A stretch of DNA of 64,000 nucleotides from Variovorax sp. OAS795. Lineage in GTDB: Bacteria; Pseudomonadota; Gammaproteobacteria; Burkholderiales; Burkholderiaceae_C. How positions within the stretch are numbered: position 1 is the stretch's first letter; each line of letters opens with the position of its first letter. Made by a program: the position numbers and the translations under genes. Below, one piece after another: positions 1 to 64,000 of this stretch. The notes under the pieces are model-generated. The model had not been told where the DNA came from and did no database searches. It saw nothing but the letters and a program-made list of their open reading frames with translations. The stretch covers positions 186,001 to 250,000 of the forward strand of contig NZ_JBEPOH010000002.1 in the NCBI RefSeq assembly GCF_040546685.1, written 5' to 3'.

Positions 1-1202
1 ACGGCGACTACCTGTGGTTCCTGGCGCGTGCGCAACCCTTGCGTGATGCGTCCGGACAGGTCCTCAAGTGGTACGGCACAAGCACCGAGATCGACGCGCG
101 CCGCAAGCAGGAACATCTGGCCCGCGAGAGCGCCGATTCCTATAGCCAAATTCTGGACCGCGTGCCGGCGATGCTGTTCACGACCACCGCAGAGGGTGAA
201 CTGGAGTTCGTGAACGGCCCGCTGCTGCGTTACTTCGGAACCGGTCTGGAAGCCCTGCAAGCCTGGAAGCAGGCAGCGCATTTGCATCCCGACGACCTCC
301 CACACACTATCGCGCTCTGGTCGCAGGCCGTCGCGGCGGGAGAGGCCTGCCTCATTGAACATCGCATGCGGCGTCACGACGGCGTCTACCGGTGGTTCCA
401 ATTTCAAGCCGTACCGCAACGGGACGACGGCGGGCGCTTGGTCCGATGGTACGGATCGATCACCGACCTGGACGACGTCAAAAGAAAAGACGCCGAACTT
501 CGTGCCATGGAAACCCGGCTGTCGAGTGCCTCGAAGATGGCGGCTGTGAGCCAGCTTTCGGCGGCAATTGCACACGAAGTCAGCCAGCCCCTAGCGGCGG
601 TGGTGGCGAATGGCGACGCATGTACACGTTGGCTGAGTATGCAGCCGCCCAATATCGAACGCGCACTTCAGAGCCTAGAGCGAGTCGGGCGCGATGCCGC
701 GGCCAGTGCGGATGTCGTCCAGAGAATCCGGCTTCTCTTCCAGCGTGCTCCGCTGGTACGGGAGCCGTTGGACCTGAACGCTGTGACGACCGAGGTGCTC
801 CAGATGCTCCACGGCGAACTGCTTCACACGGGCGTGACGCCTAAAAGGGAACTCGAGCCTACGCTGCCCGTCGTCCAAGGCGACCGCGTACAGATTCAGC
901 AAGTTCTCTCCAACCTGTTGCGCAACGCACTCGAAGCCTTGGGCGAACAGGAAGGCGTCGCAAGATCGCTCACCGTGAGTTCGAGATTGGACGGCGATGA
1001 GGCGATCGTTTTTGTCACGGACAGCGGCCCGGGTTTGAGCGATCCCCACATCATCTTTCAGCCCTTTTTCACTACCAAGCGCACAGGGATGGGAATGGGC
1101 TTGGCGATCAGCAGGACGATCGTGGAAGCGCATGGCGGCAGGCTCTGGGCTACTTCGGAACCGGGTGCTGGCGCCACATTCGCGCTCGCCATCCGCGTCT
1201 AG
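1..1202 (+). CDS. PAS-domain sensor histidine kinase (5' end missing)
   Basis: This is the C-terminal ~399 residues of a sensor kinase; the reading frame is already open at base 3, so the start lies outside the window. The visible part has the end of one PAS/PAC domain, a second PAS domain (from about base 140 to 480), a dimerisation/phosphoacceptor helix with the H-box AIAHEVSQPLAAVV, and a HATPase_c domain with an N-box (NLLRNALEAL) and G-boxes (DSGPGLSD, GMGMGLAIS). The H-box style (HEVSQPL) is typical of PAS kinases of the NtrB/FixL-like group in Burkholderiales. The signal sensed and the partner regulator, presumably encoded upstream, cannot be told. The gene is convergent with the nitroreductase gene. 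Confidence 0.9.
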   Translation, partial: GDYLWFLARAQPLRDASGQVLKWYGTSTEIDARRKQEHLARESADSYSQILDRVPAMLFTTTAEGELEFVNGPLLRYFGTGLEALQAWKQAAHLHPDDLPHTIALWSQAVAAGEACLIEHRMRRHDGVYRWFQFQAVPQRDDGGRLVRWYGSITDLDDVKRKDAELRAMETRLSSASKMAAVSQLSAAIAHEVSQPLAAVVANGDACTRWLSMQPPNIERALQSLERVGRDAAASADVVQRIRLLFQRAPLVREPLDLNAVTTEVLQMLHGELLHTGVTPKRELEPTLPVVQGDRVQIQQVLSNLLRNALEALGEQEGVARSLTVSSRLDGDEAIVFVTDSGPGLSDPHIIFQPFFTTKRTGMGMGLAISRTIVEAHGGRLWATSEPGAGATFALAIRV

Positions 1203-1222
1203 TCTGCGCGCATGTGCGACGC

Positions 1223-1813
1223 TCAGGCGAAGCGGCAGGCTTCTTCGAATGCGAGGCGCGGGTGGCGATCGAACAGGTGGGCGGGGTCGCCGTGGCCGAG
1301 GTTGCACAGGAAGTTGGTGCGCACCGAGGTGCCCTGCCAGAACGCCGCGTCCATGCCCGCCACATCGAAGCCCGACATCGGCCCGCAGTCCAGCCCGATG
1401 GCACGTGCCGCGAGCATGAAGTAGCCCGCCTGCAGGCTCGCGTTGCGAAAGGCCGTGCGCAGTGCGTGCTGCTCCTTGTCAGGACCGATGAAGTCGGCCT
1501 GCATCCCTGGCCGGTGCGGAAAGAGGCGCGGCAATTCGCGGTAGAAGGCCGTGTCGAACGCGAGGATCGCGGTGACGGGCGCCGTCATCGTCTTCTCGAC
1601 GTTGCCGGGCGAGAGCAGGGGCCGCAGGCGTTCTCGGCCTTCGTCGGAGCGCACGAAGACCACGCGCATGGGCGAGCAGTTGGCCGAGGTGGGCCCCCAT
1701 TTCACGAGCTCGTAAATCTGGCGCAGTTGCGCTTCGCTGACCGGTCGGGGCAGCCAGCCGTTGTGCGAACGGGCCTGTCGGAAAAGGGTGTCGAGGGCGC
1801 TGTCTGGGATCAT
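1223..1813 (-). CDS. RutE-like nitroreductase / malonic semialdehyde reductase family
   Basis: This 196-residue FMN-dependent oxidoreductase of the nitroreductase superfamily has exactly the length of RutE. The family signature is visible: WGPTSANCSPMRVVFV near residue 40 (flavin contact) and AIGLDCGPMSGFD near residue 140. RutE-type proteins reduce malonic semialdehyde to 3-hydroxypropionate in pyrimidine breakdown, but no other rut genes are present, so the substrate here is open. The chosen ATG overlaps the stop of the upstream alpha/beta hydrolase by four bases (ATGA), pointing to translational coupling. It is the last gene of the GntR-headed operon. Confidence 0.85.
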   Translation of the reverse strand: MIPDSALDTLFRQARSHNGWLPRPVSEAQLRQIYELVKWGPTSANCSPMRVVFVRSDEGRERLRPLLSPGNVEKTMTAPVTAILAFDTAFYRELPRLFPHRPGMQADFIGPDKEQHALRTAFRNASLQAGYFMLAARAIGLDCGPMSGFDVAGMDAAFWQGTSVRTNFLCNLGHGDPAHLFDRHPRLAFEEACRFA

Positions 1814-2646
1814 GGGGAAGGTGTGTCGTCGAAGGACCGCATCAGGCCAAGCGCCGCGGTCGCGATGACGCCGTCGGCCTGCGCCAGCGCATCGAGGATC
1901 GAGAAGTGATCGTGGCCCGGGCAGTCGATATGGCCGGCGTGCACGTCGTGCCACTGTCGTTGGATGATCCCGCATTGTTCGTGAAAGCCGGCGTTCTCCT
2001 CGCTGCCCAGCGCGGTGAGCAGGGGCGCGGCAGAGGCCGGTCGCAACAACGCCGGACTCAGGGCTGTCGCACTGCGCGGCGTGAAGGGCGTGGCCTCCAT
2101 CACCGACGGCACGTGGAGCAGCGGGCGCAGGTCGTACAGCGCGCTGATGCAGACGGCGGCCCTCACCGCGGGTTCGGTGGCCAGCAGCATCGCCGCCAGG
2201 TGCCCGCCGGCCGAATGGCCACAGGCGAACAGGCGCCCGGCCGGTGCGTCCCACTGCACGTGGTGCGTGGCGAGCCAGGTTGCCGCGCTGCGCACCTGCG
2301 CGACGATGGCCTCCACGCTCACCGCAGGGCACAGCGCGTAGTTGACCACCGCCACCGCGTAACCCGCGGCGGTGAAGGGCGGTGCGACCAGCGAGGCGTC
2401 GCTCTTGTCGAGCGAGCGCCAGTAGCCGCCGTGGATGTACATCAGCGTGCCGCGCGGACGGCCTTCGGGCAGGAACAGGTCGAGCCGTTCGGCCGGGTCG
2501 GGCCCGTAGGCCAGGTCGAGCCGGCCCGGCGCGCGGGCGCGCACCGCGGCGGACACGCGCGCCCAGCCGTCGAAGATGCGCTGGTAGTGCGGGACGGCCA
2601 GGCGCGCGTTGTAGCGGCGCTCGCCGTCGGTGGGGGGCGGCGACAT
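1810..2646 (-). CDS. Alpha/beta hydrolase, arylformamidase-like
   Basis: This 278-residue alpha/beta-fold hydrolase carries the oxyanion motif HGGYW and the nucleophile elbow GHSAGG, with a late GHDHFS supplying the catalytic His. HGGYW followed by RSLDK is characteristic of kynurenine formamidase/arylformamidase-like hydrolases rather than lipases. No signal peptide is seen, so it is probably cytoplasmic. It lies 6 bases downstream of the DapA-family gene and overlaps the nitroreductase gene by four bases. In this operon it may open an amide or ester made by earlier steps. The actual substrate is unknown. Confidence 0.82.
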   Translation of the reverse strand: MSPPPTDGERRYNARLAVPHYQRIFDGWARVSAAVRARAPGRLDLAYGPDPAERLDLFLPEGRPRGTLMYIHGGYWRSLDKSDASLVAPPFTAAGYAVAVVNYALCPAVSVEAIVAQVRSAATWLATHHVQWDAPAGRLFACGHSAGGHLAAMLLATEPAVRAAVCISALYDLRPLLHVPSVMEATPFTPRSATALSPALLRPASAAPLLTALGSEENAGFHEQCGIIQRQWHDVHAGHIDCPGHDHFSILDALAQADGVIATAALGLMRSFDDTPSP

Positions 2647-2652
2647 GGCGAG

Positions 2653-3546
2653 CTAGGCGTTCGCGGCGATGCGGGCGACCACGGCCTGCAGGTCGGCGCG
2701 GACCTTCTCGGACAGCCCGGCCACGGGAGGCCGCGTCGGTCCGGCGCTGCGGCCCGCGAGGGTCATGGCCTCCTTGATGACGACCGGGAACGAGCCCCAG
2801 GCCCAGGCCGCGCGCAGCGGCGCGAACACGTTCGACAGGCGCAGCGCCTCGTCGTGGCGGCCGGCGCGCAGCGCGTCGTACAGGCGCACCATCAGTTCGG
2901 GGAACACATTGGCGGCAGGCGAGATGGTGCCCTGTGCGCCGTGGAACATCATCGACAGCGCGATGGTGTCGCGGCCCGAGAACAGCAGCGCGGGGCGCGG
3001 CGCGGCCAACAGGTACTCGATGGACTGCGTGAGGTCACCGCCCGAGTCCTTCATGCCCACGATGTTCTCGGCCGCCTGCATGCAGCGCGCGAGCGTGGCA
3101 GGCAGCACGTTGACGCTGGTGCGCGGCGGGTTGTTGTAGAGCATCACGGGCAGCTTCGTCGCGCGTGCCACGGCGGTGTAGTGGGCCACCAGCTCGTCCT
3201 GCGTGGGCTGCACGAAGTACGGTGTGATCACCAGCGCCAGGTCGGCGCCCAGGGCTTCGGCCGCCTGCGTGAGCGCAATGGCCTGGCGCGTGGTGGCGCC
3301 GCCCGTGCCGGCGTACAGCGGCACGCGGCCGTCGATGGCGCGCATCGACAGCTCCAGCAGGCGAATGTGCTCGTCGGTGTCCAGGGCGAAGAACTCGCCC
3401 TGGCTGCCGGCGACCGAGATGCCGTGCACGCCGGCACGGATGTAGCTGTCGATCAGCTCGCCGACGCGGGCTTCGTCGAGCCGGTGGTCGGCGGTGAAAG
3501 GCGTGGCCATGGCGGGCACGACGCCGTGGAATTTCGAGAGGTTCAA
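2653..3546 (-). CDS. Dihydrodipicolinate synthase family lyase/aldolase
   Basis: This 297-residue class I aldolase of the DapA/NAL family shows the expected elements: GSQGEFFAL near residue 48 (GTTGE-type phosphate/carboxylate loop), the tyrosine of MLYNNPP, and the Schiff-base lysine in GMKDSGGD. A biosynthetic DapA would not be expected inside a catabolic operon with an ABC importer, so a 2-keto acid aldolase or dehydratase role is more likely. A second DapA-family gene lies at 20369-21307. It is 43 bases downstream of the ABC ATPase gene and 6 bases upstream of the hydrolase gene. Confidence 0.85.
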   Translation of the reverse strand: MNLSKFHGVVPAMATPFTADHRLDEARVGELIDSYIRAGVHGISVAGSQGEFFALDTDEHIRLLELSMRAIDGRVPLYAGTGGATTRQAIALTQAAEALGADLALVITPYFVQPTQDELVAHYTAVARATKLPVMLYNNPPRTSVNVLPATLARCMQAAENIVGMKDSGGDLTQSIEYLLAAPRPALLFSGRDTIALSMMFHGAQGTISPAANVFPELMVRLYDALRAGRHDEALRLSNVFAPLRAAWAWGSFPVVIKEAMTLAGRSAGPTRPPVAGLSEKVRADLQAVVARIAANA

Positions 3547-3589
3547 GGCAGAGAGCTCCGGAAGAAGAACGGTGGGTCGAGGAGCGGCG

Positions 3590-4405
3590 TCAGTCGACGC
3601 CCATGAGGTGGCCCAGCTGCACCACGTAGTGGCCGAAGGCGGCCGCTTCCTTGGTGGTGCGCGGGTCGCGCGGGCGGGGCAGGTCGATGCGGATGTCCTC
3701 GACGATGCGGCCCGGTCGCTCGGACATCACGAGCACGCGGTCCGAGAGAAAAACGGCTTCCGGGATGCTGTGGGTGATGAGGATCACCGTCTGGCGCATC
3801 TCCTGCCACAGGCGCAGCAGCTCGACATTGAGCTGGTCCCGCGTGAGCGCGTCCAGCGCCCCGAAGGGCTCGTCGAGCAGCAGCACCTGAGGCCGCATCA
3901 CGAGGATCTGCCCGAGTGCGGCGCGCTGGCGCATGCCGCCCGAGAGTTCGTGCGGATAGTTGCGGCGGAACTTCTCCAGCTTGAGGATCGGCAGCAGCGC
4001 TTCCACGCGTTCGTCGATGTCCTTCCTGGGCAGCTTGCGCACCTCGGCCGCGAGGCGGATGTTCGCTTCCACGGTCTCCCACGGCAGCATGTTGTGGGTC
4101 TGGAACACCACGCCCACGTCGTCGGACATCCGCGTCTGCAGGTGGTCGAGCACGCGCACCTCGCCACCCGAGTCGGGCTGAATCAGCCCGGCCACGATGC
4201 GCAACAAGGTGCTCTTGCCGCAGCCGCTCGGACCCAGGATCGAGACGAACTCGCCGCGTTGCACCGTGAAGTCGACCTGCTCCAGCGCGCGCACGCTGTG
4301 GCGCGCGTCGAAGGTCTTCGCAACGCGGCTGACACCGATCGCGGTGTCGGTGGCACCGGGGGCGCGCACCAGCGGCTCGCCGGTGGCCACGCTCCCAGGC
4401 TTCAC
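3590..4405 (-). CDS. ABC transporter ATP-binding protein (nitrate/sulfonate/taurine type)
   Basis: This 271-residue ATPase has Walker A GPSGCGKST, signature LSGGMRQR, Walker B VLLLDEPFGALD and the switch His in LITHS. Sequence style and neighbours place it with SsuB/TauB/NrtD importers, which drive uptake of organic sulfonates, nitrate or thiamine-precursor-like compounds. Its start overlaps the stop of the small VOC gene by four bases. Its partners are the permease at 4863-5633 and the periplasmic receptor at 6283-7299. The substrate is probably the compound degraded by the interleaved enzymes. Confidence 0.93.
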   Translation of the reverse strand: MKPGSVATGEPLVRAPGATDTAIGVSRVAKTFDARHSVRALEQVDFTVQRGEFVSILGPSGCGKSTLLRIVAGLIQPDSGGEVRVLDHLQTRMSDDVGVVFQTHNMLPWETVEANIRLAAEVRKLPRKDIDERVEALLPILKLEKFRRNYPHELSGGMRQRAALGQILVMRPQVLLLDEPFGALDALTRDQLNVELLRLWQEMRQTVILITHSIPEAVFLSDRVLVMSERPGRIVEDIRIDLPRPRDPRTTKEAAAFGHYVVQLGHLMGVD

Positions 4406-4803
4406 TTGCAGGCCCCCACCCAGCCGCCTTGGGAGATGTCGAAGACCACGCCGTCGAGGTCGCGGAACTTCATTTCGTAGTACAGGCTCTTCTTGTCGTG
4501 CGGCAGGTCCATGAAGAAGGTGCCGCCGTGGTCTTCGATGGCCTTGCGCTGTGCGTCCAGGTCGTCCACCCAGAAGCCGAAGTGGTGCGTGCCGATCCAG
4601 TCCTTGCCCTTTTCGAGGCCGGCGGCCTCGTCGGTCTTGTAGTTCAGCAGCGCTAGGCAGATGGTGCCGTCGGTCAGGTACACGCCGTCGGCAATGGGCG
4701 AGTGCGTGGGCTCCACGATGGTGAGGTCGAAGACCTCGCTGTAGAACTTGGCCGCCTTCTGGGGATCGGGAACGGCGAGGGCGATGTGACGCAGTTTGGC
4801 CAT
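4402..4803 (-). CDS. VOC (glyoxalase/extradiol-like) family protein, 133 aa
   Basis: This is a single VOC-fold protein of 133 residues, the length of a glyoxalase-I-like domain pair. It opens with LRHIALAVPDPQKAAKFY; candidate metal ligands are the His of RHIAL, the His of THHFGFWV and an acidic residue late in the chain (RDLDGVVFDIS). It could be a lyase, isomerase or extradiol-type enzyme acting on the imported compound. A start at 4803 gives a complete first beta strand. The gene sits between the permease and ATPase genes and overlaps the latter by four bases, so it is clearly co-transcribed. Confidence 0.83.
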   Translation of the reverse strand: MAKLRHIALAVPDPQKAAKFYSEVFDLTIVEPTHSPIADGVYLTDGTICLALLNYKTDEAAGLEKGKDWIGTHHFGFWVDDLDAQRKAIEDHGGTFFMDLPHDKKSLYYEMKFRDLDGVVFDISQGGWVGACK

Positions 4804-4862
4804 GTGGATGTCTCCTGAGTTGAAATCTTTGAAACGGCGAAAGAGAAAAGAGGAACGAAGGC

Positions 4863-5633
4863 TCAGAGCCCGCGCCACCAGATGCGCTTGGCGGCCAGCT
4901 CGACCAGCAGGTACAGCAGGCCGGCGACCACCGAGATCACCACCAGCGCGGCAAACAGGTAGTCGGTGCGCGCGTTGGCGTTGGCTTCGAGGATGAGGTG
5001 GCCGAGCCCGCGCTCGGAGCCGACGAACTCCCCCACGATCGCCCCGATCACGGCCAGCGGCATGGCCGAGCGCAGGCCGTCCATGATCGACGGCAGGGCC
5101 GAGGGCACGTAGAGGCGACGGAACGTGGTCCAGGACGAGGCGCGGATGGCGCGAAAGTGCTCGACCAGGTGCGCGGGCGTGCCCGCCAGTCCGCCCATGG
5201 TGGCGATCACGACCGGGAAGAAAGCGAAGAGAAAGGCCATCAGCACCTTCGAGGTGTCGCCGTAGCCGAACCAGATCACCATGAGTGGCGCCAGCGCGAT
5301 CTTGGGCAGGCCCTGGAACACCACGATGAGCGGGTACAGCGACCGCCGCACCACCGGGATGGCGTGGATCGCGAGCCCGAGCAGCACGCCGCCAACGGCC
5401 GCCAGCGCGAAGCCGGCCAGCACCTCCTGCGTCGTGAACCACGACTGCACGAGCAGCGTCATGCGGTTGGTCCATAGGCTGTCGAGCACCTGGGACAGCG
5501 GCGGCAGCAGGTAGCGCTTGATGCCGAATACGTCGACCGATTTTTCCCACAGCAAGCCCAGCGCGAGGAACAGCAGGGCAGGGTCGGTGAAGCGGCGCCA
5601 CGATTCGGCGCGCGAGGAAGGGGCAGGATGCAT
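4863..5633 (-). CDS. ABC transporter permease (SsuC/TauC type)
   Basis: This 256-residue inner-membrane permease of the binding-protein-dependent family is predicted to have about six membrane segments. The cytoplasmic EAA-type loop is visible around ASSWTTFRRLYVPSALPSIMDGLR, which would contact the ATPase encoded at 3590-4405. The start at 5633 (MHPAPSSRAE) gives the usual short N-terminal tail before the first membrane segment. It is flanked by VOC genes on both sides rather than directly by its ABC partners, an unusual arrangement. Confidence 0.92.
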   Translation of the reverse strand: MHPAPSSRAESWRRFTDPALLFLALGLLWEKSVDVFGIKRYLLPPLSQVLDSLWTNRMTLLVQSWFTTQEVLAGFALAAVGGVLLGLAIHAIPVVRRSLYPLIVVFQGLPKIALAPLMVIWFGYGDTSKVLMAFLFAFFPVVIATMGGLAGTPAHLVEHFRAIRASSWTTFRRLYVPSALPSIMDGLRSAMPLAVIGAIVGEFVGSERGLGHLILEANANARTDYLFAALVVISVVAGLLYLLVELAAKRIWWRGL

Positions 5634-5686
5634 GTGTCTTGTCTCCAATCTTTCTTGTGAGTCGTGTCTCGTCGCGTGACGGGCGC

Positions 5687-6286
5687 TCAGCGCTTCGGCT
5701 CGTCGCTGTCTTCGCTCTCGCCGCCTTTGTCCAGTGCCGTGCGCGGCCCCCACTCGGGCGGCGGCACGACGAAGCGGTCGAAGTGCCACTGGTCGAAGGC
5801 CGCGAGGTCGTTCTTCCAGACGCGGGGCGTGTAGGGTTGCGCGGGCGTGATCTGAACCATCTCCGCGTAGAACTCGCAGTAGTTGCCGTCGGGGTCCTTG
5901 AACACGAGGAACAGGTTCTCGCCGGGCCCGTGCTTGCCGATGCCGCGCACGATGTCGATGCCTCGCGCCTGCAGATGGCGCGCGGCGTCCTCGATCTCGG
6001 CCAGCGAGCCGAGTTGGTAGGCGAAGTGCTCCAGCCCGGGCCGCCCCGGCGTGTAGGTGGCCCCGTGCTGCGGATCGCCGGGCGCAATCTGCGCCAGCGC
6101 CAGATCGTGGTGGTCGTTCCCGCAACGCAGGAAGGCCATCTGGTCTTCGATGTAGTCGGACACCTCCAGCCCGACGATCTCGGTGTAGAAGCGCACGGAA
6201 GCCTCGAGGTCGCGCACGTTGAGCACGACGTGCCCGAGGCGTTGGGGGCGGGGGCGTTGAACCATCGGCGTTGCTCCCGGGCTCAT
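5687..6286 (-). CDS. VOC family protein, catechol-2,3-dioxygenase-like, 199 aa
   Basis: This VOC protein of 199 residues resembles type I extradiol dioxygenases: LGHVVLNVRDLEASVRFY supplies a first His, GLEHFAYQ a second, and DPDGNYCEFY the Glu, giving a plausible His-His-Glu Fe(II) triad. With the downstream FAH-family hydrolase this would fit aromatic ring opening, but the substrate is unproven. The start at 6286 overlaps the receptor stop codon (ATGA), favouring it over an internal Met at 6265. The C-terminal ~40 residues (WHFDRFVVPPPEWGPR) extend beyond the VOC fold. Confidence 0.85.
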   Translation of the reverse strand: MSPGATPMVQRPRPQRLGHVVLNVRDLEASVRFYTEIVGLEVSDYIEDQMAFLRCGNDHHDLALAQIAPGDPQHGATYTPGRPGLEHFAYQLGSLAEIEDAARHLQARGIDIVRGIGKHGPGENLFLVFKDPDGNYCEFYAEMVQITPAQPYTPRVWKNDLAAFDQWHFDRFVVPPPEWGPRTALDKGGESEDSDEPKR

Positions 6287-7299
6287 GGTGCGAGCAGGTC
6301 GTTGCTGTACGCGTCTTGCGGCTTCACCTTGCCGCCCAGGCCGAAGGCCTTGTCGACGAACTGCACGGTGGCCCGCATGCGGTCTTCGCGCAGGTGGCCC
6401 AGCCCCTTGGCCTTGGCCGCAGGATCGACCAGCAGGTCGTTCATGTCCTTGATCTGCGCCAGCGCCACGGCGCGGTCGGTCGTGGGAAACATCTTCACCA
6501 TCAGGTCGGCTGCCTGCTCGGGATTGGCCATGGCGAACTCGAAGCCGCGGTACGACGCGCGCAGGAATTTCTTCGCCACCTCGGGGCGCTTCCTGATCAG
6601 GTCTTCGCTCGCGGCGAAGCCGCTGCCGTACGCGTCCAGGCCGAAGTCGCTGTACTCGATCCAGCCGAGCGTCACGCCTGCGGCGTTGGCCTGCTTCTGG
6701 GTCACGGCGCGGTTGCTCCCGCGCCAGCATTCGGCCAGGTCGACCTTGCCTTCGATCAGCGAGGCGTCGACCACGGCGGGGTCCATGCGCAGCAGGCGGA
6801 TGCTGTCCTTGGGCTGCCGGTTCAGTTCCAGCCAGGCGGGCACGACGTTGTGCACCGGCGAGGCCGAGCCGCCGCCCAGGCGCAAGCCCTTCATGTCGGC
6901 CGGCGTCTTGGGTTGGTGGCGCTTGGTGTCGAAGCAGATGCCGGCGGGCCAGCGTGTGTTGATGGCGCCGATCATGCGGATCTTGCCGCCGTTGGCGCGG
7001 TTGAGCACGAGGCTGATCGGGTCGACGTAGCCGAACTCGAACTGCCCTTGGTCGAGCTCATTGGCGGTGCGGTTGCCGCCGTAGCCGCGCACGATGGCGG
7101 TGTCCAGGCCCAGCTCGCGGAAGAAGCCCTGCGCCTGCGCGACGATCACGCCCACCGAGCTGCCCTGCGGCAGCCACGCCATGTTGTAGGTGACCTTCTC
7201 CTGGGCAAACGCGGGGGCCGTGCCGGCCAGCAGCGCGCTGCAGGCGAGGCCGGTCAGTGCACGCGCGATCGCGGCGAATCCTCTGCGGGTGGGTTGCAT
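6283..7299 (-). CDS. ABC transporter periplasmic substrate-binding protein (SsuA/NMT1-like)
   Basis: This is a 338-residue periplasmic receptor. It begins with a signal peptide (MQPTRRGFAAIARALTGLAC, cleavage likely after AFA); the RR could make it a Tat substrate but the Sec pattern is equally good. The mature part has the NMT1/THI5-like fold seen in SsuA, TauA and NrtA (GYGGNRTANELDQGQFEFGY; DAYGSGFAASEDL). A start at 7299 is preferred over the longer frame because it begins exactly with the signal peptide. It delivers the substrate to the permease and ATPase encoded downstream. Confidence 0.92.
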   Translation of the reverse strand: MQPTRRGFAAIARALTGLACSALLAGTAPAFAQEKVTYNMAWLPQGSSVGVIVAQAQGFFRELGLDTAIVRGYGGNRTANELDQGQFEFGYVDPISLVLNRANGGKIRMIGAINTRWPAGICFDTKRHQPKTPADMKGLRLGGGSASPVHNVVPAWLELNRQPKDSIRLLRMDPAVVDASLIEGKVDLAECWRGSNRAVTQKQANAAGVTLGWIEYSDFGLDAYGSGFAASEDLIRKRPEVAKKFLRASYRGFEFAMANPEQAADLMVKMFPTTDRAVALAQIKDMNDLLVDPAAKAKGLGHLREDRMRATVQFVDKAFGLGGKVKPQDAYSNDLLAP

Positions 7300-7363
7300 G
7301 TCGTTGTCTCCATACCTTGTAGTGATGCGAAAGGACGGGGCCGTGGCCCCGCCGTGCCGGCGC

Positions 7364-8302
7364 TCAGACGCGCTCTGCCTGCACGTGATTGGCAAGCCGC
7401 CCGATGCCCTCGATGCTCGCCACCAGCCGGTCGCCTGGCTTCAGGTAGATACCCCGACCCATGCCCACGCCGGTCGGCGTGCCGGTGGCGATCACGTCGC
7501 CGGGTTCCAGCGTGACGATGGTCGACAGGTAGGCGATCTGCTCGCGCACCGTCCAGATCATGTTGGCGGTGCTGTCCTCCTGCATGGGCCCGTCGTTCAC
7601 GTCCAGGCGCATCTGGACGGCCTGCGGGTCGGGGATCTGCCAGGCCGGCACCAGCCACGGGCCGATGGGCGCGAAGGTGTCGTGGCACTTGCCCTGGAAC
7701 CAGTCGTGCTTGAACGGGTAGTCGGTGCGGATGTTGAGGTCGCGCGCCGAGATGTCGTTGACGATCGTGTAGCAGGCCACGGCGTCGAGCGCGTCTTCGA
7801 CCGACACGCGGCGGCAGCGCTTGCCGATCACGGCGGCGAGTTCGACTTCCCAGTCGAGCTTGCTGGTCTCGGGCGGCATCTGGATCGTCTCGCCGTTGCC
7901 GATCACCGTGTTCGAGAGTTTCAGGAACATGTACGGCTTGCTCTGCGACTTGGCCGCCAGCACGGTGCCCATTTCGTTGGCGTGCGAGGCGAAGTTCGAA
8001 GCAGCGCAAAAGATGCGGCTCGGAACGAAGGGCGCGGCCACGGCCGCGGCGCCATCGGCCACCGGCCGGATGGCGCCCGACGCCGCCAGCGCACCGGCGA
8101 TGGGCGTGGCGTCGCGCAGCCAGGGCTGGGCATTCGCCCAGTCGCGCAGCATGGCCTCGATGCCTTGCGTTACCCAGGCGTCTGGCAACGGTGGCAGGCC
8201 GGCCTTGCGCGCGGCCTCCAGGTCGTACAGCTGGTTGTCGATCACCAGGGCGGGGGCAAGCCCGCCGGCGCGGCGGTAAGTGGCGAGCGCGATCCAAGAC
8301 AT
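7364..8302 (-). CDS. Fumarylacetoacetate hydrolase (FAH) family protein
   Basis: This 312-residue FAH-superfamily protein has the metal-binding and catalytic regions typical of 2-keto-4-pentenoate hydratase / 2-oxohept-3-ene-dioate isomerase-like enzymes: LDWEVELAAVIGK (Glu ligands), NDISARD, and the C-terminal TGTPTGVGMGRG loop. Members cleave or isomerise beta-diketo acids made by extradiol ring cleavage. Here it is the first structural gene after the GntR regulator, 64 bases upstream of the receptor gene. The family assignment is firm; the exact reaction is inference. Confidence 0.9.
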   Translation of the reverse strand: MSWIALATYRRAGGLAPALVIDNQLYDLEAARKAGLPPLPDAWVTQGIEAMLRDWANAQPWLRDATPIAGALAASGAIRPVADGAAAVAAPFVPSRIFCAASNFASHANEMGTVLAAKSQSKPYMFLKLSNTVIGNGETIQMPPETSKLDWEVELAAVIGKRCRRVSVEDALDAVACYTIVNDISARDLNIRTDYPFKHDWFQGKCHDTFAPIGPWLVPAWQIPDPQAVQMRLDVNDGPMQEDSTANMIWTVREQIAYLSTIVTLEPGDVIATGTPTGVGMGRGIYLKPGDRLVASIEGIGRLANHVQAERV

Positions 8303-8370
8303 TCGATTGACTCCTCTTTGTTAGGTGGATTGGAATCCGCGACATGTATTTTGCATTCAGTGTCTGCGAA

Positions 8371-8380
8371 TTGTGTGCAA
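8371..8380. promoter_or_regulatory. Possible GntR operator in front of the catabolic operon
   Basis: TTGTGTGCAA lies about 70 bases upstream of the FAH-family start and shares TTG-N4-CAA with the perfect palindrome TTGTCGACAA upstream of the GntR gene. A common half-site suggests one regulator acting on both promoters. This rests on pattern only. Confidence 0.3.
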
Positions 8381-8523
8381 GTTTATGTTTTGGTGTTCAC
8401 GGACGTCAAGGCTTTCTTGCAATACGCCGGAAATTGGCGCGCAGGCGCGTGCACGGCCTGCGCCGCAAGGGCGGGCCGAGGGCAGATGGAACGAGGGAAA
8501 GGGAAGGAAGCGCGTCGGCCGCG

Positions 8524-9213
8524 TCAGGCGGCGGCGCTGGAAGCCGGGGTGCGGGAAGCGCTGCCGTCGAGGTGCTGCAGCACGTTCATCGCCGAGTTGG
8601 CCGCATGGCCGTGCATGGCAGCGGCGGCGGCCCCACCGTCGTGCGCCAGCAGGGCGGCAACGAGGGATTCATGCTCGACATGGGAATGCTGCAGACGGTT
8701 CTCCGTCGTGAAGAAGCCTTGCGAGCGAAAGGGCGCGAGGCGCTGCCGCAGGCTCAGTGCGAGGTCTTGCAGCGTCTTGTTGCGGGCGCCGGCGTAGATC
8801 AGCGCGTGGAATTCCTCGTTCAGCGCGGCGTACGCTTTTGCGTCGCCCTCGGCGGCGGCGCGCCCGGCCTGCTGATGAACGAACTCGATGCGCTTGAGTT
8901 CCGACGGCGCGGCACGCAGCGCGCACAGCTTGGCGCAGAGGGCTTCCAGTTCGCCGGAGGCTTCGAAGAGGCCGTCGAGGTCGGCAGGCGCCATCGTCGC
9001 CACCGAGAAGCCACGGCGCGGCAGGTGCTCGATCAACCGGGTCGAGGCCAGCTGGCGCAGCGCATCGCGCACCGGGCTGCGCGAGACACCGAAACGCGTG
9101 GCGATCGTCTGTTCGTCCAGGCGCTCGCCGGGCTGGAAACGGCGCAGCACGATTTCTTCGGCCAAACGGTCCGAGATAGTCTGGGACAGCGTTTTTCCAG
9201 GCTCGTTTTCCAT
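8524..9213 (-). CDS. GntR family transcriptional regulator (FCD/FadR subfamily)
   Basis: This 229-residue regulator has an N-terminal winged helix (LAEEIVLRRFQPGERLDEQTIATRFGVSRSPVRDALRQL, residues ~18-55) and a C-terminal all-helical FCD ligand domain, with Asp/His metal-ligand candidates in LNEEFHALIY and HSHVEHESLVAAL. FCD regulators usually repress catabolic operons and release DNA on binding a carboxylate metabolite. It is divergent from the toxin-antitoxin locus and reads in the same direction as the 1223-8302 operon, the presumed target. Palindromes upstream of it suggest autoregulation. Confidence 0.93.
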   Translation of the reverse strand: MENEPGKTLSQTISDRLAEEIVLRRFQPGERLDEQTIATRFGVSRSPVRDALRQLASTRLIEHLPRRGFSVATMAPADLDGLFEASGELEALCAKLCALRAAPSELKRIEFVHQQAGRAAAEGDAKAYAALNEEFHALIYAGARNKTLQDLALSLRQRLAPFRSQGFFTTENRLQHSHVEHESLVAALLAHDGGAAAAAMHGHAANSAMNVLQHLDGSASRTPASSAAA

Positions 9214-9257
9214 GGTGTGCTCTTAGGAGGCGCGCGCAGTGCGTGTGGCGCGACATA

Positions 9258-9288
9258 TTGTCGACAAAATTAAATTGTCGCATGCAAT
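9258..9288. promoter_or_regulatory. Candidate GntR operator palindromes
   Basis: Two inverted repeats lie 45-75 bases upstream of the GntR start: a perfect 10-base palindrome TTGTCGACAA (9258-9267) and an imperfect ATTG...CAAT element (9274-9288). FCD-type GntR proteins typically bind short TTG-rich dyads of this size, so autorepression is plausible. Confidence 0.45.
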
Positions 9289-9352
9289 TAGGCGGACGCG
9301 TTCGAAGCAGGTGCCATAGGACAGGACTGCCTCTGCATCCGACACCCGTCAG

Positions 9353-9385
9353 TTGCGAATATTGCGTTTGGTGCGTATATTTCGC
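9353..9385 (+). promoter_or_regulatory. Promoter and operator of the PIN toxin-antitoxin locus
   Basis: TTGCGA (9353-9358) and TATATT (9376-9381) are separated by 17 bases and form a good sigma-70 promoter. An inverted repeat, GCGAATAT (9355-9362) with ATATTTCGC (9377-9385), overlaps both boxes, as expected for autorepression by an antitoxin. A further dyad GGCGT-N7-ACGCC (9390-9406) follows. AAAGGA at 9415-9420 serves as ribosome-binding site. Confidence 0.5.
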
Positions 9386-9426
9386 TTGAGGCGTCGGCGC
9401 AACGCCGGCTATTCAAAGGACCCAGA

Positions 9427-9891
9427 ATGACCCAGATACTCGACCCCGCCAGCGAATTGGAAGCGGAAATGGCCGGCGCAGCGACGGCGTGCCTGGTTGC
9501 GGCTCTGGACCACTCCAAGGCGAAAGCCGTCAAGGTGACCATCGAAGTGGAGGGGGACGGCAAGGGCGAGGCCCCGGTGCTGCTCCTGCCTCCACGTGCC
9601 CTGCGCTTCTTTGCGGACGTTCTGCGCCAAATGGCCAAGCGCGAGCCCATGATGCTCGTCCCTCAGAAGCTGGAGCTCACGACGCAGCAAGCTGCGGCAC
9701 TTTTGAATGTGTCGCGTCCCTTCGTGATCAAGGAGATCGAGGCTGGTCGGCTGAAGTGCCGGCTGATCAACCGGCACCGCCGCATCGAGTTCGAAGAGCT
9801 CATGCGCTACAAGGACGAGCAGAAGCAGCGATCGGCCGGCGCCCTCAGACGATTGAACGACCTCTCCCAGGAGATGGGCGAGGAGCTGTGA
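9427..9891 (+). CDS. HTH (excisionase-type) antitoxin
   Basis: This 154-residue protein has a C-terminal MerR/excisionase-type helix-turn-helix (LTTQQAAALLNVSRPFVIKEIEAGRL, about residues 80-105, followed by a wing, NRHRRIEF). The N-terminal ~75 residues form a separate small domain. It is followed with no gap by a PIN-domain gene, the usual order of antitoxin then toxin. It would bind and neutralise the nuclease and repress the shared promoter. AAAGGA lies 6 bases before the ATG. Confidence 0.85.
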   Translation: MTQILDPASELEAEMAGAATACLVAALDHSKAKAVKVTIEVEGDGKGEAPVLLLPPRALRFFADVLRQMAKREPMMLVPQKLELTTQQAAALLNVSRPFVIKEIEAGRLKCRLINRHRRIEFEELMRYKDEQKQRSAGALRRLNDLSQEMGEEL

Positions 9892-10467
9892 GTGGCGGGA
9901 AGCGCCCAGTACACGGCAGTGCTAGACGCCAACGTCCTGTATCCGGCGTTGCTGCGCGATGTGCTTCTCAGCCTGGCCGACGCGGATCTCTATAGCGCGA
10001 AGTGGTCCGTCCACATCCGCGACGAGTGGACGCGCAGCTTGTTGCGGGACCGGCCCGACATGGGGGCCCAGATCGCCGCAGCCGCGCAAGCCATGGAGGA
10101 CGCAATTCCGGACTGCCTGGTCTCAGGCTACGAACACTTGATCGAGGGCTTGAAGCTGCCGGACCCGGACGACCGCCATGTGCTGGCGGCTGCGATCACC
10201 GGGCATGCGGACGCGATCGTGACGTGGAACGAGAAGGACTTTCCCAGGGAAGTGCTGGACCCGTTCGGCATCGAGGTGCAGACCCCCGACGAATTCGTCC
10301 TCAACCAGTTGATGCTGGAGAAGCTGACCGCGCTCGCGGCCCTCAAGCGCATGCGCGAGCGCTGGGCACGGCCCCAGTACGACGCGCCAGCGTTGGTTGC
10401 CTTACTCGAAAAGCGTGGGTTGCCCCAGACGGCGGCGCACCTGCGCGATGTCGTGGCACTCATCTAG
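9892..10467 (+). CDS. PIN-domain ribonuclease toxin
   Basis: This 191-residue PIN-domain protein has the acidic metal-binding residues in place: AVLDANVLYP (first Asp), RDEWTRSLL (Glu), LPDPDDRHVLAAA (Asp pair) and TWNEKDFP (fourth acidic site). VapC-like PIN toxins cut RNA, often tRNA or rRNA, but this one is longer than VapC because of a ~50-residue helical C-terminus. The start is a GTG directly after the antitoxin TGA (9889-9891), so expression depends on the upstream gene. Confidence 0.85.
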   Translation: MAGSAQYTAVLDANVLYPALLRDVLLSLADADLYSAKWSVHIRDEWTRSLLRDRPDMGAQIAAAAQAMEDAIPDCLVSGYEHLIEGLKLPDPDDRHVLAAAITGHADAIVTWNEKDFPREVLDPFGIEVQTPDEFVLNQLMLEKLTALAALKRMRERWARPQYDAPALVALLEKRGLPQTAAHLRDVVALI

Positions 10468-10573
10468 CTCGCATTGATGCGTGCCGGGCGGAGAGTGGCG
10501 AGCGGCTCAAAAGTGGGAGAACCGTTTCGACGGCACTGTTGTCCGGGGTGCGATGCCGTGACTGCCGTTGCTT

Positions 10574-11008
10574 TCACGGATGCTCCCGCGCCTTGACGTT
10601 TCTCGCCGAGATCAATGCGCTAACGAGGTCACGCACAAGGCGTGACTTCGGCACACCGGGCCGAAAGATGAGCAGGCTTTTGAAGTTCACGGTCGCCGAG
10701 AACGGCCAGAACACGACGCCGCGCAAAGCGTAGCCGTCGATCGCATAGGGGTTGACCAAGCCCACCCCGATGCCTTCCATCGCGAGCGCGCAGACAGTCG
10801 CGGAATTCGGCGTTTCCACCACGATCACCGAGCGCACGCCTGCTGCGCGCAGGACGTCGTCAACCTGGCGGCGGACTGTGTCCTTTGGCGCCAATGCAAT
10901 CAAGCGTTCACCGTCCAGGTTCTGGGGGCGGATCACTTTTCTAGCAACAGCACGACGGCCGGCGCGGGCCCAGCGTCTGATGACACTCAATGTCGCCACG
11001 TCTATCAC
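10574..11008 (-). pseudogene. LysR regulator remnant (effector domain only)
   Basis: The 144-residue frame matches the C-terminal half of a LysR-type effector-binding domain (PQNLDGERLIAL; NSATVCALAMEGIGVGLVNPY; FRPGVPKSRLVRDLVSAL). The N-terminal winged helix and the first effector subdomain, about 150 residues, are absent, and upstream bases are AT-rich and non-coding. A GTG with AGGA in front could still start translation, but no DNA-binding activity would remain. Most likely it is a gene fragment left by a deletion or recombination event. Confidence 0.75.
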
Positions 11009-11140
11009 TCCTAGGATCCCCTGCCTTAAAAATGAGCAGGGTAGAGTTTTACGTGGATCAGTCTTAGACGGAAATTAGTGCGTTAGCCGGGTCAATTTTC
11101 GGTTGCAATCAACAAGCGGTTCTCAATTGCGCAATCTCAG

Positions 11141-11620
11141 ATGGTCCATCGACAGCTTGCTTCACCCCTACCGACTGCTCGCGTCTTGCAGCTGCCGGCC
11201 ACGGTGACCCGTACCCAGCCGCGGCGACCCGCACCCATAGCGCGTAGTGCTTCCGCCGCCCTTGTGGGGACGCAGGTCAAGGCCCTTAGGATGGCAGCCG
11301 GCGTGTCCGCCAGGGGCTTGTTGCGGGCATCACAAATTTCGGCTTCGATGCTCTCGCGCATCGAGCGCGGCTTGGGCTCGCCTTCGGTGGAGACGCTGGA
11401 CCGCATTGCACAAGGCCTACATGTGCCAGTGTCTCGGTTCTTCGGGGATCAGGCGCACCGTGCGGACTTCTGCCATGTCCGAGCTGGCCAGGGCATGGTC
11501 GTCGACAGGGTCGGTGCGGTCGCTGACTACCGATACGAACTCCTTGGGCATTCACTCTCGGGCAACCTGTTCGTCGAACCCTATCTGGTTACGCTGCTGC
11601 CCGATGCTGCGCCCTACGTG
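11141..11620 (+). pseudogene. XRE-family regulator with truncated cupin sensor
   Basis: From the ATG at 11141 the frame encodes an XRE helix-turn-helix (VKALRMAAGVSARGLLRASQ, then SMLSRIERGLGSPSVETL) followed by the beginning of a cupin sensor domain (FCHVRAGQGMVVDRVGAVADYRYELLGH). Similarity to this family stops near base 11620, where GTCGAGTT is repeated; full-length relatives continue with the rest of the cupin for about 50 residues. The frame stays open to 12229, but that part runs antisense through the cupin gene and looks random. Bases 11621-11815 hold nothing recognisable. Confidence 0.7.
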
Positions 11621-11815
11621 TCGAGTTGTCGAGTTGTCGATGGCTCCTGCTCGAGTCTAGGCAGCGCCAGATGCGACGGAGCGAGAGCCATTTCTGGCAG
11701 AGAGGTGGTGGTTTGGGCGATGCTCCTTGTTGTCGCCTCTCGGCCATTCGGCCCCTCCGCTGAAAGCCCGCTCTCGCCGATGCGGACTCGTTTCGAGTTC
11801 GGCTATTTGAAAACG

Positions 11816-12172
11816 CTACATCGCCATAACGACGAACACCTTCCGCAAGGTCTCAAGAACGTGCCATTCGCCCGTAGTGTTCGCCGGAAAGAACAGCGTA
11901 TCCCCCGCGCGGAAGCTCAGTGGCGTTTCTCCTGTCGGTGTGAAGGTGCCGGCACCTGTAAGGATGTGCATGACCTCGGCGTTGGGCAGCTGGCGCTCGA
12001 AGCGGCCGGGTTCGCATTCCCAGATCCCGCTGCCGTTGCCGCCGGCACCCGCAAGCTCGACGTCGATGCCGCGCAGGCGGCAGGGCGGCAGGGTCAGCGG
12101 ACGGGCGGGGGTGCCCTGGTCTTGCAGGCCGCCGATGGTGGCGGACTGCTTCAGCACGGTGATGCCGCTCAT
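11816..12172 (-). CDS. Cupin-domain protein, 118 aa
   Basis: This single-domain cupin of 118 residues has HILTGAGTFTPTGETPLSFRAGDTLFFPANTTGEWHV matching both cupin motifs (metal ligands likely His of MHIL, Glu of GETP and His of EWHV). Small cupins of this type are often found beside HAD hydrolases and may be isomerases or sugar/acid-binding proteins; the substrate is unknown. It starts two bases after the stop of the HAD gene on the same strand, so the two are co-transcribed. Confidence 0.82.
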   Translation of the reverse strand: MSGITVLKQSATIGGLQDQGTPARPLTLPPCRLRGIDVELAGAGGNGSGIWECEPGRFERQLPNAEVMHILTGAGTFTPTGETPLSFRAGDTLFFPANTTGEWHVLETLRKVFVVMAM

Positions 12173-12174
12173 GG

Positions 12175-12873
12175 TCAGCGGCCCGCGTCGACGGCGTCGG
12201 CCAGTTCGGCCAGCGTGTGGAAGTGGTAGTCGGGTTCTGTGCGCTTGGACTCGATGGTGCCGCCCGATCCTTTCTGCGCATGGCGGCGCTCGATCCAGCA
12301 GGTGGCGATGCCCAGCTGTTTGGAGATGCCGATGTCGTGGTACTGGCTTTGCGCCACGTGCAGGTTGTCGGCCTGCTTGTAGCCCCATGCGCCTTCGAAG
12401 CGCCCGCGCGCATAGGCGAAGTAGCGCGCATCGGGCTTCTCGCACAGCGCGTCGTCGCAGCTCAGCAGCATGTCGAAGGGCGAGCCCAGCGTCTTGTCGA
12501 AATGGGCCAGCGCCCAGTGCTGCGCGTTGGTCATGGTGACCAGCTTGAAGCGCTTCTTCAGCCGCTTCAACGCATCGATCGAATCCGGGAACGCCGGCCA
12601 CTGCGCGACGGAATCGCGCAGGCCTTGTGCGAGCGCGTCGCTGTCCGGCAGGCCGAGCTTGGGCGCGATGGCGTGCCAGCAGCGCTCGAGGTCGTCGGGG
12701 TACCAGCCCGCGTTGCCGTCGGCGCGGGCGACACGGTAGGCGGCCAGAAAGTCGTCGTCGCTCACGTTCGCGTCGGGCACCGCCGAACGCAGATAGGCGA
12801 GCATGCCGCCTTCGAAGTCGATCAGCGTACCGACCACGTCGAAAGTGAGGACCTTGAAATCTTGCAGGGACAT
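12175..12873 (-). CDS. HAD hydrolase, haloacid dehalogenase-like
   Basis: This is a 232-residue HAD-superfamily hydrolase. Motif I is FDVVGTLID: the nucleophilic Asp is present but the second position is Val, as in L-2-haloacid dehalogenases rather than phosphatases (DxDGT). Motif II is the Thr of VTMTNA, motif III the Lys of LCEKPDARYF, and motif IV is weak (HDIGISKQLG). The absence of the second Asp favours carbon-halogen or related chemistry over phosphate hydrolysis. It forms a two-gene unit with the cupin gene. Confidence 0.85.
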   Translation of the reverse strand: MSLQDFKVLTFDVVGTLIDFEGGMLAYLRSAVPDANVSDDDFLAAYRVARADGNAGWYPDDLERCWHAIAPKLGLPDSDALAQGLRDSVAQWPAFPDSIDALKRLKKRFKLVTMTNAQHWALAHFDKTLGSPFDMLLSCDDALCEKPDARYFAYARGRFEGAWGYKQADNLHVAQSQYHDIGISKQLGIATCWIERRHAQKGSGGTIESKRTEPDYHFHTLAELADAVDAGR

Positions 12874-13052
12874 ACGAGAGAAGCTCCAGTGAGGCAGGGA
12901 AAAGGCATCGCAGCGGCAACAGACGAAGCTGTCTGTCCGCTACGAGCATAGGAGCCTCGCCGGGTCTTACCGGATCGAATTGGTCCTGCGAACCAGCAGA
13001 GAATTTCGCAGTCGTGCCGATGACGGCATCTTGTTTGGCAACGGGGCTGGCG

Positions 13053-13547
13053 CTACTGCTTGCCCGCTGCCGCGTGCCGGTGCTTGCTGAGCGAGCTGGA
13101 CGCGTTCAGGCCGGCGTCCTCGTCGACGCCGACGGCGAGCCGGTCCACCAGCTCACCGCCGAGCCAGGCCGTGACCAGCGCAATGGCAGCGCCCAGGAAG
13201 GCCCAGACCATCTGGCGTGGCTCCGGAGCGTAAGCCGTGTCACGCAGAAAAAAGCTCAGGGCAAACAGAAGCATCACCACCACGTTGCCGGCGCCATGGA
13301 TCGCGCCGATGCGCTTGGCGCGCGTGCCTGCGGGAATGCTCAGCCAGTCGATGGTGCCGAAGGGCGCGGCCAGCAGGCCACCGACCAGGCCCGCCGCAAT
13401 CATCCAGTACGACACGGCCGCCATGACCTGGCTCCTGCCGGCCAGATAGATCAGGTCGAAGACCACGGCCGTGGCCAGCAGACCCAGCGGAAAAACCACC
13501 AGCATCTGGTGCACGGAATGGCCGAGGAAACGAGCTTTTGCATGCAT
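13053..13547 (-). CDS. DUF2231 integral membrane protein
   Basis: This 164-residue protein has four predicted membrane segments and matches DUF2231 (GHSVHQMLVVFPLGLLATAVVFDLIYL at the start; IDWLSIPAGTRAKRIGAIHGAGN in the middle). Conserved His residues in the first helix and after helix three suggest heme or metal contact in this family, but no function is established. The start at 13547 begins the conserved N-terminus. It is divergent from the copper cluster, and homologs are often near metal or redox genes. Confidence 0.83.
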   Translation of the reverse strand: MHAKARFLGHSVHQMLVVFPLGLLATAVVFDLIYLAGRSQVMAAVSYWMIAAGLVGGLLAAPFGTIDWLSIPAGTRAKRIGAIHGAGNVVVMLLFALSFFLRDTAYAPEPRQMVWAFLGAAIALVTAWLGGELVDRLAVGVDEDAGLNASSSLSKHRHAAAGKQ

Positions 13548-13727
13548 GGGATCACCTCCATTGGCTGCTTGTGGAACCGAAATCTGAGGCGCAACGAGCC
13601 GTAACCGGCGCGGGCGTCGGCCGCCTGTAAGGGTCGGCAGTTTCCTACCGGAGCGGTGCACGCTCGACGTGGCGCATGGATACACCTGCGGCATCGACGG
13701 GCGCGCCGCGTTGCCTACAATCTGCCG

Positions 13728-14159
13728 ATGCGCCAGGTTCGTCTTTTCGTGTTGTGGATCGTCATGTTTGCCGTGCCTTTCCAGGCCTTCGCGGCAACGG
13801 CGATGGAGTTTTGCGCACCGGGGCATGGCGGTGCGATGGTGGCGGCGAGGGCAGGCGGCGAAGCTGCCCAACCAGCGGCGCATGCGAACGGGCATGCGGA
13901 TCATCACCACCCCGACGCAGCGGCCCCGCACGATGCAAAGACGCCCACGCCGGGCAGCGCCGACATCGCACCAACCGCCCATGCGGAGCCCGACACGATG
14001 CACAAGTGCAGTGCGTGCGCCGCGTGCCACGCCACGGCGCTGATCAGCATGCTGGAACTCGCCGTGTTCCAGGGCCTTCCTGGCGCCGACCTGGTCGCGC
14101 CCCCCGACGCGGTGGCCACGGTCGTACCGCGCCTTCTCGACAAACCTCCTCGCGCCTGA
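13728..14159 (+). CDS. Secreted His-rich protein of the copper cluster
   Basis: This 143-residue protein has a signal peptide (MRQVRLFVLWIVMFAVPFQA, cleavage near FAA). The mature chain is rich in His (HANGHADHHHPD) and contains a cluster of Cys (CSACAACH), consistent with periplasmic metal binding. The start at 13728 gives a clean signal peptide. No family with known function is recognised, though DUF2946-like small copper-locus proteins have this style. It is first in the 13728-17886 block, so copper sequestration or sensing is likely. Confidence 0.7.
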   Translation: MRQVRLFVLWIVMFAVPFQAFAATAMEFCAPGHGGAMVAARAGGEAAQPAAHANGHADHHHPDAAAPHDAKTPTPGSADIAPTAHAEPDTMHKCSACAACHATALISMLELAVFQGLPGADLVAPPDAVATVVPRLLDKPPRA

Positions 14160-14283
14160 AGTGTTCGTGCGCCTGCGTGCGGCCGGGCCACGGGCCGCGC
14201 GCCAGCGCGCATGCATCGCCTGCGTCATGCCTTGCCCACGGGCGGCTTCTTGACGCACTCGTTCATGAACTCGCGAGGACGCC

Positions 14284-14604
14284 ATGTTCCATTCATCGCC
14301 GGCCGGTTGGCTGGCCGCACTTTCTGCTTTCGCGGCGATTGCCACATCGGCGCAACCCGCGCCCACCGTCCTGAACTACAAGTCCGCGCTGGAGGGCTAC
14401 CGGCCTTTCACCGACGACAAGCCGATTCCGTGGAAGGAGGCCAACGACACGGTCTACCGCCGCGGCGGCTGGCAGGCGTATGCCAAGGAGGCTGCTGAGG
14501 CCGCCCCGCCCGCGGCGGCCGAACCGTCCAGGGGCAGGTCAGATGCGCCCGACCCGCACCAGGGCCATGCGATGCCGATGCCGGCTCAAAAGGAAAAGCC
14601 ATGA
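14284..14604 (+). CDS. Small periplasmic protein of the copper cluster
   Basis: This 106-residue protein has a signal peptide (MFHSSPAGWLAALSAFAAIATSAQ) and a conserved-looking core (LNYKSALEGYRPFTDDKPIPWKEAND). It ends in a His/Met tail (DPHQGHAMPMP) suited to Cu(I) binding. Small proteins of this form precede TolC-like and CusF-like genes in copper loci of Burkholderiales. It overlaps the TolC-type gene by four bases (ATGA), so the two are translationally coupled. Confidence 0.75.
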   Translation: MFHSSPAGWLAALSAFAAIATSAQPAPTVLNYKSALEGYRPFTDDKPIPWKEANDTVYRRGGWQAYAKEAAEAAPPAAAEPSRGRSDAPDPHQGHAMPMPAQKEKP

Positions 14605-16025
14605 AGCGGGCGCTGCGCCTTTCGGCCGTCGCCATCGCGGCCGCCTTCCTGGCCGGCTGCGCCTCGGTGAGCATCGACGACGCCCTGCACGGCACCAACA
14701 CCCAGGCGCAGGCCTTCACCGGCGGCAAGCTCGAATTCAGCCGCACGCAAGCGCAACGCGACCGCCGTGCCGCACTGGCGCAGGAGCTGCTGTCCAGGCC
14801 GCTCTCGCAAGGCGACGCGGTGCAGCTCGCGCTCGCCAACAGCCCTGCGGTGCAGGCGCTGGTGGCGCAGGGCTGGGGCGAGATGGCCGCCGCCGACCAG
14901 GTGGGGCGGATGCCCAACCCGGTCTTCACCTTCGAGCGCGCGCGCCTCGGCAGCGAGCTGGAGATCGGGCGGCTGCTGTCCTTCGGCCTCGTCGACCTCA
15001 TTCTGCTGCCGCAGCGCCTGTCCATCTCCCGCGGCCGGTCTGAAGAGGCCCAGCTGCGGCTCACCGGCGCCGTGGTCGACCAGGTCACGCAGGTGCGCCA
15101 CGCGTGGGTGCGCGCCGTCGCCTCGCAGCAGATGCTGCAGTACGCGGGGCAGGTCAACCGCTCGGCCCAGGCCAGCGCCGAACTCGCGCGCCGCATGCAG
15201 CAGATCGGCAACTTCAGCAAGCTGCAGCGCGCACGCCAGCAAGTGTTCTACGCCGATGCGACCACGCAGCTTGCGTCGGCCCAGCATGCTGCCACGGCCG
15301 CGCGCGAGGACCTGGTGCGTGCGCTGGGCCTGGACGATGCGCAGGCCGCTCAACTGGCATTGCCCGACCGGTTGCCCGACCTGCCGAAGGCGCCGCGCGA
15401 GCCCAGTGAAGTGGCCGCCACCGCGGCCGAGCAGCGCCTTGACGTGCAGCTTGCGCGCGCGCAGCTCGACGCAGCGGGCAAGTCGCAGGGCCTCAACCTG
15501 CTGTCGACCTTCATCGACGTGGAGGTGGGCGGCCGGCGCGACACGGTGTTGGACAACGCCGAAGGCACGAAGGGCACGCGCCGCGGCTACGAACTGGACA
15601 TCCGGCTGCCGCTGTTCGACTGGGGCTCGGCGCGGCGCGACGCGCTGAACGCGCAGTCGCTCGCGGCGGCCAACCGCTACGACGCCGCGGTGCGCAGTGC
15701 CTCGTCGCAGCTGCGCGAAGGCTACTCGGCCTACCGCACGGCCTACGACATCGCGCGGCACTACCGCGACGAGATCGTGCCGCTGCGCCAGGCCATGGCC
15801 GACGAGAACCTGCTTCGCTACAACGGCATGCTGATCGGCGTCTTCGAGCTGCTGGCCGAGGCGCGCGACCAGGTCGCGAGCGTGAGCAACGCGATCAATG
15901 CCCAGCAGCAGTTCTGGCTGGCCGATGCCGCGCTCGCGGCCTCGGTCATCGGCAAGCCCACGTCCATGCGTACGTTGGCAACCAGCGCTGCAGGCGAGGG
16001 CGCCTCCGCCGGCGCGGCCCACTGA
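14601..16025 (+). CDS. TolC-family outer-membrane efflux lipoprotein
   Basis: This 474-residue TolC/OEP protein has a lipoprotein signal (LAGCAS, lipid-modified Cys at about residue 20), unlike E. coli TolC. It has the two repeated alpha-helical hairpin segments of outer-membrane efflux channels (ELLSRPLSQGDAVQLALANSP; GYELDIRLPLFDWGSARRDAL). It would form the outer-membrane duct for copper or a periplasmic complex. No RND pump or membrane-fusion gene lies next to it, so its inner-membrane partner must be encoded elsewhere. Confidence 0.9.
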   Translation: MKRALRLSAVAIAAAFLAGCASVSIDDALHGTNTQAQAFTGGKLEFSRTQAQRDRRAALAQELLSRPLSQGDAVQLALANSPAVQALVAQGWGEMAAADQVGRMPNPVFTFERARLGSELEIGRLLSFGLVDLILLPQRLSISRGRSEEAQLRLTGAVVDQVTQVRHAWVRAVASQQMLQYAGQVNRSAQASAELARRMQQIGNFSKLQRARQQVFYADATTQLASAQHAATAAREDLVRALGLDDAQAAQLALPDRLPDLPKAPREPSEVAATAAEQRLDVQLARAQLDAAGKSQGLNLLSTFIDVEVGGRRDTVLDNAEGTKGTRRGYELDIRLPLFDWGSARRDALNAQSLAAANRYDAAVRSASSQLREGYSAYRTAYDIARHYRDEIVPLRQAMADENLLRYNGMLIGVFELLAEARDQVASVSNAINAQQQFWLADAALAASVIGKPTSMRTLATSAAGEGASAGAAH

Positions 16026-16063
16026 GTGCGCCGCAGTCCCACCCAACAAACATTCGAAACGAC

Positions 16064-17479
16064 ATGACCAACAGACGCAATTTCCTCAGCGGCGCGGGTG
16101 CCATCACGGGCGCCCTGGCCGCCACGAGCGTGAGCAAGGTGGCGATGGCCGCATTGCCCGAGCCCGCCATCCAGACCACGCCCGACACCATGCCGCCGCT
16201 CGAGCCAACCGTCGGGCGGCCCTACGACCCGGTGGTCACGCTCAACGGCTGGACCCTGCCCTGGCGCATGAACAACGGCGTGAAGGAGTTCCACCTGGTC
16301 GCCGAGCCCGTGGTGCGCGAAATGGCCCCCGGCTTCAAGGCCAACCTATGGGGCTACAACGGCCAGTCGCCGGGCCCGACCATCGAAGTGGTGGAAGGCG
16401 ACAGGGTGCGGATCTTCGTAACCAACAAGCTCCCCGAACACACCAGCGTGCACTGGCACGGCCAGCGCCTGCCCAACGGAATGGACGGCGTCTCCGGCCT
16501 CACGCAGGCGCCCATCAAGCCGGGCAAGACTTTCGTCTACGAGTTTGTCGCGCGCCGGCCCGGCACCTTCATGTACCACCCGCATGCCGACGAAATGACG
16601 CAGATGGCCATGGGCATGATGGGCTTCTGGGTCACGCATCCCAAGGCCGCGCATCCGCTGATCGACAAGGTCGATCGCGACTTCGTCTTTCTGCTCAACG
16701 CCTACGACGTGGAGCCCGGAAGCGCCACCCCCAGGATCATGACCATGCTGGACTTCAATCTCTGGTCGTGGAACAGCCGCATCTTCCCCGGCATCGATTC
16801 GCTCAACGTGAGGCTGAACGACAAGGTGCGCATCCGCATCGGCAACCTCACGATGACGAACCACCCGATGCATCTGCACGGGCATGAATTTGTCGTCACC
16901 GGCACCGACGGCGGGCCCATGCCCCGGAGCACGCGCCACCCCGAGGTGACCACCGACGTGGCGGTGGGCCAGATGCGCCAGCTGGAGTTCGTCGCCGACG
17001 AGGAGGGCGACTGGGCCTTTCATTGCCACAAGAGCCATCACACGATGAACGCAATGGGCCACGACGTGCCGACGCTGATCGGCCTGGACCACAAGGACAT
17101 GGTCAGGCAGATCACGAACCTGGTGCCCGACTACATGGTGATGGGCGAGCGCGGCATGGCCGACATGGGCGAGATGGAGATGCCCATACCTGACAACACC
17201 GCGCGAATGATGAGCGGCGAAGGGCCGTTCGGCTCGGTCGAGATGGGCGGCATGTTCAGCGTGGTGAAAGTGCGCAAGCACCAGAAGCCCGGGGACTATT
17301 CGAACCCCGGCTGGTTCCGGCACCCGAAGGGCACCATGGCCCACGAGCTCGATGGGCCGCCGCCCGAGGCTGCGCGCCAGCGCGAGGCCGGCGCCGCCAC
17401 CATGCCTGCCCGGAACATGCCGGCCAGGAACATCGAAGTGCAGATCCGCAAGCCCGGCAGCGGGCACGCGGGGCACTGA
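16064..17479 (+). CDS. Multicopper oxidase (CopA-like), Tat-exported
   Basis: This 471-residue protein has a Tat-type leader (NRRNFLSGAGAITGALAAT) and the copper motifs of multicopper oxidases: HWHG, HPHADE, HPMHLHGHEF and HCHKSHHTM, covering type 1, 2 and 3 sites. A Met-rich stretch (MADMGEMEMP) follows, as in copper-resistance oxidases such as CopA and CueO that oxidise Cu(I) in the periplasm. It lies 38 bases after the TolC gene. Family and role in copper detoxification are well supported; the exact substrate is not. Confidence 0.92.
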   Translation: MTNRRNFLSGAGAITGALAATSVSKVAMAALPEPAIQTTPDTMPPLEPTVGRPYDPVVTLNGWTLPWRMNNGVKEFHLVAEPVVREMAPGFKANLWGYNGQSPGPTIEVVEGDRVRIFVTNKLPEHTSVHWHGQRLPNGMDGVSGLTQAPIKPGKTFVYEFVARRPGTFMYHPHADEMTQMAMGMMGFWVTHPKAAHPLIDKVDRDFVFLLNAYDVEPGSATPRIMTMLDFNLWSWNSRIFPGIDSLNVRLNDKVRIRIGNLTMTNHPMHLHGHEFVVTGTDGGPMPRSTRHPEVTTDVAVGQMRQLEFVADEEGDWAFHCHKSHHTMNAMGHDVPTLIGLDHKDMVRQITNLVPDYMVMGERGMADMGEMEMPIPDNTARMMSGEGPFGSVEMGGMFSVVKVRKHQKPGDYSNPGWFRHPKGTMAHELDGPPPEAARQREAGAATMPARNMPARNIEVQIRKPGSGHAGH

Positions 17480-17571
17480 ATGCATTGAGAAAAGCATGCG
17501 CCGCAACTCGCCGAGCAAACGCTACAACTTTCAGCAAACACACACGATGACCCAACGTTCGCATTTCATTC

Positions 17572-17886
17572 ATGGCGGCCGTGGCCGCATTGGCCTTTGC
17601 GGGCGCAGCCACTTCGCAGACGTCCGCGTCCGACGCCCCTCCCACGCCTCAGGCCGCAGCCTCCGATCTCGCTGACGGCGAGATCCGCAAAGTGGACAAG
17701 GACAACAAGAAACTCACCATCAAGCACGGCCCGTTGAAGAGCCTCGACATGCCTGGCATGACCATGGTCTTCGGGGTCAGCGACGAGGGCATGCTCGACA
17801 GGTTCCAGGCCGGGGACAAGGTGCGTTTCGATGCAGGGAAGATGGACGGCAAGATGGTCGTCGTGCGCATCGAAGCTGCGCGGTAG
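17572..17886 (+). CDS. CusF-like periplasmic copper-binding protein
   Basis: This 104-residue protein carries the CusF fold signature: IRKVDKDNKKLTIKHGPLKSLDMPGMTMVF, with the His, Trp-position and Met pair (MPGMTM) used for Cu(I)/Ag(I). The leader starting at 17572 is short and has no ribosome-binding site. A better leader begins at ATG 17547 (MTQRSHFI) in another frame; removing one base near 17571 would join the two into a normal signal peptide. The annotated start may therefore hide a one-base insertion. The protein would hand copper to the oxidase or efflux channel encoded upstream. Confidence 0.82.
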   Translation: MAAVAALAFAGAATSQTSASDAPPTPQAAASDLADGEIRKVDKDNKKLTIKHGPLKSLDMPGMTMVFGVSDEGMLDRFQAGDKVRFDAGKMDGKMVVVRIEAAR

Positions 17887-18128
17887 TGTCGATGCTCGCC
17901 TGGCACCAGGCCGCTAGTTGGGATGGATCGTGAAGAATTGCGTTTCCTACTTCCTCCGGCGAGTCGAAGGCCTGTCCCCAACGCGCAGCAAGGGAGTAGG
18001 CTAGCCCCGCACATCAAGGTCCAGCAAAAAGACGCTGACTCTGTACCCGCATCTGAATCTTCCAGGAGCGCAAGGCGACCGGAGCATGCCGACGTGTACC
18101 AGGGCCGCCAAATGAATCAGGAAACAGT

Positions 18129-18629
18129 ATGAAGAAGAGCAATGTCCGCCTTGCGGCCACCGTACTTGCCACAAGCGCATGCTTCAGTCCGGTCGTTTAC
18201 GCCGCGACTTCGACCGAGCCAGGGACGGAGGCCTCATGGGAGTTGGTAGTGGCTCCCTTCACGCACCACTGGCGCAAGGATTCAGAACACCGTCATGTTG
18301 TTCTGCTCGGGCTGGAGCGCATCGAATCCAATGGCTCCACCATGGGCGGTGCACTCTTCAGAAATTCATTTGGCCAACTCTCGGCCTATGCGTACTACGG
18401 CCATGAATGGGATGCCCTGATGGGCGCCGAGTCGCTGTACTTCAAGTTGTCCGGCGGAATCATCTACGGCTATCGTGGGCGCTACAAGGACAAGGTACCA
18501 CTCAACGTCGGAGGCTTCTCTCCGGCGATCATCCCGGCCATCGGTTGGCGCTTTACACCCAAGGACGCCATCCAGGCTGCCGTTCTTGGCAAGGCAGGAG
18601 TGACCTTCTCCTACGACCGCCGTTTTTGA
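18129..18629 (+). CDS. Putative outer-membrane beta-barrel protein
   Basis: This 166-residue protein has a signal peptide (MKKSNVRLAATVLATSACFS, cleavage near VYA) and alternating aromatic/glycine strands (SAYAYYGHEWD; LYFKLSGGIIYGYRGRY). It ends in Arg-Arg-Phe, the C-terminal aromatic typical of outer-membrane barrels. Length and strand pattern resemble PagP-like palmitoyltransferases, but I cannot confirm catalytic residues. It is separated by 242 bases from the copper cluster; that gap holds nothing recognisable. Function is unknown. Confidence 0.6.
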   Translation: MKKSNVRLAATVLATSACFSPVVYAATSTEPGTEASWELVVAPFTHHWRKDSEHRHVVLLGLERIESNGSTMGGALFRNSFGQLSAYAYYGHEWDALMGAESLYFKLSGGIIYGYRGRYKDKVPLNVGGFSPAIIPAIGWRFTPKDAIQAAVLGKAGVTFSYDRRF

Positions 18630-18660
18630 TGGGTGTCAGCGCCTGATCGGACTAAAAGCG

Positions 18661-19362
18661 TCAGCGGTGCAGCGACGATCCGCCGCAGATGGCGATGTCC
18701 TGCCCAGTGATGGCCGCCGCCGGCGCGGAGAGCAAAAAGGCGACGAGCGCCGCAATCTCCGTCGGCTCGATGAGCCGGCCGATGGGCGGCAGGCGCGGTG
18801 CGCTGCCGGCGCGGGCCGGGTCCTGCAGCATCGCGGTCTGCGTGGCGCCGGGCGACACCACGTTGACGGTGACGCCGCTAGTGGCCACTTCCGCGGCCCA
18901 GCTGCGCGCGAGCGCGATGACCGCGGCCTTGGTCGCGGCGTACTGCCCGCGGCCCGGCAGGCCCTGCGCCACGCGGCTCCCGATGAACACCACGCGGCCG
19001 CGGCCGCGCGCGGCCATGGCGGGCACGAGCGCATCGGCCAGGCGCGTGGCCGCGTCCACGTGCAGGCGCCACATCAGTTCGCCGCCCGCATGGTCGAGCT
19101 GGCCGAGCGGGCCCACGCGCAGCACGCCGGCGGCATGCACCAGCGCGTCGGTGTGCTGCAGGGCGGCAGCATTGCGCGCGATGTCTTCGGCATTCGACAG
19201 ATCCACCGTGGCATGCGCGAAGTTCGCATGCGAGAGCGTCGGCGCTGCCAGGTCGAGCCCGGTGACGCGCCAGCCGCCCTCCAGCAGGTGCTCGGCGATG
19301 GCGCGGCCGATGCCGCCGCTGCTGCCCGTCACGACGGCATGCGGGGCGGCTTCATTCGACAC
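18661..19362 (-). CDS. SDR-family oxidoreductase
   Basis: This 233-residue classical short-chain dehydrogenase has the NAD(P) motif TGSSGGIGRA, HAAGV (NNAG position), the catalytic Ser of FIGSRVA and YAATK (Tyr and Lys). Asp at the end of strand 2 (GLDLA) suggests a preference for NAD. It is the last gene of the Bug receptor/DapA-family unit and overlaps the receptor gene by 11 bases. It probably oxidises or reduces an intermediate of that pathway. Confidence 0.9.
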   Translation of the reverse strand: MSNEAAPHAVVTGSSGGIGRAIAEHLLEGGWRVTGLDLAAPTLSHANFAHATVDLSNAEDIARNAAALQHTDALVHAAGVLRVGPLGQLDHAGGELMWRLHVDAATRLADALVPAMAARGRGRVVFIGSRVAQGLPGRGQYAATKAAVIALARSWAAEVATSGVTVNVVSPGATQTAMLQDPARAGSAPRLPPIGRLIEPTEIAALVAFLLSAPAAAITGQDIAICGGSSLHR

Positions 19363-20323
19363 GGATGTTGCCCTCGACGATGATCTTCTTCGAGCGCTCC
19401 ATGTCGGCCTGCTGGAACTTCACGAAGTCGTCGACGCTGCCGGGCGTCAGCAGCAGCCCCTGCGCGTTCAGCGTCTCGCGCATGTCGGTGGCCAGCGCCT
19501 TGTTCACTTCGGCATTGAGCCGCTGCGTGATCGCGGCCGGCAGCTTGGCCGGGCCCCACAGGCCGTACCAGCTGTAGAACTCGTAGCCCGGAATGCTCTC
19601 GCCCACGGTCGGCACGTTCGGCAGGCTGGTGGCGCGCGCGGCCGAGGTGACGGCCACCACGCGCAGCATGCCGCTCTTGTGGTACTGCAGCGAGCCGAGG
19701 ATCGGGTCGATGAAGCCGTCGATCTGCCCGCCGATCAGGTCCTGGAACGCCGGCGCCGTGCCCTTGTAAGGCACGATCAGGTAGTCGAGCCCGCCCGCGC
19801 GCTTGAGCAGCTCGGTCGACAGATGCCCCGCCGAGCCGATCGAGCCGACCGCGAAGGTCATCTTGCCGGGGTTCGCCTTGGCATAGGCGATGAGCGACTT
19901 GACGTCGGTGATCGGCAGGTTCTTGTTGATGGCGACCGAGAGCGGCGCCTTGGCGACCAGCGCCACCGGCGTGAAGTCCCGCACCACCTCGTAGGGCACC
20001 GACTTCATCGTCATCGGCGCCGTGGTGAAGGTGGAGGCGTTGAACAGCAGCGTGTAGCCGTCGGCCGGTGCCTTCGACACCACGTCGGCGCCGATCACGC
20101 CGTTGCCGCCGGGCCGGTTCTCCACGATGAAAGGCTGGCCCGTCTGGTCGCCGAGCTTCTGCGCGAGCAGGCGGCCTACCGTGTCGAGCGTGCCGCCGGG
20201 CGGGAACGGGATCACCACGCGCACCGGCCGGCTGGGCCAGGGCTGCGCCTGTGCAAAGCCTGCGGATGCCGAGGCCAGTGCGAGGGCCGCGAGCGCGGCG
20301 CGCACAAAATGGTTGCGTTGCAT
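19352..20323 (-). CDS. Bug-family (TctC) periplasmic receptor
   Basis: This 323-residue periplasmic binding protein of the Bug family has a signal peptide ending near ASAGFAQA and the family opening WPSRPVRVVIPFPPGGTLD. Bug receptors are greatly expanded in Burkholderiales and capture carboxylates or amides for TctAB or act as sensors. No tctA or tctB gene is nearby. Operon partners are the DapA-family enzyme upstream and the SDR downstream, so the ligand is probably a sugar acid or keto acid. Confidence 0.92.
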   Translation of the reverse strand: MQRNHFVRAALAALALASASAGFAQAQPWPSRPVRVVIPFPPGGTLDTVGRLLAQKLGDQTGQPFIVENRPGGNGVIGADVVSKAPADGYTLLFNASTFTTAPMTMKSVPYEVVRDFTPVALVAKAPLSVAINKNLPITDVKSLIAYAKANPGKMTFAVGSIGSAGHLSTELLKRAGGLDYLIVPYKGTAPAFQDLIGGQIDGFIDPILGSLQYHKSGMLRVVAVTSAARATSLPNVPTVGESIPGYEFYSWYGLWGPAKLPAAITQRLNAEVNKALATDMRETLNAQGLLLTPGSVDDFVKFQQADMERSKKIIVEGNIRVE

Positions 20324-20368
20324 GTCTTGTCTCCTTGTTTTCTTTGAACGGGGCCCGGCGCGAGTGTC

Positions 20369-21307
20369 TCAGCGCTTCGAGAGGCCGGCCTGCGCGACCG
20401 CGGCACGCAGCGCTTCCATCTCTTGCGCATCGGGCGCTTCGGTCGGCGGGCGCACCGTGGCGTTGGCAAGCACGCCGGCCAGGTACATGCCGCCCTTCAT
20501 GCGCGCATGCGCCTCGCCCGTGGGTTCGCCGCCGCCGTAGACGGCGTCCTTCAGCGGCGTGATGAGGGCCTGCACCGCCATGGCCTTCTTCAGGTCGCCG
20601 GCCTTGACCGCATTCCACAGGTCGATGATCAACTGCGGAATGAAGGTGGCGAAGCCGACCAGCGCGCCATCGACACCCTGGACCATCGAGGCCAGCAGGT
20701 ATTCGTCGTGGCAGGTCAGGATCGCCTTGGACGCATCGGCCTCGCGAATGGCCTGGATGTCGCGGGCGTATTTGTTCATGTCGCGCTGGCCAACCTTGAA
20801 GGCCTGCAGGTAGGGCAGCCGGGCCAGCTCGGCCAGCAGCTGCGACGAGTAGGAGGCGCGGGTCCAGGCCGGGTACACGTGGCAGACCAGGTCGAGCTCC
20901 GGCGCGGCGCGGTGGATGGCCTCGAAGTATTGCAGCGCATGGCCCGGCGTGAAGCCGAAGCGCAGCCAGTGGTGCGGCGGCATCACGTCGAGCGCGACGG
21001 CGCCGGCGGCCGCGGCGGCCCGCGCATGCTCGGCGGCGTCGGCCAGGCCCTCGCAGACGATCGACGAGATCACCGGCATGCGGCCGCGCAGCTCGTCGGC
21101 CACGATGCGGGTCACCTCGGCGCGTTCGGCCGGGGTGAGCGAGAACACCTCGCCGGTGTGGCCGTTGGTCATGATCGCCACCACGCCGTCGTGGCCGGCT
21201 AGCCAGGACGCGAGCTTGCGCAGCGCCGGCTCGTCGATGCGGTAGTCGGCGGTAAAGGGGCATGAAATGGCGGGGATGATCCCGCGATAATTCGCGATGG
21301 AAGGCAT
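20369..21307 (-). CDS. Dihydrodipicolinate synthase family enzyme
   Basis: This 312-residue DapA/NAL-family lyase has a divergent phosphate loop (TNGHTGEVFSLT instead of GTTGE) and a candidate Schiff-base Lys in QAFKVGQRD, with Tyr in CHVYPAW. The motif changes relative to true DapA favour a catabolic role on sugar acids or related 2-keto acids. It is the first gene of a three-gene unit and is divergent from the LysR regulator at 21420, which probably controls it. Confidence 0.85.
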   Translation of the reverse strand: MPSIANYRGIIPAISCPFTADYRIDEPALRKLASWLAGHDGVVAIMTNGHTGEVFSLTPAERAEVTRIVADELRGRMPVISSIVCEGLADAAEHARAAAAAGAVALDVMPPHHWLRFGFTPGHALQYFEAIHRAAPELDLVCHVYPAWTRASYSSQLLAELARLPYLQAFKVGQRDMNKYARDIQAIREADASKAILTCHDEYLLASMVQGVDGALVGFATFIPQLIIDLWNAVKAGDLKKAMAVQALITPLKDAVYGGGEPTGEAHARMKGGMYLAGVLANATVRPPTEAPDAQEMEALRAAVAQAGLSKR

Positions 21308-21419
21308 GCTGTGTCTCCGTTGTGGTCCAGGGGTGCAGGAATGAGCGCATCTTTGCCGCCGGGGCAGGTACCGTCCAATACTCGAATCGCATACAACTAT
21401 TCAACCGATCGCGCAGCCC

Positions 21420-22364
21420 ATGGGCCCCGGCAACCGACCTCTCGATCTCGAATGGCTGGAAGACTTCCTCGCCCTGGCCGAGAGCGGCAATTTCTCGCGC
21501 GCGGCGCTGGCGCGCTCCATCGCCCAGCCCGCGTTCAGCCGGCACATCCGCGCGCTGGAGGAATGGGTGGGTGTCGACCTGGTCGACCGCAGCGCGCACC
21601 CGGCGGCGCTTACCGCGGCGGGCAAGCGCCTCCAGCCGCTGCTGCAGGAGGTGCTGGCCGCGCTGGAAGCCGCCCGCATCAAGGCGCGCGCGGCGCACGA
21701 CCTGGCCGCCGCCAGCCTGAGCTTTGCCGCGACGCACGTGCTCTCGCTGACCTTCTTTCCGCGCTGGCTGGGCCGCGTGGAGGCGCGGCTGAGCCTGGGG
21801 CCGATCCAGACCATCTCGGACAGCGCGCAGGCCTGCGAAGACCTGATGCAGCAGCGCCGCGTGCAGTTCGTGCTGTGCCACGGCCATGCCGGCGCGCCGG
21901 GCCGGCTCGACGAGGCGCAGTACCCCATGGTGCGCCTGAGCGAAGACCTGCTGGTGCCGGTGGCGGCGCCCGATGCGCAGGGCGCGCCGCTGCATGCGCT
22001 GGGCGCAGGCCGGCCGCCGCCGGTGCTGGCCTACGGAGAGGCGTCGGGCCTCGGGCGCATCATGCGGGCGATCCAGGACAGCGAGCTGGGCAAGGACTTC
22101 GCGCCCTCGCTGCCGGTGGTGTTCACCGCGCACCATGCCGTGCTGCTGCGCACCCTTGCGCTCGAAGGGCGCGGCCTGGCGTGGCTCCCCATGAGCCTGG
22201 TGGCGGACGACCTGCGCAGCGGCGCGCTGGTGGATGCCGGCGCGGGCGGCTGGCGCGTGCCGGTGGACATCCGGCTGTACCGCCAGGCCGCCCACATGTC
22301 GCCCGTGGCGGAGTCGCTGTGGCAGCTGGTCGGCGATGGCGCTGGGGCGGGCCTCGCGTCCTGA
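21420..22364 (+). CDS. LysR family transcriptional regulator
   Basis: This 314-residue LysR regulator has an N-terminal winged helix (LEWLEDFLALAESGNFSRAA, QPAFSRHIRALEEWVGVDLVDR) and a C-terminal periplasmic-binding-like effector domain. The divergent promoter region is only ~110 bases (21308-21419), typical of LysR activators adjoining their target operon, here the DapA-family/Bug/SDR genes. It is convergent with the oxidase operon, 16 bases away. Confidence 0.93.
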   Translation: MGPGNRPLDLEWLEDFLALAESGNFSRAALARSIAQPAFSRHIRALEEWVGVDLVDRSAHPAALTAAGKRLQPLLQEVLAALEAARIKARAAHDLAAASLSFAATHVLSLTFFPRWLGRVEARLSLGPIQTISDSAQACEDLMQQRRVQFVLCHGHAGAPGRLDEAQYPMVRLSEDLLVPVAAPDAQGAPLHALGAGRPPPVLAYGEASGLGRIMRAIQDSELGKDFAPSLPVVFTAHHAVLLRTLALEGRGLAWLPMSLVADDLRSGALVDAGAGGWRVPVDIRLYRQAAHMSPVAESLWQLVGDGAGAGLAS

Positions 22365-22380
22365 ACACGCCGGCCCGCGT

Positions 22381-22749
22381 TCACTGAAAGCAGGGCGACA
22401 GCACCCACGCGGCGAACCACTGCGACGCGACCACCAGCGTGAACAGCGCGCCGACGCCCGTGGCCGCGGCCGCAAGAAATCGCTGGCGCACCGCGGGCCA
22501 TGCCGCATCGTCGTCGGGCGTCGGGCTGGCCGGCGACTCGGCATGCAGGCGGTGCCACTCGTACGCCGCGAGCAGCGTGGGCGCCAGGCAGCCCAGCAGC
22601 GCCACCAGGCTCATCGCATGCACCAGCAGCGTGGTCTGGGAGTCGCAGGCGTGCGGCACCGCGGCGTAGGCCAGCGTCTGGTAGAGCAGGGCGAAGGTGG
22701 GCACCACCAGCAGCGCCAGCCATGTCATCGAGCCCCGGAGCGTTGTCAT
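22381..22749 (-). CDS. Small membrane protein of the oxidase operon
   Basis: This 122-residue protein has three predicted membrane helices (LALLVVPTFALLYQTLAYAA; LLVHAMSLVALLGCLAPTLL; FLAAAATGVGALFTLVVASQ) and two or three Cys facing opposite sides. No known family is recognised. It is the last gene of the PQQ-dehydrogenase/caa3 operon, 12 bases after subunit III, so a role as an accessory or fourth subunit of the oxidase is reasonable but unproven. Confidence 0.7.
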   Translation of the reverse strand: MTTLRGSMTWLALLVVPTFALLYQTLAYAAVPHACDSQTTLLVHAMSLVALLGCLAPTLLAAYEWHRLHAESPASPTPDDDAAWPAVRQRFLAAAATGVGALFTLVVASQWFAAWVLSPCFQ

Positions 22750-22761
22750 CGCCGGCCTCCT

Positions 22762-23361
22762 TCAGATGCGCGGCACGCCATAGATCACCGCATAGATCGG
22801 CAGCCACGAGAACACGACGAAGTACCAGTACATCGCGTTCTCGCTCACGTCGGCAAAGCGCTGGCCTTCCACCGGCCCGGTGAAGAGCAGCACGTCGAGC
22901 ACGGCCGTGTCGTAGGTATCGGTGAGCAGGTGCACCGTGTGCAGGCCGAGCAGCGTCCAGACCACCGAGCCGTAGGCGTTGCTGTCCCAGCGCGTGTTCA
23001 GCGCCGCAAACTCGAAGCCCCGCAGCACCAGGAACACGACGGAGAACAGCAGGCACACCAGAAGCCACACGCGGGTGCGCCGGAGGTCGCAGGCCTCGGC
23101 CGCGCGCTTGGCCTTGTGGTTCGGCCAGAGGCTCGCGAGCAGGATCAGCGTGTTGGCCGATCCCCAGAGCAGGTCGGGCGGCGGGGCGCCAAGCGGCCAC
23201 TGGTCCGACTGGCTGCGCAGGTACAGGTAGGCGCCGATGCCCAGCGCGAACAGGGTGCTCTCGATGGCGATGAGGCCGAAGGTGCCCCACCACATCAGGC
23301 TGCGGTGGCCGAACGCATAGCTCGGCAGGCCGGAGACGTCGAGCTCGCGCCGCGCGGTCAT
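22762..23361 (-). CDS. ctaE: Cytochrome c oxidase subunit III
   Basis: This 199-residue subunit III is of the short bacterial type with five membrane helices (WWGTFGLIAIESTLFALGIGAYLY; LLGLHTVHLLTDTYDTAVL; YWYFVVFSWLPIYAVIYG). The conserved ExT and His segments of the family are present. Subunit III supports proton delivery to subunit I in aa3 oxidases. It overlaps subunit I by four bases. Confidence 0.9.
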   Translation of the reverse strand: MTARRELDVSGLPSYAFGHRSLMWWGTFGLIAIESTLFALGIGAYLYLRSQSDQWPLGAPPPDLLWGSANTLILLASLWPNHKAKRAAEACDLRRTRVWLLVCLLFSVVFLVLRGFEFAALNTRWDSNAYGSVVWTLLGLHTVHLLTDTYDTAVLDVLLFTGPVEGQRFADVSENAMYWYFVVFSWLPIYAVIYGVPRI

Positions 23362-25322
23362 GGCTTGCGCTCCAGGCTCAGGTGCACCGCGGTTTCGGAG
23401 CGCCGCGGCCAGAACCACGCGGTGAGGGCGATCGCGATCGGGATGCTGCCCCAGACCACCGCCCACGGCGTGAAGACGGAGCCGATGAAGAGCCCGGTGA
23501 CGGCCACCGCGCTGACGAAGGGCCAGATCGTCGGATCGGGAAAGTTCACGCGCAGGTCGGGCCGCGCATCGAGCACGGTGGTGGCGAGCAGCTCGCGCGT
23601 GTCCGCCGCAAGGCCGCCCACATGCGTGAAGGCCGGCGAGCTGCGCTGGGCTTCCGCACGCGGCGCCTCCCAGAGCGGCTCGCGGCCGTGCACCACCGGA
23701 ATCGCGTGGAAGTTGCATGGCGGCGGCGGCGACTCGGTGGCCCATTCGAGCGTGCCGGCGCCCCAGGGGTTGGCGCCCGCCATCGCGCCCCGGCGCAGGC
23801 TGCGCACGGCGTTCACCATGAAGAGCAGCACCGACACGGCGATCACCACGGCGCCCACGGTTGCGACCAGGTTCAGCGTGTCCCATCCCAGCCCTGCCTG
23901 GTAGGTGTAGACCCGGCGCGGCATGCCCCTGAGGCCGAGCAGGTGCATCGGGAAGAAGGCCACGTTGAAGCCGATGAAGAAGAGCCAGAAATTCCAGCGC
24001 CCAAGCCGCTCGCTCATGAGCCGGCCGGTGACCTTGGGGTACCAGTAGTAGAAAGCGCCGAAGAGCGGGAACACCGCGCCGCCGATCAGCACGTAGTGCA
24101 GGTGCGCCACCACGAAGTAGCTGTCGTGCACCTGCAGGTCCAGCGGCACCGAGGCCAGCATGATGCCGGTCATGCCGCCCAGCACCAGGATGAAGAAGAA
24201 GCCGAGCACGAAGAGCAGCGGCGTCTTGAAGTCGAGCCTGCCGCTCCAGAGCGTCGCGATCCAGCAGAAGATCTGCACCGCCGAAGGAATCGCGATCAGC
24301 ATGCTGGCCGCGGTGAAGAAGCTCTTGCCGAGCTCGGGCAGGTTGACCGCGAACATGTGGTGCACCCAGAGCCCGAACGCCAGGAATGCGGTCGCGATCA
24401 GCGCCAGCACCATCGCCGTGTAGCCGAACATCGGCCGCCGCGCAAAGGTCGGGATGATGGCCGAGATGAACCCGAGGCCCGGCAGGAAGATCAGGTACAC
24501 CTCCGGGTGGCCGAAGAACCAGAACAGGTGCTGCCAGAGCACCGCGTCGCCGCCTTCGGCGGGGTTGTAGAAGTGCGTGCCCACGAGCCGGTCGGTGATG
24601 AGCGTGGTGCTGGCCAGCATCACCGAAGGCATCGCGAACAGGATCATGAAGGCCGTGACCAGCATGGCCCAGGCGAAGAGCGGAATGCGGTTGAGCGTCA
24701 TGCCCGGCGCGCGCAGCTTGAACACCGTGGTGATGACCACGATGGCCTCGACCAGCGCCGAGAGCTCGGTGAAGGTGATCATCTGGGCCCAGAAGTCGGT
24801 GCGCTTGCCGGGCGAAAAATCGGGCCCCGCAAGCGGCACGTAGGAGAACCAGCCCACGTCCGGCCCGGCACCCAGGAAGAACACGACGTAGAGCATCAGC
24901 CCGCCGAACAGGAAGATCCAGTAGGCGAAGGCATTGAGGCGCGGAAACGCGACGCTGCGCGTGCCCAGCATCAGGGGCAGCAGGTAGATGGTCACGGCCT
25001 GCATCACCGGCACGGCGAAGAGAAACATCATCGTCGAGCCATGCATCGTGAACAGCTGGTTGTAGAGGTCCGGGCCGACCAGCGTCGAACCCGGTCGTGC
25101 AAGCTGCAGCCGCATGACGAAGGCCAGCAGCCCGCCGGCCACGAAGAAGCCGAAGGTGGTGACGATGAAGCGGCGCGCAATCGCCTTGTGGTTGACGGCC
25201 GAGAGCCAGCCCATGACGCCCGGCGGATCGCGCCATGTCGCGTCGAGCGCGGCAGCTTCGCGCGAGCCCGGGCCGGGACCGTCCTTCAGGCGGGAGGCGG
25301 GCGCGTGGCGGGGCTGGTCCAT
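23358..25322 (-). CDS. ctaD: Cytochrome c oxidase subunit I (caa3-type)
   Basis: This 654-residue heme-copper oxidase subunit I retains the heme and CuB ligands: His in TMHGSTMM, HPEVY with the His-Tyr crosslink pair (Glu274, Tyr276), HHMF and AHLHYV. Against Rhodobacter aa3, the D-channel entry Asp132 aligns with Ser123 (GTRSVAFPR) and the K-channel Lys362 with Gln350 (IPSAVQIFCW). Spacings (123-274-350 here, 132-286-362 there) agree, so the substitutions look real. It reduces O2 with electrons from cytochrome c. Proton pumping may be weak or absent, which is inference. Confidence 0.93.
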   Translation of the reverse strand: MDQPRHAPASRLKDGPGPGSREAAALDATWRDPPGVMGWLSAVNHKAIARRFIVTTFGFFVAGGLLAFVMRLQLARPGSTLVGPDLYNQLFTMHGSTMMFLFAVPVMQAVTIYLLPLMLGTRSVAFPRLNAFAYWIFLFGGLMLYVVFFLGAGPDVGWFSYVPLAGPDFSPGKRTDFWAQMITFTELSALVEAIVVITTVFKLRAPGMTLNRIPLFAWAMLVTAFMILFAMPSVMLASTTLITDRLVGTHFYNPAEGGDAVLWQHLFWFFGHPEVYLIFLPGLGFISAIIPTFARRPMFGYTAMVLALIATAFLAFGLWVHHMFAVNLPELGKSFFTAASMLIAIPSAVQIFCWIATLWSGRLDFKTPLLFVLGFFFILVLGGMTGIMLASVPLDLQVHDSYFVVAHLHYVLIGGAVFPLFGAFYYWYPKVTGRLMSERLGRWNFWLFFIGFNVAFFPMHLLGLRGMPRRVYTYQAGLGWDTLNLVATVGAVVIAVSVLLFMVNAVRSLRRGAMAGANPWGAGTLEWATESPPPPCNFHAIPVVHGREPLWEAPRAEAQRSSPAFTHVGGLAADTRELLATTVLDARPDLRVNFPDPTIWPFVSAVAVTGLFIGSVFTPWAVVWGSIPIAIALTAWFWPRRSETAVHLSLERKP

Positions 25323-25362
25323 GGCGTGTCCTGGCGAGTCCTGGCGAGTCCTGGCGTGTGTG

Positions 25363-26331
25363 TCAGCGCAGCGTCTGCAGATAGCCGACCAGTGCGTCCA
25401 TGTCCTCGGACGAGAGCTGGGTGGCGGGCATGTAGGTGCCGGGCTTGATCTGCTGCGGATCGGCGATCCAGCGCTTCAGGTCGTCCGGCGTGTTGGAGAG
25501 GCTGCCCGCGGCCAGCGTGCCGCGGCTGGCCATGTGCGTGAGGTTCGGTCCGCGCACGGCCTGCGCCGGCGTGCCGTCGATCGCGTGGCACATCGCGCAG
25601 CTCGATCGCATGAAGATCTCGCGCCCCCGCAGCGGCGGGCCCGGCGGCGGCTCGGGGGCCGGGCTGCGCTGCGCCGCGGCCCAGGCCTGGTAGCGCTCGG
25701 GCGCATCGGCCACCACGAAGAAGGCCATCAGCGCATGCTGCGAGCCGCAGAACTCCGCGCACTGGCCGCGGTACACGCCTTCGCGGTCGGCGCGAAAGTT
25801 CATCGTGGTGGTGCGGCCCGGAATCAGGTCCTTCTTACCCGCCAGGCTCGGCACCCAGAAGCTGTGGATCACGTCGTCGGCCTTGAGCGTGACGATCACG
25901 GGCCGGCCGGTGGGCACGTGGATCTCGTTTGCCGTGATGAAGCTGTCGGCCACCTGCGGCTCCACGTAGCGCACTTCCCACCACCACTGGTGGGCCGTGA
26001 CCTCGAGCCGCAGGGCGCCGTCGGTGGACATCCGCGCGAGCGCGCGGTCGGTGAAGATGCTGGCCGCAATCAGCACGAGCAGCAGCAGCGTGGACGCCGC
26101 CAGGGCCGCGGCCACGGCATGGCGCCGGCCGGGTTCGGGCCGGCCCACGGTGGACAGGTCGGGCGCGCTCTGCGCATTGCCGCGGCCCGCCCGCATCAGC
26201 GCGATCAGCAAGGCCGCGAGCACGGCCGCGAACACCAGCCCGCAGACCGCGAGCGTCAGCATCCACAGCGCATGCACATGGCCGGCCTGCGGGCCGAAAG
26301 GTGCGAGAACGTGGTGCAGCGAGTCCATCAT
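25363..26331 (-). CDS. ctaC: Cytochrome c oxidase subunit II with fused cytochrome c domain
   Basis: This 322-residue subunit II has two membrane helices, a cupredoxin domain with the CuA site (HSFWVP and CAEFCGSQHALM), and a C-terminal class I cytochrome c domain (CAMCH heme motif; axial Met in TYMPATQ). The fusion defines a caa3-type oxidase. The start at 26331 overlaps the preceding cytochrome c stop by four bases. Electrons would run from the lipoprotein cytochrome encoded at 26328-26888 to this heme c, then to CuA and subunit I. Confidence 0.92.
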   Translation of the reverse strand: MMDSLHHVLAPFGPQAGHVHALWMLTLAVCGLVFAAVLAALLIALMRAGRGNAQSAPDLSTVGRPEPGRRHAVAAALAASTLLLLVLIAASIFTDRALARMSTDGALRLEVTAHQWWWEVRYVEPQVADSFITANEIHVPTGRPVIVTLKADDVIHSFWVPSLAGKKDLIPGRTTTMNFRADREGVYRGQCAEFCGSQHALMAFFVVADAPERYQAWAAAQRSPAPEPPPGPPLRGREIFMRSSCAMCHAIDGTPAQAVRGPNLTHMASRGTLAAGSLSNTPDDLKRWIADPQQIKPGTYMPATQLSSEDMDALVGYLQTLR

Positions 26332-26888
26332 TTCGTCCCCGGGCGCGCCGGTTCGGGGTCGCGCGCCGCTTCCGGTTCGTTGGCCTGCAGGGTGTCGCCG
26401 CGGCCCGGCGCCACGTCCTTGCGCAGCTGGCCGCTCATGGAGCGCACGTAGGCGGTGAGTTGCCACACCTGGTCTTCGTTCAGGTGGCCGCCGAACGAGG
26501 GCATGCCGTTGGGCCGCCCCTGCACGATGGTGCTGAAGATCTGCGCCGGCTCGCTGCCGTAGCGCCACTGGTCGTCGGTGAGCGCCGGCCCCATGCCGCC
26601 GCCGCCCTGCGCGTGGCAGCCGGCGCAGTTGTACCAGCGGTACAGGCGCTTGCCCTGGCTCACGCTGTAGGCGTTGTCTTCATACCCCTGGCCGTTGCCC
26701 GCGGGCAGGCGCACCGGGTCGTCGCGCGGCCCGGCGGGTTGCAGCGAACTGGTTCTCGGCGCTTGGGGGCTCGGGCTCGCCTGGTTGTCCGGCGGCGTTT
26801 CGAAGCGGCGCATCTCGCGCTCGCAGCCGGCCAGCGCCATGGCCAATGCGAGGGCAATCGCGAGGGAGGGCACCGCGCTGTCCGTCAT
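26328..26888 (-). CDS. Lipoprotein cytochrome c
   Basis: This 186-residue protein has a lipobox (LAGC at about residue 20) and one class I cytochrome c domain, with heme motif CAGCH and likely axial Met in NGMPSF. It overlaps its neighbours by four bases on both sides and lies between the XoxJ-like protein and subunit II. It is the natural carrier from the PQQ dehydrogenase to the oxidase, in the position of XoxG/MxaG. Confidence 0.9.
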   Translation of the reverse strand: MTDSAVPSLAIALALAMALAGCEREMRRFETPPDNQASPSPQAPRTSSLQPAGPRDDPVRLPAGNGQGYEDNAYSVSQGKRLYRWYNCAGCHAQGGGGMGPALTDDQWRYGSEPAQIFSTIVQGRPNGMPSFGGHLNEDQVWQLTAYVRSMSGQLRKDVAPGRGDTLQANEPEAARDPEPARPGTK

Positions 26889-27727
26889 GGCTGCTCCGGC
26901 TGCGCAAGCGGCATGCGCGGCACCGCATGGTCGTCGAGGATGCGGTCGATGTCGGCGCCGCGCCGCGCGATGAAGTCGTCGAGCCGCGCCTTCATCGCGC
27001 GGTCGCCCTTGCGCACGCCCATGGCAATCGAGAACGCGAACGGCAGGTCCGGATCGGCCGGTGCCGCGGCCGGGGTGATGCGCAGCGGCGGCGTGGCGCG
27101 TGAGGCGAAGTAGCCCGCCTGCGGCCCCCAGACCACCGCGGCGTCGAGTTCCCCGCGCGCCACCGCATCGACCATGCGCTGCGCCGGCGGCGCTTCGCCG
27201 GCCACCGTGAAGCCGACCACGTGGCGCACCGCGTCGTGCCGCGCCAGCACATGGCCGGGCGGTGTCGCGGCCAGGTTGTTGCCGACCAGCTGCACGCCGA
27301 TGCGCAGCGCAGGCAGGCGGGCGTCGTCGAACGAGCGCAGCCCGCGGGAGGCCGTGGCACCGGTGTCGTGCTGCACGAAGACATAGGTCGAGCGGTAGTA
27401 GGGCCGCGTGGTCAGCAGGCGCTCGTCGCCCGCGGGCACGCCGATGACCACGTCGCAGGCATTGGCGCCAAGCGTCTTGCGCACGAAGCCGCGGCGGTCG
27501 GGCAGCCACGCGTACTGCAGCGGCAGGCCGAGGTCGTCGGCGAGCAGGCGCGCGATGCGGTTCTCGAAGCCGCTCTGGTCCTCGCGCGAGTAGGGCAGGT
27601 TGTCGGGCTCGGCGCAGACGCGCAGTGCCGCGGGCATGCCGGCTGCAACAGGCTCCTGCGCGCACAGCAGCGCGAGCAGGGCGGCGCATGCGGCGCGCGC
27701 AAGATCAGTCGGGCAGCTTGAAGACAT
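26885..27727 (-). CDS. XoxJ/MoxJ-like quinoprotein-associated periplasmic protein
   Basis: This 280-residue secreted protein has the periplasmic substrate-binding fold of XoxJ/MoxJ (LRVCAEPDNLPYSREDQSGFEN at the start, the family's hallmark; then LIARLLADDL-like helix). XoxJ is encoded beside lanthanide or calcium methanol dehydrogenases and is thought to help mature or activate the apoenzyme. It follows the dehydrogenase gene with a 23-base overlap. The signal peptide ends near VAAG. Confidence 0.88.
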   Translation of the reverse strand: MSSSCPTDLARAACAALLALLCAQEPVAAGMPAALRVCAEPDNLPYSREDQSGFENRIARLLADDLGLPLQYAWLPDRRGFVRKTLGANACDVVIGVPAGDERLLTTRPYYRSTYVFVQHDTGATASRGLRSFDDARLPALRIGVQLVGNNLAATPPGHVLARHDAVRHVVGFTVAGEAPPAQRMVDAVARGELDAAVVWGPQAGYFASRATPPLRITPAAAPADPDLPFAFSIAMGVRKGDRAMKARLDDFIARRGADIDRILDDHAVPRMPLAQPEQP

Positions 27728-29519
27728 AGAGCTTGCCGCCCTTGCGCGTGGCCGTGGGCAGGTCCTTCATGGCGTTGGCGAAGCCGAGCGCGGCGGTGCC
27801 GTCGCGCGCGTCGAGGTCTCCGGAGACCACCGCGCCGGCCCAGCCCCCGACACCCGAGAGCACGGCCACGTACTGCTTGCCGTCGGGGCCGCGGTAGGAC
27901 ACCGGCTGGCCGATGATCCCGGAGTCGGTCTTGAACTCCCAGCGCACGGCGCCGGTGTGGGCGTCGAGGGCCTTGAACCAGCCGTCCATGGTGCCGTAGA
28001 AGACCACGTCGCCGGCGGTGGCGAGCGCGCCGCTCCAGACCGGAAAATTCTCTTCCTTCGACCACCTCGCCTTGCCGGCCACAGGGTCCCATGCGGTGAA
28101 GCGGCCGCGGTGGCCGCCCGGTCCGCCGTACATCCGCGCCTCGGTGCCCACATAGGGCGTGCCCGCGATGTAGCTCACCTGGGAAGACTGGCTGTCCTGG
28201 CACAGGTTCTGGTGCGGGATGTAGACCAGGCGCGTGCGCGGTGAATAGGCCGAAGGCTGCCAGTCCTTGGCGCCGGGCGAGGCCGGGCAGATCCCGCGGA
28301 TGGTCTTGCCGACCTTCGGCTCCTTGGTGGGGTCGTAGCGCAGGCGCCCCGTCTTCAGGTCCACGCCGGACGATGTCGTCACCTTCACGAAGGGCTGGGC
28401 CGACAGCACCTCGCCGCTCGCGCGATCCATCACGTAGACGTGGCCGTTGCGGTCGGGGTGGACCAGCACCTTGCGCGCCTTGCCGCCCACCTCGGCATCG
28501 ATCAGGATGTTCTCGTTCACGCCGTCGTAGTCGTGCAGGTCGTGCGGGCTGAACTGGTAGAACCAGACCGCCTCGCCGGTGTCGGGCCGGCGCGCGAAGA
28601 TGCCGGCGGTCCAGCGGTTGTCGCCGGGGCGCTGTTCGGGATTCCACGGGCCCGGATTGCCGGTGCCGTAGTAGATGAGGTCCAGCCCGGGGTCGTACGA
28701 GATCCAGCCCCACACATTGCCGCCGCCGATCTTCCAGGCCCCGGGCGGCCACGAGCTCACCCCCAGGTCCTTGCCGCGGTCCTGCGCATAGAAGGACTTG
28801 AACTGCGGGCCGATCAGCACGTCGCTGTCGGGCCCGGTGCTCCATGCGCGCCAGGCGATCTTGCCCGTGGCCGCGTCCAGCGCGGTGAGCCAGCCGCGCA
28901 CGCCGAACTCGCCGCCGCTGTTGCCCACGAGCACCTTGCCCTTGACCACCAGCGGCGCCATGGTCATGGTTTCGCCGGCGCGGATGTCGCCGAGCTTCGC
29001 GCGCCAGAGCTCGGTGCCGCTGGCCGCGTCGACCGCGATCGTCTGGTTGTCCAGGGTGTTGAAGAACACGCGGCCATCGGCATAGGCGGCGCCACGGTTG
29101 ACCTGGTCGCAGCAGGCCACGCCTTGCGAGCCGGCGTCGGGCTTGGGCTCGAACTTCCACTTGAGCGGCGCGCCGGGCTGGGTGAGGTCGAGCGCGAAGA
29201 GCACGTTGGGGTAGGGGCCGACGATGTACATCGTGCCACCGACCACCAGCGGCGCCGCCTCGTGTCCGCGCACCACGCCCGTCGAGAACGTGAAGGCCGG
29301 CTGCAGCTTCGAGACGTTGGCGGCCGTGATCTGGGCGAGCGGGCTGAATCGCGTGCTCGCAGGGTCGCCAGCGGCCATCGTCCATTCGCCTTCGCCGGGC
29401 GGCGGGGTGTCCGCCGGGGCCGCCGGCTGTGCGAAGGCCATTGCGAACGGCAGGAGGCCGCCGGCCAAGAGGCCGGTCCATCCTGCGCTGTGCTTCTGTG
29501 TGTGGTTGTGGCTTCGCAT
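27705..29519 (-). CDS. PQQ-dependent dehydrogenase, methanol/ethanol family
   Basis: This 604-residue secreted quinoprotein is an eight-bladed propeller. Visible features are a leader to about AFAQ, the vicinal disulfide Cys pair in GVACCDQ, the metal-site Glu in NSGGEFGV, the tryptophan-docking GGGNVWGW, and the PGPWNPEQRPGDNRW segment. In XoxF/MxaF/ExaA relatives that segment is followed by a D-x-D or D-x-x motif whose first Asp is the catalytic base; here the motif is FARRPDTG, with Arg311 at that place and Asp313 at the lanthanide-ligand position. The metal-binding Asn before WGW also appears to be Val. Its substrate is therefore uncertain, and it may not be a standard alcohol dehydrogenase. 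Confidence 0.88.
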   Translation of the reverse strand: MRSHNHTQKHSAGWTGLLAGGLLPFAMAFAQPAAPADTPPPGEGEWTMAAGDPASTRFSPLAQITAANVSKLQPAFTFSTGVVRGHEAAPLVVGGTMYIVGPYPNVLFALDLTQPGAPLKWKFEPKPDAGSQGVACCDQVNRGAAYADGRVFFNTLDNQTIAVDAASGTELWRAKLGDIRAGETMTMAPLVVKGKVLVGNSGGEFGVRGWLTALDAATGKIAWRAWSTGPDSDVLIGPQFKSFYAQDRGKDLGVSSWPPGAWKIGGGNVWGWISYDPGLDLIYYGTGNPGPWNPEQRPGDNRWTAGIFARRPDTGEAVWFYQFSPHDLHDYDGVNENILIDAEVGGKARKVLVHPDRNGHVYVMDRASGEVLSAQPFVKVTTSSGVDLKTGRLRYDPTKEPKVGKTIRGICPASPGAKDWQPSAYSPRTRLVYIPHQNLCQDSQSSQVSYIAGTPYVGTEARMYGGPGGHRGRFTAWDPVAGKARWSKEENFPVWSGALATAGDVVFYGTMDGWFKALDAHTGAVRWEFKTDSGIIGQPVSYRGPDGKQYVAVLSGVGGWAGAVVSGDLDARDGTAALGFANAMKDLPTATRKGGKLYVFKLPD

Positions 29520-29641
29520 GGACTGTCCGTCCGACAGGGGAGTAGCAGCAACTTAGCTGCGCACGGGCCGGCCGCTGTAGGGCCGCAGGCCGACCGGCCA
29601 TCGGCCCCCATTGATGAGCGGACCGGGGCGCTTGCCGCTGC

Positions 29642-30592
29642 TTAGCGGGGCGGCATGGCGCCGGGGGCAGAGTGCGCGGGCGCGTCGCCCTGCAGCAGCC
29701 GTGCGGCGGCCGCGAGCGCCACCACCAGGTAGGCGAGTCCGGCCGGCACCCACATGATCAGCCCGCCGAGGCGCTGGTCCTCGAGCAGGTCGAAGCCGAG
29801 CGCCGGCGTGCTCGCCCCATAGGCCGGGTACCAGGGCACGGTGGAGAAAGTCAGCAGTGCGCCGAGAGCGCCGGTGTGCACCATGGTCGTGAAGAGATAC
29901 AGCATGGAACTGCCATGCCCTGCGCGCGAGGCCCCGCCCAGCGGCGGCCACCAGAACAGCAGCGCCGTCACCAGAAAGCTCGCATGCTGCAGGGTGTGCA
30001 CGCCCGGGCTCTGCAGCGCGGCCTCGAAGAACGGCGGCAGGTGCCAGACCCAGAGCGCGAGCCCGTGCAGGGCCCAGGCGACCGGCGCACAGGTCAGCAC
30101 GTCCCAGGTGGCCGCCACGGCCGGCAGCCGCACGAAGCGCCCGGCCGGGGCACGCCAGGCCATGGGCAGCGCCCAGGTCCAGACCGCCAGGGGCCGGCCG
30201 ATCACGAGCAGCGGTGCCGCCAGGATCATGAGCACCTCGTGCTGCACCATGTGCGCGGAAAAAAGATGGCCGCCGAGCGCATCGAGCGGCGAGACCAGCG
30301 CCACCACCAGCGCGAGCCAGCCGGCGCCGAAGGACGCGGCGCGCGCCATGCCGAGCCCGCGCCCCGCGCCCGCCTTGCGCCACAGCCGAAACAGGCCGGC
30401 CGCGTACAGCAGCAGGCTCGCGCCGAGACAGGCCAGCACCCAGGGCTCGAAGCTCCATCCGATCGCGGCCACGGGCGCGTCCGCGGGCTGCGGTGCATGC
30501 GCGCCCGCGAGGGGCGGGGCGAGCAGCAACAGCAGAAGCAGCGCGGCGCGTGCGATGCGCCGCGAGCCGGTCGGCGGCATCACGGGTGGCAT
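29642..30592 (-). CDS. ctaG: CtaG-family cytochrome oxidase assembly protein
   Basis: This 316-residue integral membrane protein of the caa3_CtaG family has about seven helices and conserved His/Trp motifs (SAHMVQHEVLMILAAPLLV; GVHTLQHASFLVTALLFWWP). CtaG proteins of this type are needed for assembly of caa3 oxidase, probably in copper delivery to CuA or CuB. It lies upstream of the PQQ-dehydrogenase gene on the same strand, with 122 bases between, and 15 bases after the racemase gene. Confidence 0.9.
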   Translation of the reverse strand: MPPVMPPTGSRRIARAALLLLLLLAPPLAGAHAPQPADAPVAAIGWSFEPWVLACLGASLLLYAAGLFRLWRKAGAGRGLGMARAASFGAGWLALVVALVSPLDALGGHLFSAHMVQHEVLMILAAPLLVIGRPLAVWTWALPMAWRAPAGRFVRLPAVAATWDVLTCAPVAWALHGLALWVWHLPPFFEAALQSPGVHTLQHASFLVTALLFWWPPLGGASRAGHGSSMLYLFTTMVHTGALGALLTFSTVPWYPAYGASTPALGFDLLEDQRLGGLIMWVPAGLAYLVVALAAAARLLQGDAPAHSAPGAMPPR

Positions 30593-30607
30593 GCGCCGTA
30601 GTCTGGA

Positions 30608-31300
30608 CTAACTTGGCCGATTCTGCAGCGCGTCGAGAGCGCTCCAGGTTTCAAGGATCAGCGTCTCGATGTCGTGCACCTGGCGGCCCGTCGCCGCGGC
30701 CACGCTCTGGCGATAGGGCGGCATGTTCGTGCATTCGAGCACGATGTGCTCGACGGTGGGATCGGCCTCCACCAGGCGCATGGCCGCTTCGACCACGTTG
30801 CGCTGCGCTTCGGCGAGGTCCAGCACCGTGTCGTCGTTCAGGATGCGGCGATGGAGCTCGCAGCCGGGGCGCAAGCCCGCCACCGGCGTTCCCTCAGGGA
30901 CACCCGCGGCTTGCAGAATGCGCGGCGTCAGTGAATGCGCATCGAAAGTGACGATGCCCGGATGGGCGTGGCGCCGCACCTGCAGCAGGCTCGAAGTCAC
31001 GACCGGCACAGGGACCGCGTCGGACAGCAAGGCCTGGTACGCGGCCAGGAAGCCGCAACTGGTGGTGATCATCGACGCACCGTCGGCGGCGAGCCGGACC
31101 GCGGCCTCGATGAAGGGCTGGATCAGCCGCGGGTCGGCCTGCTCGACGATGCGCCGCGGCGACGCGCCTTGGACGGTGGCAAAGCGCACGGGAATGCCGG
31201 CGCGCGCGTAAGTCTCGGGATTGCCGACGTCGCCGGGCGGCCGCGGAAAGCGCGTGTCGAGCATCAGCACGCCGAGGAAGCCGCGCGGGGCAGCCGTCAT
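30608..31300 (-). CDS. Aspartate/glutamate racemase-family protein
   Basis: This 230-residue protein of the Asp/Glu/hydantoin racemase family has the two catalytic Cys environments TTSCGF (near residue 80) and LECTNMPPY (near residue 190). Substrate could be an amino acid, hydantoin or maleate-like acid. It starts with a four-base overlap with the Lrp-type regulator, suggesting amino-acid metabolism and coupled expression. The stop is only 15 bases from ctaG. Confidence 0.82.
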   Translation of the reverse strand: MTAAPRGFLGVLMLDTRFPRPPGDVGNPETYARAGIPVRFATVQGASPRRIVEQADPRLIQPFIEAAVRLAADGASMITTSCGFLAAYQALLSDAVPVPVVTSSLLQVRRHAHPGIVTFDAHSLTPRILQAAGVPEGTPVAGLRPGCELHRRILNDDTVLDLAEAQRNVVEAAMRLVEADPTVEHIVLECTNMPPYRQSVAAATGRQVHDIETLILETWSALDALQNRPS

Positions 31301-31773
31301 GGCACCACAGGCTCCGGCGCCGTGGCGATGGCGCTCCGGCGGTCGATCTTGCGGCTCAGCACGATGGAGGTCTGCGTCTGGTGGATGCCGTCGAGCTGGC
31401 CGAGCTGGTCCAGCAGCACGTCGAGTTTTTCGGGCGTTTCGCAGCGCAGGAAGACCATGTAGTCGAACTGGCCGCTCACGGCCGAGAGCTCTTCCACCTC
31501 CGGCAGGCGCTCGAGCGCGCGGATCACCGCCGGCGCGCTTCTCGCGTCGACGCTGATGCCGCAGATCGCGCACACCGCGGCATGCGCGAGCTTCTGTCCG
31601 AGGCGCACGCCGTAGCCCGCGACGACGCCATCGCGCTCGAGCCGTGCGATGCGCGCGACCACGGTGGTGCGCGCGATCTTGAGCTTGCGCGCCAGGTTGG
31701 CGGCCGGTTCGCGGGCGTTGGCCTGCAGCAGGCTCAACAGGTGGCGGTCGAGATCATCCAGTCGTCCATCCAT
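31297..31773 (-). CDS. Lrp/AsnC family transcriptional regulator
   Basis: This 158-residue Lrp/AsnC regulator has an N-terminal helix-turn-helix (LDRHLLSLLQANAREPAANLARKL, ARTTVVARIARLE) and a C-terminal RAM domain (VEELSAVSGQFDYMVFLRC). Lrp-type proteins sense amino acids. It overlaps the racemase gene by four bases and lies 100 bases downstream of the saccharopine-dehydrogenase-like gene, fitting control of lysine or other amino-acid catabolism. Confidence 0.92.
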   Translation of the reverse strand: MDGRLDDLDRHLLSLLQANAREPAANLARKLKIARTTVVARIARLERDGVVAGYGVRLGQKLAHAAVCAICGISVDARSAPAVIRALERLPEVEELSAVSGQFDYMVFLRCETPEKLDVLLDQLGQLDGIHQTQTSIVLSRKIDRRSAIATAPEPVVP

Positions 31774-31873
31774 CGCACGGTCTCCTCGAATTCGAGTGGT
31801 TTGACCGGGATGCTAAGGCAGCGCGCGCAGGAACACGCCTCGGCCCTGCCGCGGCGGTGCCCGCGCGGGGCGT

Positions 31874-33007
31874 TCAGGCTTCGGCGAGCTCCTTGTGCGC
31901 GGGGCTGGACGCGCCCACGCCGAGGCCGTGGAAGTAGTGCCCCACGCGCGTCGCAAGAAAAGCCTCGAGCGGCGCCTGCTCCTGCCGCACGAAGCCCGCG
32001 CACGGCAGCTTGCCCTGCAGCACCAGTTCGAGCACGCCGACCACGCCGGCTGCCGTGGTGAGCTCGATGGCGGTGCGCGCCTTGCCGCGCAGCGTGGCGC
32101 CGAAGACGCGGCCTACGCGGGTTTCCTGCTCGAAACGGCCGCTGCGCAGGCCCGAGGCCGATGCGAACACGATGACAACGTCCTCGCGGCTGTGCGGCAC
32201 CGCGTGCTCGAGCACCTGGCGCAGCAGGTCGCGCCGCTCGATCAGGCGCAGGTCGTGCAGCAGGAAGTTCATCGCGTCGCGATGGCCCGGATAGCGGATG
32301 GTCTTGTAGTCGAGGTTGCGCACCTTGCCGTGCAGCGTCTCGCACAGGGTGCCCAGGCCGCCCGAGGTGTTGAAGGCCTCGAAGGCTTCCGCATCGAGCG
32401 TGAAGGTCTCGTGGCCCTCCATCGGCTGTACCGAAACGAGCTGGCCGTTGACGATCGCATCGCAGGCGTTGCAGTACTCGTTGATGACGCCGTCGATGCT
32501 CCAGGTGAAGTTGTAGCGCAGGCTGTTGGTGGCATTGCGGGTCAGCGCGCCGACGCGAAGGCGCAGGTCGTAGAGCGCATCGAAGTCGCCCGCGAGATGG
32601 CTGCCGAGCATGCCGACCACGCCGGGCGCGAGGCCGCTCTGCGGCATCAGCACCGAGGTGGCCTCGCGAGAGAGCTCGCGGATGGCATGCGTTGCCGCCA
32701 CGTCTTCCGTGAGGTCGAAGTAGTGCACGCCCAGCCGCGCGGCCTGCGTCGCCACGCGCGCGGCCAGGAAGAAGGGCAGTGCGTTGATGACCACGGTGTG
32801 CGATGCGAGTTCGCGCGCCAGCGCGGCATCGTCCTGCACGTCCAGCAGGATCTGCCGCACCAGCGGATCGCCCGACAGCTTGCCCGCGCACTGGTCGGCC
32901 AGCGTCACGGGCACGCGGTGGTACTCGGCCACCATGTCGGCCACGGTGCTGCCCACCTTGCCGGCGCCCAGGACCAGGACGTTCTCGAGTTGTAGCTGCT
33001 TCGACAT
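31874..33007 (-). CDS. Saccharopine dehydrogenase family protein
   Basis: This 377-residue oxidoreductase has an N-terminal Rossmann motif (VLVLGAGKVGSTVADM) and the saccharopine-dehydrogenase catalytic region (GVHYFDLTED; PQSGLAPGVVGMLG). The family includes enzymes of lysine degradation and carboxynorspermidine synthesis. Upstream bases 33014-33035 contain GGGGC/GCCCC and a ribosome-binding GGAG. The exact substrate is not fixed by sequence. The Lrp-type regulator downstream supports an amino-acid role. Confidence 0.87.
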   Translation of the reverse strand: MSKQLQLENVLVLGAGKVGSTVADMVAEYHRVPVTLADQCAGKLSGDPLVRQILLDVQDDAALARELASHTVVINALPFFLAARVATQAARLGVHYFDLTEDVAATHAIRELSREATSVLMPQSGLAPGVVGMLGSHLAGDFDALYDLRLRVGALTRNATNSLRYNFTWSIDGVINEYCNACDAIVNGQLVSVQPMEGHETFTLDAEAFEAFNTSGGLGTLCETLHGKVRNLDYKTIRYPGHRDAMNFLLHDLRLIERRDLLRQVLEHAVPHSREDVVIVFASASGLRSGRFEQETRVGRVFGATLRGKARTAIELTTAAGVVGVLELVLQGKLPCAGFVRQEQAPLEAFLATRVGHYFHGLGVGASSPAHKELAEA

Positions 33008-33177
33008 TTTTTTCTCCAGCGGGGCAGACGGCCCCGTGAAGAAAAATGTAGAAGCGAAGGCTGGCAGTTGCCAGCGCGCAGAACGTCGAAATCGCCGGTG
33101 CTTTCGACGCTTCGACCAAGGTGGCTGACGTTACGACGCAGCGGCGACCGCTCGGCCAGGATGCAGGGGCCGCCTGC

Positions 33178-33960
33178 TTACTGGCCCTGCGCGCGGAACG
33201 CGGCCTCGCCGGCATCCGACACCTCGACCCATGTCTTGTCGGGTGCCGTCTCGGCGGCGTAGTTGTCGTGCCAGTTCCACCACTTGTAGGTCGGCGTCTG
33301 AGGATAGCCCGGGGGCGAGTGCTCCCAGACTTCCTGCCGGCCAAGCGGCGTGATGTCCAGGTAGTTCCAGGTGCCGCCCATCTGCTCGTCGCCGCGGTTG
33401 TTGACGAAGTAGGTGCGGTACACGCGGTCGCCGTCGCGGTAGAACACGTTGGTGCCGTGCCACTCGTCGACGCCGAAGTCGGCATCGAAGCCGTCCGTGA
33501 GGGTGAACCACGGAATCTCCCAACCCATGCGCGCCTTCAGCCGTGCGATGTCCGCCTGCGGCGCCCGCGAGACGAAGACGAGCGTGGTGTCGCGCGCGTT
33601 CAGGTGGGCCAGGTGCGCCACCTGGTCGGCCACCATCGAGCAGCCGCGGCAGGCGTGGTCGGGCCAGCCGAACACGCCGGGCTCGAAGAAGGCGCGGTAG
33701 ACGATCAACTGGCGCCGGCCTTCGAACAGCGCGGGCAGGCTGGCCCTGCCCGCGGGCCCTTCGAAGGCGTACGATTTTTCCACCGCCGTCCACGGCATGC
33801 GCCGGCGTTCGGCGGCCAGCGCATCGCGTGCGCGGCTCTGGGCTTTTTCCTTCACAAGCAGTTGCGCATGGGCGGCCTGCCATGCCTCGGCGGACACCAC
33901 GGGTGGGGTCTGCATGGCGGGCTGGCGGCCGTTCGCTTCGGTATCGGCTAGGGTGCTCAT
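33178..33960 (-). CDS. DUF899 thioredoxin-like protein
   Basis: This 260-residue DUF899 protein has a thioredoxin-like core. It carries the family motif WPDHACRGCSMV with a CxxC-like pair, followed by DTTLVFVSRAP and VFYRDGDRVYRTYF. A start at 33960 is chosen because GGAG precedes it by about 11 bases; a longer frame to 34032 is possible. DUF899 has no confirmed biochemical role. The gene is divergent from the NUDIX gene. Confidence 0.85.
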   Translation of the reverse strand: MSTLADTEANGRQPAMQTPPVVSAEAWQAAHAQLLVKEKAQSRARDALAAERRRMPWTAVEKSYAFEGPAGRASLPALFEGRRQLIVYRAFFEPGVFGWPDHACRGCSMVADQVAHLAHLNARDTTLVFVSRAPQADIARLKARMGWEIPWFTLTDGFDADFGVDEWHGTNVFYRDGDRVYRTYFVNNRGDEQMGGTWNYLDITPLGRQEVWEHSPPGYPQTPTYKWWNWHDNYAAETAPDKTWVEVSDAGEAAFRAQGQ

Positions 33961-34148
33961 CGCTGGAATCTCCGGGTTGGGCGAAGGCCGGCGCGCGGTT
34001 GCGGCGCGCGATGCCATTCGGTGCTTGCTCATCGCTCGTTGCCGAGCCGGGAAAGACAGTTTGATGCGGCAGGCCGAAGACCGGGAGTAACAAGTTTGGC
34101 GGGATTGCCGGGGCGCGGATGCCCGCGGCTGGCGACAATCGGCAAGCT

Positions 34149-34598
34149 ATGAAGACCATCTCCTATGGCGTGCTCATCTTCAACGAGCAGGGCCAGCTTC
34201 TGCTGGCCCATGCAACGGGACAGAAGCACTGGGACATTCCGAAGGGCGGCGCCGAAGCGGGCGAGTCCGCGCGCGACGCGGCCCTTCGCGAGGTCCAGGA
34301 AGAAACCGGCATCGAACTGGACGCGGATTCGCTGCAGGAGCTCGGCCGCATGCCGTACCTGGCGCGCAAGGACCTGCACCTGTTCCGCGTCGTCCTGCAC
34401 ACCCGCGACTGCGACATCGCGGCGTGCCGCTGCACCAGCTTCTTTCCCCACCATGCCTCGGGCGCGATGACACCGGAGGTCGACCAGTTCCGTTGGGTGG
34501 ACATCGCGGACATCCCGGCCCATGCCGCAAAGTCGATGACCGCGCTGCTGCGCAAGCTGCCCGGTTTCGAGGCCATGCGGCCCGGCACCGCCGGATGA
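34149..34598 (+). CDS. NUDIX hydrolase
   Basis: This 149-residue NUDIX protein has a complete NUDIX box: GGAEAGESARDAALREVQEE, then TGIEL. It cleaves nucleoside diphosphates linked to another moiety. The first strand KTISYGVLIF starts at 34149; an earlier in-frame ATG lacks conservation. The substrate cannot be predicted; the small single-domain size suits house-cleaning NUDIX enzymes. Confidence 0.92.
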   Translation: MKTISYGVLIFNEQGQLLLAHATGQKHWDIPKGGAEAGESARDAALREVQEETGIELDADSLQELGRMPYLARKDLHLFRVVLHTRDCDIAACRCTSFFPHHASGAMTPEVDQFRWVDIADIPAHAAKSMTALLRKLPGFEAMRPGTAG

Positions 34599-34801
34599 AG
34601 AAGCGTGCCCGGGGCGCTGCGCTCTGCTACGATTTGCCCACGGGAACACAGCCTCCCGTTCTTCAAGGTCAGACGGTGTCCCGTCCAAGCGCTGGTGACT
34701 CACAACGAAAGCCGTTTCGTGGACACCGCCTTGCCTGACGCACCCTTCGCATCCCTCGCGCCTTCTGCGCGCCTGCCCATCGCCTCGATCAAGGAGGCGC
34801 G

Positions 34802-36061
34802 ATGAGTGCCACGCCCTTGTCCCGCCCCGCGAAAGGCCTCGCGCGCCTCTTGCCTGCCGGTGTCGATCCTGCCGCCTTGCCGCTGCTTGCCGCGCGCGGG
34901 CTGCGCGCCTTCGGCGACGGGTACATGGCCGTGCTGCTGCCCGCGTACCTGCTTTCGATCGGACTCGGAACGCTCGAGGTCGGGATCGTCAGCACCGCCA
35001 CGATGCTGGGCTCCGCGCTGGCCACGCTCGCAGTGGGCGCCTGGGGCTATCGGTTCGCGGGCGGACGGCTTCTCCGGGCTGCGGCCTTGCTGATGGCCGC
35101 CACGGGCCTTGGCTTTGCGGGCCTTTCGTCGTTCTGGCCCTTGCTGGTCGTCGCGCTGGTCGGCACGCTCAATCCCAGCTCGGGCGACGTCAGCGTGTTT
35201 CTTCCGCTCGAGCATGCGCGCCTGGCCGCAGCGGCGCAGGGCCATGCGCGCACGGCGCTGTTCGCGCGCTACAGCCTGCTGGGTGCATTGTGCGCAGCCA
35301 TCGGCGCGCTGGCCGCTGCCGTGCCCGACTGGCTGGTGCGCCACGGGCTGGCGCGGCCCGACGCGCTGCGCGGCATGTTCGTGGTCTACGCGTTGATCGG
35401 GCTCGCCGTCTTCTGGCTCTACCGGAACATGCCGGGCGATGCCGGTGGCGGCCACGCCGGCGCTGTGCCTGTGGCGCCCGCACCGCTCGGGCCATCGCGC
35501 CGCGTCGTGGTGCGGCTGGCCGCGCTCTTCAGCGTCGATGCGTTTGCCGGCGGGCTGATGGTCAATTCGCTGATGTCGCTGTGGCTGCTGGAGCGCTTCG
35601 GCTTCTCGCTGGCCCAGGCCGGCGTGTTCTTCTTCTGGACCGGCCTGCTCGGCGCGGCTTCGCAGTTGGCCGCACCGGTGGTCGCGCGGCGCATCGGCCT
35701 GCTCAACACCATGGTCTTCACCCACCTGCCGGCCAACGTCTGCCTGGTGCTGGCCGCGCTGGCGCCGAACCTGCCGCTCGCGCTCGGCCTGCTGATGGTT
35801 CGCAGCGCACTGTCCTCGATGGACGTGCCCACGCGCACTGCCTATGTGATGGCGGTCGTGACGCCGGCCGAACGCAGCGCCGCGGCGAGCTTCACGGCCG
35901 TGCCGCGCAGCCTGGCCGCGGCCATCAGCCCGACGCTCAGCGGCGCGCTTTTTGCGGCCGGGTGGATCTCGCTGCCGCTCATTGCCTGCGGACTGCTGAA
36001 GATCACCTACGACCTCGCGCTGTGGCGGGCCATGCGGCGGGACAGGATCGATGAGGCGTGA
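34802..36061 (+). CDS. MFS transporter
   Basis: This 419-residue major facilitator protein has twelve predicted membrane segments. Helix 2-3 is followed by YRFAGGRLLRAAA, and NPSSGDVSVFLPLEHARLA lies in the N-terminal half. An AAGGAGG-like ribosome-binding site (GGAGG) precedes the ATG. No specific subfamily is recognised. The adjoining genes (NUDIX, YciI) give no hint of substrate. Confidence 0.87.
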   Translation: MSATPLSRPAKGLARLLPAGVDPAALPLLAARGLRAFGDGYMAVLLPAYLLSIGLGTLEVGIVSTATMLGSALATLAVGAWGYRFAGGRLLRAAALLMAATGLGFAGLSSFWPLLVVALVGTLNPSSGDVSVFLPLEHARLAAAAQGHARTALFARYSLLGALCAAIGALAAAVPDWLVRHGLARPDALRGMFVVYALIGLAVFWLYRNMPGDAGGGHAGAVPVAPAPLGPSRRVVVRLAALFSVDAFAGGLMVNSLMSLWLLERFGFSLAQAGVFFFWTGLLGAASQLAAPVVARRIGLLNTMVFTHLPANVCLVLAALAPNLPLALGLLMVRSALSSMDVPTRTAYVMAVVTPAERSAAASFTAVPRSLAAAISPTLSGALFAAGWISLPLIACGLLKITYDLALWRAMRRDRIDEA

Positions 36062-36174
36062 GCTGCGGCAGCCCGGATGCACAGGCGCATCGTCACACCC
36101 GCGACCGGCGCGGCGCCCTCGCTGCGCTATACCGCGGACTTGCCCATTGCCCGTGTACGTCCAAGGAAGCTCGA

Positions 36175-36471
36175 ATGAAATATTACCTCTGCAAGTTCTT
36201 GCCGCCGCGCGCCGATTTCCTCGCGACGATGACGCCCGCGGAACTCGAGCTGATGAAAGCCCATGGCGCCTTCCTGAACGACCTGCTCGGCAAGGGCGTG
36301 GTGGTCGCGCACGGGCCGGTGGACGATCCGGCCGGCGGGTGGGGCCTGTCGCTCTACCAGGTCGGCGACGACGAGGACATGCAGGCCCTGACCTCGCAGG
36401 ATCCGATGGTGGTGGCCGGCGGCGCACGCTACGAGATCCTCCCCATGCGCCATCTGCGTTCGGCAGGCTGA
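36175..36471 (+). CDS. YciI-like protein
   Basis: This 98-residue single-domain YciI/YCII protein has the start MKYYLCKFLPPR and a conserved core with a likely active-site His (KAHGAFLNDL; AHGPVDDP). The fold is ferredoxin-like. AAGGA lies 6-10 bases before the ATG at 36175, making it preferable to an earlier in-frame ATG. Function is unknown in general; members may be small dehydrochlorinase-like or detoxification enzymes. Confidence 0.83.
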   Translation: MKYYLCKFLPPRADFLATMTPAELELMKAHGAFLNDLLGKGVVVAHGPVDDPAGGWGLSLYQVGDDEDMQALTSQDPMVVAGGARYEILPMRHLRSAG

Positions 36472-36596
36472 TCCTCTTCGGGTCACGCCTCGGTCCACTT
36501 GCGGGACGGGCCGCAACGCTGTAGAACGATGGTGTTAGCCGTCCGATCGCCCGGGGCCATGCCGCCGGGCCGTTCGCAGGTGGAAGGAGGTGAAGC

Positions 36597-37154
36597 ATGT
36601 TGGCAGCCGAATGCGCGTGGGTGATCCTGCGCGCCGAGCACGCTCGCACACGGGAGCTGCTGGCCCGGCTCGATGCGGTCTCGAAACCGCATGAGGATGG
36701 CCCCTGCATCCACCGGCGCGCCGGCACCGCCATCCGGGTCATCGAGCGGCTCCAGGCCTTCGAGGAAGCGACGCACCGTCCCAAGGGCGTGGTCATGCTC
36801 GACATGCTGCGCGGCAGGTCGGACGAGGCCGACGAGCTGCTCGAACAGCTCGACGCGGAGAGCGAGCGCTGCGGCCGCCTGCTCTTGCAAGCCAAGGCGA
36901 AGCTCAAGCTTGCAGAGACCGGCGACACCGGTGCGGCCCTGGAGGCCGAGGCCCTGTTGCGGCAGCACCGCCAGGTCATGTACACGCACCTCGACAAGGA
37001 AGACACGCTGCTGCACTCGCATACGGCGCTGCTGCTCACGCCGGAAGAATGGGCCAAGGTGGTCTCGTCGATCTCCAAGCAGGTGCGCGCCGCCAAAGAT
37101 CGCGACCACCGGCGGCCACAGCGCCACGTGCACGCTGCCAAACCCGCGCCCTGA
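36597..37154 (+). CDS. Hemerythrin-like HHE-domain protein
   Basis: This 185-residue helical protein has hemerythrin-type ligands: RAEHARTREL near the start, and HRQVMYTHLDKEDTLL at about residue 122-137 (His-x5-His-x3-Glu pattern). The C-terminal ~25 residues are basic (DRDHRRPQRHVHAAK). Such proteins bind di-iron and sense oxygen or NO. A strong ribosome-binding site (AAGGAGG) precedes the ATG. It is the last gene before the pyruvate dehydrogenase operon. Confidence 0.78.
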   Translation: MLAAECAWVILRAEHARTRELLARLDAVSKPHEDGPCIHRRAGTAIRVIERLQAFEEATHRPKGVVMLDMLRGRSDEADELLEQLDAESERCGRLLLQAKAKLKLAETGDTGAALEAEALLRQHRQVMYTHLDKEDTLLHSHTALLLTPEEWAKVVSSISKQVRAAKDRDHRRPQRHVHAAKPAP

Positions 37155-37211
37155 GCCGAGGCCGGAAGGCGCCGCGGCGCACCCCTAGGGGTTTGCCCCG
37201 AACCGCCGGTC

Positions 37212-37234
37212 CGGCGCGGCGGACTGCCGCGCCG
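37212..37234. terminator. GC-rich hairpin between the hemerythrin gene and aceE
   Basis: CGGCGCGGC (37212-37220) and GCCGCGCCG (37226-37234) form a perfect 9-base stem with a 5-base loop, 58 bases after the hemerythrin-like stop. No U-run follows, so it may be a weak or Rho-assisted terminator, or a structure in a long leader. Confidence 0.35.
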
Positions 37235-37330
37235 CCACTCATCCGGATCTCCGGCGCGGCACCCGTTCCATCCGGGCCCCGCTCCTCGTGAAATCAACGA
37301 CTTAGCGCGCGTTGCGCGCCACGCGCCGCG

Positions 37331-37346
37331 TGGCACATCGATTGCT
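37331..37346 (+). promoter_or_regulatory. Sigma-54 (RpoN) -24/-12 promoter of the PDH operon
   Basis: TGGCAC (37331-37336), a 5-base spacer and TTGCT (37342-37346) match the sigma-54 consensus TGGCAC-N5-TTGCW exactly. The GG and GC doublets are 12 bases apart as required. It lies 62 bases upstream of the aceE start codon. A bacterial enhancer-binding protein would be needed; DctD at 58867 is one candidate. Confidence 0.6.
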
Positions 37347-37408
37347 GTGTACCAGGGCTGACCCCTTCGCCCGATGCGGGTTGCGGCCATGACACAGGAG
37401 ACAAACCG

Positions 37409-40082
37409 ATGAGCACCATGGGTGACCTTGACCCCACGGAAACTGGCGAGTGGATCGACGCGCTGGGCGCGGTCCAGCAACACCGCGGCAGCGAACGTAC
37501 GAACTTTCTGTTGAACCGCCTCGTCGACGAGGGCCGCCGCGACGGCGTGTACGTGCCGCGTTCGCTGAACACGGCCTACAAGAACACCATCCCGCCGGAG
37601 AAGGAAGAAAAGTCCACCGGCAACCGCGAGATCGAGCACCGCCTGCGCTCGATCATCCGCTGGAACGCGATGGCGATCATCCTGCGCGCCAACAAGGACT
37701 CGTCGGAGCTCGGCGGCCACATCGCGAGCTTCCAGTCGGCGGCCACGCTCTACGACATCGGCTTCGGCCACTTCTGGCATGCGGCCACCGACACGCACGG
37801 CGGCGACCTGCTGTTCATCCAGGGCCACAGCTCGCCCGGCATCTATGCGCGCGCTTTTCTCGAAGGACGCCTGAGCGAGCAGCAGTTGCTCAACTACCGG
37901 CAGGAGTCCGACGGCAACGGCATTCCGTCGTACCCGCACCCCTGGCTCATGCCCGACTTCTGGCAGTTCCCCACCGTGTCGATGGGGCTCGGCCCGCTGA
38001 TGGCGATCTACCAGGCGCGCTTTCTCAAGTACCTGCATGGCCGCGGCCTCGCCGACACGGCGCCGCGCAAGGTCTGGGCCTTCATGGGCGACGGCGAGAT
38101 GGACGAGCCCGAGTCGCTCGGCGCCATCTCGCTCGCGGGCCGCGAGAGCCTGGACAACCTGGTGTTCGTCATCAACTGCAACCTGCAGCGCCTCGATGGC
38201 CCGGTGCGCGGCAACGGCAAGATCGTGCAGGAGCTCGAAAGCGTGTTCCGCGGCGCCGGATGGAACGTCATCAAGGTGCTCTGGGGCAGCGGCTGGGACG
38301 CGCTGCTGGCCAAGGACAAGAGCGGCAAGCTCCTGCAGCGCATGGAAGAGTGCGTGGACGGCGAGTACCAGGACTTCAAGAGCAAGAGCGGCGCCTACGT
38401 GCGCGAGCATTTCTTCGGCAAGTACGACGAGACCAAGGCGCTGGTCGCCGACATGAGCGACGACGAGATCTGGGGCCTCACGCGCGGCGGCCACGACCCC
38501 GAGAAGGTCTTCGCCGCGTATGCCGCGGCCGTCAAGCACAAGGGCCAGCCCACGCTGATCCTGCCCAAGACCGTGAAGGGCTACGGCATGGGCGAATCCG
38601 GCGAAGGCCAGATGATCGCGCACCAGGCCAAGAAGATGACGCAGGACGCGCTGCGCGGGTTCCGCGACCGCTTCCAGATCCCGGTGTCGGACGAAGAGCT
38701 GCCCAACGTGCCGTTCATCCAGCTGGCCGAGGACAGCCCCGAGATGAAGTACCTGCGCGAGCGCCGCGCGGCGCTCGGCGGCTACCTGCCGCAGCGCCGC
38801 CGCAAGTCGACCGCGCTGGAGATTCCGCCGCTTTCCACCTTCGAGCGCCTGCTCAAGGACACCGGCGAGCGCGAGATCTCGACCACCATGGCCTTCGTGC
38901 AGATGCTCGGCACGCTGGTGCGCGACAAGCAGATCGGCAAGCACGTGGTGCCCATCGTGCCCGACGAGTCGCGCACCTTCGGCATGGAAGGCATTGTTCC
39001 GCCAGCTGGGCATCTGGTCGTCGCTCGGCCAGCTGTACAAGCCGCAGGACGCGGACCAGCTCATGTACTACCGCGAGTCGAAGGACGGGCAGGTGCTGCA
39101 GGAAGGCATCAACGAGGGCGGCGCGATGTCCAGCTGGATCGTCGCGGCCACCTCGTACAGCACGAACAACGTGCCGATGATCCCGTTCTACATCTACTAC
39201 TCGATGTTCGGCCTGCAGCGCGTGGGCGACCTGGCCTGGCTGGCCGGCGACATGCGGGCGCGCGGCTTCCTGCTGGGCGGCACCGCGGGGCGCACCACGC
39301 TCAATGGCGAAGGCCTGCAGCACGAGGACGGCCACAGCCACATCCTGGCCGGCACCATTCCCAATTGCGTTTCGTACGACCCGACCTTCGCCTACGAGGT
39401 GGTGGCCATCGTGCGCGACGGCATGCGCCGCATGTACGCCGAGCAGGAGGACGTGTACTACTACATCACCCTCATGAACGAGAACTACCCGCACCCTGGC
39501 ATGCCCGAGGGCAGCGAGGCGGGCATTCTCAAGGGGCTCTACCAGCTCAGTGACGGCGGCAAGACGCCGAAGAAGGGCCACCGCGTGCAGCTCATGGGCA
39601 GCGGCACCATCCTGCGCGAGGTGATGTTCGCGGCCGAGCTGCTGAAGGCCGACTTCGGCATTGCCGCCGACGTGTGGAGCGCCACCAGCTACAACGAGCT
39701 GCGCCGCGACGGCATGGCCACCGAGCGCTGGAGCCGGCTGCACCCGACCGAGCCCGCGCGCAAGAGCCATGTCGAGAAATGCCTCGAAGGTCACGACGGC
39801 CCCGTCATCGCGGCCACCGACTACATGCGCAACTACGCCGACCAGGTGCGCGAGTACGTGCAGGCCGCGGGCCGGCGCTACACCGTGCTGGGCACCGACG
39901 GGTTCGGGCGCAGCGACTACCGCCGCAAGCTGCGCCGCTTCTTCGAGGTCGACCGCTGGCATGTGGCCGTGGCCGCGCTCAAGGCGCTGGCCGACGACGG
40001 CGTGATCAAGCATGCCGTGGTGGCCGAGGCCATCGCCAAGTACGGGCTCGATGCCGAGCGCGCAGCCCCCTGGACCGTCTGA
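37409..40082 (+). CDS. aceE: Pyruvate dehydrogenase E1 component (AceE), split by a one-base insertion
   Basis: E1 decarboxylates pyruvate with thiamine diphosphate and acetylates the lipoyl domains of E2. The homodimeric AceE signature is clear, including the ThDP motif GDGEMDEPES. The frame from 37409 reads correctly to FGMEGI near 38993; the continuing AceE sequence (FRQLGIWSSLGQLY) is in the next frame from 38996. A single extra T at 38994/38995 (ATTGTTC instead of ATGTTC) explains it, and removing it gives a normal 890-residue protein. Both halves are well conserved, so this is either a recent mutation or a sequencing error. An AGGAG ribosome-binding site precedes the ATG. Confidence 0.93.
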
Positions 40083-40092
40083 GGCAGTACCC

Positions 40093-41694
40093 ATGAGCAA
40101 CGCAATCGACATCAAGGTTCCCGACATCGGCGACTTCAGCGACGTCCCGGTCATCGAGATCTTCGTCAAGCCCGGCGACACGGTGAAGGCCGAGGACCCG
40201 CTGGTCTCGCTCGAATCCGACAAGGCGACGATGGAGGTGCCCGCGCCGCGCGGCGGCGTGGTCGAGTCCATCTCGGTGAAGCTGGGCGACAAGGTCAGCG
40301 AAGGCAGCGTCATCATGACCTTCAAGGCCGAGGGCGGTGCTGCGGCCCTCGCACCGGTCGAAGCCGCCAAGCCCATCGTGAGCGCCGCGCCCGCGGCCAC
40401 CAACGCGCCGGCCGGCGTGGCCGAGGTGCGCGTGCCCGACATCGGCGACTTCAAGGACGTGCCGGTCATCGAGATCTTCGTGAAGGTCGGCGACACGGTG
40501 AAGGCCGAAGACCCGATCGTCTCGCTCGAATCCGACAAGGCGACGATGGACGTGCCGGCGCCGCTCTCGGGCGTGGTGACGGCCATCGGGATCAAGATCG
40601 GGGACAAGGTGAGCGAAGGGTCGGTGATTCTTTCGCTGGCGACGGGGGATGCGCCTGCAGTGGTGGGGGCCGTTCCCTCACCCCAACCCTCTCCCGCGAG
40701 CGGGAGAGGGAGCGAAGCGGCGGCGGTGCCTGCGGCCAATGCCGGGATCGAAGCCGGCTTCGCGCTCGCCTATGCCGGCCCCGCGGTGCGCAAGCTCGCC
40801 CGCGAGCTCGGCGTCGATCTCGGCAAGGTCAAGGGCACCGGCGACCACGGGCGCATCGTGCGCACCGACGTCGAGGCGTTCGCGAAGGGCGGCGGTGCGT
40901 CCACCGCGCCGGCCGCGGGCAAGTCCGCGTCCGCCCCCGCGGGCGGCGGCGTCGGCGGCATCGACCTGTTGCCCTGGCCCAAGGTCGACTTCGCCAAGTT
41001 TGGCCCGACCGAGCGCAAGGAACTGTCACGCATCAAGAAGATCAGCGCCGCCAACCTGCACCGCAACTGGGTCGTCATCCCGCATGTGACGACGCACGAC
41101 GAGGCCGACATCACCGACCTCGAGGCCTTCCGCGTGCAGATGAACAAGGAGCTGGAGAAGTCGGGCGTCAAGATCAGCATGCTGCCCTTCATGATGAAGG
41201 CAGCGGTCGCTGCGCTGAAGAAGTTCCCGGAGTTCAACGCGAGCCTGGACGGCGATGCGCTCGTGCTCAAGAACTACTGGCACATCGGCTTTGCGGCCGA
41301 CACGCCCAACGGGCTCATGGTGCCGGTGATCCGCGACGTCGACAAGAAGACCGTGCCCGACATCGCCAGGGAGATGGGCGAGCTCGCCAAGCTCGCCCGC
41401 GACGGCAAGCTCAAGCCCGACCAGATGTCGGGCGGCACCTTCACCATCAGCTCGCTGGGCGGCATCGGCGGCATCTACTTCACGCCGATCATCAATGCGC
41501 CCGAGGTCGCGATCATGGGCGTGTGCAAGAGCTACTGGAAGCAGCACTCCAGCGACGGCAAGACTTACGCCTCGCGCCTCACGCTGCCGCTGTCCCTCTC
41601 GTGGGACCACCGCGTGATCGACGGCGCCGCCGCCGCGCGCTTCAACGTCTATTTCGCCAACGTGCTCGCCGACCTGCGGCGCGTGCTGTTCTGA
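40093..41694 (+). CDS. aceF: Dihydrolipoyllysine acetyltransferase E2 (AceF)
   Basis: This 533-residue E2 has two lipoyl domains, each with the lipoylated Lys in ESDKAT (about residues 5-80 and 115-190), a peripheral subunit-binding domain (PAVRKLARELGVDL, ~residue 232), and a C-terminal acetyltransferase core ending in SWDHRVIDGAAAARF with the catalytic His. The linker after the second lipoyl domain contains the peptide PSPQPSPASGRG, encoded by a palindromic repeat at 40675-40714. It starts 10 bases after the aceE stop and forms an operon with aceE and lpdA. Confidence 0.95.
   Translation: MSNAIDIKVPDIGDFSDVPVIEIFVKPGDTVKAEDPLVSLESDKATMEVPAPRGGVVESISVKLGDKVSEGSVIMTFKAEGGAAALAPVEAAKPIVSAAPAATNAPAGVAEVRVPDIGDFKDVPVIEIFVKVGDTVKAEDPIVSLESDKATMDVPAPLSGVVTAIGIKIGDKVSEGSVILSLATGDAPAVVGAVPSPQPSPASGRGSEAAAVPAANAGIEAGFALAYAGPAVRKLARELGVDLGKVKGTGDHGRIVRTDVEAFAKGGGASTAPAAGKSASAPAGGGVGGIDLLPWPKVDFAKFGPTERKELSRIKKISAANLHRNWVVIPHVTTHDEADITDLEAFRVQMNKELEKSGVKISMLPFMMKAAVAALKKFPEFNASLDGDALVLKNYWHIGFAADTPNGLMVPVIRDVDKKTVPDIAREMGELAKLARDGKLKPDQMSGGTFTISSLGGIGGIYFTPIINAPEVAIMGVCKSYWKQHSSDGKTYASRLTLPLSLSWDHRVIDGAAAARFNVYFANVLADLRRVLF
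40675..40714 (+). repeat. Palindromic repeat inside aceF
   Basis: This copy has a CCCTCACCCCAA arm followed by CCCTCTCCCG (40687-40696), loop CGAG and CGGGAGAGGG (40701-40710), a perfect 10-base stem. The same element occurs in lpdA at 42008. It is translated in frame in the linker of E2. Confidence 0.8.
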
Positions 41695-41707
41695 AGGAAG
41701 CTCCCAA

Positions 41708-43504
41708 ATGGCACACACGGTGGAAGTCAAGGTTCCGGACATCGGCGAATTCAAGGATGTCGCGGTCATCGAGCTGCTGGTCAAGCCCGGCGAGGTGATC
41801 GCGGTCGATACCGGGCTGGTGATGGTGGAGTCCGACAAGGCGTCGATGGAGATTCCGTCGAGCCATGCGGGCACGGTGAAGGAGCTGAAGGTCGCGCTGG
41901 GGGACAAGGTGAGCGAAGGGTCGGTGATCCTCGTCATCGAGACGGCTGCTGCTGCCTCCCCTCTCCCGCCTGCGGGAGAGGGGCCGGGGGTGAGGGCGAC
42001 GGCCGCACCCTCACCCCAACCCTCTCCCGCAAGCGGGAGAGGGAGCGAGGCAGCGCCTACGCCTGTCGCGGGCAGCTACACCGGCAAGGCCGACCTCGAA
42101 TGCGAAGTGCTCGTGCTCGGCGCCGGCCCCGGCGGCTACTCGGCCGCGTTCCGCAGCGCCGACCTCGGCATGAAGACGATGCTGGTCGAGCGCTACGCCA
42201 CGCTCGGCGGCGTGTGCCTCAACGTGGGCTGCATTCCCTCGAAGGCGCTGCTGCACACGGCCGGCGTGATGGACGAGGTCAAGCTGCTGGCCAAGCACGG
42301 CATCAAGTTCGCCGCGCCCGAGGTCGACATCGACGCGCTGCGCGGCTTCAAGGACGGCGTCATCAAGAAGCTCACCGGCGGCCTGGCCGGCATGGCCAAG
42401 GCGCGCAAGGTCGAGGTGGTCACCGGTGTCGGCAGCTTCCTCGATGCCTACCACGTCGAGGTGGCGGGAGAGGGCGGCGCGAAGAAGGTGGTGAAGTTCG
42501 CCAAGGCCATCATCGCCGCGGGCTCGCAGGCCGTGAACCTGCCCTTCATGCCCGAGGACGAGCGCGTCGTCGACTCCACCGGCGCGCTGCTGCTCAAGGG
42601 CATTCCCAAGCGCATGCTGGTCATCGGTGGCGGCATCATCGGCCTGGAGATGGCGACGGTGTATTCGACGCTGGGCACGCGCATCGACGTGGTCGAGATG
42701 CTCGACGGCCTGATGCAGGGCGCCGACCGCGACCTCGTCAAGGTGTGGGAGAAGTTCAACGCGCCACGCTTCGACAACGTGATGCTCAAGACCAAGACCA
42801 TCGGTGCCAAGGCCACCCAGGCCGGCATCGAAGTGAGCTTCGAGGGCGAAAAGGCGCCTGCGGGCCCGCAGGTCTACGACCTGGTGCTGGTGGCCGTGGG
42901 CCGCAGCCCCAACGGCAAGAAGATCGCGGCCGACAAGGCCGGCGTGGCCGTCACCGACCGCGGCTTCATCGACGTGGACAAGCAGATGCGCACCAATGTG
43001 CCGCACATCTTCGCCATCGGCGACATCGTGGGCCAGCCCATGCTGGCGCACAAGGCGGTGCACGAGGCGCATGTGGCGGCCGAGGCGGCGCACGGCGAGG
43101 CGGCGTTCTTCGACGCCCGGCAGATTCCCTCGGTGGCCTACACCGACCCCGAGGTGGCCTGGGCCGGCAAGACGGAGGAGCAATGCAAGGCCGAGGGCCT
43201 GAAGATCGGCAAGGCGGTGTTCCCGTGGGCCGCATCGGGCCGCGCCATCGCCAACGGCCGCGACGAGGGCTTCACCAAGCTGCTGTTCGACGAGGCCACG
43301 CACCGCATCGTCGGCGGCGGCATCGTGGGCACGCATGCGGGCGACCTGATCAGCGAGGTGTGCCTGGCCATCGAGATGGGCTGCGAGCCCTCGGACATCG
43401 GCAAGACCATCCATCCGCATCCGACACTGGGCGAATCCATCGGCATGGCGGCCGAGGTGTTCGAGGGGCATTGCACCGACCTGCCCCCGGTGAAGAAGAA
43501 GTAG
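41708..43504 (+). CDS. lpdA: Dihydrolipoamide dehydrogenase E3 with N-terminal lipoyl domain
   Basis: This 598-residue E3 has an N-terminal lipoyl domain (lipoyl Lys in ESDKAS, ~residue 44) and a linker of about 45 residues. The FAD/NAD disulfide oxidoreductase follows: VLVLGAGPGGYSAAF, redox disulfide GGVCLNVGCIPSK, NAD motif GGGIIGLEMATVY, and C-terminal HPHPTLGES with the active-site His and Glu. It reoxidises dihydrolipoyl groups of the PDH complex. The linker holds two inverted palindromic repeats. A lipoyl-bearing E3 is typical of PDH operons in beta-proteobacteria. Confidence 0.95.
   Translation: MAHTVEVKVPDIGEFKDVAVIELLVKPGEVIAVDTGLVMVESDKASMEIPSSHAGTVKELKVALGDKVSEGSVILVIETAAAASPLPPAGEGPGVRATAAPSPQPSPASGRGSEAAPTPVAGSYTGKADLECEVLVLGAGPGGYSAAFRSADLGMKTMLVERYATLGGVCLNVGCIPSKALLHTAGVMDEVKLLAKHGIKFAAPEVDIDALRGFKDGVIKKLTGGLAGMAKARKVEVVTGVGSFLDAYHVEVAGEGGAKKVVKFAKAIIAAGSQAVNLPFMPEDERVVDSTGALLLKGIPKRMLVIGGGIIGLEMATVYSTLGTRIDVVEMLDGLMQGADRDLVKVWEKFNAPRFDNVMLKTKTIGAKATQAGIEVSFEGEKAPAGPQVYDLVLVAVGRSPNGKKIAADKAGVAVTDRGFIDVDKQMRTNVPHIFAIGDIVGQPMLAHKAVHEAHVAAEAAHGEAAFFDARQIPSVAYTDPEVAWAGKTEEQCKAEGLKIGKAVFPWAASGRAIANGRDEGFTKLLFDEATHRIVGGGIVGTHAGDLISEVCLAIEMGCEPSDIGKTIHPHPTLGESIGMAAEVFEGHCTDLPPVKKK
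41958..41996 (-). repeat. Palindromic repeat inside lpdA, first copy
   Basis: CCCCTCTCCCGC (41958-41969) and GCGGGAGAGGGG (41972-41983) form a 12-base stem, followed by CCGGGGGTGAGGG. This is the reverse-orientation form of the aceF element and is translated as PLPPAGEGPGVRA. Confidence 0.8.
42008..42046 (+). repeat. Palindromic repeat inside lpdA, second copy
   Basis: CCCTCACCCCAA then CCCTCTCCCGC, loop AA and GCGGGAGAGGG repeats the aceF element with two base changes. It faces the copy at 41958-41996 with 11 bases between, making a large inverted repeat. It is translated as PSPQPSPASGRG. Confidence 0.8.
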
Positions 43505-43513
43505 GCCGCCGCC

Positions 43514-44308
43514 ATGCCGCTCGCACTGGCTTTCGAGGCGCTGGGTTCGGGGCCTCCGGTGGTGATCCTGCACGGCCTGTTCGGCGCAGGGCGCAACTGG
43601 ACGCAATTTGCAGAGGCGCTGGCCGGGGACCACCGCGTCTACCTGCCCGATGCCCGCAACCATGGCGCGTCGCCATGGGCGGAATCGATGTCGTACGTGG
43701 AGATGGCGGCCGACGTGCGCACGCTGATCGAGCGCGAGCAGCTGCGCCGGCCGTTCGTGATCGGCCACAGCATGGGCGGCAAGACCGCGATGGCGCTGGC
43801 GCTCTCGCACCCGGAGGCCGTCGCCGGCATCGCCGTGATCGACATCGCGCCCGAGAGCTATGCCGACCAGTTCTCGTCGTACGTGTCGGCCATGCGCAGC
43901 CTCGACGTGGCGGGCGCGGCGAGCCGCCGCGAGATCCGCCAGGCGCTGGCCGACAGCCTCAGCGCCGAGGCCCCGGTCGACTTCCTGATGCAGAACCTGC
44001 GCCGGCAGAACGACCGCTTCGACTGGCGCCTGAACCTGCTGGCCACGGGCCTGTGCATGCGCGAGCTGTGCGACTTTCCCGAGGCGCTGCGTTCGGCGCG
44101 CTCCGACGCGCCGGCGCTCTTCCTGCACGGCGCGGAGTCCGACTACGTGCGGCCTTCGTCGCACGCCGGCATCCGCGCGCTGTTCCCGCATGCGCAGATC
44201 GACGCCATTGCCGGCGCCGGCCACTGGGTGCATGCCGACCAGCCCGCGGCACTCTCGTGCGGCCTGCGCGACTGGCTGGCGGATGCGCAGGCCGCCGCAC
44301 CTCTTTGA
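43514..44308 (+). CDS. Alpha/beta hydrolase (YbfF-like)
   Basis: This 264-residue hydrolase is of the YbfF/esterase type, with HGLFGAGRNW (oxyanion region), DARNHG, nucleophile elbow GHSMGG, catalytic Asp region and GAGHWVH. YbfF-type enzymes cleave short acyl-CoA or acyl esters. It is located between E3 and malic enzyme with gaps of 9 and 17 bases, so it is probably in the same transcript and may act on an acyl thioester. Confidence 0.88.
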   Translation: MPLALAFEALGSGPPVVILHGLFGAGRNWTQFAEALAGDHRVYLPDARNHGASPWAESMSYVEMAADVRTLIEREQLRRPFVIGHSMGGKTAMALALSHPEAVAGIAVIDIAPESYADQFSSYVSAMRSLDVAGAASRREIRQALADSLSAEAPVDFLMQNLRRQNDRFDWRLNLLATGLCMRELCDFPEALRSARSDAPALFLHGAESDYVRPSSHAGIRALFPHAQIDAIAGAGHWVHADQPAALSCGLRDWLADAQAAAPL

Positions 44309-44325
44309 CTTTTCACGGAGACACC

Positions 44326-46611
44326 ATGTCCGACGACAAACTGCGCGAAGCCGCCCTCGACTACCACCGCTTTCCCACGCCCGGCAAGATCTCGGTGAAT
44401 CCGACCAAGCCGATGGCCACGCAGCGCGACCTCGCGCTGGCCTATTCGCCGGGCGTGGCCGAGGCCTGCATGGAGATCGTGCGCGACCCGGCCGAGGCGA
44501 TGAACCTCACCTCGCGCGCCAACCTCGTGGCTGTCATCACCAATGGCACCGCGGTGCTGGGCCTGGGCAACATCGGGGCGCTGGCCGGCAAGCCGGTGAT
44601 GGAAGGCAAGGCCTGCCTGTTCAAGAAGTTCGCGGGCATCGACGTGTTCGACATCGAGCTCGACGAGAACGATCCCGACGCGCTGATCGACACCATCGCG
44701 CGCATGGAGCCCACCTTCGGCGGCATCAACCTGGAAGACATCAAGGCGCCCGAGTGTTTCTACATCGAGACCAAGCTGCGCGAGCGGATGAAGATCCCGG
44801 TCTTTCATGACGACCAGCATGGCACCGCCATCGTTGCGGCCGCCGCGATCCTCAACGCGCTGCGGCATGTGAAGAAGGACATCCGCGAGGTCAAGCTCGT
44901 GGCCTCGGGTGCGGGCGCCGCGGCGCTGGCCTGCCTCGACCTGATCGTGAGCCTGGGCCTGCCGATGCAGAACATCTTCGTCTCCGACAGCGCGGGCGTG
45001 GTCTACACCGGCCGCAAGGAGCAGATGGACCCGAACAAGGCGCGCTATGCGCAGGCCACGTCGGCGCGCAAGCTGGCCGACGTGATCGGCGGCGCGGACA
45101 TCTTCCTCGGCCTGTCGGCGGGCGGCGTGCTCAAGCCCGAAATGGTGAAGGAGATGGCGCGCGACCCGATCATCCTCGCGATGGCCAACCCGACACCGGA
45201 AATCCTGCCCGAGGACGCATTGGCCGTGCGCCCCGATGCGATCCTCGGCACCGGGCGGTCGGACTACCCGAACCAGGTCAACAACGTGCTGTGCTTTCCG
45301 TTCATCTTCCGCGGCGCGCTCGACGTGGGCGCGACCACCATCAACGAAGAGATGAAACTTGCCGCGGTGCGCGCCATCGCCGAACTCGCGCATGCCGAGA
45401 TCCCCGAAGTGGTGGCGCAGGCCTATGGTGCGGTGGGCCTGCGCTTCGGCCGCGACTACCTGATTCCCAAGCCCTTCGACCCGCGCCTGATCGAGTTCGT
45501 CGCACCTGCGGTGGCGCAGGCCGCGGCGGACAGCGGCGTCGCGACGCGCCCCATTGCCGACATGAAGGCCTACCGCCAGCGCCTGTCGCAGTTCGTCTAC
45601 CAGTCGGGCAGCAGCATGCAGCCGCTGTTCGCGGCCGCCAAGCAGTCGCCCAAGCGCGTGGTCTACGCCGAAGGCGAGGACGAGCGCGTGCTGCGTGCCG
45701 CGCAGGTGGTGGTCGACGAGGGCCTGGCGCGTCCATTGCTGCTGGGCCGGCCCGACGTGATCGCCGAACGCATTGCGCAGTACGGCCTGCGGCTGGCGCT
45801 GGGCACCGACTGCGAAACCGTCGACCCGCTCGACGCCGCGGTGTACGGCGACGCGGCCGAAGCCTACTACCAGCTCAAGCGCCGCGACGGCGTCTCGCGC
45901 CTGGTGGCGCAGGCCGAGATGCGCAGCCGCGGCACGCTGCTCGCGGCCATGCTGGTGCGCCAGGGCAAGGCCGATGCGATGCTGTGCGGCACGCTCGGCG
46001 GCTACGGCGACCACCTGCGCCATGTGCGCGACGCGATCGGCCTGCGCGCCGGCACCCGCACCATGGCCGCGATGCAGATGCTCATGCTGCCGGGCCGCCA
46101 GCTCTTCATCTGCGACACGCACGTGAACCGCGATCCCGATGCCGCGCAGGTCGCCGAGATCGCGCTGCTCGCGGCCGAGGAAGTGCGCCGCTTCGGCGTG
46201 ACGCCGAGCGTGGCGCTGCTGTCGCACTCCAACTTCGGCGGATCGGACGCGGCCTCGGCTGTGAAGATGCGCGAGGCGCTGGCCCTCATCAAGGCGGCCG
46301 ACCCGCAGCTTGCGGTGGAGGGCGAGATGCGCGGCGATGCGGCGCTCTCCAAGTCCATCCTGGACCATGAGTTTCCCGAATCGGCGCTGCAGACCGAGGC
46401 CAACGTGCTCATCATGCCCAACGTCGATGCGGCCAACATCTCGTACAACCTGCTGCGCATGGCGGCGGGCAGCGGCATCACGGTGGGCGGCATCCTGCTG
46501 GGCGCGGCGCGCTCGGCCCACATTCTCACGCCGTCGTCCACGGTGCGCCGCATCGTCAACATGACGGCGCTGGCGGTGGTCGATGCCAACTCGCAACGCA
46601 ACGCGGCCTGA
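44326..46611 (+). CDS. maeB: NADP-dependent malic enzyme (MaeB)
   Basis: This 761-residue malic enzyme oxidatively decarboxylates malate to pyruvate with NADP. The N-terminal ~430 residues are the malic domain (catalytic Tyr in [11 protein letters not shown]; metal ligands in [14 protein letters not shown]) and NAD-binding domain ([10 protein letters not shown]). The C-terminal ~320 residues resemble phosphotransacetylase ([16 protein letters not shown]), a regulatory domain that lacks PTA activity in studied MaeB proteins. It begins 17 bases after the hydrolase and provides pyruvate for the PDH complex encoded upstream. Confidence 0.95.
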
Positions 46612-46624
46612 GGACGGCGCCGCC

Positions 46625-47572
46625 ATGACCGACACCGCAGTGCTCCACGGGCCGCAGCGCGGCGCCGCCAAGACACGGCGGATTCCGATCCGCGTGGCCG
46701 AGGCCGGTCCGCCGCTCGCCAAGCCCGACTGGATCCGCGTGCGGGTCTCCCAAGGCGAGAGCTTCCGCGCCGTGAAGCGCACGCTGCGCGAGGCGGGGCT
46801 GCACACGGTGTGCGAAGAGGCCTCGTGCCCGAACATCGGCGAATGCTTCGGCAAGGGCACGGCCACCTTCATGGTGCTGGGCGACCTCTGCACCCGGCGC
46901 TGCCCGTTCTGCGACGTGGCGCACGGCCGGCCGCTGCCGCCCGACCGCGAGGAGGCGCAGCACCTGGCCGAGACAGTCGCGCGGCTCGCGCTGAAGTACG
47001 TGGTGATCACCAGCGTGGACCGGGACGACCTGCGCGACGGCGGCGCGGCGCACTTCGCGGGCTGCATCCGCGCGGTGCGCGCGAAGTCGCCCGGCACGCG
47101 CATCGAGGTGCTGGTGCCCGACTTCCGCGGCCGCGCCGAGGTGGCGCTCGACATCCTCGCGGCCGATCCGCCCGACGTGCTGAACCACAACCTCGAGACC
47201 GTGCCGCGCCTGTACCGCCAGGCCCGGCCCGGCGCCGACTACCTGCACTCGCTGCAGCTGCTGCAGTCGTTCCGCGCGCGCCGCCCCGAGGTGCCCACCA
47301 AGTCGGGCCTGATGCTGGGGCTGGGCGAAACCGACGCCGAGGTGCAAGACGTGATGCGCGACATGCGCCGCCACGGCGTGGACATGCTCACCGTCGGCCA
47401 GTACCTGCAGCCGCGCCCGGGCAACCTGCCGGTGGCGCGCTACGTCGCGCCCGCGCAGTTCGAATCGCTTGCGCAGCAGGCACACGGCATGGGTTTTGCC
47501 CATGCGGCCTGCGGACCGCTCGTGCGGTCGAGTTACCACGCCGACCGGCAGGCGCATGCCGCCGGCGTCTGA
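46625..47572 (+). CDS. lipA: Lipoyl synthase (LipA)
   Basis: This 315-residue radical SAM enzyme inserts two sulfurs into octanoyl-lipoyl domains. It has the auxiliary cluster motif [12 protein letters not shown] and the radical SAM motif CTRRCPFC. Its place in the PDH operon suggests supply of lipoate to aceF and lpdA lipoyl domains. Lipoate genes are more often beside lipB, which is not in the window, so this may be a second, operon-specific copy; that is inference. It starts 13 bases after maeB. Confidence 0.93.
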
Positions 47573-47591
47573 AATTTTCTAGGAGACCCCC

Positions 47592-48938
47592 GTGGACCAA
47601 CCATCCGTCGCACCCAAGCCTTTCTACAAGTCGCTGTACTTCCAGGTCATCACCGCCATCGTGCTGGGGGTGCTGCTGGGGCACTTCTATCCCGACACCG
47701 GCGCATCGATGAAGCCGCTGGGCGACGGCTTCATCAAGCTGATCAAGATGATCATCGCGCCGATCATCTTCTGCACGGTGGTGGTGGGCATCGCGGGCAT
47801 GGAGGACATGAAGAAGGTCGGCAAGACCGGCGGGCTGGCGCTCCTGTACTTCGAGATCGTGAGCAGCATCGCGCTCGTGGTCGGCCTGGTGATCATCAAC
47901 ATCGTGCGGCCCGGCGCCGGCATGAACGTCGACGTGAGCCAGCTGGATGCCAAGAGCGTCGCGGCCTATACCGGCCCGGGCAAGATGCAGAGCACCACCG
48001 ACTTCCTGCTCAACGTGATTCCCAACACGGTGGTCGACGCGTTTGCCAAGGGCGAGATCCTGCAGGTGCTGCTGATCGCGGTGATGTTCGGCTTTGCGCT
48101 CCACAAGTTCGGCGGACGCGGCACGCTGGTGTTCGACGTGATCGAGAAGGGCTCGCACGTGCTGTTCGTGATCGTGGGCTACATCATGAAGGTCGCGCCC
48201 ATCGGCGCCTTCGGCGCAATGGCCTTCACCATCGGCAAGTACGGCGTGAGCTCGCTGCTGCAGCTCGGCCAGCTGATGGCCACCTTCTACCTGACCTGCC
48301 TGCTGTTCATCTTCGTGGTGCTGGGAGGCATCGCGCGCTTCCACGGCTTCAGCATCTGGAAGTTCATCAAGTACATCAAGGAAGAACTGCTGATCGTGCT
48401 GGGCACCTCGTCGAGCGAATCGGTGCTGCCGCGCATGATGGCCAAGCTGGAGAACCTGGGCGCCAAGAAGTCGGTGGTCGGCCTGGTGGTGCCCACGGGC
48501 TATTCGTTCAACCTGGACGGCACCTCGATCTACCTGACGATGGCGGCGGTGTTCATCGCGCAAGCCACCAACACCGACATGACGATCATGCAGCAGATCA
48601 CGCTCCTGGCCGTGCTGCTGCTGACCTCGAAGGGCGCGGCGGGCGTCACGGGCAGCGGCTTCATCGTGCTGGCCGCCACGCTGTCGGCGGTGGGGCATGT
48701 GCCGGTGGCCGGCCTCGCGCTCATCCTGGGCATCGACCGCTTCATGTCCGAGGCGCGCGCGCTGACCAACCTGATCGGCAACGGCGTCGCCACGGTGGTG
48801 GTGGCCAAGTGGACGGACGACCTGGACACCGTGCGCATGAACCGGATCCTGAACCAGGAGACGGGCGCCGAGTCGGACGAGCCCGAGCAGGTGCTCGACG
48901 CGACCGAAGCCCACATGCCCGCCAGCCCGGCCCGCTGA
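47592..48938 (+). CDS. dctA: C4-dicarboxylate:cation symporter (DctA)
   Basis: This 448-residue DAACS-family symporter imports succinate, fumarate and malate with protons or sodium. Key motifs are the helical hairpin serines ([18 protein letters not shown]), the cation-binding segment ([12 protein letters not shown]) and [15 protein letters not shown]. Translation begins with GTG at 47592, eleven bases after TAGGAG. It sits between lipA and ndh and supplies malate for MaeB. A DctB/DctD pair lies downstream at 57035-60231. Confidence 0.95.
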
Positions 48939-48968
48939 GCACCGCACCCCGCTGCCGCGCGCCGCACC

Positions 48969-50303
48969 ATGAACACCCCTGGATCGAAGCACCGCATCGT
49001 GGTCGTCGGCGGCGGCGCGGGCGGGCTCGAGCTGGCCACCCGCCTGGGCGATTCGCTGGGCAAGCGCGGCCGCGCGGAGATCACGCTGGTCGACAAGCAC
49101 CGCACCCATGTGTGGAAGCCCAAGCTGCACGAGATCGCCTCGGGCAGCATGGACATGAGCGCGCACGAGGTCGACTACCTCGCGCAGGCGCACTGGCACG
49201 GCTTCCGCTTCCGGCTCGGCGAGCTGACCGGCATCGACCGCGAAAGGCGCGAGGTGCAGGTGGCGCCCTACCTGGACGACGAAGGCCGGCTGGTCACGCC
49301 CGAGCGCGTCTTCGGCTACGACACGCTGGTGGTTGCCGTGGGCAGCCTCAGCAACGACTTCGGCACGCCCGGCGTGCGGGAGCATGCGCTCCGGCTCGAA
49401 TCGAAGGCCGATGCGCAGCGCTTCCACCAGCGCATGGTCAATGCGTGCATCCGCGCGCATGCGCAGACCACGCCGCTTCGGCCCGAGCAGCTGCACGTGG
49501 CGATCATCGGCGCGGGCGCCACCGGCGTGGAGCTGGCGGCCGAGCTGCACCGCACCACGCGCGAGGTGGTGGCCTACGGACTGGACCGCGTCGATGCCGA
49601 GAAGGACATCCAGGTCAGCGTGATCGAGGCGGCCGACCGCGTGCTGCCCGCGCTCCCGGCGCGCATGTCGGCCGCCACCGAGGGGCTGCTGCGCAAGCTG
49701 GGCGTCGACGTGCACACCTCGGCCAAGGTGGCCGAGGTGCTGCCCGAGGGCGTGCGCCTGGCCGACGGCCGCGTGCTGCCGGCCGAACTGGTGGTCTGGG
49801 CCGCGGGCGTGAAGGTGGCCGATTTCATGAAGGACATCGGCGGCCTGGAGACCAACCGCAGCAACCAGCTCGCGGTGCTGCCGACGCTGCAGACCACGCG
49901 CGACGCCGACATCTTCGCCATCGGCGACTGCGCGGCCTGCGCCTGGCCCGGGGCCAACGACGGCAAAGGCGGCCTGGTGCCGCCGCGCGCGCAGGCGGCG
50001 CACCAGCAGGCCTCGCACGTGGCGGCGCAGATCCGCCGGCGCATGGCCGGCAAGGCGCTCCAACCCTACCGCTACCGCGACTTCGGCTCGCTGGTGTCGC
50101 TCGGCGAGTTCAGCACCGTCGGCAACATGATGGGCGGCCCGGTGGGCGGCAGCCTGATGATCGAAGGCCGCTTCGCGCGGCTCATGTACATGTCGCTCTA
50201 CAAGATGCACGAGCTGGCGTTGCACGGCGTCGTGAAGGTCTCGCTCGACACGCTCGCCCGCCTCATCACGCGGCGCACCGAACCCCACGTCAAGCTGCAT
50301 TGA
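48969..50303 (+). CDS. ndh: Type II NADH dehydrogenase (Ndh)
   Basis: This 444-residue flavoprotein has an N-terminal FAD motif (VVGGGAGGLELATRLG), an NADH motif (IIGAGATGVELAAEL) and the FAD-contacting IGDCAACAWPG. The C-terminal amphipathic region (MYMSLYKMHELALHGV) anchors it to the membrane. It passes electrons from NADH to quinone without proton pumping and could re-oxidise NADH made by the PDH complex. Confidence 0.92.
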   Translation: MNTPGSKHRIVVVGGGAGGLELATRLGDSLGKRGRAEITLVDKHRTHVWKPKLHEIASGSMDMSAHEVDYLAQAHWHGFRFRLGELTGIDRERREVQVAPYLDDEGRLVTPERVFGYDTLVVAVGSLSNDFGTPGVREHALRLESKADAQRFHQRMVNACIRAHAQTTPLRPEQLHVAIIGAGATGVELAAELHRTTREVVAYGLDRVDAEKDIQVSVIEAADRVLPALPARMSAATEGLLRKLGVDVHTSAKVAEVLPEGVRLADGRVLPAELVVWAAGVKVADFMKDIGGLETNRSNQLAVLPTLQTTRDADIFAIGDCAACAWPGANDGKGGLVPPRAQAAHQQASHVAAQIRRRMAGKALQPYRYRDFGSLVSLGEFSTVGNMMGGPVGGSLMIEGRFARLMYMSLYKMHELALHGVVKVSLDTLARLITRRTEPHVKLH

Positions 50304-50315
50304 GCAGGCACCGCC

Positions 50316-51785
50316 ATGACCATTCCCTCGACTCCTTTCGACGCGTCCGCCTGGCTGCAAGCCTGGCAACAGGGGCTGGCGCAAAGCCACCTGCAGTTCG
50401 GCGCCGTGATGCGCCAGGCGCTGGAGGCCGCGCCGCTCGACGCGCGCAGCAAGGCGCAGATGGACTTTGCGCTGCGCCAGGTGATCGACGCGATGAACCC
50501 GGCCAACAGCCTAGCGACCAACCCCGAGGCGATGCAGGCCGCGCTCGACTCCGGCGGCACCAGCCTGGTGGAAGGCGCACGCCTTTTTCTCGCGGACGTG
50601 GCCAAGGGCCGCATCTCGATGTCGGACGACGAGGCCTTCGAGGTCGGCCGCAACGTCGCGACCAGCCCGGGCAACGTGGTGTTCGAGAACGAGCTGATGC
50701 AGCTCGTGCAGTACGCGCCGTCGACGGCCAAGGTGCACCGGCGGCCGCTGGTGATCGTACCGCCCTGCATCAACAAGTTCTACATCCTCGACCTGCAGCC
50801 CGCGAATTCGCTGGTCGCGTACGCGGTGGCAGAGGGCCACACGGTGTTCCTCGTGTCCTGGCGCAACGTGTCGGAAGCGCAAGGGCATCTGGGCTGGGAC
50901 GACTATGTCGGCGAGGGCGTGCTGAAGGCGATCGATGTCGCGCGCGAGATCGCGGGCACCGACAAGGCGAACACGCTGGGTTTTTGCATCGGCGGCACGC
51001 TGCTGGGCAGCGCACTGGCCGTGGCGGCCGCACGCGGCGAGAAGCCCGCGGCCAGCGTCACGCTCCTCACCGCAATGCTCGATTTTTCCGATACCGGCGA
51101 GCTGGGCCTGATGGTCGACGAGGCCATGGTCGCGAGCCGCGAGGCCAGCATCGGCCGCGGCGGCCTCATGAAGGGCCGCGAACTCGCGACCGTGTTCGCG
51201 GCGCTGCGCGCCAACGACCTGATCTGGCCTTACGTGGTCAACGGCTACCTCAAGGGCAAGGCGCCCGCGGCCTTCGACCTGCTGTTCTGGAACGGCGACG
51301 ACACCAACCTGCCGGGGCCGATGTACTGCTGGTACCTGCGCCACACCTACCTGGAAAACAAGCTGCGCGAGCCCGGCGGCACGGTGCAGTGCGGCGTGCC
51401 GGTGGACCTGTCGCGCATCGATGCGCCCGCGTTCATCTATGCCTCGCGCGACGACCACATCGTGCCGTGGAAGACCGCCTATGCGGGCACGCGGCTGCTG
51501 GGCGGCGAGACCCGCTTCGTGCTCGGCGCGAGCGGCCACATCGCCGGCGTGATCAATCCGCCCGCGAAGAACCGGCGCAACCACTGGGTCGGCGATCTGG
51601 CGGCGGACGCGGGTGCGTGGTTCGACAACGCACAGAGCATCGACGGCAGCTGGTGGCCCGCGTGGAGCCAATGGCTTGCCGCCCATGCCGGCTCGAAGGT
51701 TGCCGCGCGCCGCGTGCCGGGCAGCGCCGGGTTTCCCGCCATCGAGCCCGCGCCGGGGCGCTATGTGAAGGCCAAGGCCGCCTGA
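50316..51785 (+). CDS. phaC: Class I poly(3-hydroxyalkanoate) synthase (PhaC), short N-terminus
   Basis: This PHA synthase polymerises 3-hydroxyacyl-CoA. Its catalytic Cys224 sits in GFCIGG, with the Asp in DDHIVPW and His in GASGHIAG. It is 489 residues, about 100 fewer than Cupriavidus necator PhaC, and Cys224 aligns with Cys319 there, so nearly all the shortage is N-terminal. The missing part is the region before RSKAQMDFALRQVIDAMNP, normally containing an N-terminal domain needed for dimerisation and granule binding. There is no upstream coding sequence left for it, as ndh ends 13 bases before. It is followed by phaA and phaB. Confidence 0.92.
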   Translation: MTIPSTPFDASAWLQAWQQGLAQSHLQFGAVMRQALEAAPLDARSKAQMDFALRQVIDAMNPANSLATNPEAMQAALDSGGTSLVEGARLFLADVAKGRISMSDDEAFEVGRNVATSPGNVVFENELMQLVQYAPSTAKVHRRPLVIVPPCINKFYILDLQPANSLVAYAVAEGHTVFLVSWRNVSEAQGHLGWDDYVGEGVLKAIDVAREIAGTDKANTLGFCIGGTLLGSALAVAAARGEKPAASVTLLTAMLDFSDTGELGLMVDEAMVASREASIGRGGLMKGRELATVFAALRANDLIWPYVVNGYLKGKAPAAFDLLFWNGDDTNLPGPMYCWYLRHTYLENKLREPGGTVQCGVPVDLSRIDAPAFIYASRDDHIVPWKTAYAGTRLLGGETRFVLGASGHIAGVINPPAKNRRNHWVGDLAADAGAWFDNAQSIDGSWWPAWSQWLAAHAGSKVAARRVPGSAGFPAIEPAPGRYVKAKAA

Positions 51786-51836
51786 GCCTGGTCCACCCAA
51801 CCCTTTTTTCCTCGCAACAACCTCAAGGAGACTCTC

Positions 51837-53021
<1,185 letters not shown>

Positions 53022-53065
53022 ACGGATTTCTTACCTGTCACACACAACCCACCAAGGAGAAAGCA

Positions 53066-53818
53066 ATGAGCGAGAAGAAGCAGCAAGTGGTCCTCGTCAC
53101 CGGCGGCATGGGCGGCCTGGGCGAGACGATCTCCACCAAGATGGTCGATGCGGGCTACAAGCTCGCGGTGACCTATTCGCCGGGCAACAAGTCGCATGCC
53201 GACTGGGTGGCGCAGATGGCCGGGCGGGGCTACGAGATCCTGGCCGTGCCCTGCGACGTGGCCGACTACGACTCGTGCGCGCAGGCGGTGAGCCAGGTGC
53301 AGGCGGCCCTCGGCCCGGTCGACGTGCTGGTCAACAACGCCGGCATCACCCGCGACATGACCTTCAAGAAGATGGACCAGATCAACTGGAACGCCGTGCT
53401 GCGCACCAACCTCGACAGCCTGTTCAACATGAGCAAGCAGGTGGCCGACGGCATGGTGGACCGGGGCTGGGGCCGCATCATCAACGTCTCGTCGGTGAAT
53501 GGCTCCAAGGGCGCGTTCGGCCAGACCAACTACTCGGCCGCCAAGGCGGGCGTGCACGGCTTCACCAAGGCGCTGGCACTCGAGGTGGCGAAGAAGGGCG
53601 TGACGGTGAACACCATCTCGCCCGGCTACATCGGCACGAAGATGGTCACGGCCATCCCGAAGGAAGTGCTCGACAGCAAGATCCTGCCGCACATCCCCGT
53701 CGGCCGCCTGGGCAAGCCCGAGGAAGTGGCCGGACTGATCATCTATCTCGCCTCGGAAGAGGCAGCCTTCGTGACGGGCGCGAACATCGCCATCAACGGC
53801 GGCCAGCACATGCAATGA
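53066..53818 (+). CDS. phaB: Acetoacetyl-CoA reductase (PhaB)
   Basis: This 250-residue NADPH-dependent SDR reduces acetoacetyl-CoA to (R)-3-hydroxybutyryl-CoA. It has TGGMGGLGE, NNAGIT, the Ser in NVSSVNGSKGAFGQ and YSAAKAG, plus the PhaB-typical GYIGT. AAGGAGA in front of ATG 53066 decides the start over a longer in-frame extension. It follows phaA by 44 bases. Confidence 0.95.
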   Translation: MSEKKQQVVLVTGGMGGLGETISTKMVDAGYKLAVTYSPGNKSHADWVAQMAGRGYEILAVPCDVADYDSCAQAVSQVQAALGPVDVLVNNAGITRDMTFKKMDQINWNAVLRTNLDSLFNMSKQVADGMVDRGWGRIINVSSVNGSKGAFGQTNYSAAKAGVHGFTKALALEVAKKGVTVNTISPGYIGTKMVTAIPKEVLDSKILPHIPVGRLGKPEEVAGLIIYLASEEAAFVTGANIAINGGQHMQ

Positions 53819-53828
53819 ACGCACGACC

Positions 53829-54482
53829 ATGATCCTCAAAAACGGCATCGATCAGGCCGCACTGATCGACAAGTTCACCGACGCCACCGCCAAGCAGGGC
53901 GAAGCCCTGCGCAAGGCGGTGCACGAGGCCACGCTCAAGGGCCTGCAGGGCCGCGAGCTCACGCTCGCGAACATCCGACAGGTGCTGGGCACGGTCACCA
54001 AGGCAGCCTCGGCCGGCGCGGCGGGCAGCAAGCTGCCCGCGCCCGACGTCGAAGCGCTGCTGGCCAAGGCCTTCGCCGGCATGGACGGCGCGCTGGAGCA
54101 GGCGGTGGTGGCCAACCAGCGCGCGCTGCAGCAACTGGTCGACCAGGGCGTGAGCCTGCGCGAGACCCAGCTCAAGAAGGCGCTGGTCGACATCGCGAAG
54201 ATGGAGGACACGCTGCTTGCCAGCGTGCGCAAGGCGGCGCCGGCCGACGGCCCGTGGACCGGCGTGTTCCAGGCGATGCAGGGCAAGACGACCGGCACCG
54301 GGGCGCGGGCGTCGGTCGCGCTCGAGCAGCTCATGGAAGACACGCAGAAGAACCTGCGTGACGGCCGCGCGATGAGCCTGCGCGCCACTCAGGCGATGCT
54401 CGACAGCTACGCCACGCTGGCGAGCGGCGTGCTGATCGGCATGTCGGAGGCCCTGAAGCAGGGCGGCGCGGCCAAGCGATGA
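53829..54482 (+). CDS. Phasin-like helical protein of the PHB locus
   Basis: This 217-residue protein is almost wholly helical and Ala-rich, with long amphipathic heptads (GLQGRELTLANIRQVLGTV; DGALEQAVVANQRALQQLVD). Position right after phaB (10 bases) suggests a PHB granule-associated phasin or a DUF6781-type family member. No strong motif proves it. It may coat granules or regulate phaC. Confidence 0.7.
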   Translation: MILKNGIDQAALIDKFTDATAKQGEALRKAVHEATLKGLQGRELTLANIRQVLGTVTKAASAGAAGSKLPAPDVEALLAKAFAGMDGALEQAVVANQRALQQLVDQGVSLRETQLKKALVDIAKMEDTLLASVRKAAPADGPWTGVFQAMQGKTTGTGARASVALEQLMEDTQKNLRDGRAMSLRATQAMLDSYATLASGVLIGMSEALKQGGAAKR

Positions 54483-54528
54483 CCCCAGCCGGCGGCGGCC
54501 GCGCCGCCGCCGGCGCGAAAGGAACCTG

Positions 54529-55938
54529 ATGGACGCCCTGATCCTCGCCCGCATGCAGTTCGCGGCCAACATCACTTTCCACATCCTGTTTCCCACCATC
54601 AGCATTGCGCTGGGCTGGCTGCTGCTGTTCTTCCGCTGGCGCTGGCTGCGCACGCGCGGCGGCGGCGATGCGGCATCGGCGCAAGGCTGGCTCGATGCCT
54701 ACCGCTTCTGGACCAAGGTGTTCGCGCTGACCTTCGCGCTCGGCGTGGTCAGCGGCATCACCATGAGCTTCCAGTTCGGCACCAACTGGCCGGGCTTCAT
54801 GGAGCGGGTGGGCAACGTGGCCGGGCCCCTGCTGGGCTACGAGGTGCTCACCGCGTTCTTCCTGGAGGCGGGCTTTCTCGGCGTGATGCTCTTCGGCCAT
54901 GGCAAGGTCAGCGAGCGCGTGCACCTGATGTCGACGTTCATGGTGGCCTTCGGCACCACGCTCTCGGCGTTCTGGATCCTGGCGCTCAACTCGTGGATGC
55001 AGACCCCCGCGGGCCACGAGATCGTGGACGGGGAATTCCATGTCGCGAGCTGGCCCGCGGTGATCTTCAATCCGTCGTTCCCGTACCGCTTCACCCACAT
55101 GCTGCTGGCCTCGGCGCTGACCTGTGCGTTCCTTGTGGTCGGGCTGTCGGCGTGGCAGGTGCTGCGCGGCGTGGGGCAGCGCAGCGCGGCGCGGGTGATG
55201 CGCGTGGGCCTCACGCTCGCCGCGGTGCTGGTTCCGCTGCAGATCGTGGTGGGCGACATGCACGGCCTCAACACGCTCGAGCACCAGCCCGCGAAGATCG
55301 CCGCGATGGAAGGCGTGTGGGAGACCGGGCGCGGCGTGCCGCTGCTGCTGTTCGCCGTTCCCGACGCCGCGGCGCGCAAGAACCATTTCGAGATCGCGAT
55401 CCCCCATGTCGCGAGCCTGATCCTCACCCACAAGGCCGACGGCGAGATCCGCGGGCTCAACGATTTTCCCGGCGCGCACCCGCCGCCGCTGCCGATGTTC
55501 TTCGCCTTCCGCATCATGGTCGGCATGGGCATGCTGATGCTCGCTTCGAGCTGGCTCGGATGGTGGCTGTACCGGCGCACCCGATGGCAGCCGGCGCGCT
55601 TGCCGCGCGCGCTGCTGTGGCTCTTCGCGGGCATGACCTTCTCGGGCTGGGTCGCGACCGTCGCGGGCTGGTACGTCACCGAGATCGGCCGCCAGCCCTA
55701 CGTCGTCTACGGGCTGGTGCGAACGGCCGACGTGGTGTCCAAGGTCCCGTCGGAGATGATCGCGCTCACGCTGGCGCTCTACGTCGCGCTGTACCTCGCG
55801 CTCATCGTGGCCTACGTCGCGGTGCTCGGGTACATGGCCGGCAAGCCCGACGAGGTGCTGGCCACCGAGGCCGTGGAACGCGCCGCAACGCCGCCGGGCG
55901 CCATCACCTCGCCGGTCCTGGAAGGAGGCCGCGCATGA
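54529..55938 (+). CDS. cydA: Cytochrome bd ubiquinol oxidase subunit I (CydA)
   Basis: This 469-residue subunit I has heme ligands in the first helix (FHILFP), the quinol motif GRQPYVVYG and nine membrane helices. The short length suggests a short Q-loop as in cyanide-insensitive oxidases rather than E. coli cytochrome bd-I. It oxidises ubiquinol and reduces O2 without pumping. It overlaps cydB by four bases (ATGA). Confidence 0.93.
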   Translation: MDALILARMQFAANITFHILFPTISIALGWLLLFFRWRWLRTRGGGDAASAQGWLDAYRFWTKVFALTFALGVVSGITMSFQFGTNWPGFMERVGNVAGPLLGYEVLTAFFLEAGFLGVMLFGHGKVSERVHLMSTFMVAFGTTLSAFWILALNSWMQTPAGHEIVDGEFHVASWPAVIFNPSFPYRFTHMLLASALTCAFLVVGLSAWQVLRGVGQRSAARVMRVGLTLAAVLVPLQIVVGDMHGLNTLEHQPAKIAAMEGVWETGRGVPLLLFAVPDAAARKNHFEIAIPHVASLILTHKADGEIRGLNDFPGAHPPPLPMFFAFRIMVGMGMLMLASSWLGWWLYRRTRWQPARLPRALLWLFAGMTFSGWVATVAGWYVTEIGRQPYVVYGLVRTADVVSKVPSEMIALTLALYVALYLALIVAYVAVLGYMAGKPDEVLATEAVERAATPPGAITSPVLEGGRA

Positions 55939-56943
55939 ACACGGTCGCGAACTTCGATGCCGCACTGCCGGTGATCTTCATGGTGCTCATGGGCGGTGTC
56001 GATGCTGGTCTACGTGGTCAGCGATGGCTACGACCTGGGCGTGGGCATGCTCATGCACCGTGCCACCGATGCCGAGAAGGACGTGATGATCGCCTCCATC
56101 GGCCCGTTCTGGGACGCCAACGAAACCTGGCTGGTGCTGGGTGTGGGCATCCTGCTGGTTGCGTTTCCGAAGGCGCACGGGCTGGTGCTCGGCGAGCTCT
56201 ACCTGCCGGTGGCGCTGATGCTCGTCGGCCTCACGCTGCGCGGCGTGGCCTTCGACTTCCGCGTGAAGGCGCGCGACAGCCACAAGCGCACCTGGGACCG
56301 GCTCTTCTTCGCAGGCTCCACGCTGGCCTCGGTGGCGCAGGGCTGGATGCTCGGGCGCTACATCAGCGGCTTCGGCACCGGCTGGAACTATCCCCTGTTC
56401 GCCGCCGCCATTGCGGTGGCGCTGCCGATGGCCTACGTCCTGATGGGCGCGGCCTGGCTCGTCATGAAGACCGAGGGCGCGCTGCAGGAGCGCGCCGTGC
56501 AATGGGCGCGCACCGCATGGGCGCCGATGGTGGGCGGCATGGTGCTGATCTCGATGGCCACGCCATGGATCAGCCCCGAGGTGCGCGCGCGCTGGTTCGC
56601 CTTGCCCGAGATCCTGGCGCTCGCCGCGATCCCGCTGATGACGGGCGTGGCGCTGCTGGCGGTGCGCGGGCTGCTGGACACGCGCATGGTGCGCGGGCCG
56701 GTCTGCTGGCTGCCCTTCGTTCTGCTCATCATGGTGTTCGTGCTCGGCTTCCTCGGGCTGGCCTACAGCATTTACCCGTATGTGGTGATCGGCCAGCTCA
56801 CGATCTGGCAGGCCGCGAGCAGCGCGCCGGCGCTCAAGGTCATCCTGGTGGGGGCCTGCATCTCGGTGCCCGCCATCGTGGGCTACACCGTCTTTTCCTA
56901 CCGGGTCTTCCATGGCAAGGCTGGCGAATTGCACTATGCCTGA
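55935..56943 (+). CDS. cydB: Cytochrome bd ubiquinol oxidase subunit II (CydB), split by a one-base insertion
   Basis: Reading starts at ATG 55935 (MNTVANFDAALPVIFMVLMG) and the CydB sequence continues in the next frame as SMLVYVVSDGYDLGVGML from 55999. An extra G at 55995/55996 (GGCGGTGTC instead of GGCGTGTC) explains this. Removing it gives a 335-residue CydB of the usual length with about eight membrane helices and the GRYISGFGTGWNYP region. The frame is otherwise intact. I see no small CydX gene downstream. Confidence 0.9.
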
Positions 56944-57034
56944 CCGGGTGCCGGCACGGGACGAACCGCCACGGCCTGCCGGCCACCGGGCTGGCACTGA
57001 TGCGGCCTTCACGGGCTTGTGCAATAACGGCTTC

Positions 57035-58866
57035 ATGATTTCACGGGAGCCGGCACGGCGCTTCGACTTGCCTACTCACACACCCGGACGCTGGCGCGGC
57101 CTTCCGCGCTGGATCGGCGCCTTGGCCCTCGTGGCCCTGGCCGCCGTCGCCGGCCACCACCTGGCCATGCACAACGGCCTGGACCGGCTGCGCGATGCGG
57201 CCGACCACCGCCTCGACATGCTCGCGACGGGGCTGGACGCCGACCTGGCCCGCTTCGAATATCTACCCGCCTTGATGGAGATGACGCCCATCGTCCCGGC
57301 GCTGCTTGGAACGCCCACGGACGCTGCGCTGCGCGATGCGGTGAACCGCTACCTCGATGGCGTCAACGCCACGGCCGGCGCCGAGATGCTCTATGTGCTC
57401 GACGGCGGCGGCACCTCGCTCGCGGCCTCCGACTGGGACCGGCCCGGGACCACCGTGGGCCAGGACCTGTCGTTCCGCCCCTACGTGATCGATGCGCTCG
57501 GGCAGGGCAGGGGCCGCTTCTACGGCGTGGGCATCACCAGCCGCAAGCCGGGCTACTACCTCTCGTACGCGCTGCGCCGCGGCCAGCCCACGCGCGGCGT
57601 GGTGGCCGTCAAGGTCAACCTCGAGGAGGCCGAGCGCGCCTGGCGCAAGCTCCCGGGCGACGTGGTGCTGATCGACCAGCGCGGCGTCGTCATCCTGTCC
57701 AGCCGCGAGGACATCAAGTTCCGCCCGATGCTGCCGATGGACGGCCTGCAGCGCGCCGAGGTGCAGCGCTCGCGCCCCTACGGCGAAGCCGCGCTGCAGC
57801 CGCTGCAATGGACGCAGAAAGAGGTGCTGGGGCGCGACGTGCAGGTCATCGCACTCGACGGCGTGGACCAGCTGGCCTCCACGCGCAAGCTGCGCGGCGC
57901 GCCCTGGCAGCTGGTGGTGCTCGACGAACTGGCGCCGGTGCGGGTGGGCGCGCGCAATGCGGCCATCACCGCCAGCCTCGCGATGGCGGTGCTGCTCCTG
58001 CTGGCGGTCACCTTGTGGCAGCGCCGCCGCGCGGTGCGGCAGAAGCTCGCCAACCAGGCCGCGCTGCAGGCCGCCCACGACACCCTCGAATCGACCGTCG
58101 CCGCGCGCACCGCGCAGCTGCGCGCCGCACAGGGCGAGCTGGTGCATGCGGGCAAGATGGCCGCGCTGGGCCAGATGTCGGCCGGCGTGGTGCACGAGCT
58201 GAACCAGCCGCTCACCGCCATGCGCGCGCTCTCGGAAAGTGCCGGCATCCTGCTGGACAAGAACCGGGTCGACGACGTGCACGCCAACCTGCAGCGCATC
58301 CGTGGCCTGGTCGACCGCCTGGCGCGCCTGACCTCGCAGCTCAAGACCTTCGCGCACAAGAGCGAGCTGCCGCTGGCGGCGCTGCCGGTGGCTCGGGCCG
58401 TGGCGGACGCGCAGGCCATCGTCGCCGAAGCCACGAGGAAGAACGGCATCACGATCGAGGTCGACCTGCAGCCCGCGGGCTTGAGCGTCATGGCCGAGGA
58501 GGCCGCGCTCGGCAGCGTGCTGGTCAACCTGATGCGCAACGCCATCGAGGCGATGCAGGAGTCGCCCGGGCGCACGCTGCGGATCGAGGCGCGGCCGCAT
58601 GAAGGCCGCGTGATCCTGCGCGTGAGCGACACCGGCCCGGGCATTCCGCCCGGCATCCTGCCGCGCCTGTTCGAGCCCTTCGTCACCAGCAAGCCGGCGG
58701 GCACCGGGTTGGGCCTGGGCCTCGTGATCTCGGCACAATTGGTGCGCGCCATGGACGGCACGCTGCGCGCCGCCAACCTGCCCGAAGGCGGGGCCTGTTT
58801 CATCGTGGACCTGCCGGCCGCCCTGCAGGCCATTCTTATTCCCACCCCCACAGGAGTGATCCACAA

Positions 58867-58870
<4 letters not shown>
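57035..58870 (+). CDS. dctB: C4-dicarboxylate sensor kinase (DctB)
   Basis: This 611-residue sensor kinase has two membrane helices (about residues 26-45 and 308-328) bracketing a periplasmic double-PAS-like sensor domain (GQDLSFRPYVIDALGQGRGRFYG), as in DctB. The kinase part has phosphoacceptor His387 in GVVHELNQPLTAMRAL, N-box (NLMRNAIEAM) and G-boxes (DTGPGIPPG, GTGLGLGLV). Its gene overlaps dctD by four bases. It should phosphorylate DctD when dicarboxylates are present; dctA lies in the same block. Confidence 0.93.
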
Positions 58871-60231
<1,361 letters not shown>

Positions 60232-60342
60232 GAACTGAATGGGGCGGGGCGCATTGCGTGAGAAGCCAAGGCTTCGCAGCAGGTGTGGGTCAGAGGTGGG
60301 GAACATCGCTGCCTCTTGCAAGCGAGGCTGGTTGGCGTACGA

Positions 60343-60360
60343 TGTCTAATATTTTGGACA
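60343..60360. promoter_or_regulatory. Operator of the XRE/AbiEii toxin-antitoxin locus
   Basis: TGTCTAA-TATT-TTGGACA is an inverted repeat with one mismatch, ending 19 bases before the XRE gene. It is AT-rich against the GC-rich background, as expected for the promoter region bound by the XRE antitoxin. Confidence 0.5.
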
Positions 60361-60379
60361 TTTCTCGCTGCGATCTGCC

Positions 60380-60871
60380 ATGAACCTCATTGACATCGGC
60401 CATGCTGTTCGAGCGCGGCGCGCTGAGCTGGGTCTGTCCCAGGCACAGTTGGCGCACATGAGCGGCCTGTCCCGCCAGACCCTGGTGGGCTTGGAAAATG
60501 GCGGTCTGAGCGACCTTGGCGTCAACCGCGCGGGGCTGGTGATGGCTGTGCTCGGCTTGGACAGCCCAAAGCCGGATACGCTGGCCCGGCGCAAGAAGCG
60601 CGGCCTGTGGATGGCGGCGAAGACAGCCAGTGTCAGCTATGCGCGTGAACTGGACCCCGAGGCGCTGGAGCAGGCGCTGGTCAGCGGCGACGTGCCGCCT
60701 CCATTCGCCCCGCACCTGACCCATTTGCTCGACGAAGCGCCTGTGCCGATCGTCGTGATGGCCGTGGAAGAGACGGCCTCGCGCGCGCACCTGCCTCCCC
60801 GGCAGATCTGGCGCAACGTGGCGAAGTTGGCCGAGTCCTTGTCCGTGCACCGCCGGGCGCTGTGGGCATGA
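60380..60871 (+). CDS. XRE-family antitoxin
   Basis: This 163-residue protein has an N-terminal helix-turn-helix (IGHAVRARRAELGLSQAQLA, then MSGLSRQTLVGLENGG) and a C-terminal region with no known match. It overlaps the next gene by four bases (ATGA). In related loci an XRE-type protein is paired with an AbiEii/MenA-like nucleotidyltransferase, acting as antitoxin and repressor. Confidence 0.82.
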   Translation: MNLIDIGHAVRARRAELGLSQAQLAHMSGLSRQTLVGLENGGLSDLGVNRAGLVMAVLGLDSPKPDTLARRKKRGLWMAAKTASVSYARELDPEALEQALVSGDVPPPFAPHLTHLLDEAPVPIVVMAVEETASRAHLPPRQIWRNVAKLAESLSVHRRALWA

Positions 60872-61524
60872 AATCCAGGGCATTGCGCGGCGGTCCCTGG
60901 GAGAAGCTGTTCCCACGGGCGCTGATGCTGATCGATGAAATCAGCCGATACGGTGGGATCGCGGATCCTTTCTGGACCTTGGGTGGTGGGACCGTGCTGA
61001 TGTTCCGCTTCCACCATCGGTTGAGCAAAGACATCGACATCTTCGTGCCAGACCCTCAGTACCTCGGCTTCGTCACGCCTCGGTTGAGCGACACGGCGGC
61101 GGACCTGACGCAGGATTACACCGAGCAGCCTGGCGCCTTCGTCAAACTTCAATTCGAGGAAGGCGAAGTCGACTTCGTCGCCGCACCGAACCTGCTGGAT
61201 GACGCCTGGGAAACCTGGGACATCGGTGGCCGCTGCGTGAAGGTCGAGACGGCCGCCGAAATCATTGCCAAGAAGATGTATCACCGTGGCGACCGGGCCA
61301 CCGCGCGCGATCTGTTCGACTTTGCGCTCGTCATCGAGCGCGAGCCCCAGCAGCTTTTAGCGGCAACGCCGTTCCTGCGGCGCCACCGAGAGCCATTTCT
61401 GTCTCAGATCCGGCAGCCGCATGCCGGATTGCGCGCCGCTTTCGACGCCATCGCTACGCTGGACTACAAGCCGGGATTCGACCATTGCGTGACCGTGGTT
61501 GGGGAGTTCCTGGTCAGCATCTAG
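60868..61524 (+). CDS. AbiEii/MenA-type nucleotidyltransferase toxin
   Basis: This 218-residue protein is of the nucleotidyltransferase AbiEii/AbiGii family. The signature is GGGTVLMFRFHHRLSKDIDIF, with the GG and DxD residues that bind metal and NTP, and KKMYHRGDRATARDLFDFA later. Such toxins transfer nucleotides to tRNA or other RNAs. ATG 60868 overlaps the XRE stop, favouring it over GTG 60862. It is convergent with the amidase gene, 19 bases away. Confidence 0.83.
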   Translation: MKSRALRGGPWEKLFPRALMLIDEISRYGGIADPFWTLGGGTVLMFRFHHRLSKDIDIFVPDPQYLGFVTPRLSDTAADLTQDYTEQPGAFVKLQFEEGEVDFVAAPNLLDDAWETWDIGGRCVKVETAAEIIAKKMYHRGDRATARDLFDFALVIEREPQQLLAATPFLRRHREPFLSQIRQPHAGLRAAFDAIATLDYKPGFDHCVTVVGEFLVSI

Positions 61525-61543
61525 TCTCCGGGCAGCCCGACAT

Positions 61544-63853
61544 CTACCTACCATCTGCCTTGTGTTGCGCGCTTATCCCCGGCCCCACCCCGAAGCGGTG
61601 CAGCACGTTCCCGAGCAGTTTCCCGAACAGCGGGTCGCTGCCGATCACCCAGGCCGCACCGACGGCGCCGGCGTGGAACACGCGCCCGCCTTGCGGCCGC
61701 TCCCAATAGATCATCTCGGCTGAAAGCCCGTCGAGGGAGTCGGTGGGCCGCGAGTGGCAGTCGAGGTAGGTGTCCAGCTTTCCCGGAATGCGCCGGATGC
61801 CGTTGGCGATGACCTCGATGCCCTCCTGCGCGACAGGCAGGCAGGTGCCCGGGAGGTGGTGCCTGGTCATCTTCGCGAGCGTCGAGAGCGTCAGGTCCCA
61901 CTCGTGGCCGATGGCGCGCGGCAGTCCGCCGCCGGGTGCATGGCCGAAGGTCTCGCCCTTGGCGAGGCCGAGCGGCTGCGGGTCGTTGAAGAGGGGGTGC
62001 GCCGGCCGCTCGACGTGGTAGACGCCGAAGTCGTCGCCGTCGGCGAAAGCCCAGCCCGCCGTCTCCAGGCCGATGATGCCGGCGGCCGGCCGGCCCGACG
62101 CCTTGAGCCTCCCGCCGCGCGCCCAGTCCTGGCTGTGGTACTGCTCGCCGAAAGCGCCGGCCGGCGGACCGATGGGCGGCCTGGCGTCGTCGTGATCGGG
62201 CCCGTTGACCTTGCGCTGCTCCATGACGGTGAAGTTCTCGTCATAGCTCACGCGCAGGTACATGGTGTTGCCCGAGAGCACCACAGCGCTGCCGCCACGC
62301 CGCAGGAAATCGTCCAGCGCCTCGACGCCGGGCAGCGACCAGTATTCGCTGTGGCCGTTGACGATGACGGTCTTGTAGCGCGCGAGCAGCGACGGATCGC
62401 GGTGCAGGTCGATGTCGCCGATCACGTCGTAGTCGTAGCCCTGCCTTTCGAGCCACACGTGCAGGTGGCGCTCGAGCCGCGTCCACTGGCTGAAGCCGCT
62501 CTCCGCCGGGTCGTAGAGCGCATTGGGGCTGGCATTGGGCCAGGGCATGCGCAGGCCGACCTGGTAGCAGGGCTGGCCATGGCGGTGGTAGACGTAGCTG
62601 CTGAAGGCGGGCGCGTCGGGATGGCTGCTCGCAAGGCCTTCCGAGCGGCGCGGCCACACCGGATCGTCGGCCACGTTCTTCGCGAAAGGCGTGGTGGCGT
62701 ACGCGAGCCAGCTGTTCACGGCACACAGCACGAGGATCGGCGCCGGCGCCGCATGCGCGGGCTTGCGCACGATGAAGGTGATGTCGTAGTCCGCCTTGCG
62801 CCCTTCGATCTCGAAGCGCGCGCGGCCGACGTAGACGCCGGAGCGGGCATCGTCCGGCACGCGGAATTCGTGCACCGCGTCCCAGCGGCAGTCGTAGAGA
62901 TCGTCGCCCGCAAAGCGCAGCCCATGCCCTCGCGTCGGATCGTGCAGCGGGTCGTAGGGCGACTCGTCATCCTCGTACAGGCCGACCTTGCCGGGCTCGA
63001 ACGCGGGGCCTACGATCATCCAGGTCGCGTGGTTGACGATGCGACCGGTGCGCTGATAGCCGCTGGCATCGGCCACCAGCGAGCCGCGTTCTTCGCGCAG
63101 CGGCCAGCAGGCGAGGACCGAGCGGCCGGTCGCGATGGCCAGGCCGCGTTGCGCGTGGCGAGCGGCAATCTCACCGGCGGACAGCGCGCGGCCGTACAGC
63201 GCCGGCATGACGAGGTCCGCTTCGAGGAACAGGTCGGCCTGGCCGCCGATGCCGCTGGCGCCGAGCCGCAGCGGCGCCGCAGGCGGCGTGAGGGCCTGCG
63301 CCGCGGGCCACTCGGCCACGCAGTGCGCGTCGATGTAGAGCATCGCGAGCTGGCCGTCCCAGGTCGCGGCGATGTGCTGCCAGCGGCGCGCCTCGAGCCG
63401 GCCGTGCGATGGCGCGGCGTGGCCTCCGAGGTGAAAGGACAGGGCGCCGCCCGGCTCGATGAAGAGACCGAAGCCGGCTTGCGCGGGATCGTCGTGCTGG
63501 CTCGCGATGGCCTGCCGCACGTCGACCGTCCAGGGCTTGATCCAGCACTCGAAGCTCAAGCCACGCAACGGCAAGCCGGCGGGCAGGCCGCGCTCGACAT
63601 GCACGTAGGAGCCCGGGTGGATCGGCTGGACCCGCGCCCGATGTGGCGCAAACGCCTCCAGCGCCTCGTCGTCGCTGCGGCCTTCGACATCGCTGCCCAG
63701 CCGGCAGACCGCGAAGTCGTAAGGCACGTCGCTGCTGAGGTGGAAGCGGATCGGATCGCCCGCCGCCACGGTCTTGGCGTCGGCGTAGCCGTGCAGGCCA
63801 GGCAGCGTGAGCGGTTTGTGCGGCGGGATCGGCTGCGAGGTGGTGGCCGTCAT
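61544..63853 (-). CDS. dmfA2: N,N-dimethylformamidase large subunit-like protein
   Basis: This 769-residue protein matches the large subunit of N,N-dimethylformamidase (about 760 residues) in order: a LamG-like jelly roll (LRGLSFECWIKPWTV, residues ~100-250), then the catalytic domain. Candidate active-site residues are Tyr385 (WLAYAT), Tyr422 (VYHRHG), His501 and Glu503 (NGHSEYW). The spacing of the last three (79 and 2) equals that of Tyr440, His519 and Glu521 in the Paracoccus enzyme, which has a 2-Tyr-1-carboxylate iron centre. No small-subunit gene is next to it. It overlaps the Bug receptor gene by four bases, so amide uptake and hydrolysis are probably linked. Confidence 0.87.
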   Translation of the reverse strand: MTATTSQPIPPHKPLTLPGLHGYADAKTVAAGDPIRFHLSSDVPYDFAVCRLGSDVEGRSDDEALEAFAPHRARVQPIHPGSYVHVERGLPAGLPLRGLSFECWIKPWTVDVRQAIASQHDDPAQAGFGLFIEPGGALSFHLGGHAAPSHGRLEARRWQHIAATWDGQLAMLYIDAHCVAEWPAAQALTPPAAPLRLGASGIGGQADLFLEADLVMPALYGRALSAGEIAARHAQRGLAIATGRSVLACWPLREERGSLVADASGYQRTGRIVNHATWMIVGPAFEPGKVGLYEDDESPYDPLHDPTRGHGLRFAGDDLYDCRWDAVHEFRVPDDARSGVYVGRARFEIEGRKADYDITFIVRKPAHAAPAPILVLCAVNSWLAYATTPFAKNVADDPVWPRRSEGLASSHPDAPAFSSYVYHRHGQPCYQVGLRMPWPNASPNALYDPAESGFSQWTRLERHLHVWLERQGYDYDVIGDIDLHRDPSLLARYKTVIVNGHSEYWSLPGVEALDDFLRRGGSAVVLSGNTMYLRVSYDENFTVMEQRKVNGPDHDDARPPIGPPAGAFGEQYHSQDWARGGRLKASGRPAAGIIGLETAGWAFADGDDFGVYHVERPAHPLFNDPQPLGLAKGETFGHAPGGGLPRAIGHEWDLTLSTLAKMTRHHLPGTCLPVAQEGIEVIANGIRRIPGKLDTYLDCHSRPTDSLDGLSAEMIYWERPQGGRVFHAGAVGAAWVIGSDPLFGKLLGNVLHRFGVGPGISAQHKADGR

Positions 63854-64000
63854 TCCGACGTGAAGCCCGAGGCTTTCACCACCGGTCCCCAGCGCTTGAT
63901 GTCATCGGCAATGAGGGCCGAGAGCTCCTCGGGCGTGCTCGGATTCGGGTCGCTGCTGAGCTTCAGCAGCCGTTCCTGCACGTCCTTGCTGGCCAGCGCC
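63850..64000 (-). CDS. Bug-family receptor, C-terminal part only
   Basis: The last ~49 codons of a Bug/TctC-type periplasmic receptor are visible: LASKDVQERLLKLSSDPN, then SPEELSALIADDIKRWGPVV-like helix (here STPEELSALIADDIKRWG) and KASGFTSE at the end. The stop overlaps the ATG of the amidase gene (ATGA at 63850-63853). The receptor probably binds the amide or its product. The start is outside the window. Confidence 0.85.
   Translation of the reverse strand, partial: ALASKDVQERLLKLSSDPNPSTPEELSALIADDIKRWGPVVKASGFTSE

Follow-up and report, generated by a model that had tools for sequence, protein, structure and literature searches.

Within the 64,000-nucleotide stretch of Variovorax sp. OAS795 DNA analyzed here (the window), seven minus-strand genes lie so close together that each overlaps or nearly touches the next. 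They encode a PQQ dehydrogenase, XoxJ, a lipoprotein cytochrome c, CoxB, CoxA, CoxC, and a small membrane protein (Table 1). The dehydrogenase and XoxJ genes overlap by 23 bases, and overlaps of 4 bases occur at the XoxJ/cytochrome c, cytochrome c/CoxB, and CoxA/CoxC junctions; CoxB is separated from CoxA by 40 bases, and CoxC from the small-protein gene by 12. This gene content and all of the overlaps and gaps given in a preliminary description of the locus were reproduced base for base from the sequence. A CtaG gene lying 122 bases upstream of the dehydrogenase on the same strand is a further member of the module, beyond the seven genes described previously, and is its first gene in the window. 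Pfam matches in the block comprise COX3, COX2, Cytochrom_C, and Cytochrome_CBB3, and four models match above their curated cut-offs: TIGR03075 (PQQ methanol/ethanol dehydrogenase), TIGR03871 (quinoprotein-associated binding protein), TIGR02866 (CoxB), and TIGR02891 (CoxA). Scans of positions 21300 to 31000 for promoter-like sites (0 found, 0.4 expected) and terminator-like sites (4 found, 3.1 expected) were uninformative. A plus-strand LysR gene (21420-22364), opposite a DapA-like gene, converges on the end of the module and is not assigned to it.

Table 1. Positions of the module's genes and of the upstream gap in the window
Feature	Coordinates	Strand	Evidence
CtaG, Caa3_CtaG family (assembly factor of caa3 oxidases)	29642..30592	-	PF09678, E 2.2e-58
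Intergenic gap CtaG/dehydrogenase, 122 bases	29520..29641		Promoter scan of 21300-31000 without sigma-70-like site
XoxF3-like PQQ-dependent alcohol dehydrogenase, 604 aa	27705..29519	-	TIGR03075, 646.9 bits; PDB 4mae, 632.5 bits; tree
XoxJ-like periplasmic binding protein, 280 aa	26885..27727	-	TIGR03871, 293.4 bits (cut-off 212.15); PDB 6onp, E 1.1e-41
Lipoprotein mono-heme cytochrome c, 186 aa, in XoxG's place	26328..26888	-	PF13442, E 7.2e-17
CoxB, subunit II, CuA and fused heme c domain	25363..26331	-	TIGR02866, 156.2 bits (cut-off 147.7); PDB 2yev_B, E 8.8e-56
CoxA, subunit I, 654 aa	23358..25322	-	TIGR02891, 714.3 bits (cut-off 670.75); PDB alignment
CoxC, short subunit III, 199 aa	22762..23361	-	PF00510, E 5.9e-08, profile positions 130-254 of 258
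Small membrane protein, 122 aa, three helices	22381..22749	-	Positional homologues; alignment; AF2 model

The dehydrogenase and its periplasmic partners

The solved structures closest to the dehydrogenase are XoxF enzymes, with 4mae as the best match, and its motif Asp330-Tyr-Asp332 aligns with the Asp-x-Asp of the XoxF chains. We take the extra aspartate to lie within this motif, two residues past the catalytic Asp. Both aspartates are kept in 81/81 sequences (the window's and the best 80 of 559 relatives, counted by alignment columns with near-duplicates included), and one family relative, L026, reads Asp-Tyr-Asn instead. The available text of PMC10875860 describes an extra Asp as essential in XoxF enzymes. 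The enzyme is probably lanthanide dependent, and it probably oxidizes simple alcohols. A calcium-dependent MxaF-type methanol dehydrogenase system, which shares the TIGR03075 family and whose MoxJ and MoxG models match here below their cut-offs, is highly improbable: the second Asp, absent from MxaF, is present where the aligned 4tqo chain reads D-Y-A, PDB scores to XoxF-named chains exceed those to 4tqo or 1w6s, and no extra gene lies between the dehydrogenase and XoxJ.

In the tree, the dehydrogenase falls into an 88-row clade (SH-aLRT 99) with two Methylocella tundrae genes (L093 and L191), the named XoxF1-5 references not being among the rows. This tree and that of CoxA are quick searches made without a mixture model, and both carry long-branch warnings; near-duplicate rows, mainly from Mesorhizobium and Microvirga, were removed from both but remain in the residue counts by alignment. 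An xoxF3 gene is reported in an xoxFGJ cluster of M. tundrae strain T4 (PMC11102522, as far as its text was available). The dehydrogenase looks XoxF3-like because of its tree position beside the Methylocella gene and a gene content like that of published clusters. The available text of PMC5023235 applies the name XoxF3 to a Methyloversatilis gene, which may or may not fall in this clade.

The XoxJ-like protein has XoxJ itself (6onp) as its best PDB match. The cytochrome c bears an LAGC lipobox and a CAGCH heme site, and among its homologues the lipobox Cys is found in 73/78 and CxxCH in 78/78. Its match to TIGR03872 (cytochrome_MoxG) reaches 43 bits, below the cut-off of 147.8, and by place and heme motif it may be the equivalent of XoxG. 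Of 66 related loci, 57 carry CtaG no more than 9 kb from the dehydrogenase; the gene stands ahead of the dehydrogenase in the window and after CoxC in most relatives. The leading position also differs from the xoxF3 systems described in the available text of PMC10875860.

Conserved linkage to a caa3 oxidase

Linkage was counted in those 66 of the best 80 of 559 relatives whose downstream sequence reaches 5.5 kb or more (the other 14 had short downstream flanks). Cytochrome c, CoxB, CoxA, and CoxC occur together in 61 of them, the oxidase being on the opposite strand in two (L093 and L108), and in 5/66 the dehydrogenase has no neighboring oxidase. Individually, cytochrome c is present in 65 loci, XoxJ in 58, CtaG in 57, and a small protein, by position, in 58. 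The strict order dehydrogenase-XoxJ-cytochrome c-CoxB-CoxA-CoxC is found in 43/66, and 11 more show the order dehydrogenase-cytochrome c-CoxB-CoxA-CoxC. The loci span five phyla, as judged by record titles, and because the linkage recurs in such distant genomes, chance adjacency is ruled out. Across 398 genomes of the phylum, all eight dehydrogenase matches listed (E ≤ 1e-200, the window's genome included) have CoxA within 3 kb. Dehydrogenase and CoxA distances correlate (r 0.64 over 53 loci, 0/999 permutations, shared ancestry uncontrolled). The gene-neighborhood analysis that had been proposed as a refuting test therefore favors a functional link, and the idea of one module leading from quinoprotein to oxygen gains support. 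The companion idea, that the terminal oxidase is normally encoded elsewhere, fails for the XoxF3-like clade, where linkage is the rule and has already been published (PMC4013037, PMC10875860).

The oxidase could instead be a general caa3-type terminal oxidase that is simply carried along, with electrons entering a common cytochrome c pool open to any oxidase. In keeping with this, the sequence examined around 6 of the 11 CoxA rows listed at ≥56% identity in the 398 genomes (L146-L151) contains no such dehydrogenase, and six COX1-family matches occur in the window's genome. Two oxidase types, GHPEVY and GHPWVY, neighbor these dehydrogenases, so the pairing is not exclusive. Nevertheless, the linkage holds across several phyla, the genes overlap, and the same genome's other three PQQ-dehydrogenase loci above the cut-off are free of oxidase genes over the 16-20 kb examined; we consider a merely general oxidase unlikely. 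The earlier suggestion of a dedicated oxidase thus stands for conserved linkage but not for exclusivity, given the CoxA genes without a dehydrogenase and the loci without an oxidase. Absences in these counts are soft because only the best three or fewer candidates per genome were scored in the 398 genomes, and the best eight or fewer in a further count of 150.

The same genome holds pqqC, two fae genes, two RuBisCO-family matches, and a locus, probably XoxF5 (L015), without an oxidase in 19.9 kb. A dehydrogenase on the large contig (G000:C1:2651801), 47% identical to that of the module, groups with probable XoxF5 rows and shares a region of about 50 kb with pqqC, two fae genes, and a RuBisCO-family match. 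The module itself, on the 826-kb contig, is scattered in its occurrence within the family (at least 3/150 genomes, its own included). From this setting, the main methanol enzyme may be the XoxF5-like protein, leaving the module as a secondary alcohol or aldehyde oxidizer with the role of a fast electron sink, and the non-canonical proton channels described below could mean weak coupling; we hold this to be a possible but rather doubtful account.

Judging from sequence, the locus very probably encodes a PQQ alcohol dehydrogenase of XoxF3 type, probably dependent on lanthanides, in one module with a caa3 oxidase of its own. The xoxFGJ (XoxF5) systems of Methylobacterium likewise have XoxF, a XoxG cytochrome, and XoxJ, and their clusters are not known to contain an oxidase gene. 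The Thermus caa3 oxidase is not known to be linked to a PQQ dehydrogenase. The module kind itself is already in print, as COX operon type a-II (PMC4013037, 2014) and as xoxF3 systems (PMC10875860, 2024). According to its available text, the former often contains PQQ dehydrogenases related to MxaF. The xoxF3-type content (cox genes, ctaG, XoxG, XoxJ, and a small protein by the dehydrogenase) is found in the window, with XoxG recognized by its place and heme motif. Carriers of the module include Ramlibacter, Azospirillum, and Mesorhizobium strains, and since these are named isolates, the module is experimentally testable.

Loss of canonical proton-channel residues

CoxB contains the CuA motif GQCAEFCGSQHALM and the heme site CAMCH, the combination of CuA and heme c that marks caa3 oxidases of the A family, and its best PDB match is the Thermus caa3 oxidase (2yev). 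The fused heme c is common to both, whereas the Thermus subunit I is, by its name, a I+III fusion. CoxA has 110 residues from alignment position 545 onward, where the median of five canonical CoxA proteins is 9 (a comparison of length); the available text of PMC4013037 describes a COX1 fused to a COX4-like part and a five-helix COX3 in type a-II operons.

The channel residues are matched by alignment together with the customary numbering, part of it as given in PMC8239185; helix IV and the membrane sides are assigned from the usual topology of these oxidases. The window oxidase departs from the A-family canon of a D-channel entry Asp, a K-channel Lys, and a subunit II Glu: CoxA carries S123 at the D-channel Asp and Q350 at the K-channel Lys, and CoxB lacks the K-channel entry Glu. 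CoxA retains E274 and Y276 and has gained E186. By alignment, with near-duplicates included, the D-channel Asp is missing in 56/62 related CoxA proteins and the K-channel Lys in 64/64; the Glu near the active site is retained in 60/63, and the subunit II Glu is mostly missing as well. Control oxidases, namely, 24 CoxA proteins among the best loci of a 36-genome search with the window's own excluded, keep the Asp in 23/24 and the Lys in 21/24. Two controls have Met or Ile in place of the Lys, so its loss also occurs elsewhere. Every member of the Gln-bearing CoxA group, a group itself defined by three of the residues, has the helix-IV Glu (E186).

The available text of PMC8239185 names D132, K362, E286, and subunit II E101 as essential in the two proton channels, and that of PMC8239418 discusses, on an archaeal COX1 tree, how the K-channel varies or is lost among A-family oxidases. 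A literature search, with subscription papers outside its range, found no published statement of channel-residue loss in the XoxF3-linked group. In their available texts, PMC10875860 does not contain the word "proton," and PMC4013037 contains none of "xoxF," "proton channel," "D-channel," and "K-channel." We tentatively propose, with somewhat less than even confidence, that XoxF3-linked caa3 oxidases belong to a widespread natural A-family subgroup that has abandoned the two canonical routes of proton uptake (Asn, Ser, or Ala in place of the D-channel Asp; Gln in place of the K-channel Lys; no subunit II Glu), uses another route, perhaps through E186, with reduced or no pumping, and acts as an electron sink purpose-built for a lanthanide alcohol dehydrogenase. 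The small two-cysteine protein would then be an unrecognized constant subunit. An oxidase without the usual proton-entry residues of its family merits a test; should the linked oxidases function with three of the four essential channel residues missing, they would constitute a natural experiment on proton uptake and pumping.

Putative electron route and the small membrane protein

In the proposed module, methanol or another short alcohol would be oxidized in the periplasm by the dehydrogenase, and electrons would pass singly to the membrane-anchored cytochrome c, on to the heme c and CuA of CoxB, and through heme a to the a3-CuB site of CoxA, where oxygen would be reduced, bypassing quinone and bc1. 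XoxJ may assist activation of the dehydrogenase, CtaG may supply copper, and the three-helix protein may be an accessory subunit or assembly factor. In M. tundrae T4, a xoxF3 gene is reported to be upregulated in anoxic cells with methanol plus N2O versus oxic cells (available text of PMC11102522), which does not favor a strictly oxygen-bound role in that strain; locus L093, from M. tundrae, has an oxidase of a different type, encoded on the opposite strand.

The small protein of the window has no Pfam or NCBIfam match, and 67 members gave scattered Pfam matches up to E 0.1, with at most 4 members per family. A PDB sequence search found no convincing relative (best E 0.01, to TMH4C4). For most Acidobacteria, as well as some Verrucomicrobia and Gemmatimonadetes, the available text of PMC10875860 describes a protein of about 110 to 130 aa encoded between CoxIII and CtaG, and likens it to vesicle-mediated transport proteins; a fold search, in which that paper's own sequences were not used, had its best match at E 1.0 and none at E ≤ 0.001, and the likeness was rejected for the window's protein. 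Among 75 candidates, two (L148 and L149) were dropped as a cytochrome, leaving 73 distinct positional homologues directly after CoxC. In an alignment of 66 of these with the window's protein, which has three helices and an AF2 model with a mean pLDDT of 90.6, C35 and C120 are almost invariant.

Gene block and dehydrogenase identity

The window (G000:C2:186001-250000) lies on the 826-kb contig (C2) of a two-contig genome of 6.09 Mb. The preliminary description gave the overlaps and gaps between the genes running from a PQQ dehydrogenase to a small membrane protein, all of which proved correct, and we add to it one same-strand upstream gene, encoding the assembly factor CtaG. A LysR gene on the plus strand, opposite a DapA-like gene (window 20369-22364), runs towards the end of the oxidase module, convergent with it.

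Genes of the dehydrogenase-oxidase block (window coordinates)
Product	Position	Strand	Remark
CtaG	29642-30592	minus	122 bases upstream of dehydrogenase, same strand
PQQ dehydrogenase (DH)	27705-29519	minus	
XoxJ-like protein	26885-27727	minus	
Lipoprotein cytochrome c (cyt)	26328-26888	minus	
CoxB (oxidase subunit II)	25363-26331	minus	
CoxA (subunit I)	23358-25322	minus	
CoxC (subunit III)	22762-23361	minus	
122-aa membrane protein	22381-22749	minus	

The top PDB relative of the dehydrogenase is 4mae (632.5 bits), which we take to be a XoxF, followed by the XoxF-named 6oc5 and 6dam; 4tqo and 1w6s score lower. Its Asp-Tyr-Asp motif aligns with that of XoxF chains, 4tqo having Asp-Tyr-Ala there, and both Asp residues are kept in 81/81 aligned proteins (window plus 80 loci, the best 80 of 559 relatives). 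An exception outside this set has Asp-Tyr-Asn; it is encoded in a stretch from another genome of the window's family (L026:9404-11272), is 69% identical to the window protein and belongs to the same module type, and no XoxJ match was found in that 17-kb stretch. In a 105-row tree, the window protein falls in an 88-row clade (99*) together with the Methylocella tundrae protein of loci L093/L191, separate from the other included PQQ dehydrogenases of genomes G538-G540, which are taken for XoxF5, MxaF, and others from inferred labels. Because a passage of PMC11102522 places a xoxF3 gene of M. tundrae T4 within an xoxFGJ cluster, this tree, built without named references, suggests that the window dehydrogenase is XoxF3-like.

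The module type is already in print, in passages on the "COX operon type a-II" (PMC4013037, 2014) and again on "xoxF3 systems" (PMC10875860, 2024), and the window module therefore belongs to a known type; from gene content, we infer that both names denote the same thing.

Linkage across genomes and the small membrane protein

Genome contigs were scanned for relatives; of the best 80 loci (of 559), the 66 whose downstream flank measures 5.5 kb or more were used to count linkage. Cytochrome c, CoxB, CoxA, and CoxC all lie within 9 kb of the dehydrogenase in 61 of these 66, including two (L093 and L108) with the oxidase on the opposite strand; cytochrome c is present in 65, XoxJ in 58, CtaG in 57, and the small protein, identified by position, in 58. 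The strict order DH-XoxJ-cyt-B-A-C occurs in 43/66 and DH-cyt-B-A-C in another 11, and the oxidase is upstream of the dehydrogenase in 3. No oxidase was found near the dehydrogenase at L059, L084 (upstream flank just 0.7 kb), L092, L097, and L106. Carriers are labelled in sequence records as Pseudomonadota, Acidobacteriota, Gemmatimonadota, Verrucomicrobiota, and Rokuibacteriota.

A dehydrogenase match at E<=1e-200 occurs in 8 of the 398 genomes searched in the window's phylum (the window's genome counted), and a same-strand CoxA match lies within 3 kb in 8/8. The linkage is weaker viewed from the CoxA side than from the dehydrogenase side: 6 of 11 CoxA rows with at least 56% identity have no such dehydrogenase nearby in the stretches fetched, five of the six belonging to one family code (f51). 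Distribution in the window's own family is patchy (3/150 genomes at E<=1e-180, own genome counted), and in this search G122, a genome of the same genus, gave no match. In the window's genome, the three other PQQ-dehydrogenase loci above the cut-off lack an oxidase gene within the 16-20 kb that were retrieved. Across 53 loci with one of each protein, dehydrogenase and CoxA distances correlate (r 0.64; 0/999 permutations; species history uncontrolled), and the nearest neighbour is identical in 29.

The small protein matched no family in profile searches (Pfam, NCBIfam), and a fold search returned no match at E<=0.001. Its relatives were found in 8/66 loci (from the best 80 of 559) by a sequence-seeded search, and a position-based search gave 73 distinct ones. 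Among 67 aligned, C35 and C120 are each Cys in 66 and F91 is Phe in 63. The AF2 model has three helices (mean pLDDT 90.6), whose ends would place C35 and C120 on one side, where they probably form a disulfide or a metal site.

Proton-channel residues of the oxidase

Aligned to solved A-family oxidases, window CoxA has S123 at the D-channel entry Asp and Q350 at the K-channel Lys. In a tally of 65 CoxA (window and loci from the best 80 of 559, near-duplicates counted), the Asp position is N 41, S 8, D 6, A 5, E 1, and T 1 (62 aligned), and the Lys position is Q 61, A 2, and T 1 (64 aligned); the Glu of GHPEV is retained in 60/63 and the active-site Tyr in 63/63. Of 24 control CoxA, taken from a search of 36 genomes of the class, 23 have Asp and 21 have Lys, and five canonical CoxA from our genomes retain Asp, Lys, and Glu. 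The K-entry Glu motif of subunit II is missing in 80/83, the three exceptions adjoining canonical CoxA. Since D132, K362, E286, and II-E101 are named as essential residues of the proton channels in a passage of PMC8239185, the missing residues suggest that the module oxidase probably takes up protons by different means and may pump less. A-family oxidases without the K-channel Lys are not new in themselves (two Met/Ile controls; a passage of PMC8239418).

In a 94-row set, the position of window E186, in helix IV, is Glu in 79/79 CoxA that bear the Gln, in 0/10 of the GHPWVY type (9 Gly, 1 Thr), and in 0/5 canonical CoxA (Gly); the single control with it (1/24) is also Gln-bearing. A Lys-Arg pair (CoxA residues 173-174; window 24801-24806), possibly a docking site, immediately precedes helix IV, presumably on the periplasmic side; its residues occur in 55 and 57 of 58 Asp-less CoxA and are rare in others.

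The CoxA tree, computed after masking the columns of the Asp, the Lys, and the Glu of GHPEV, requires two changes to account for loss of the Asp, four at the Lys position, and one for Glu to Trp. Type 1 (Asp lost, Gln) comprises the window and most linked loci. Type 2 (Asp kept, Gln) stands beside the dehydrogenase in L048, L066, L107, and L153 and without one in the stretches fetched for L020, L151, L154, and L162-L165. Type 3 (Asp kept, GHPWVY, Ala or Thr replacing Lys) adjoins an XoxF3-like dehydrogenase in L028, L096, L103, L104, L156, L157, and L159, is on the other strand from it in L093, and lacks one in L155 and L158. In L104, both the GHPWVY oxidase type and the GHPEVY type stand around one dehydrogenase. 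L020 (G000:C1:2548138-2550006) holds a second Gln-bearing CoxA of the window's genome, with the D-channel Asp and E186 kept; the 13-kb stretch retrieved contains no dehydrogenase.

Proposed electron route and substrate

Judging from cofactor motifs and linkage, electrons from an alcohol would enter the dehydrogenase (PQQ, lanthanide) and pass to the lipoprotein cytochrome, then to CoxB heme c and CuA, and finally through heme a and a3/CuB to oxygen. A strictly oxygen-bound role everywhere does not fit a passage of PMC11102522, in which a xoxF3 gene of M. tundrae T4 is up in anoxic cells with methanol and N2O. On the large contig of the window's genome, a stretch of about 50 kb contains two fae genes and pqqC together with one probable XoxF5 and one match to the RuBisCO family, which make methanol a plausible substrate, though the chief methanol enzyme may be one other than this module. 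This likely methylotrophy region spans G000:C1:2615156-2663620, and its probable XoxF5 has a XoxJ-like neighbour.
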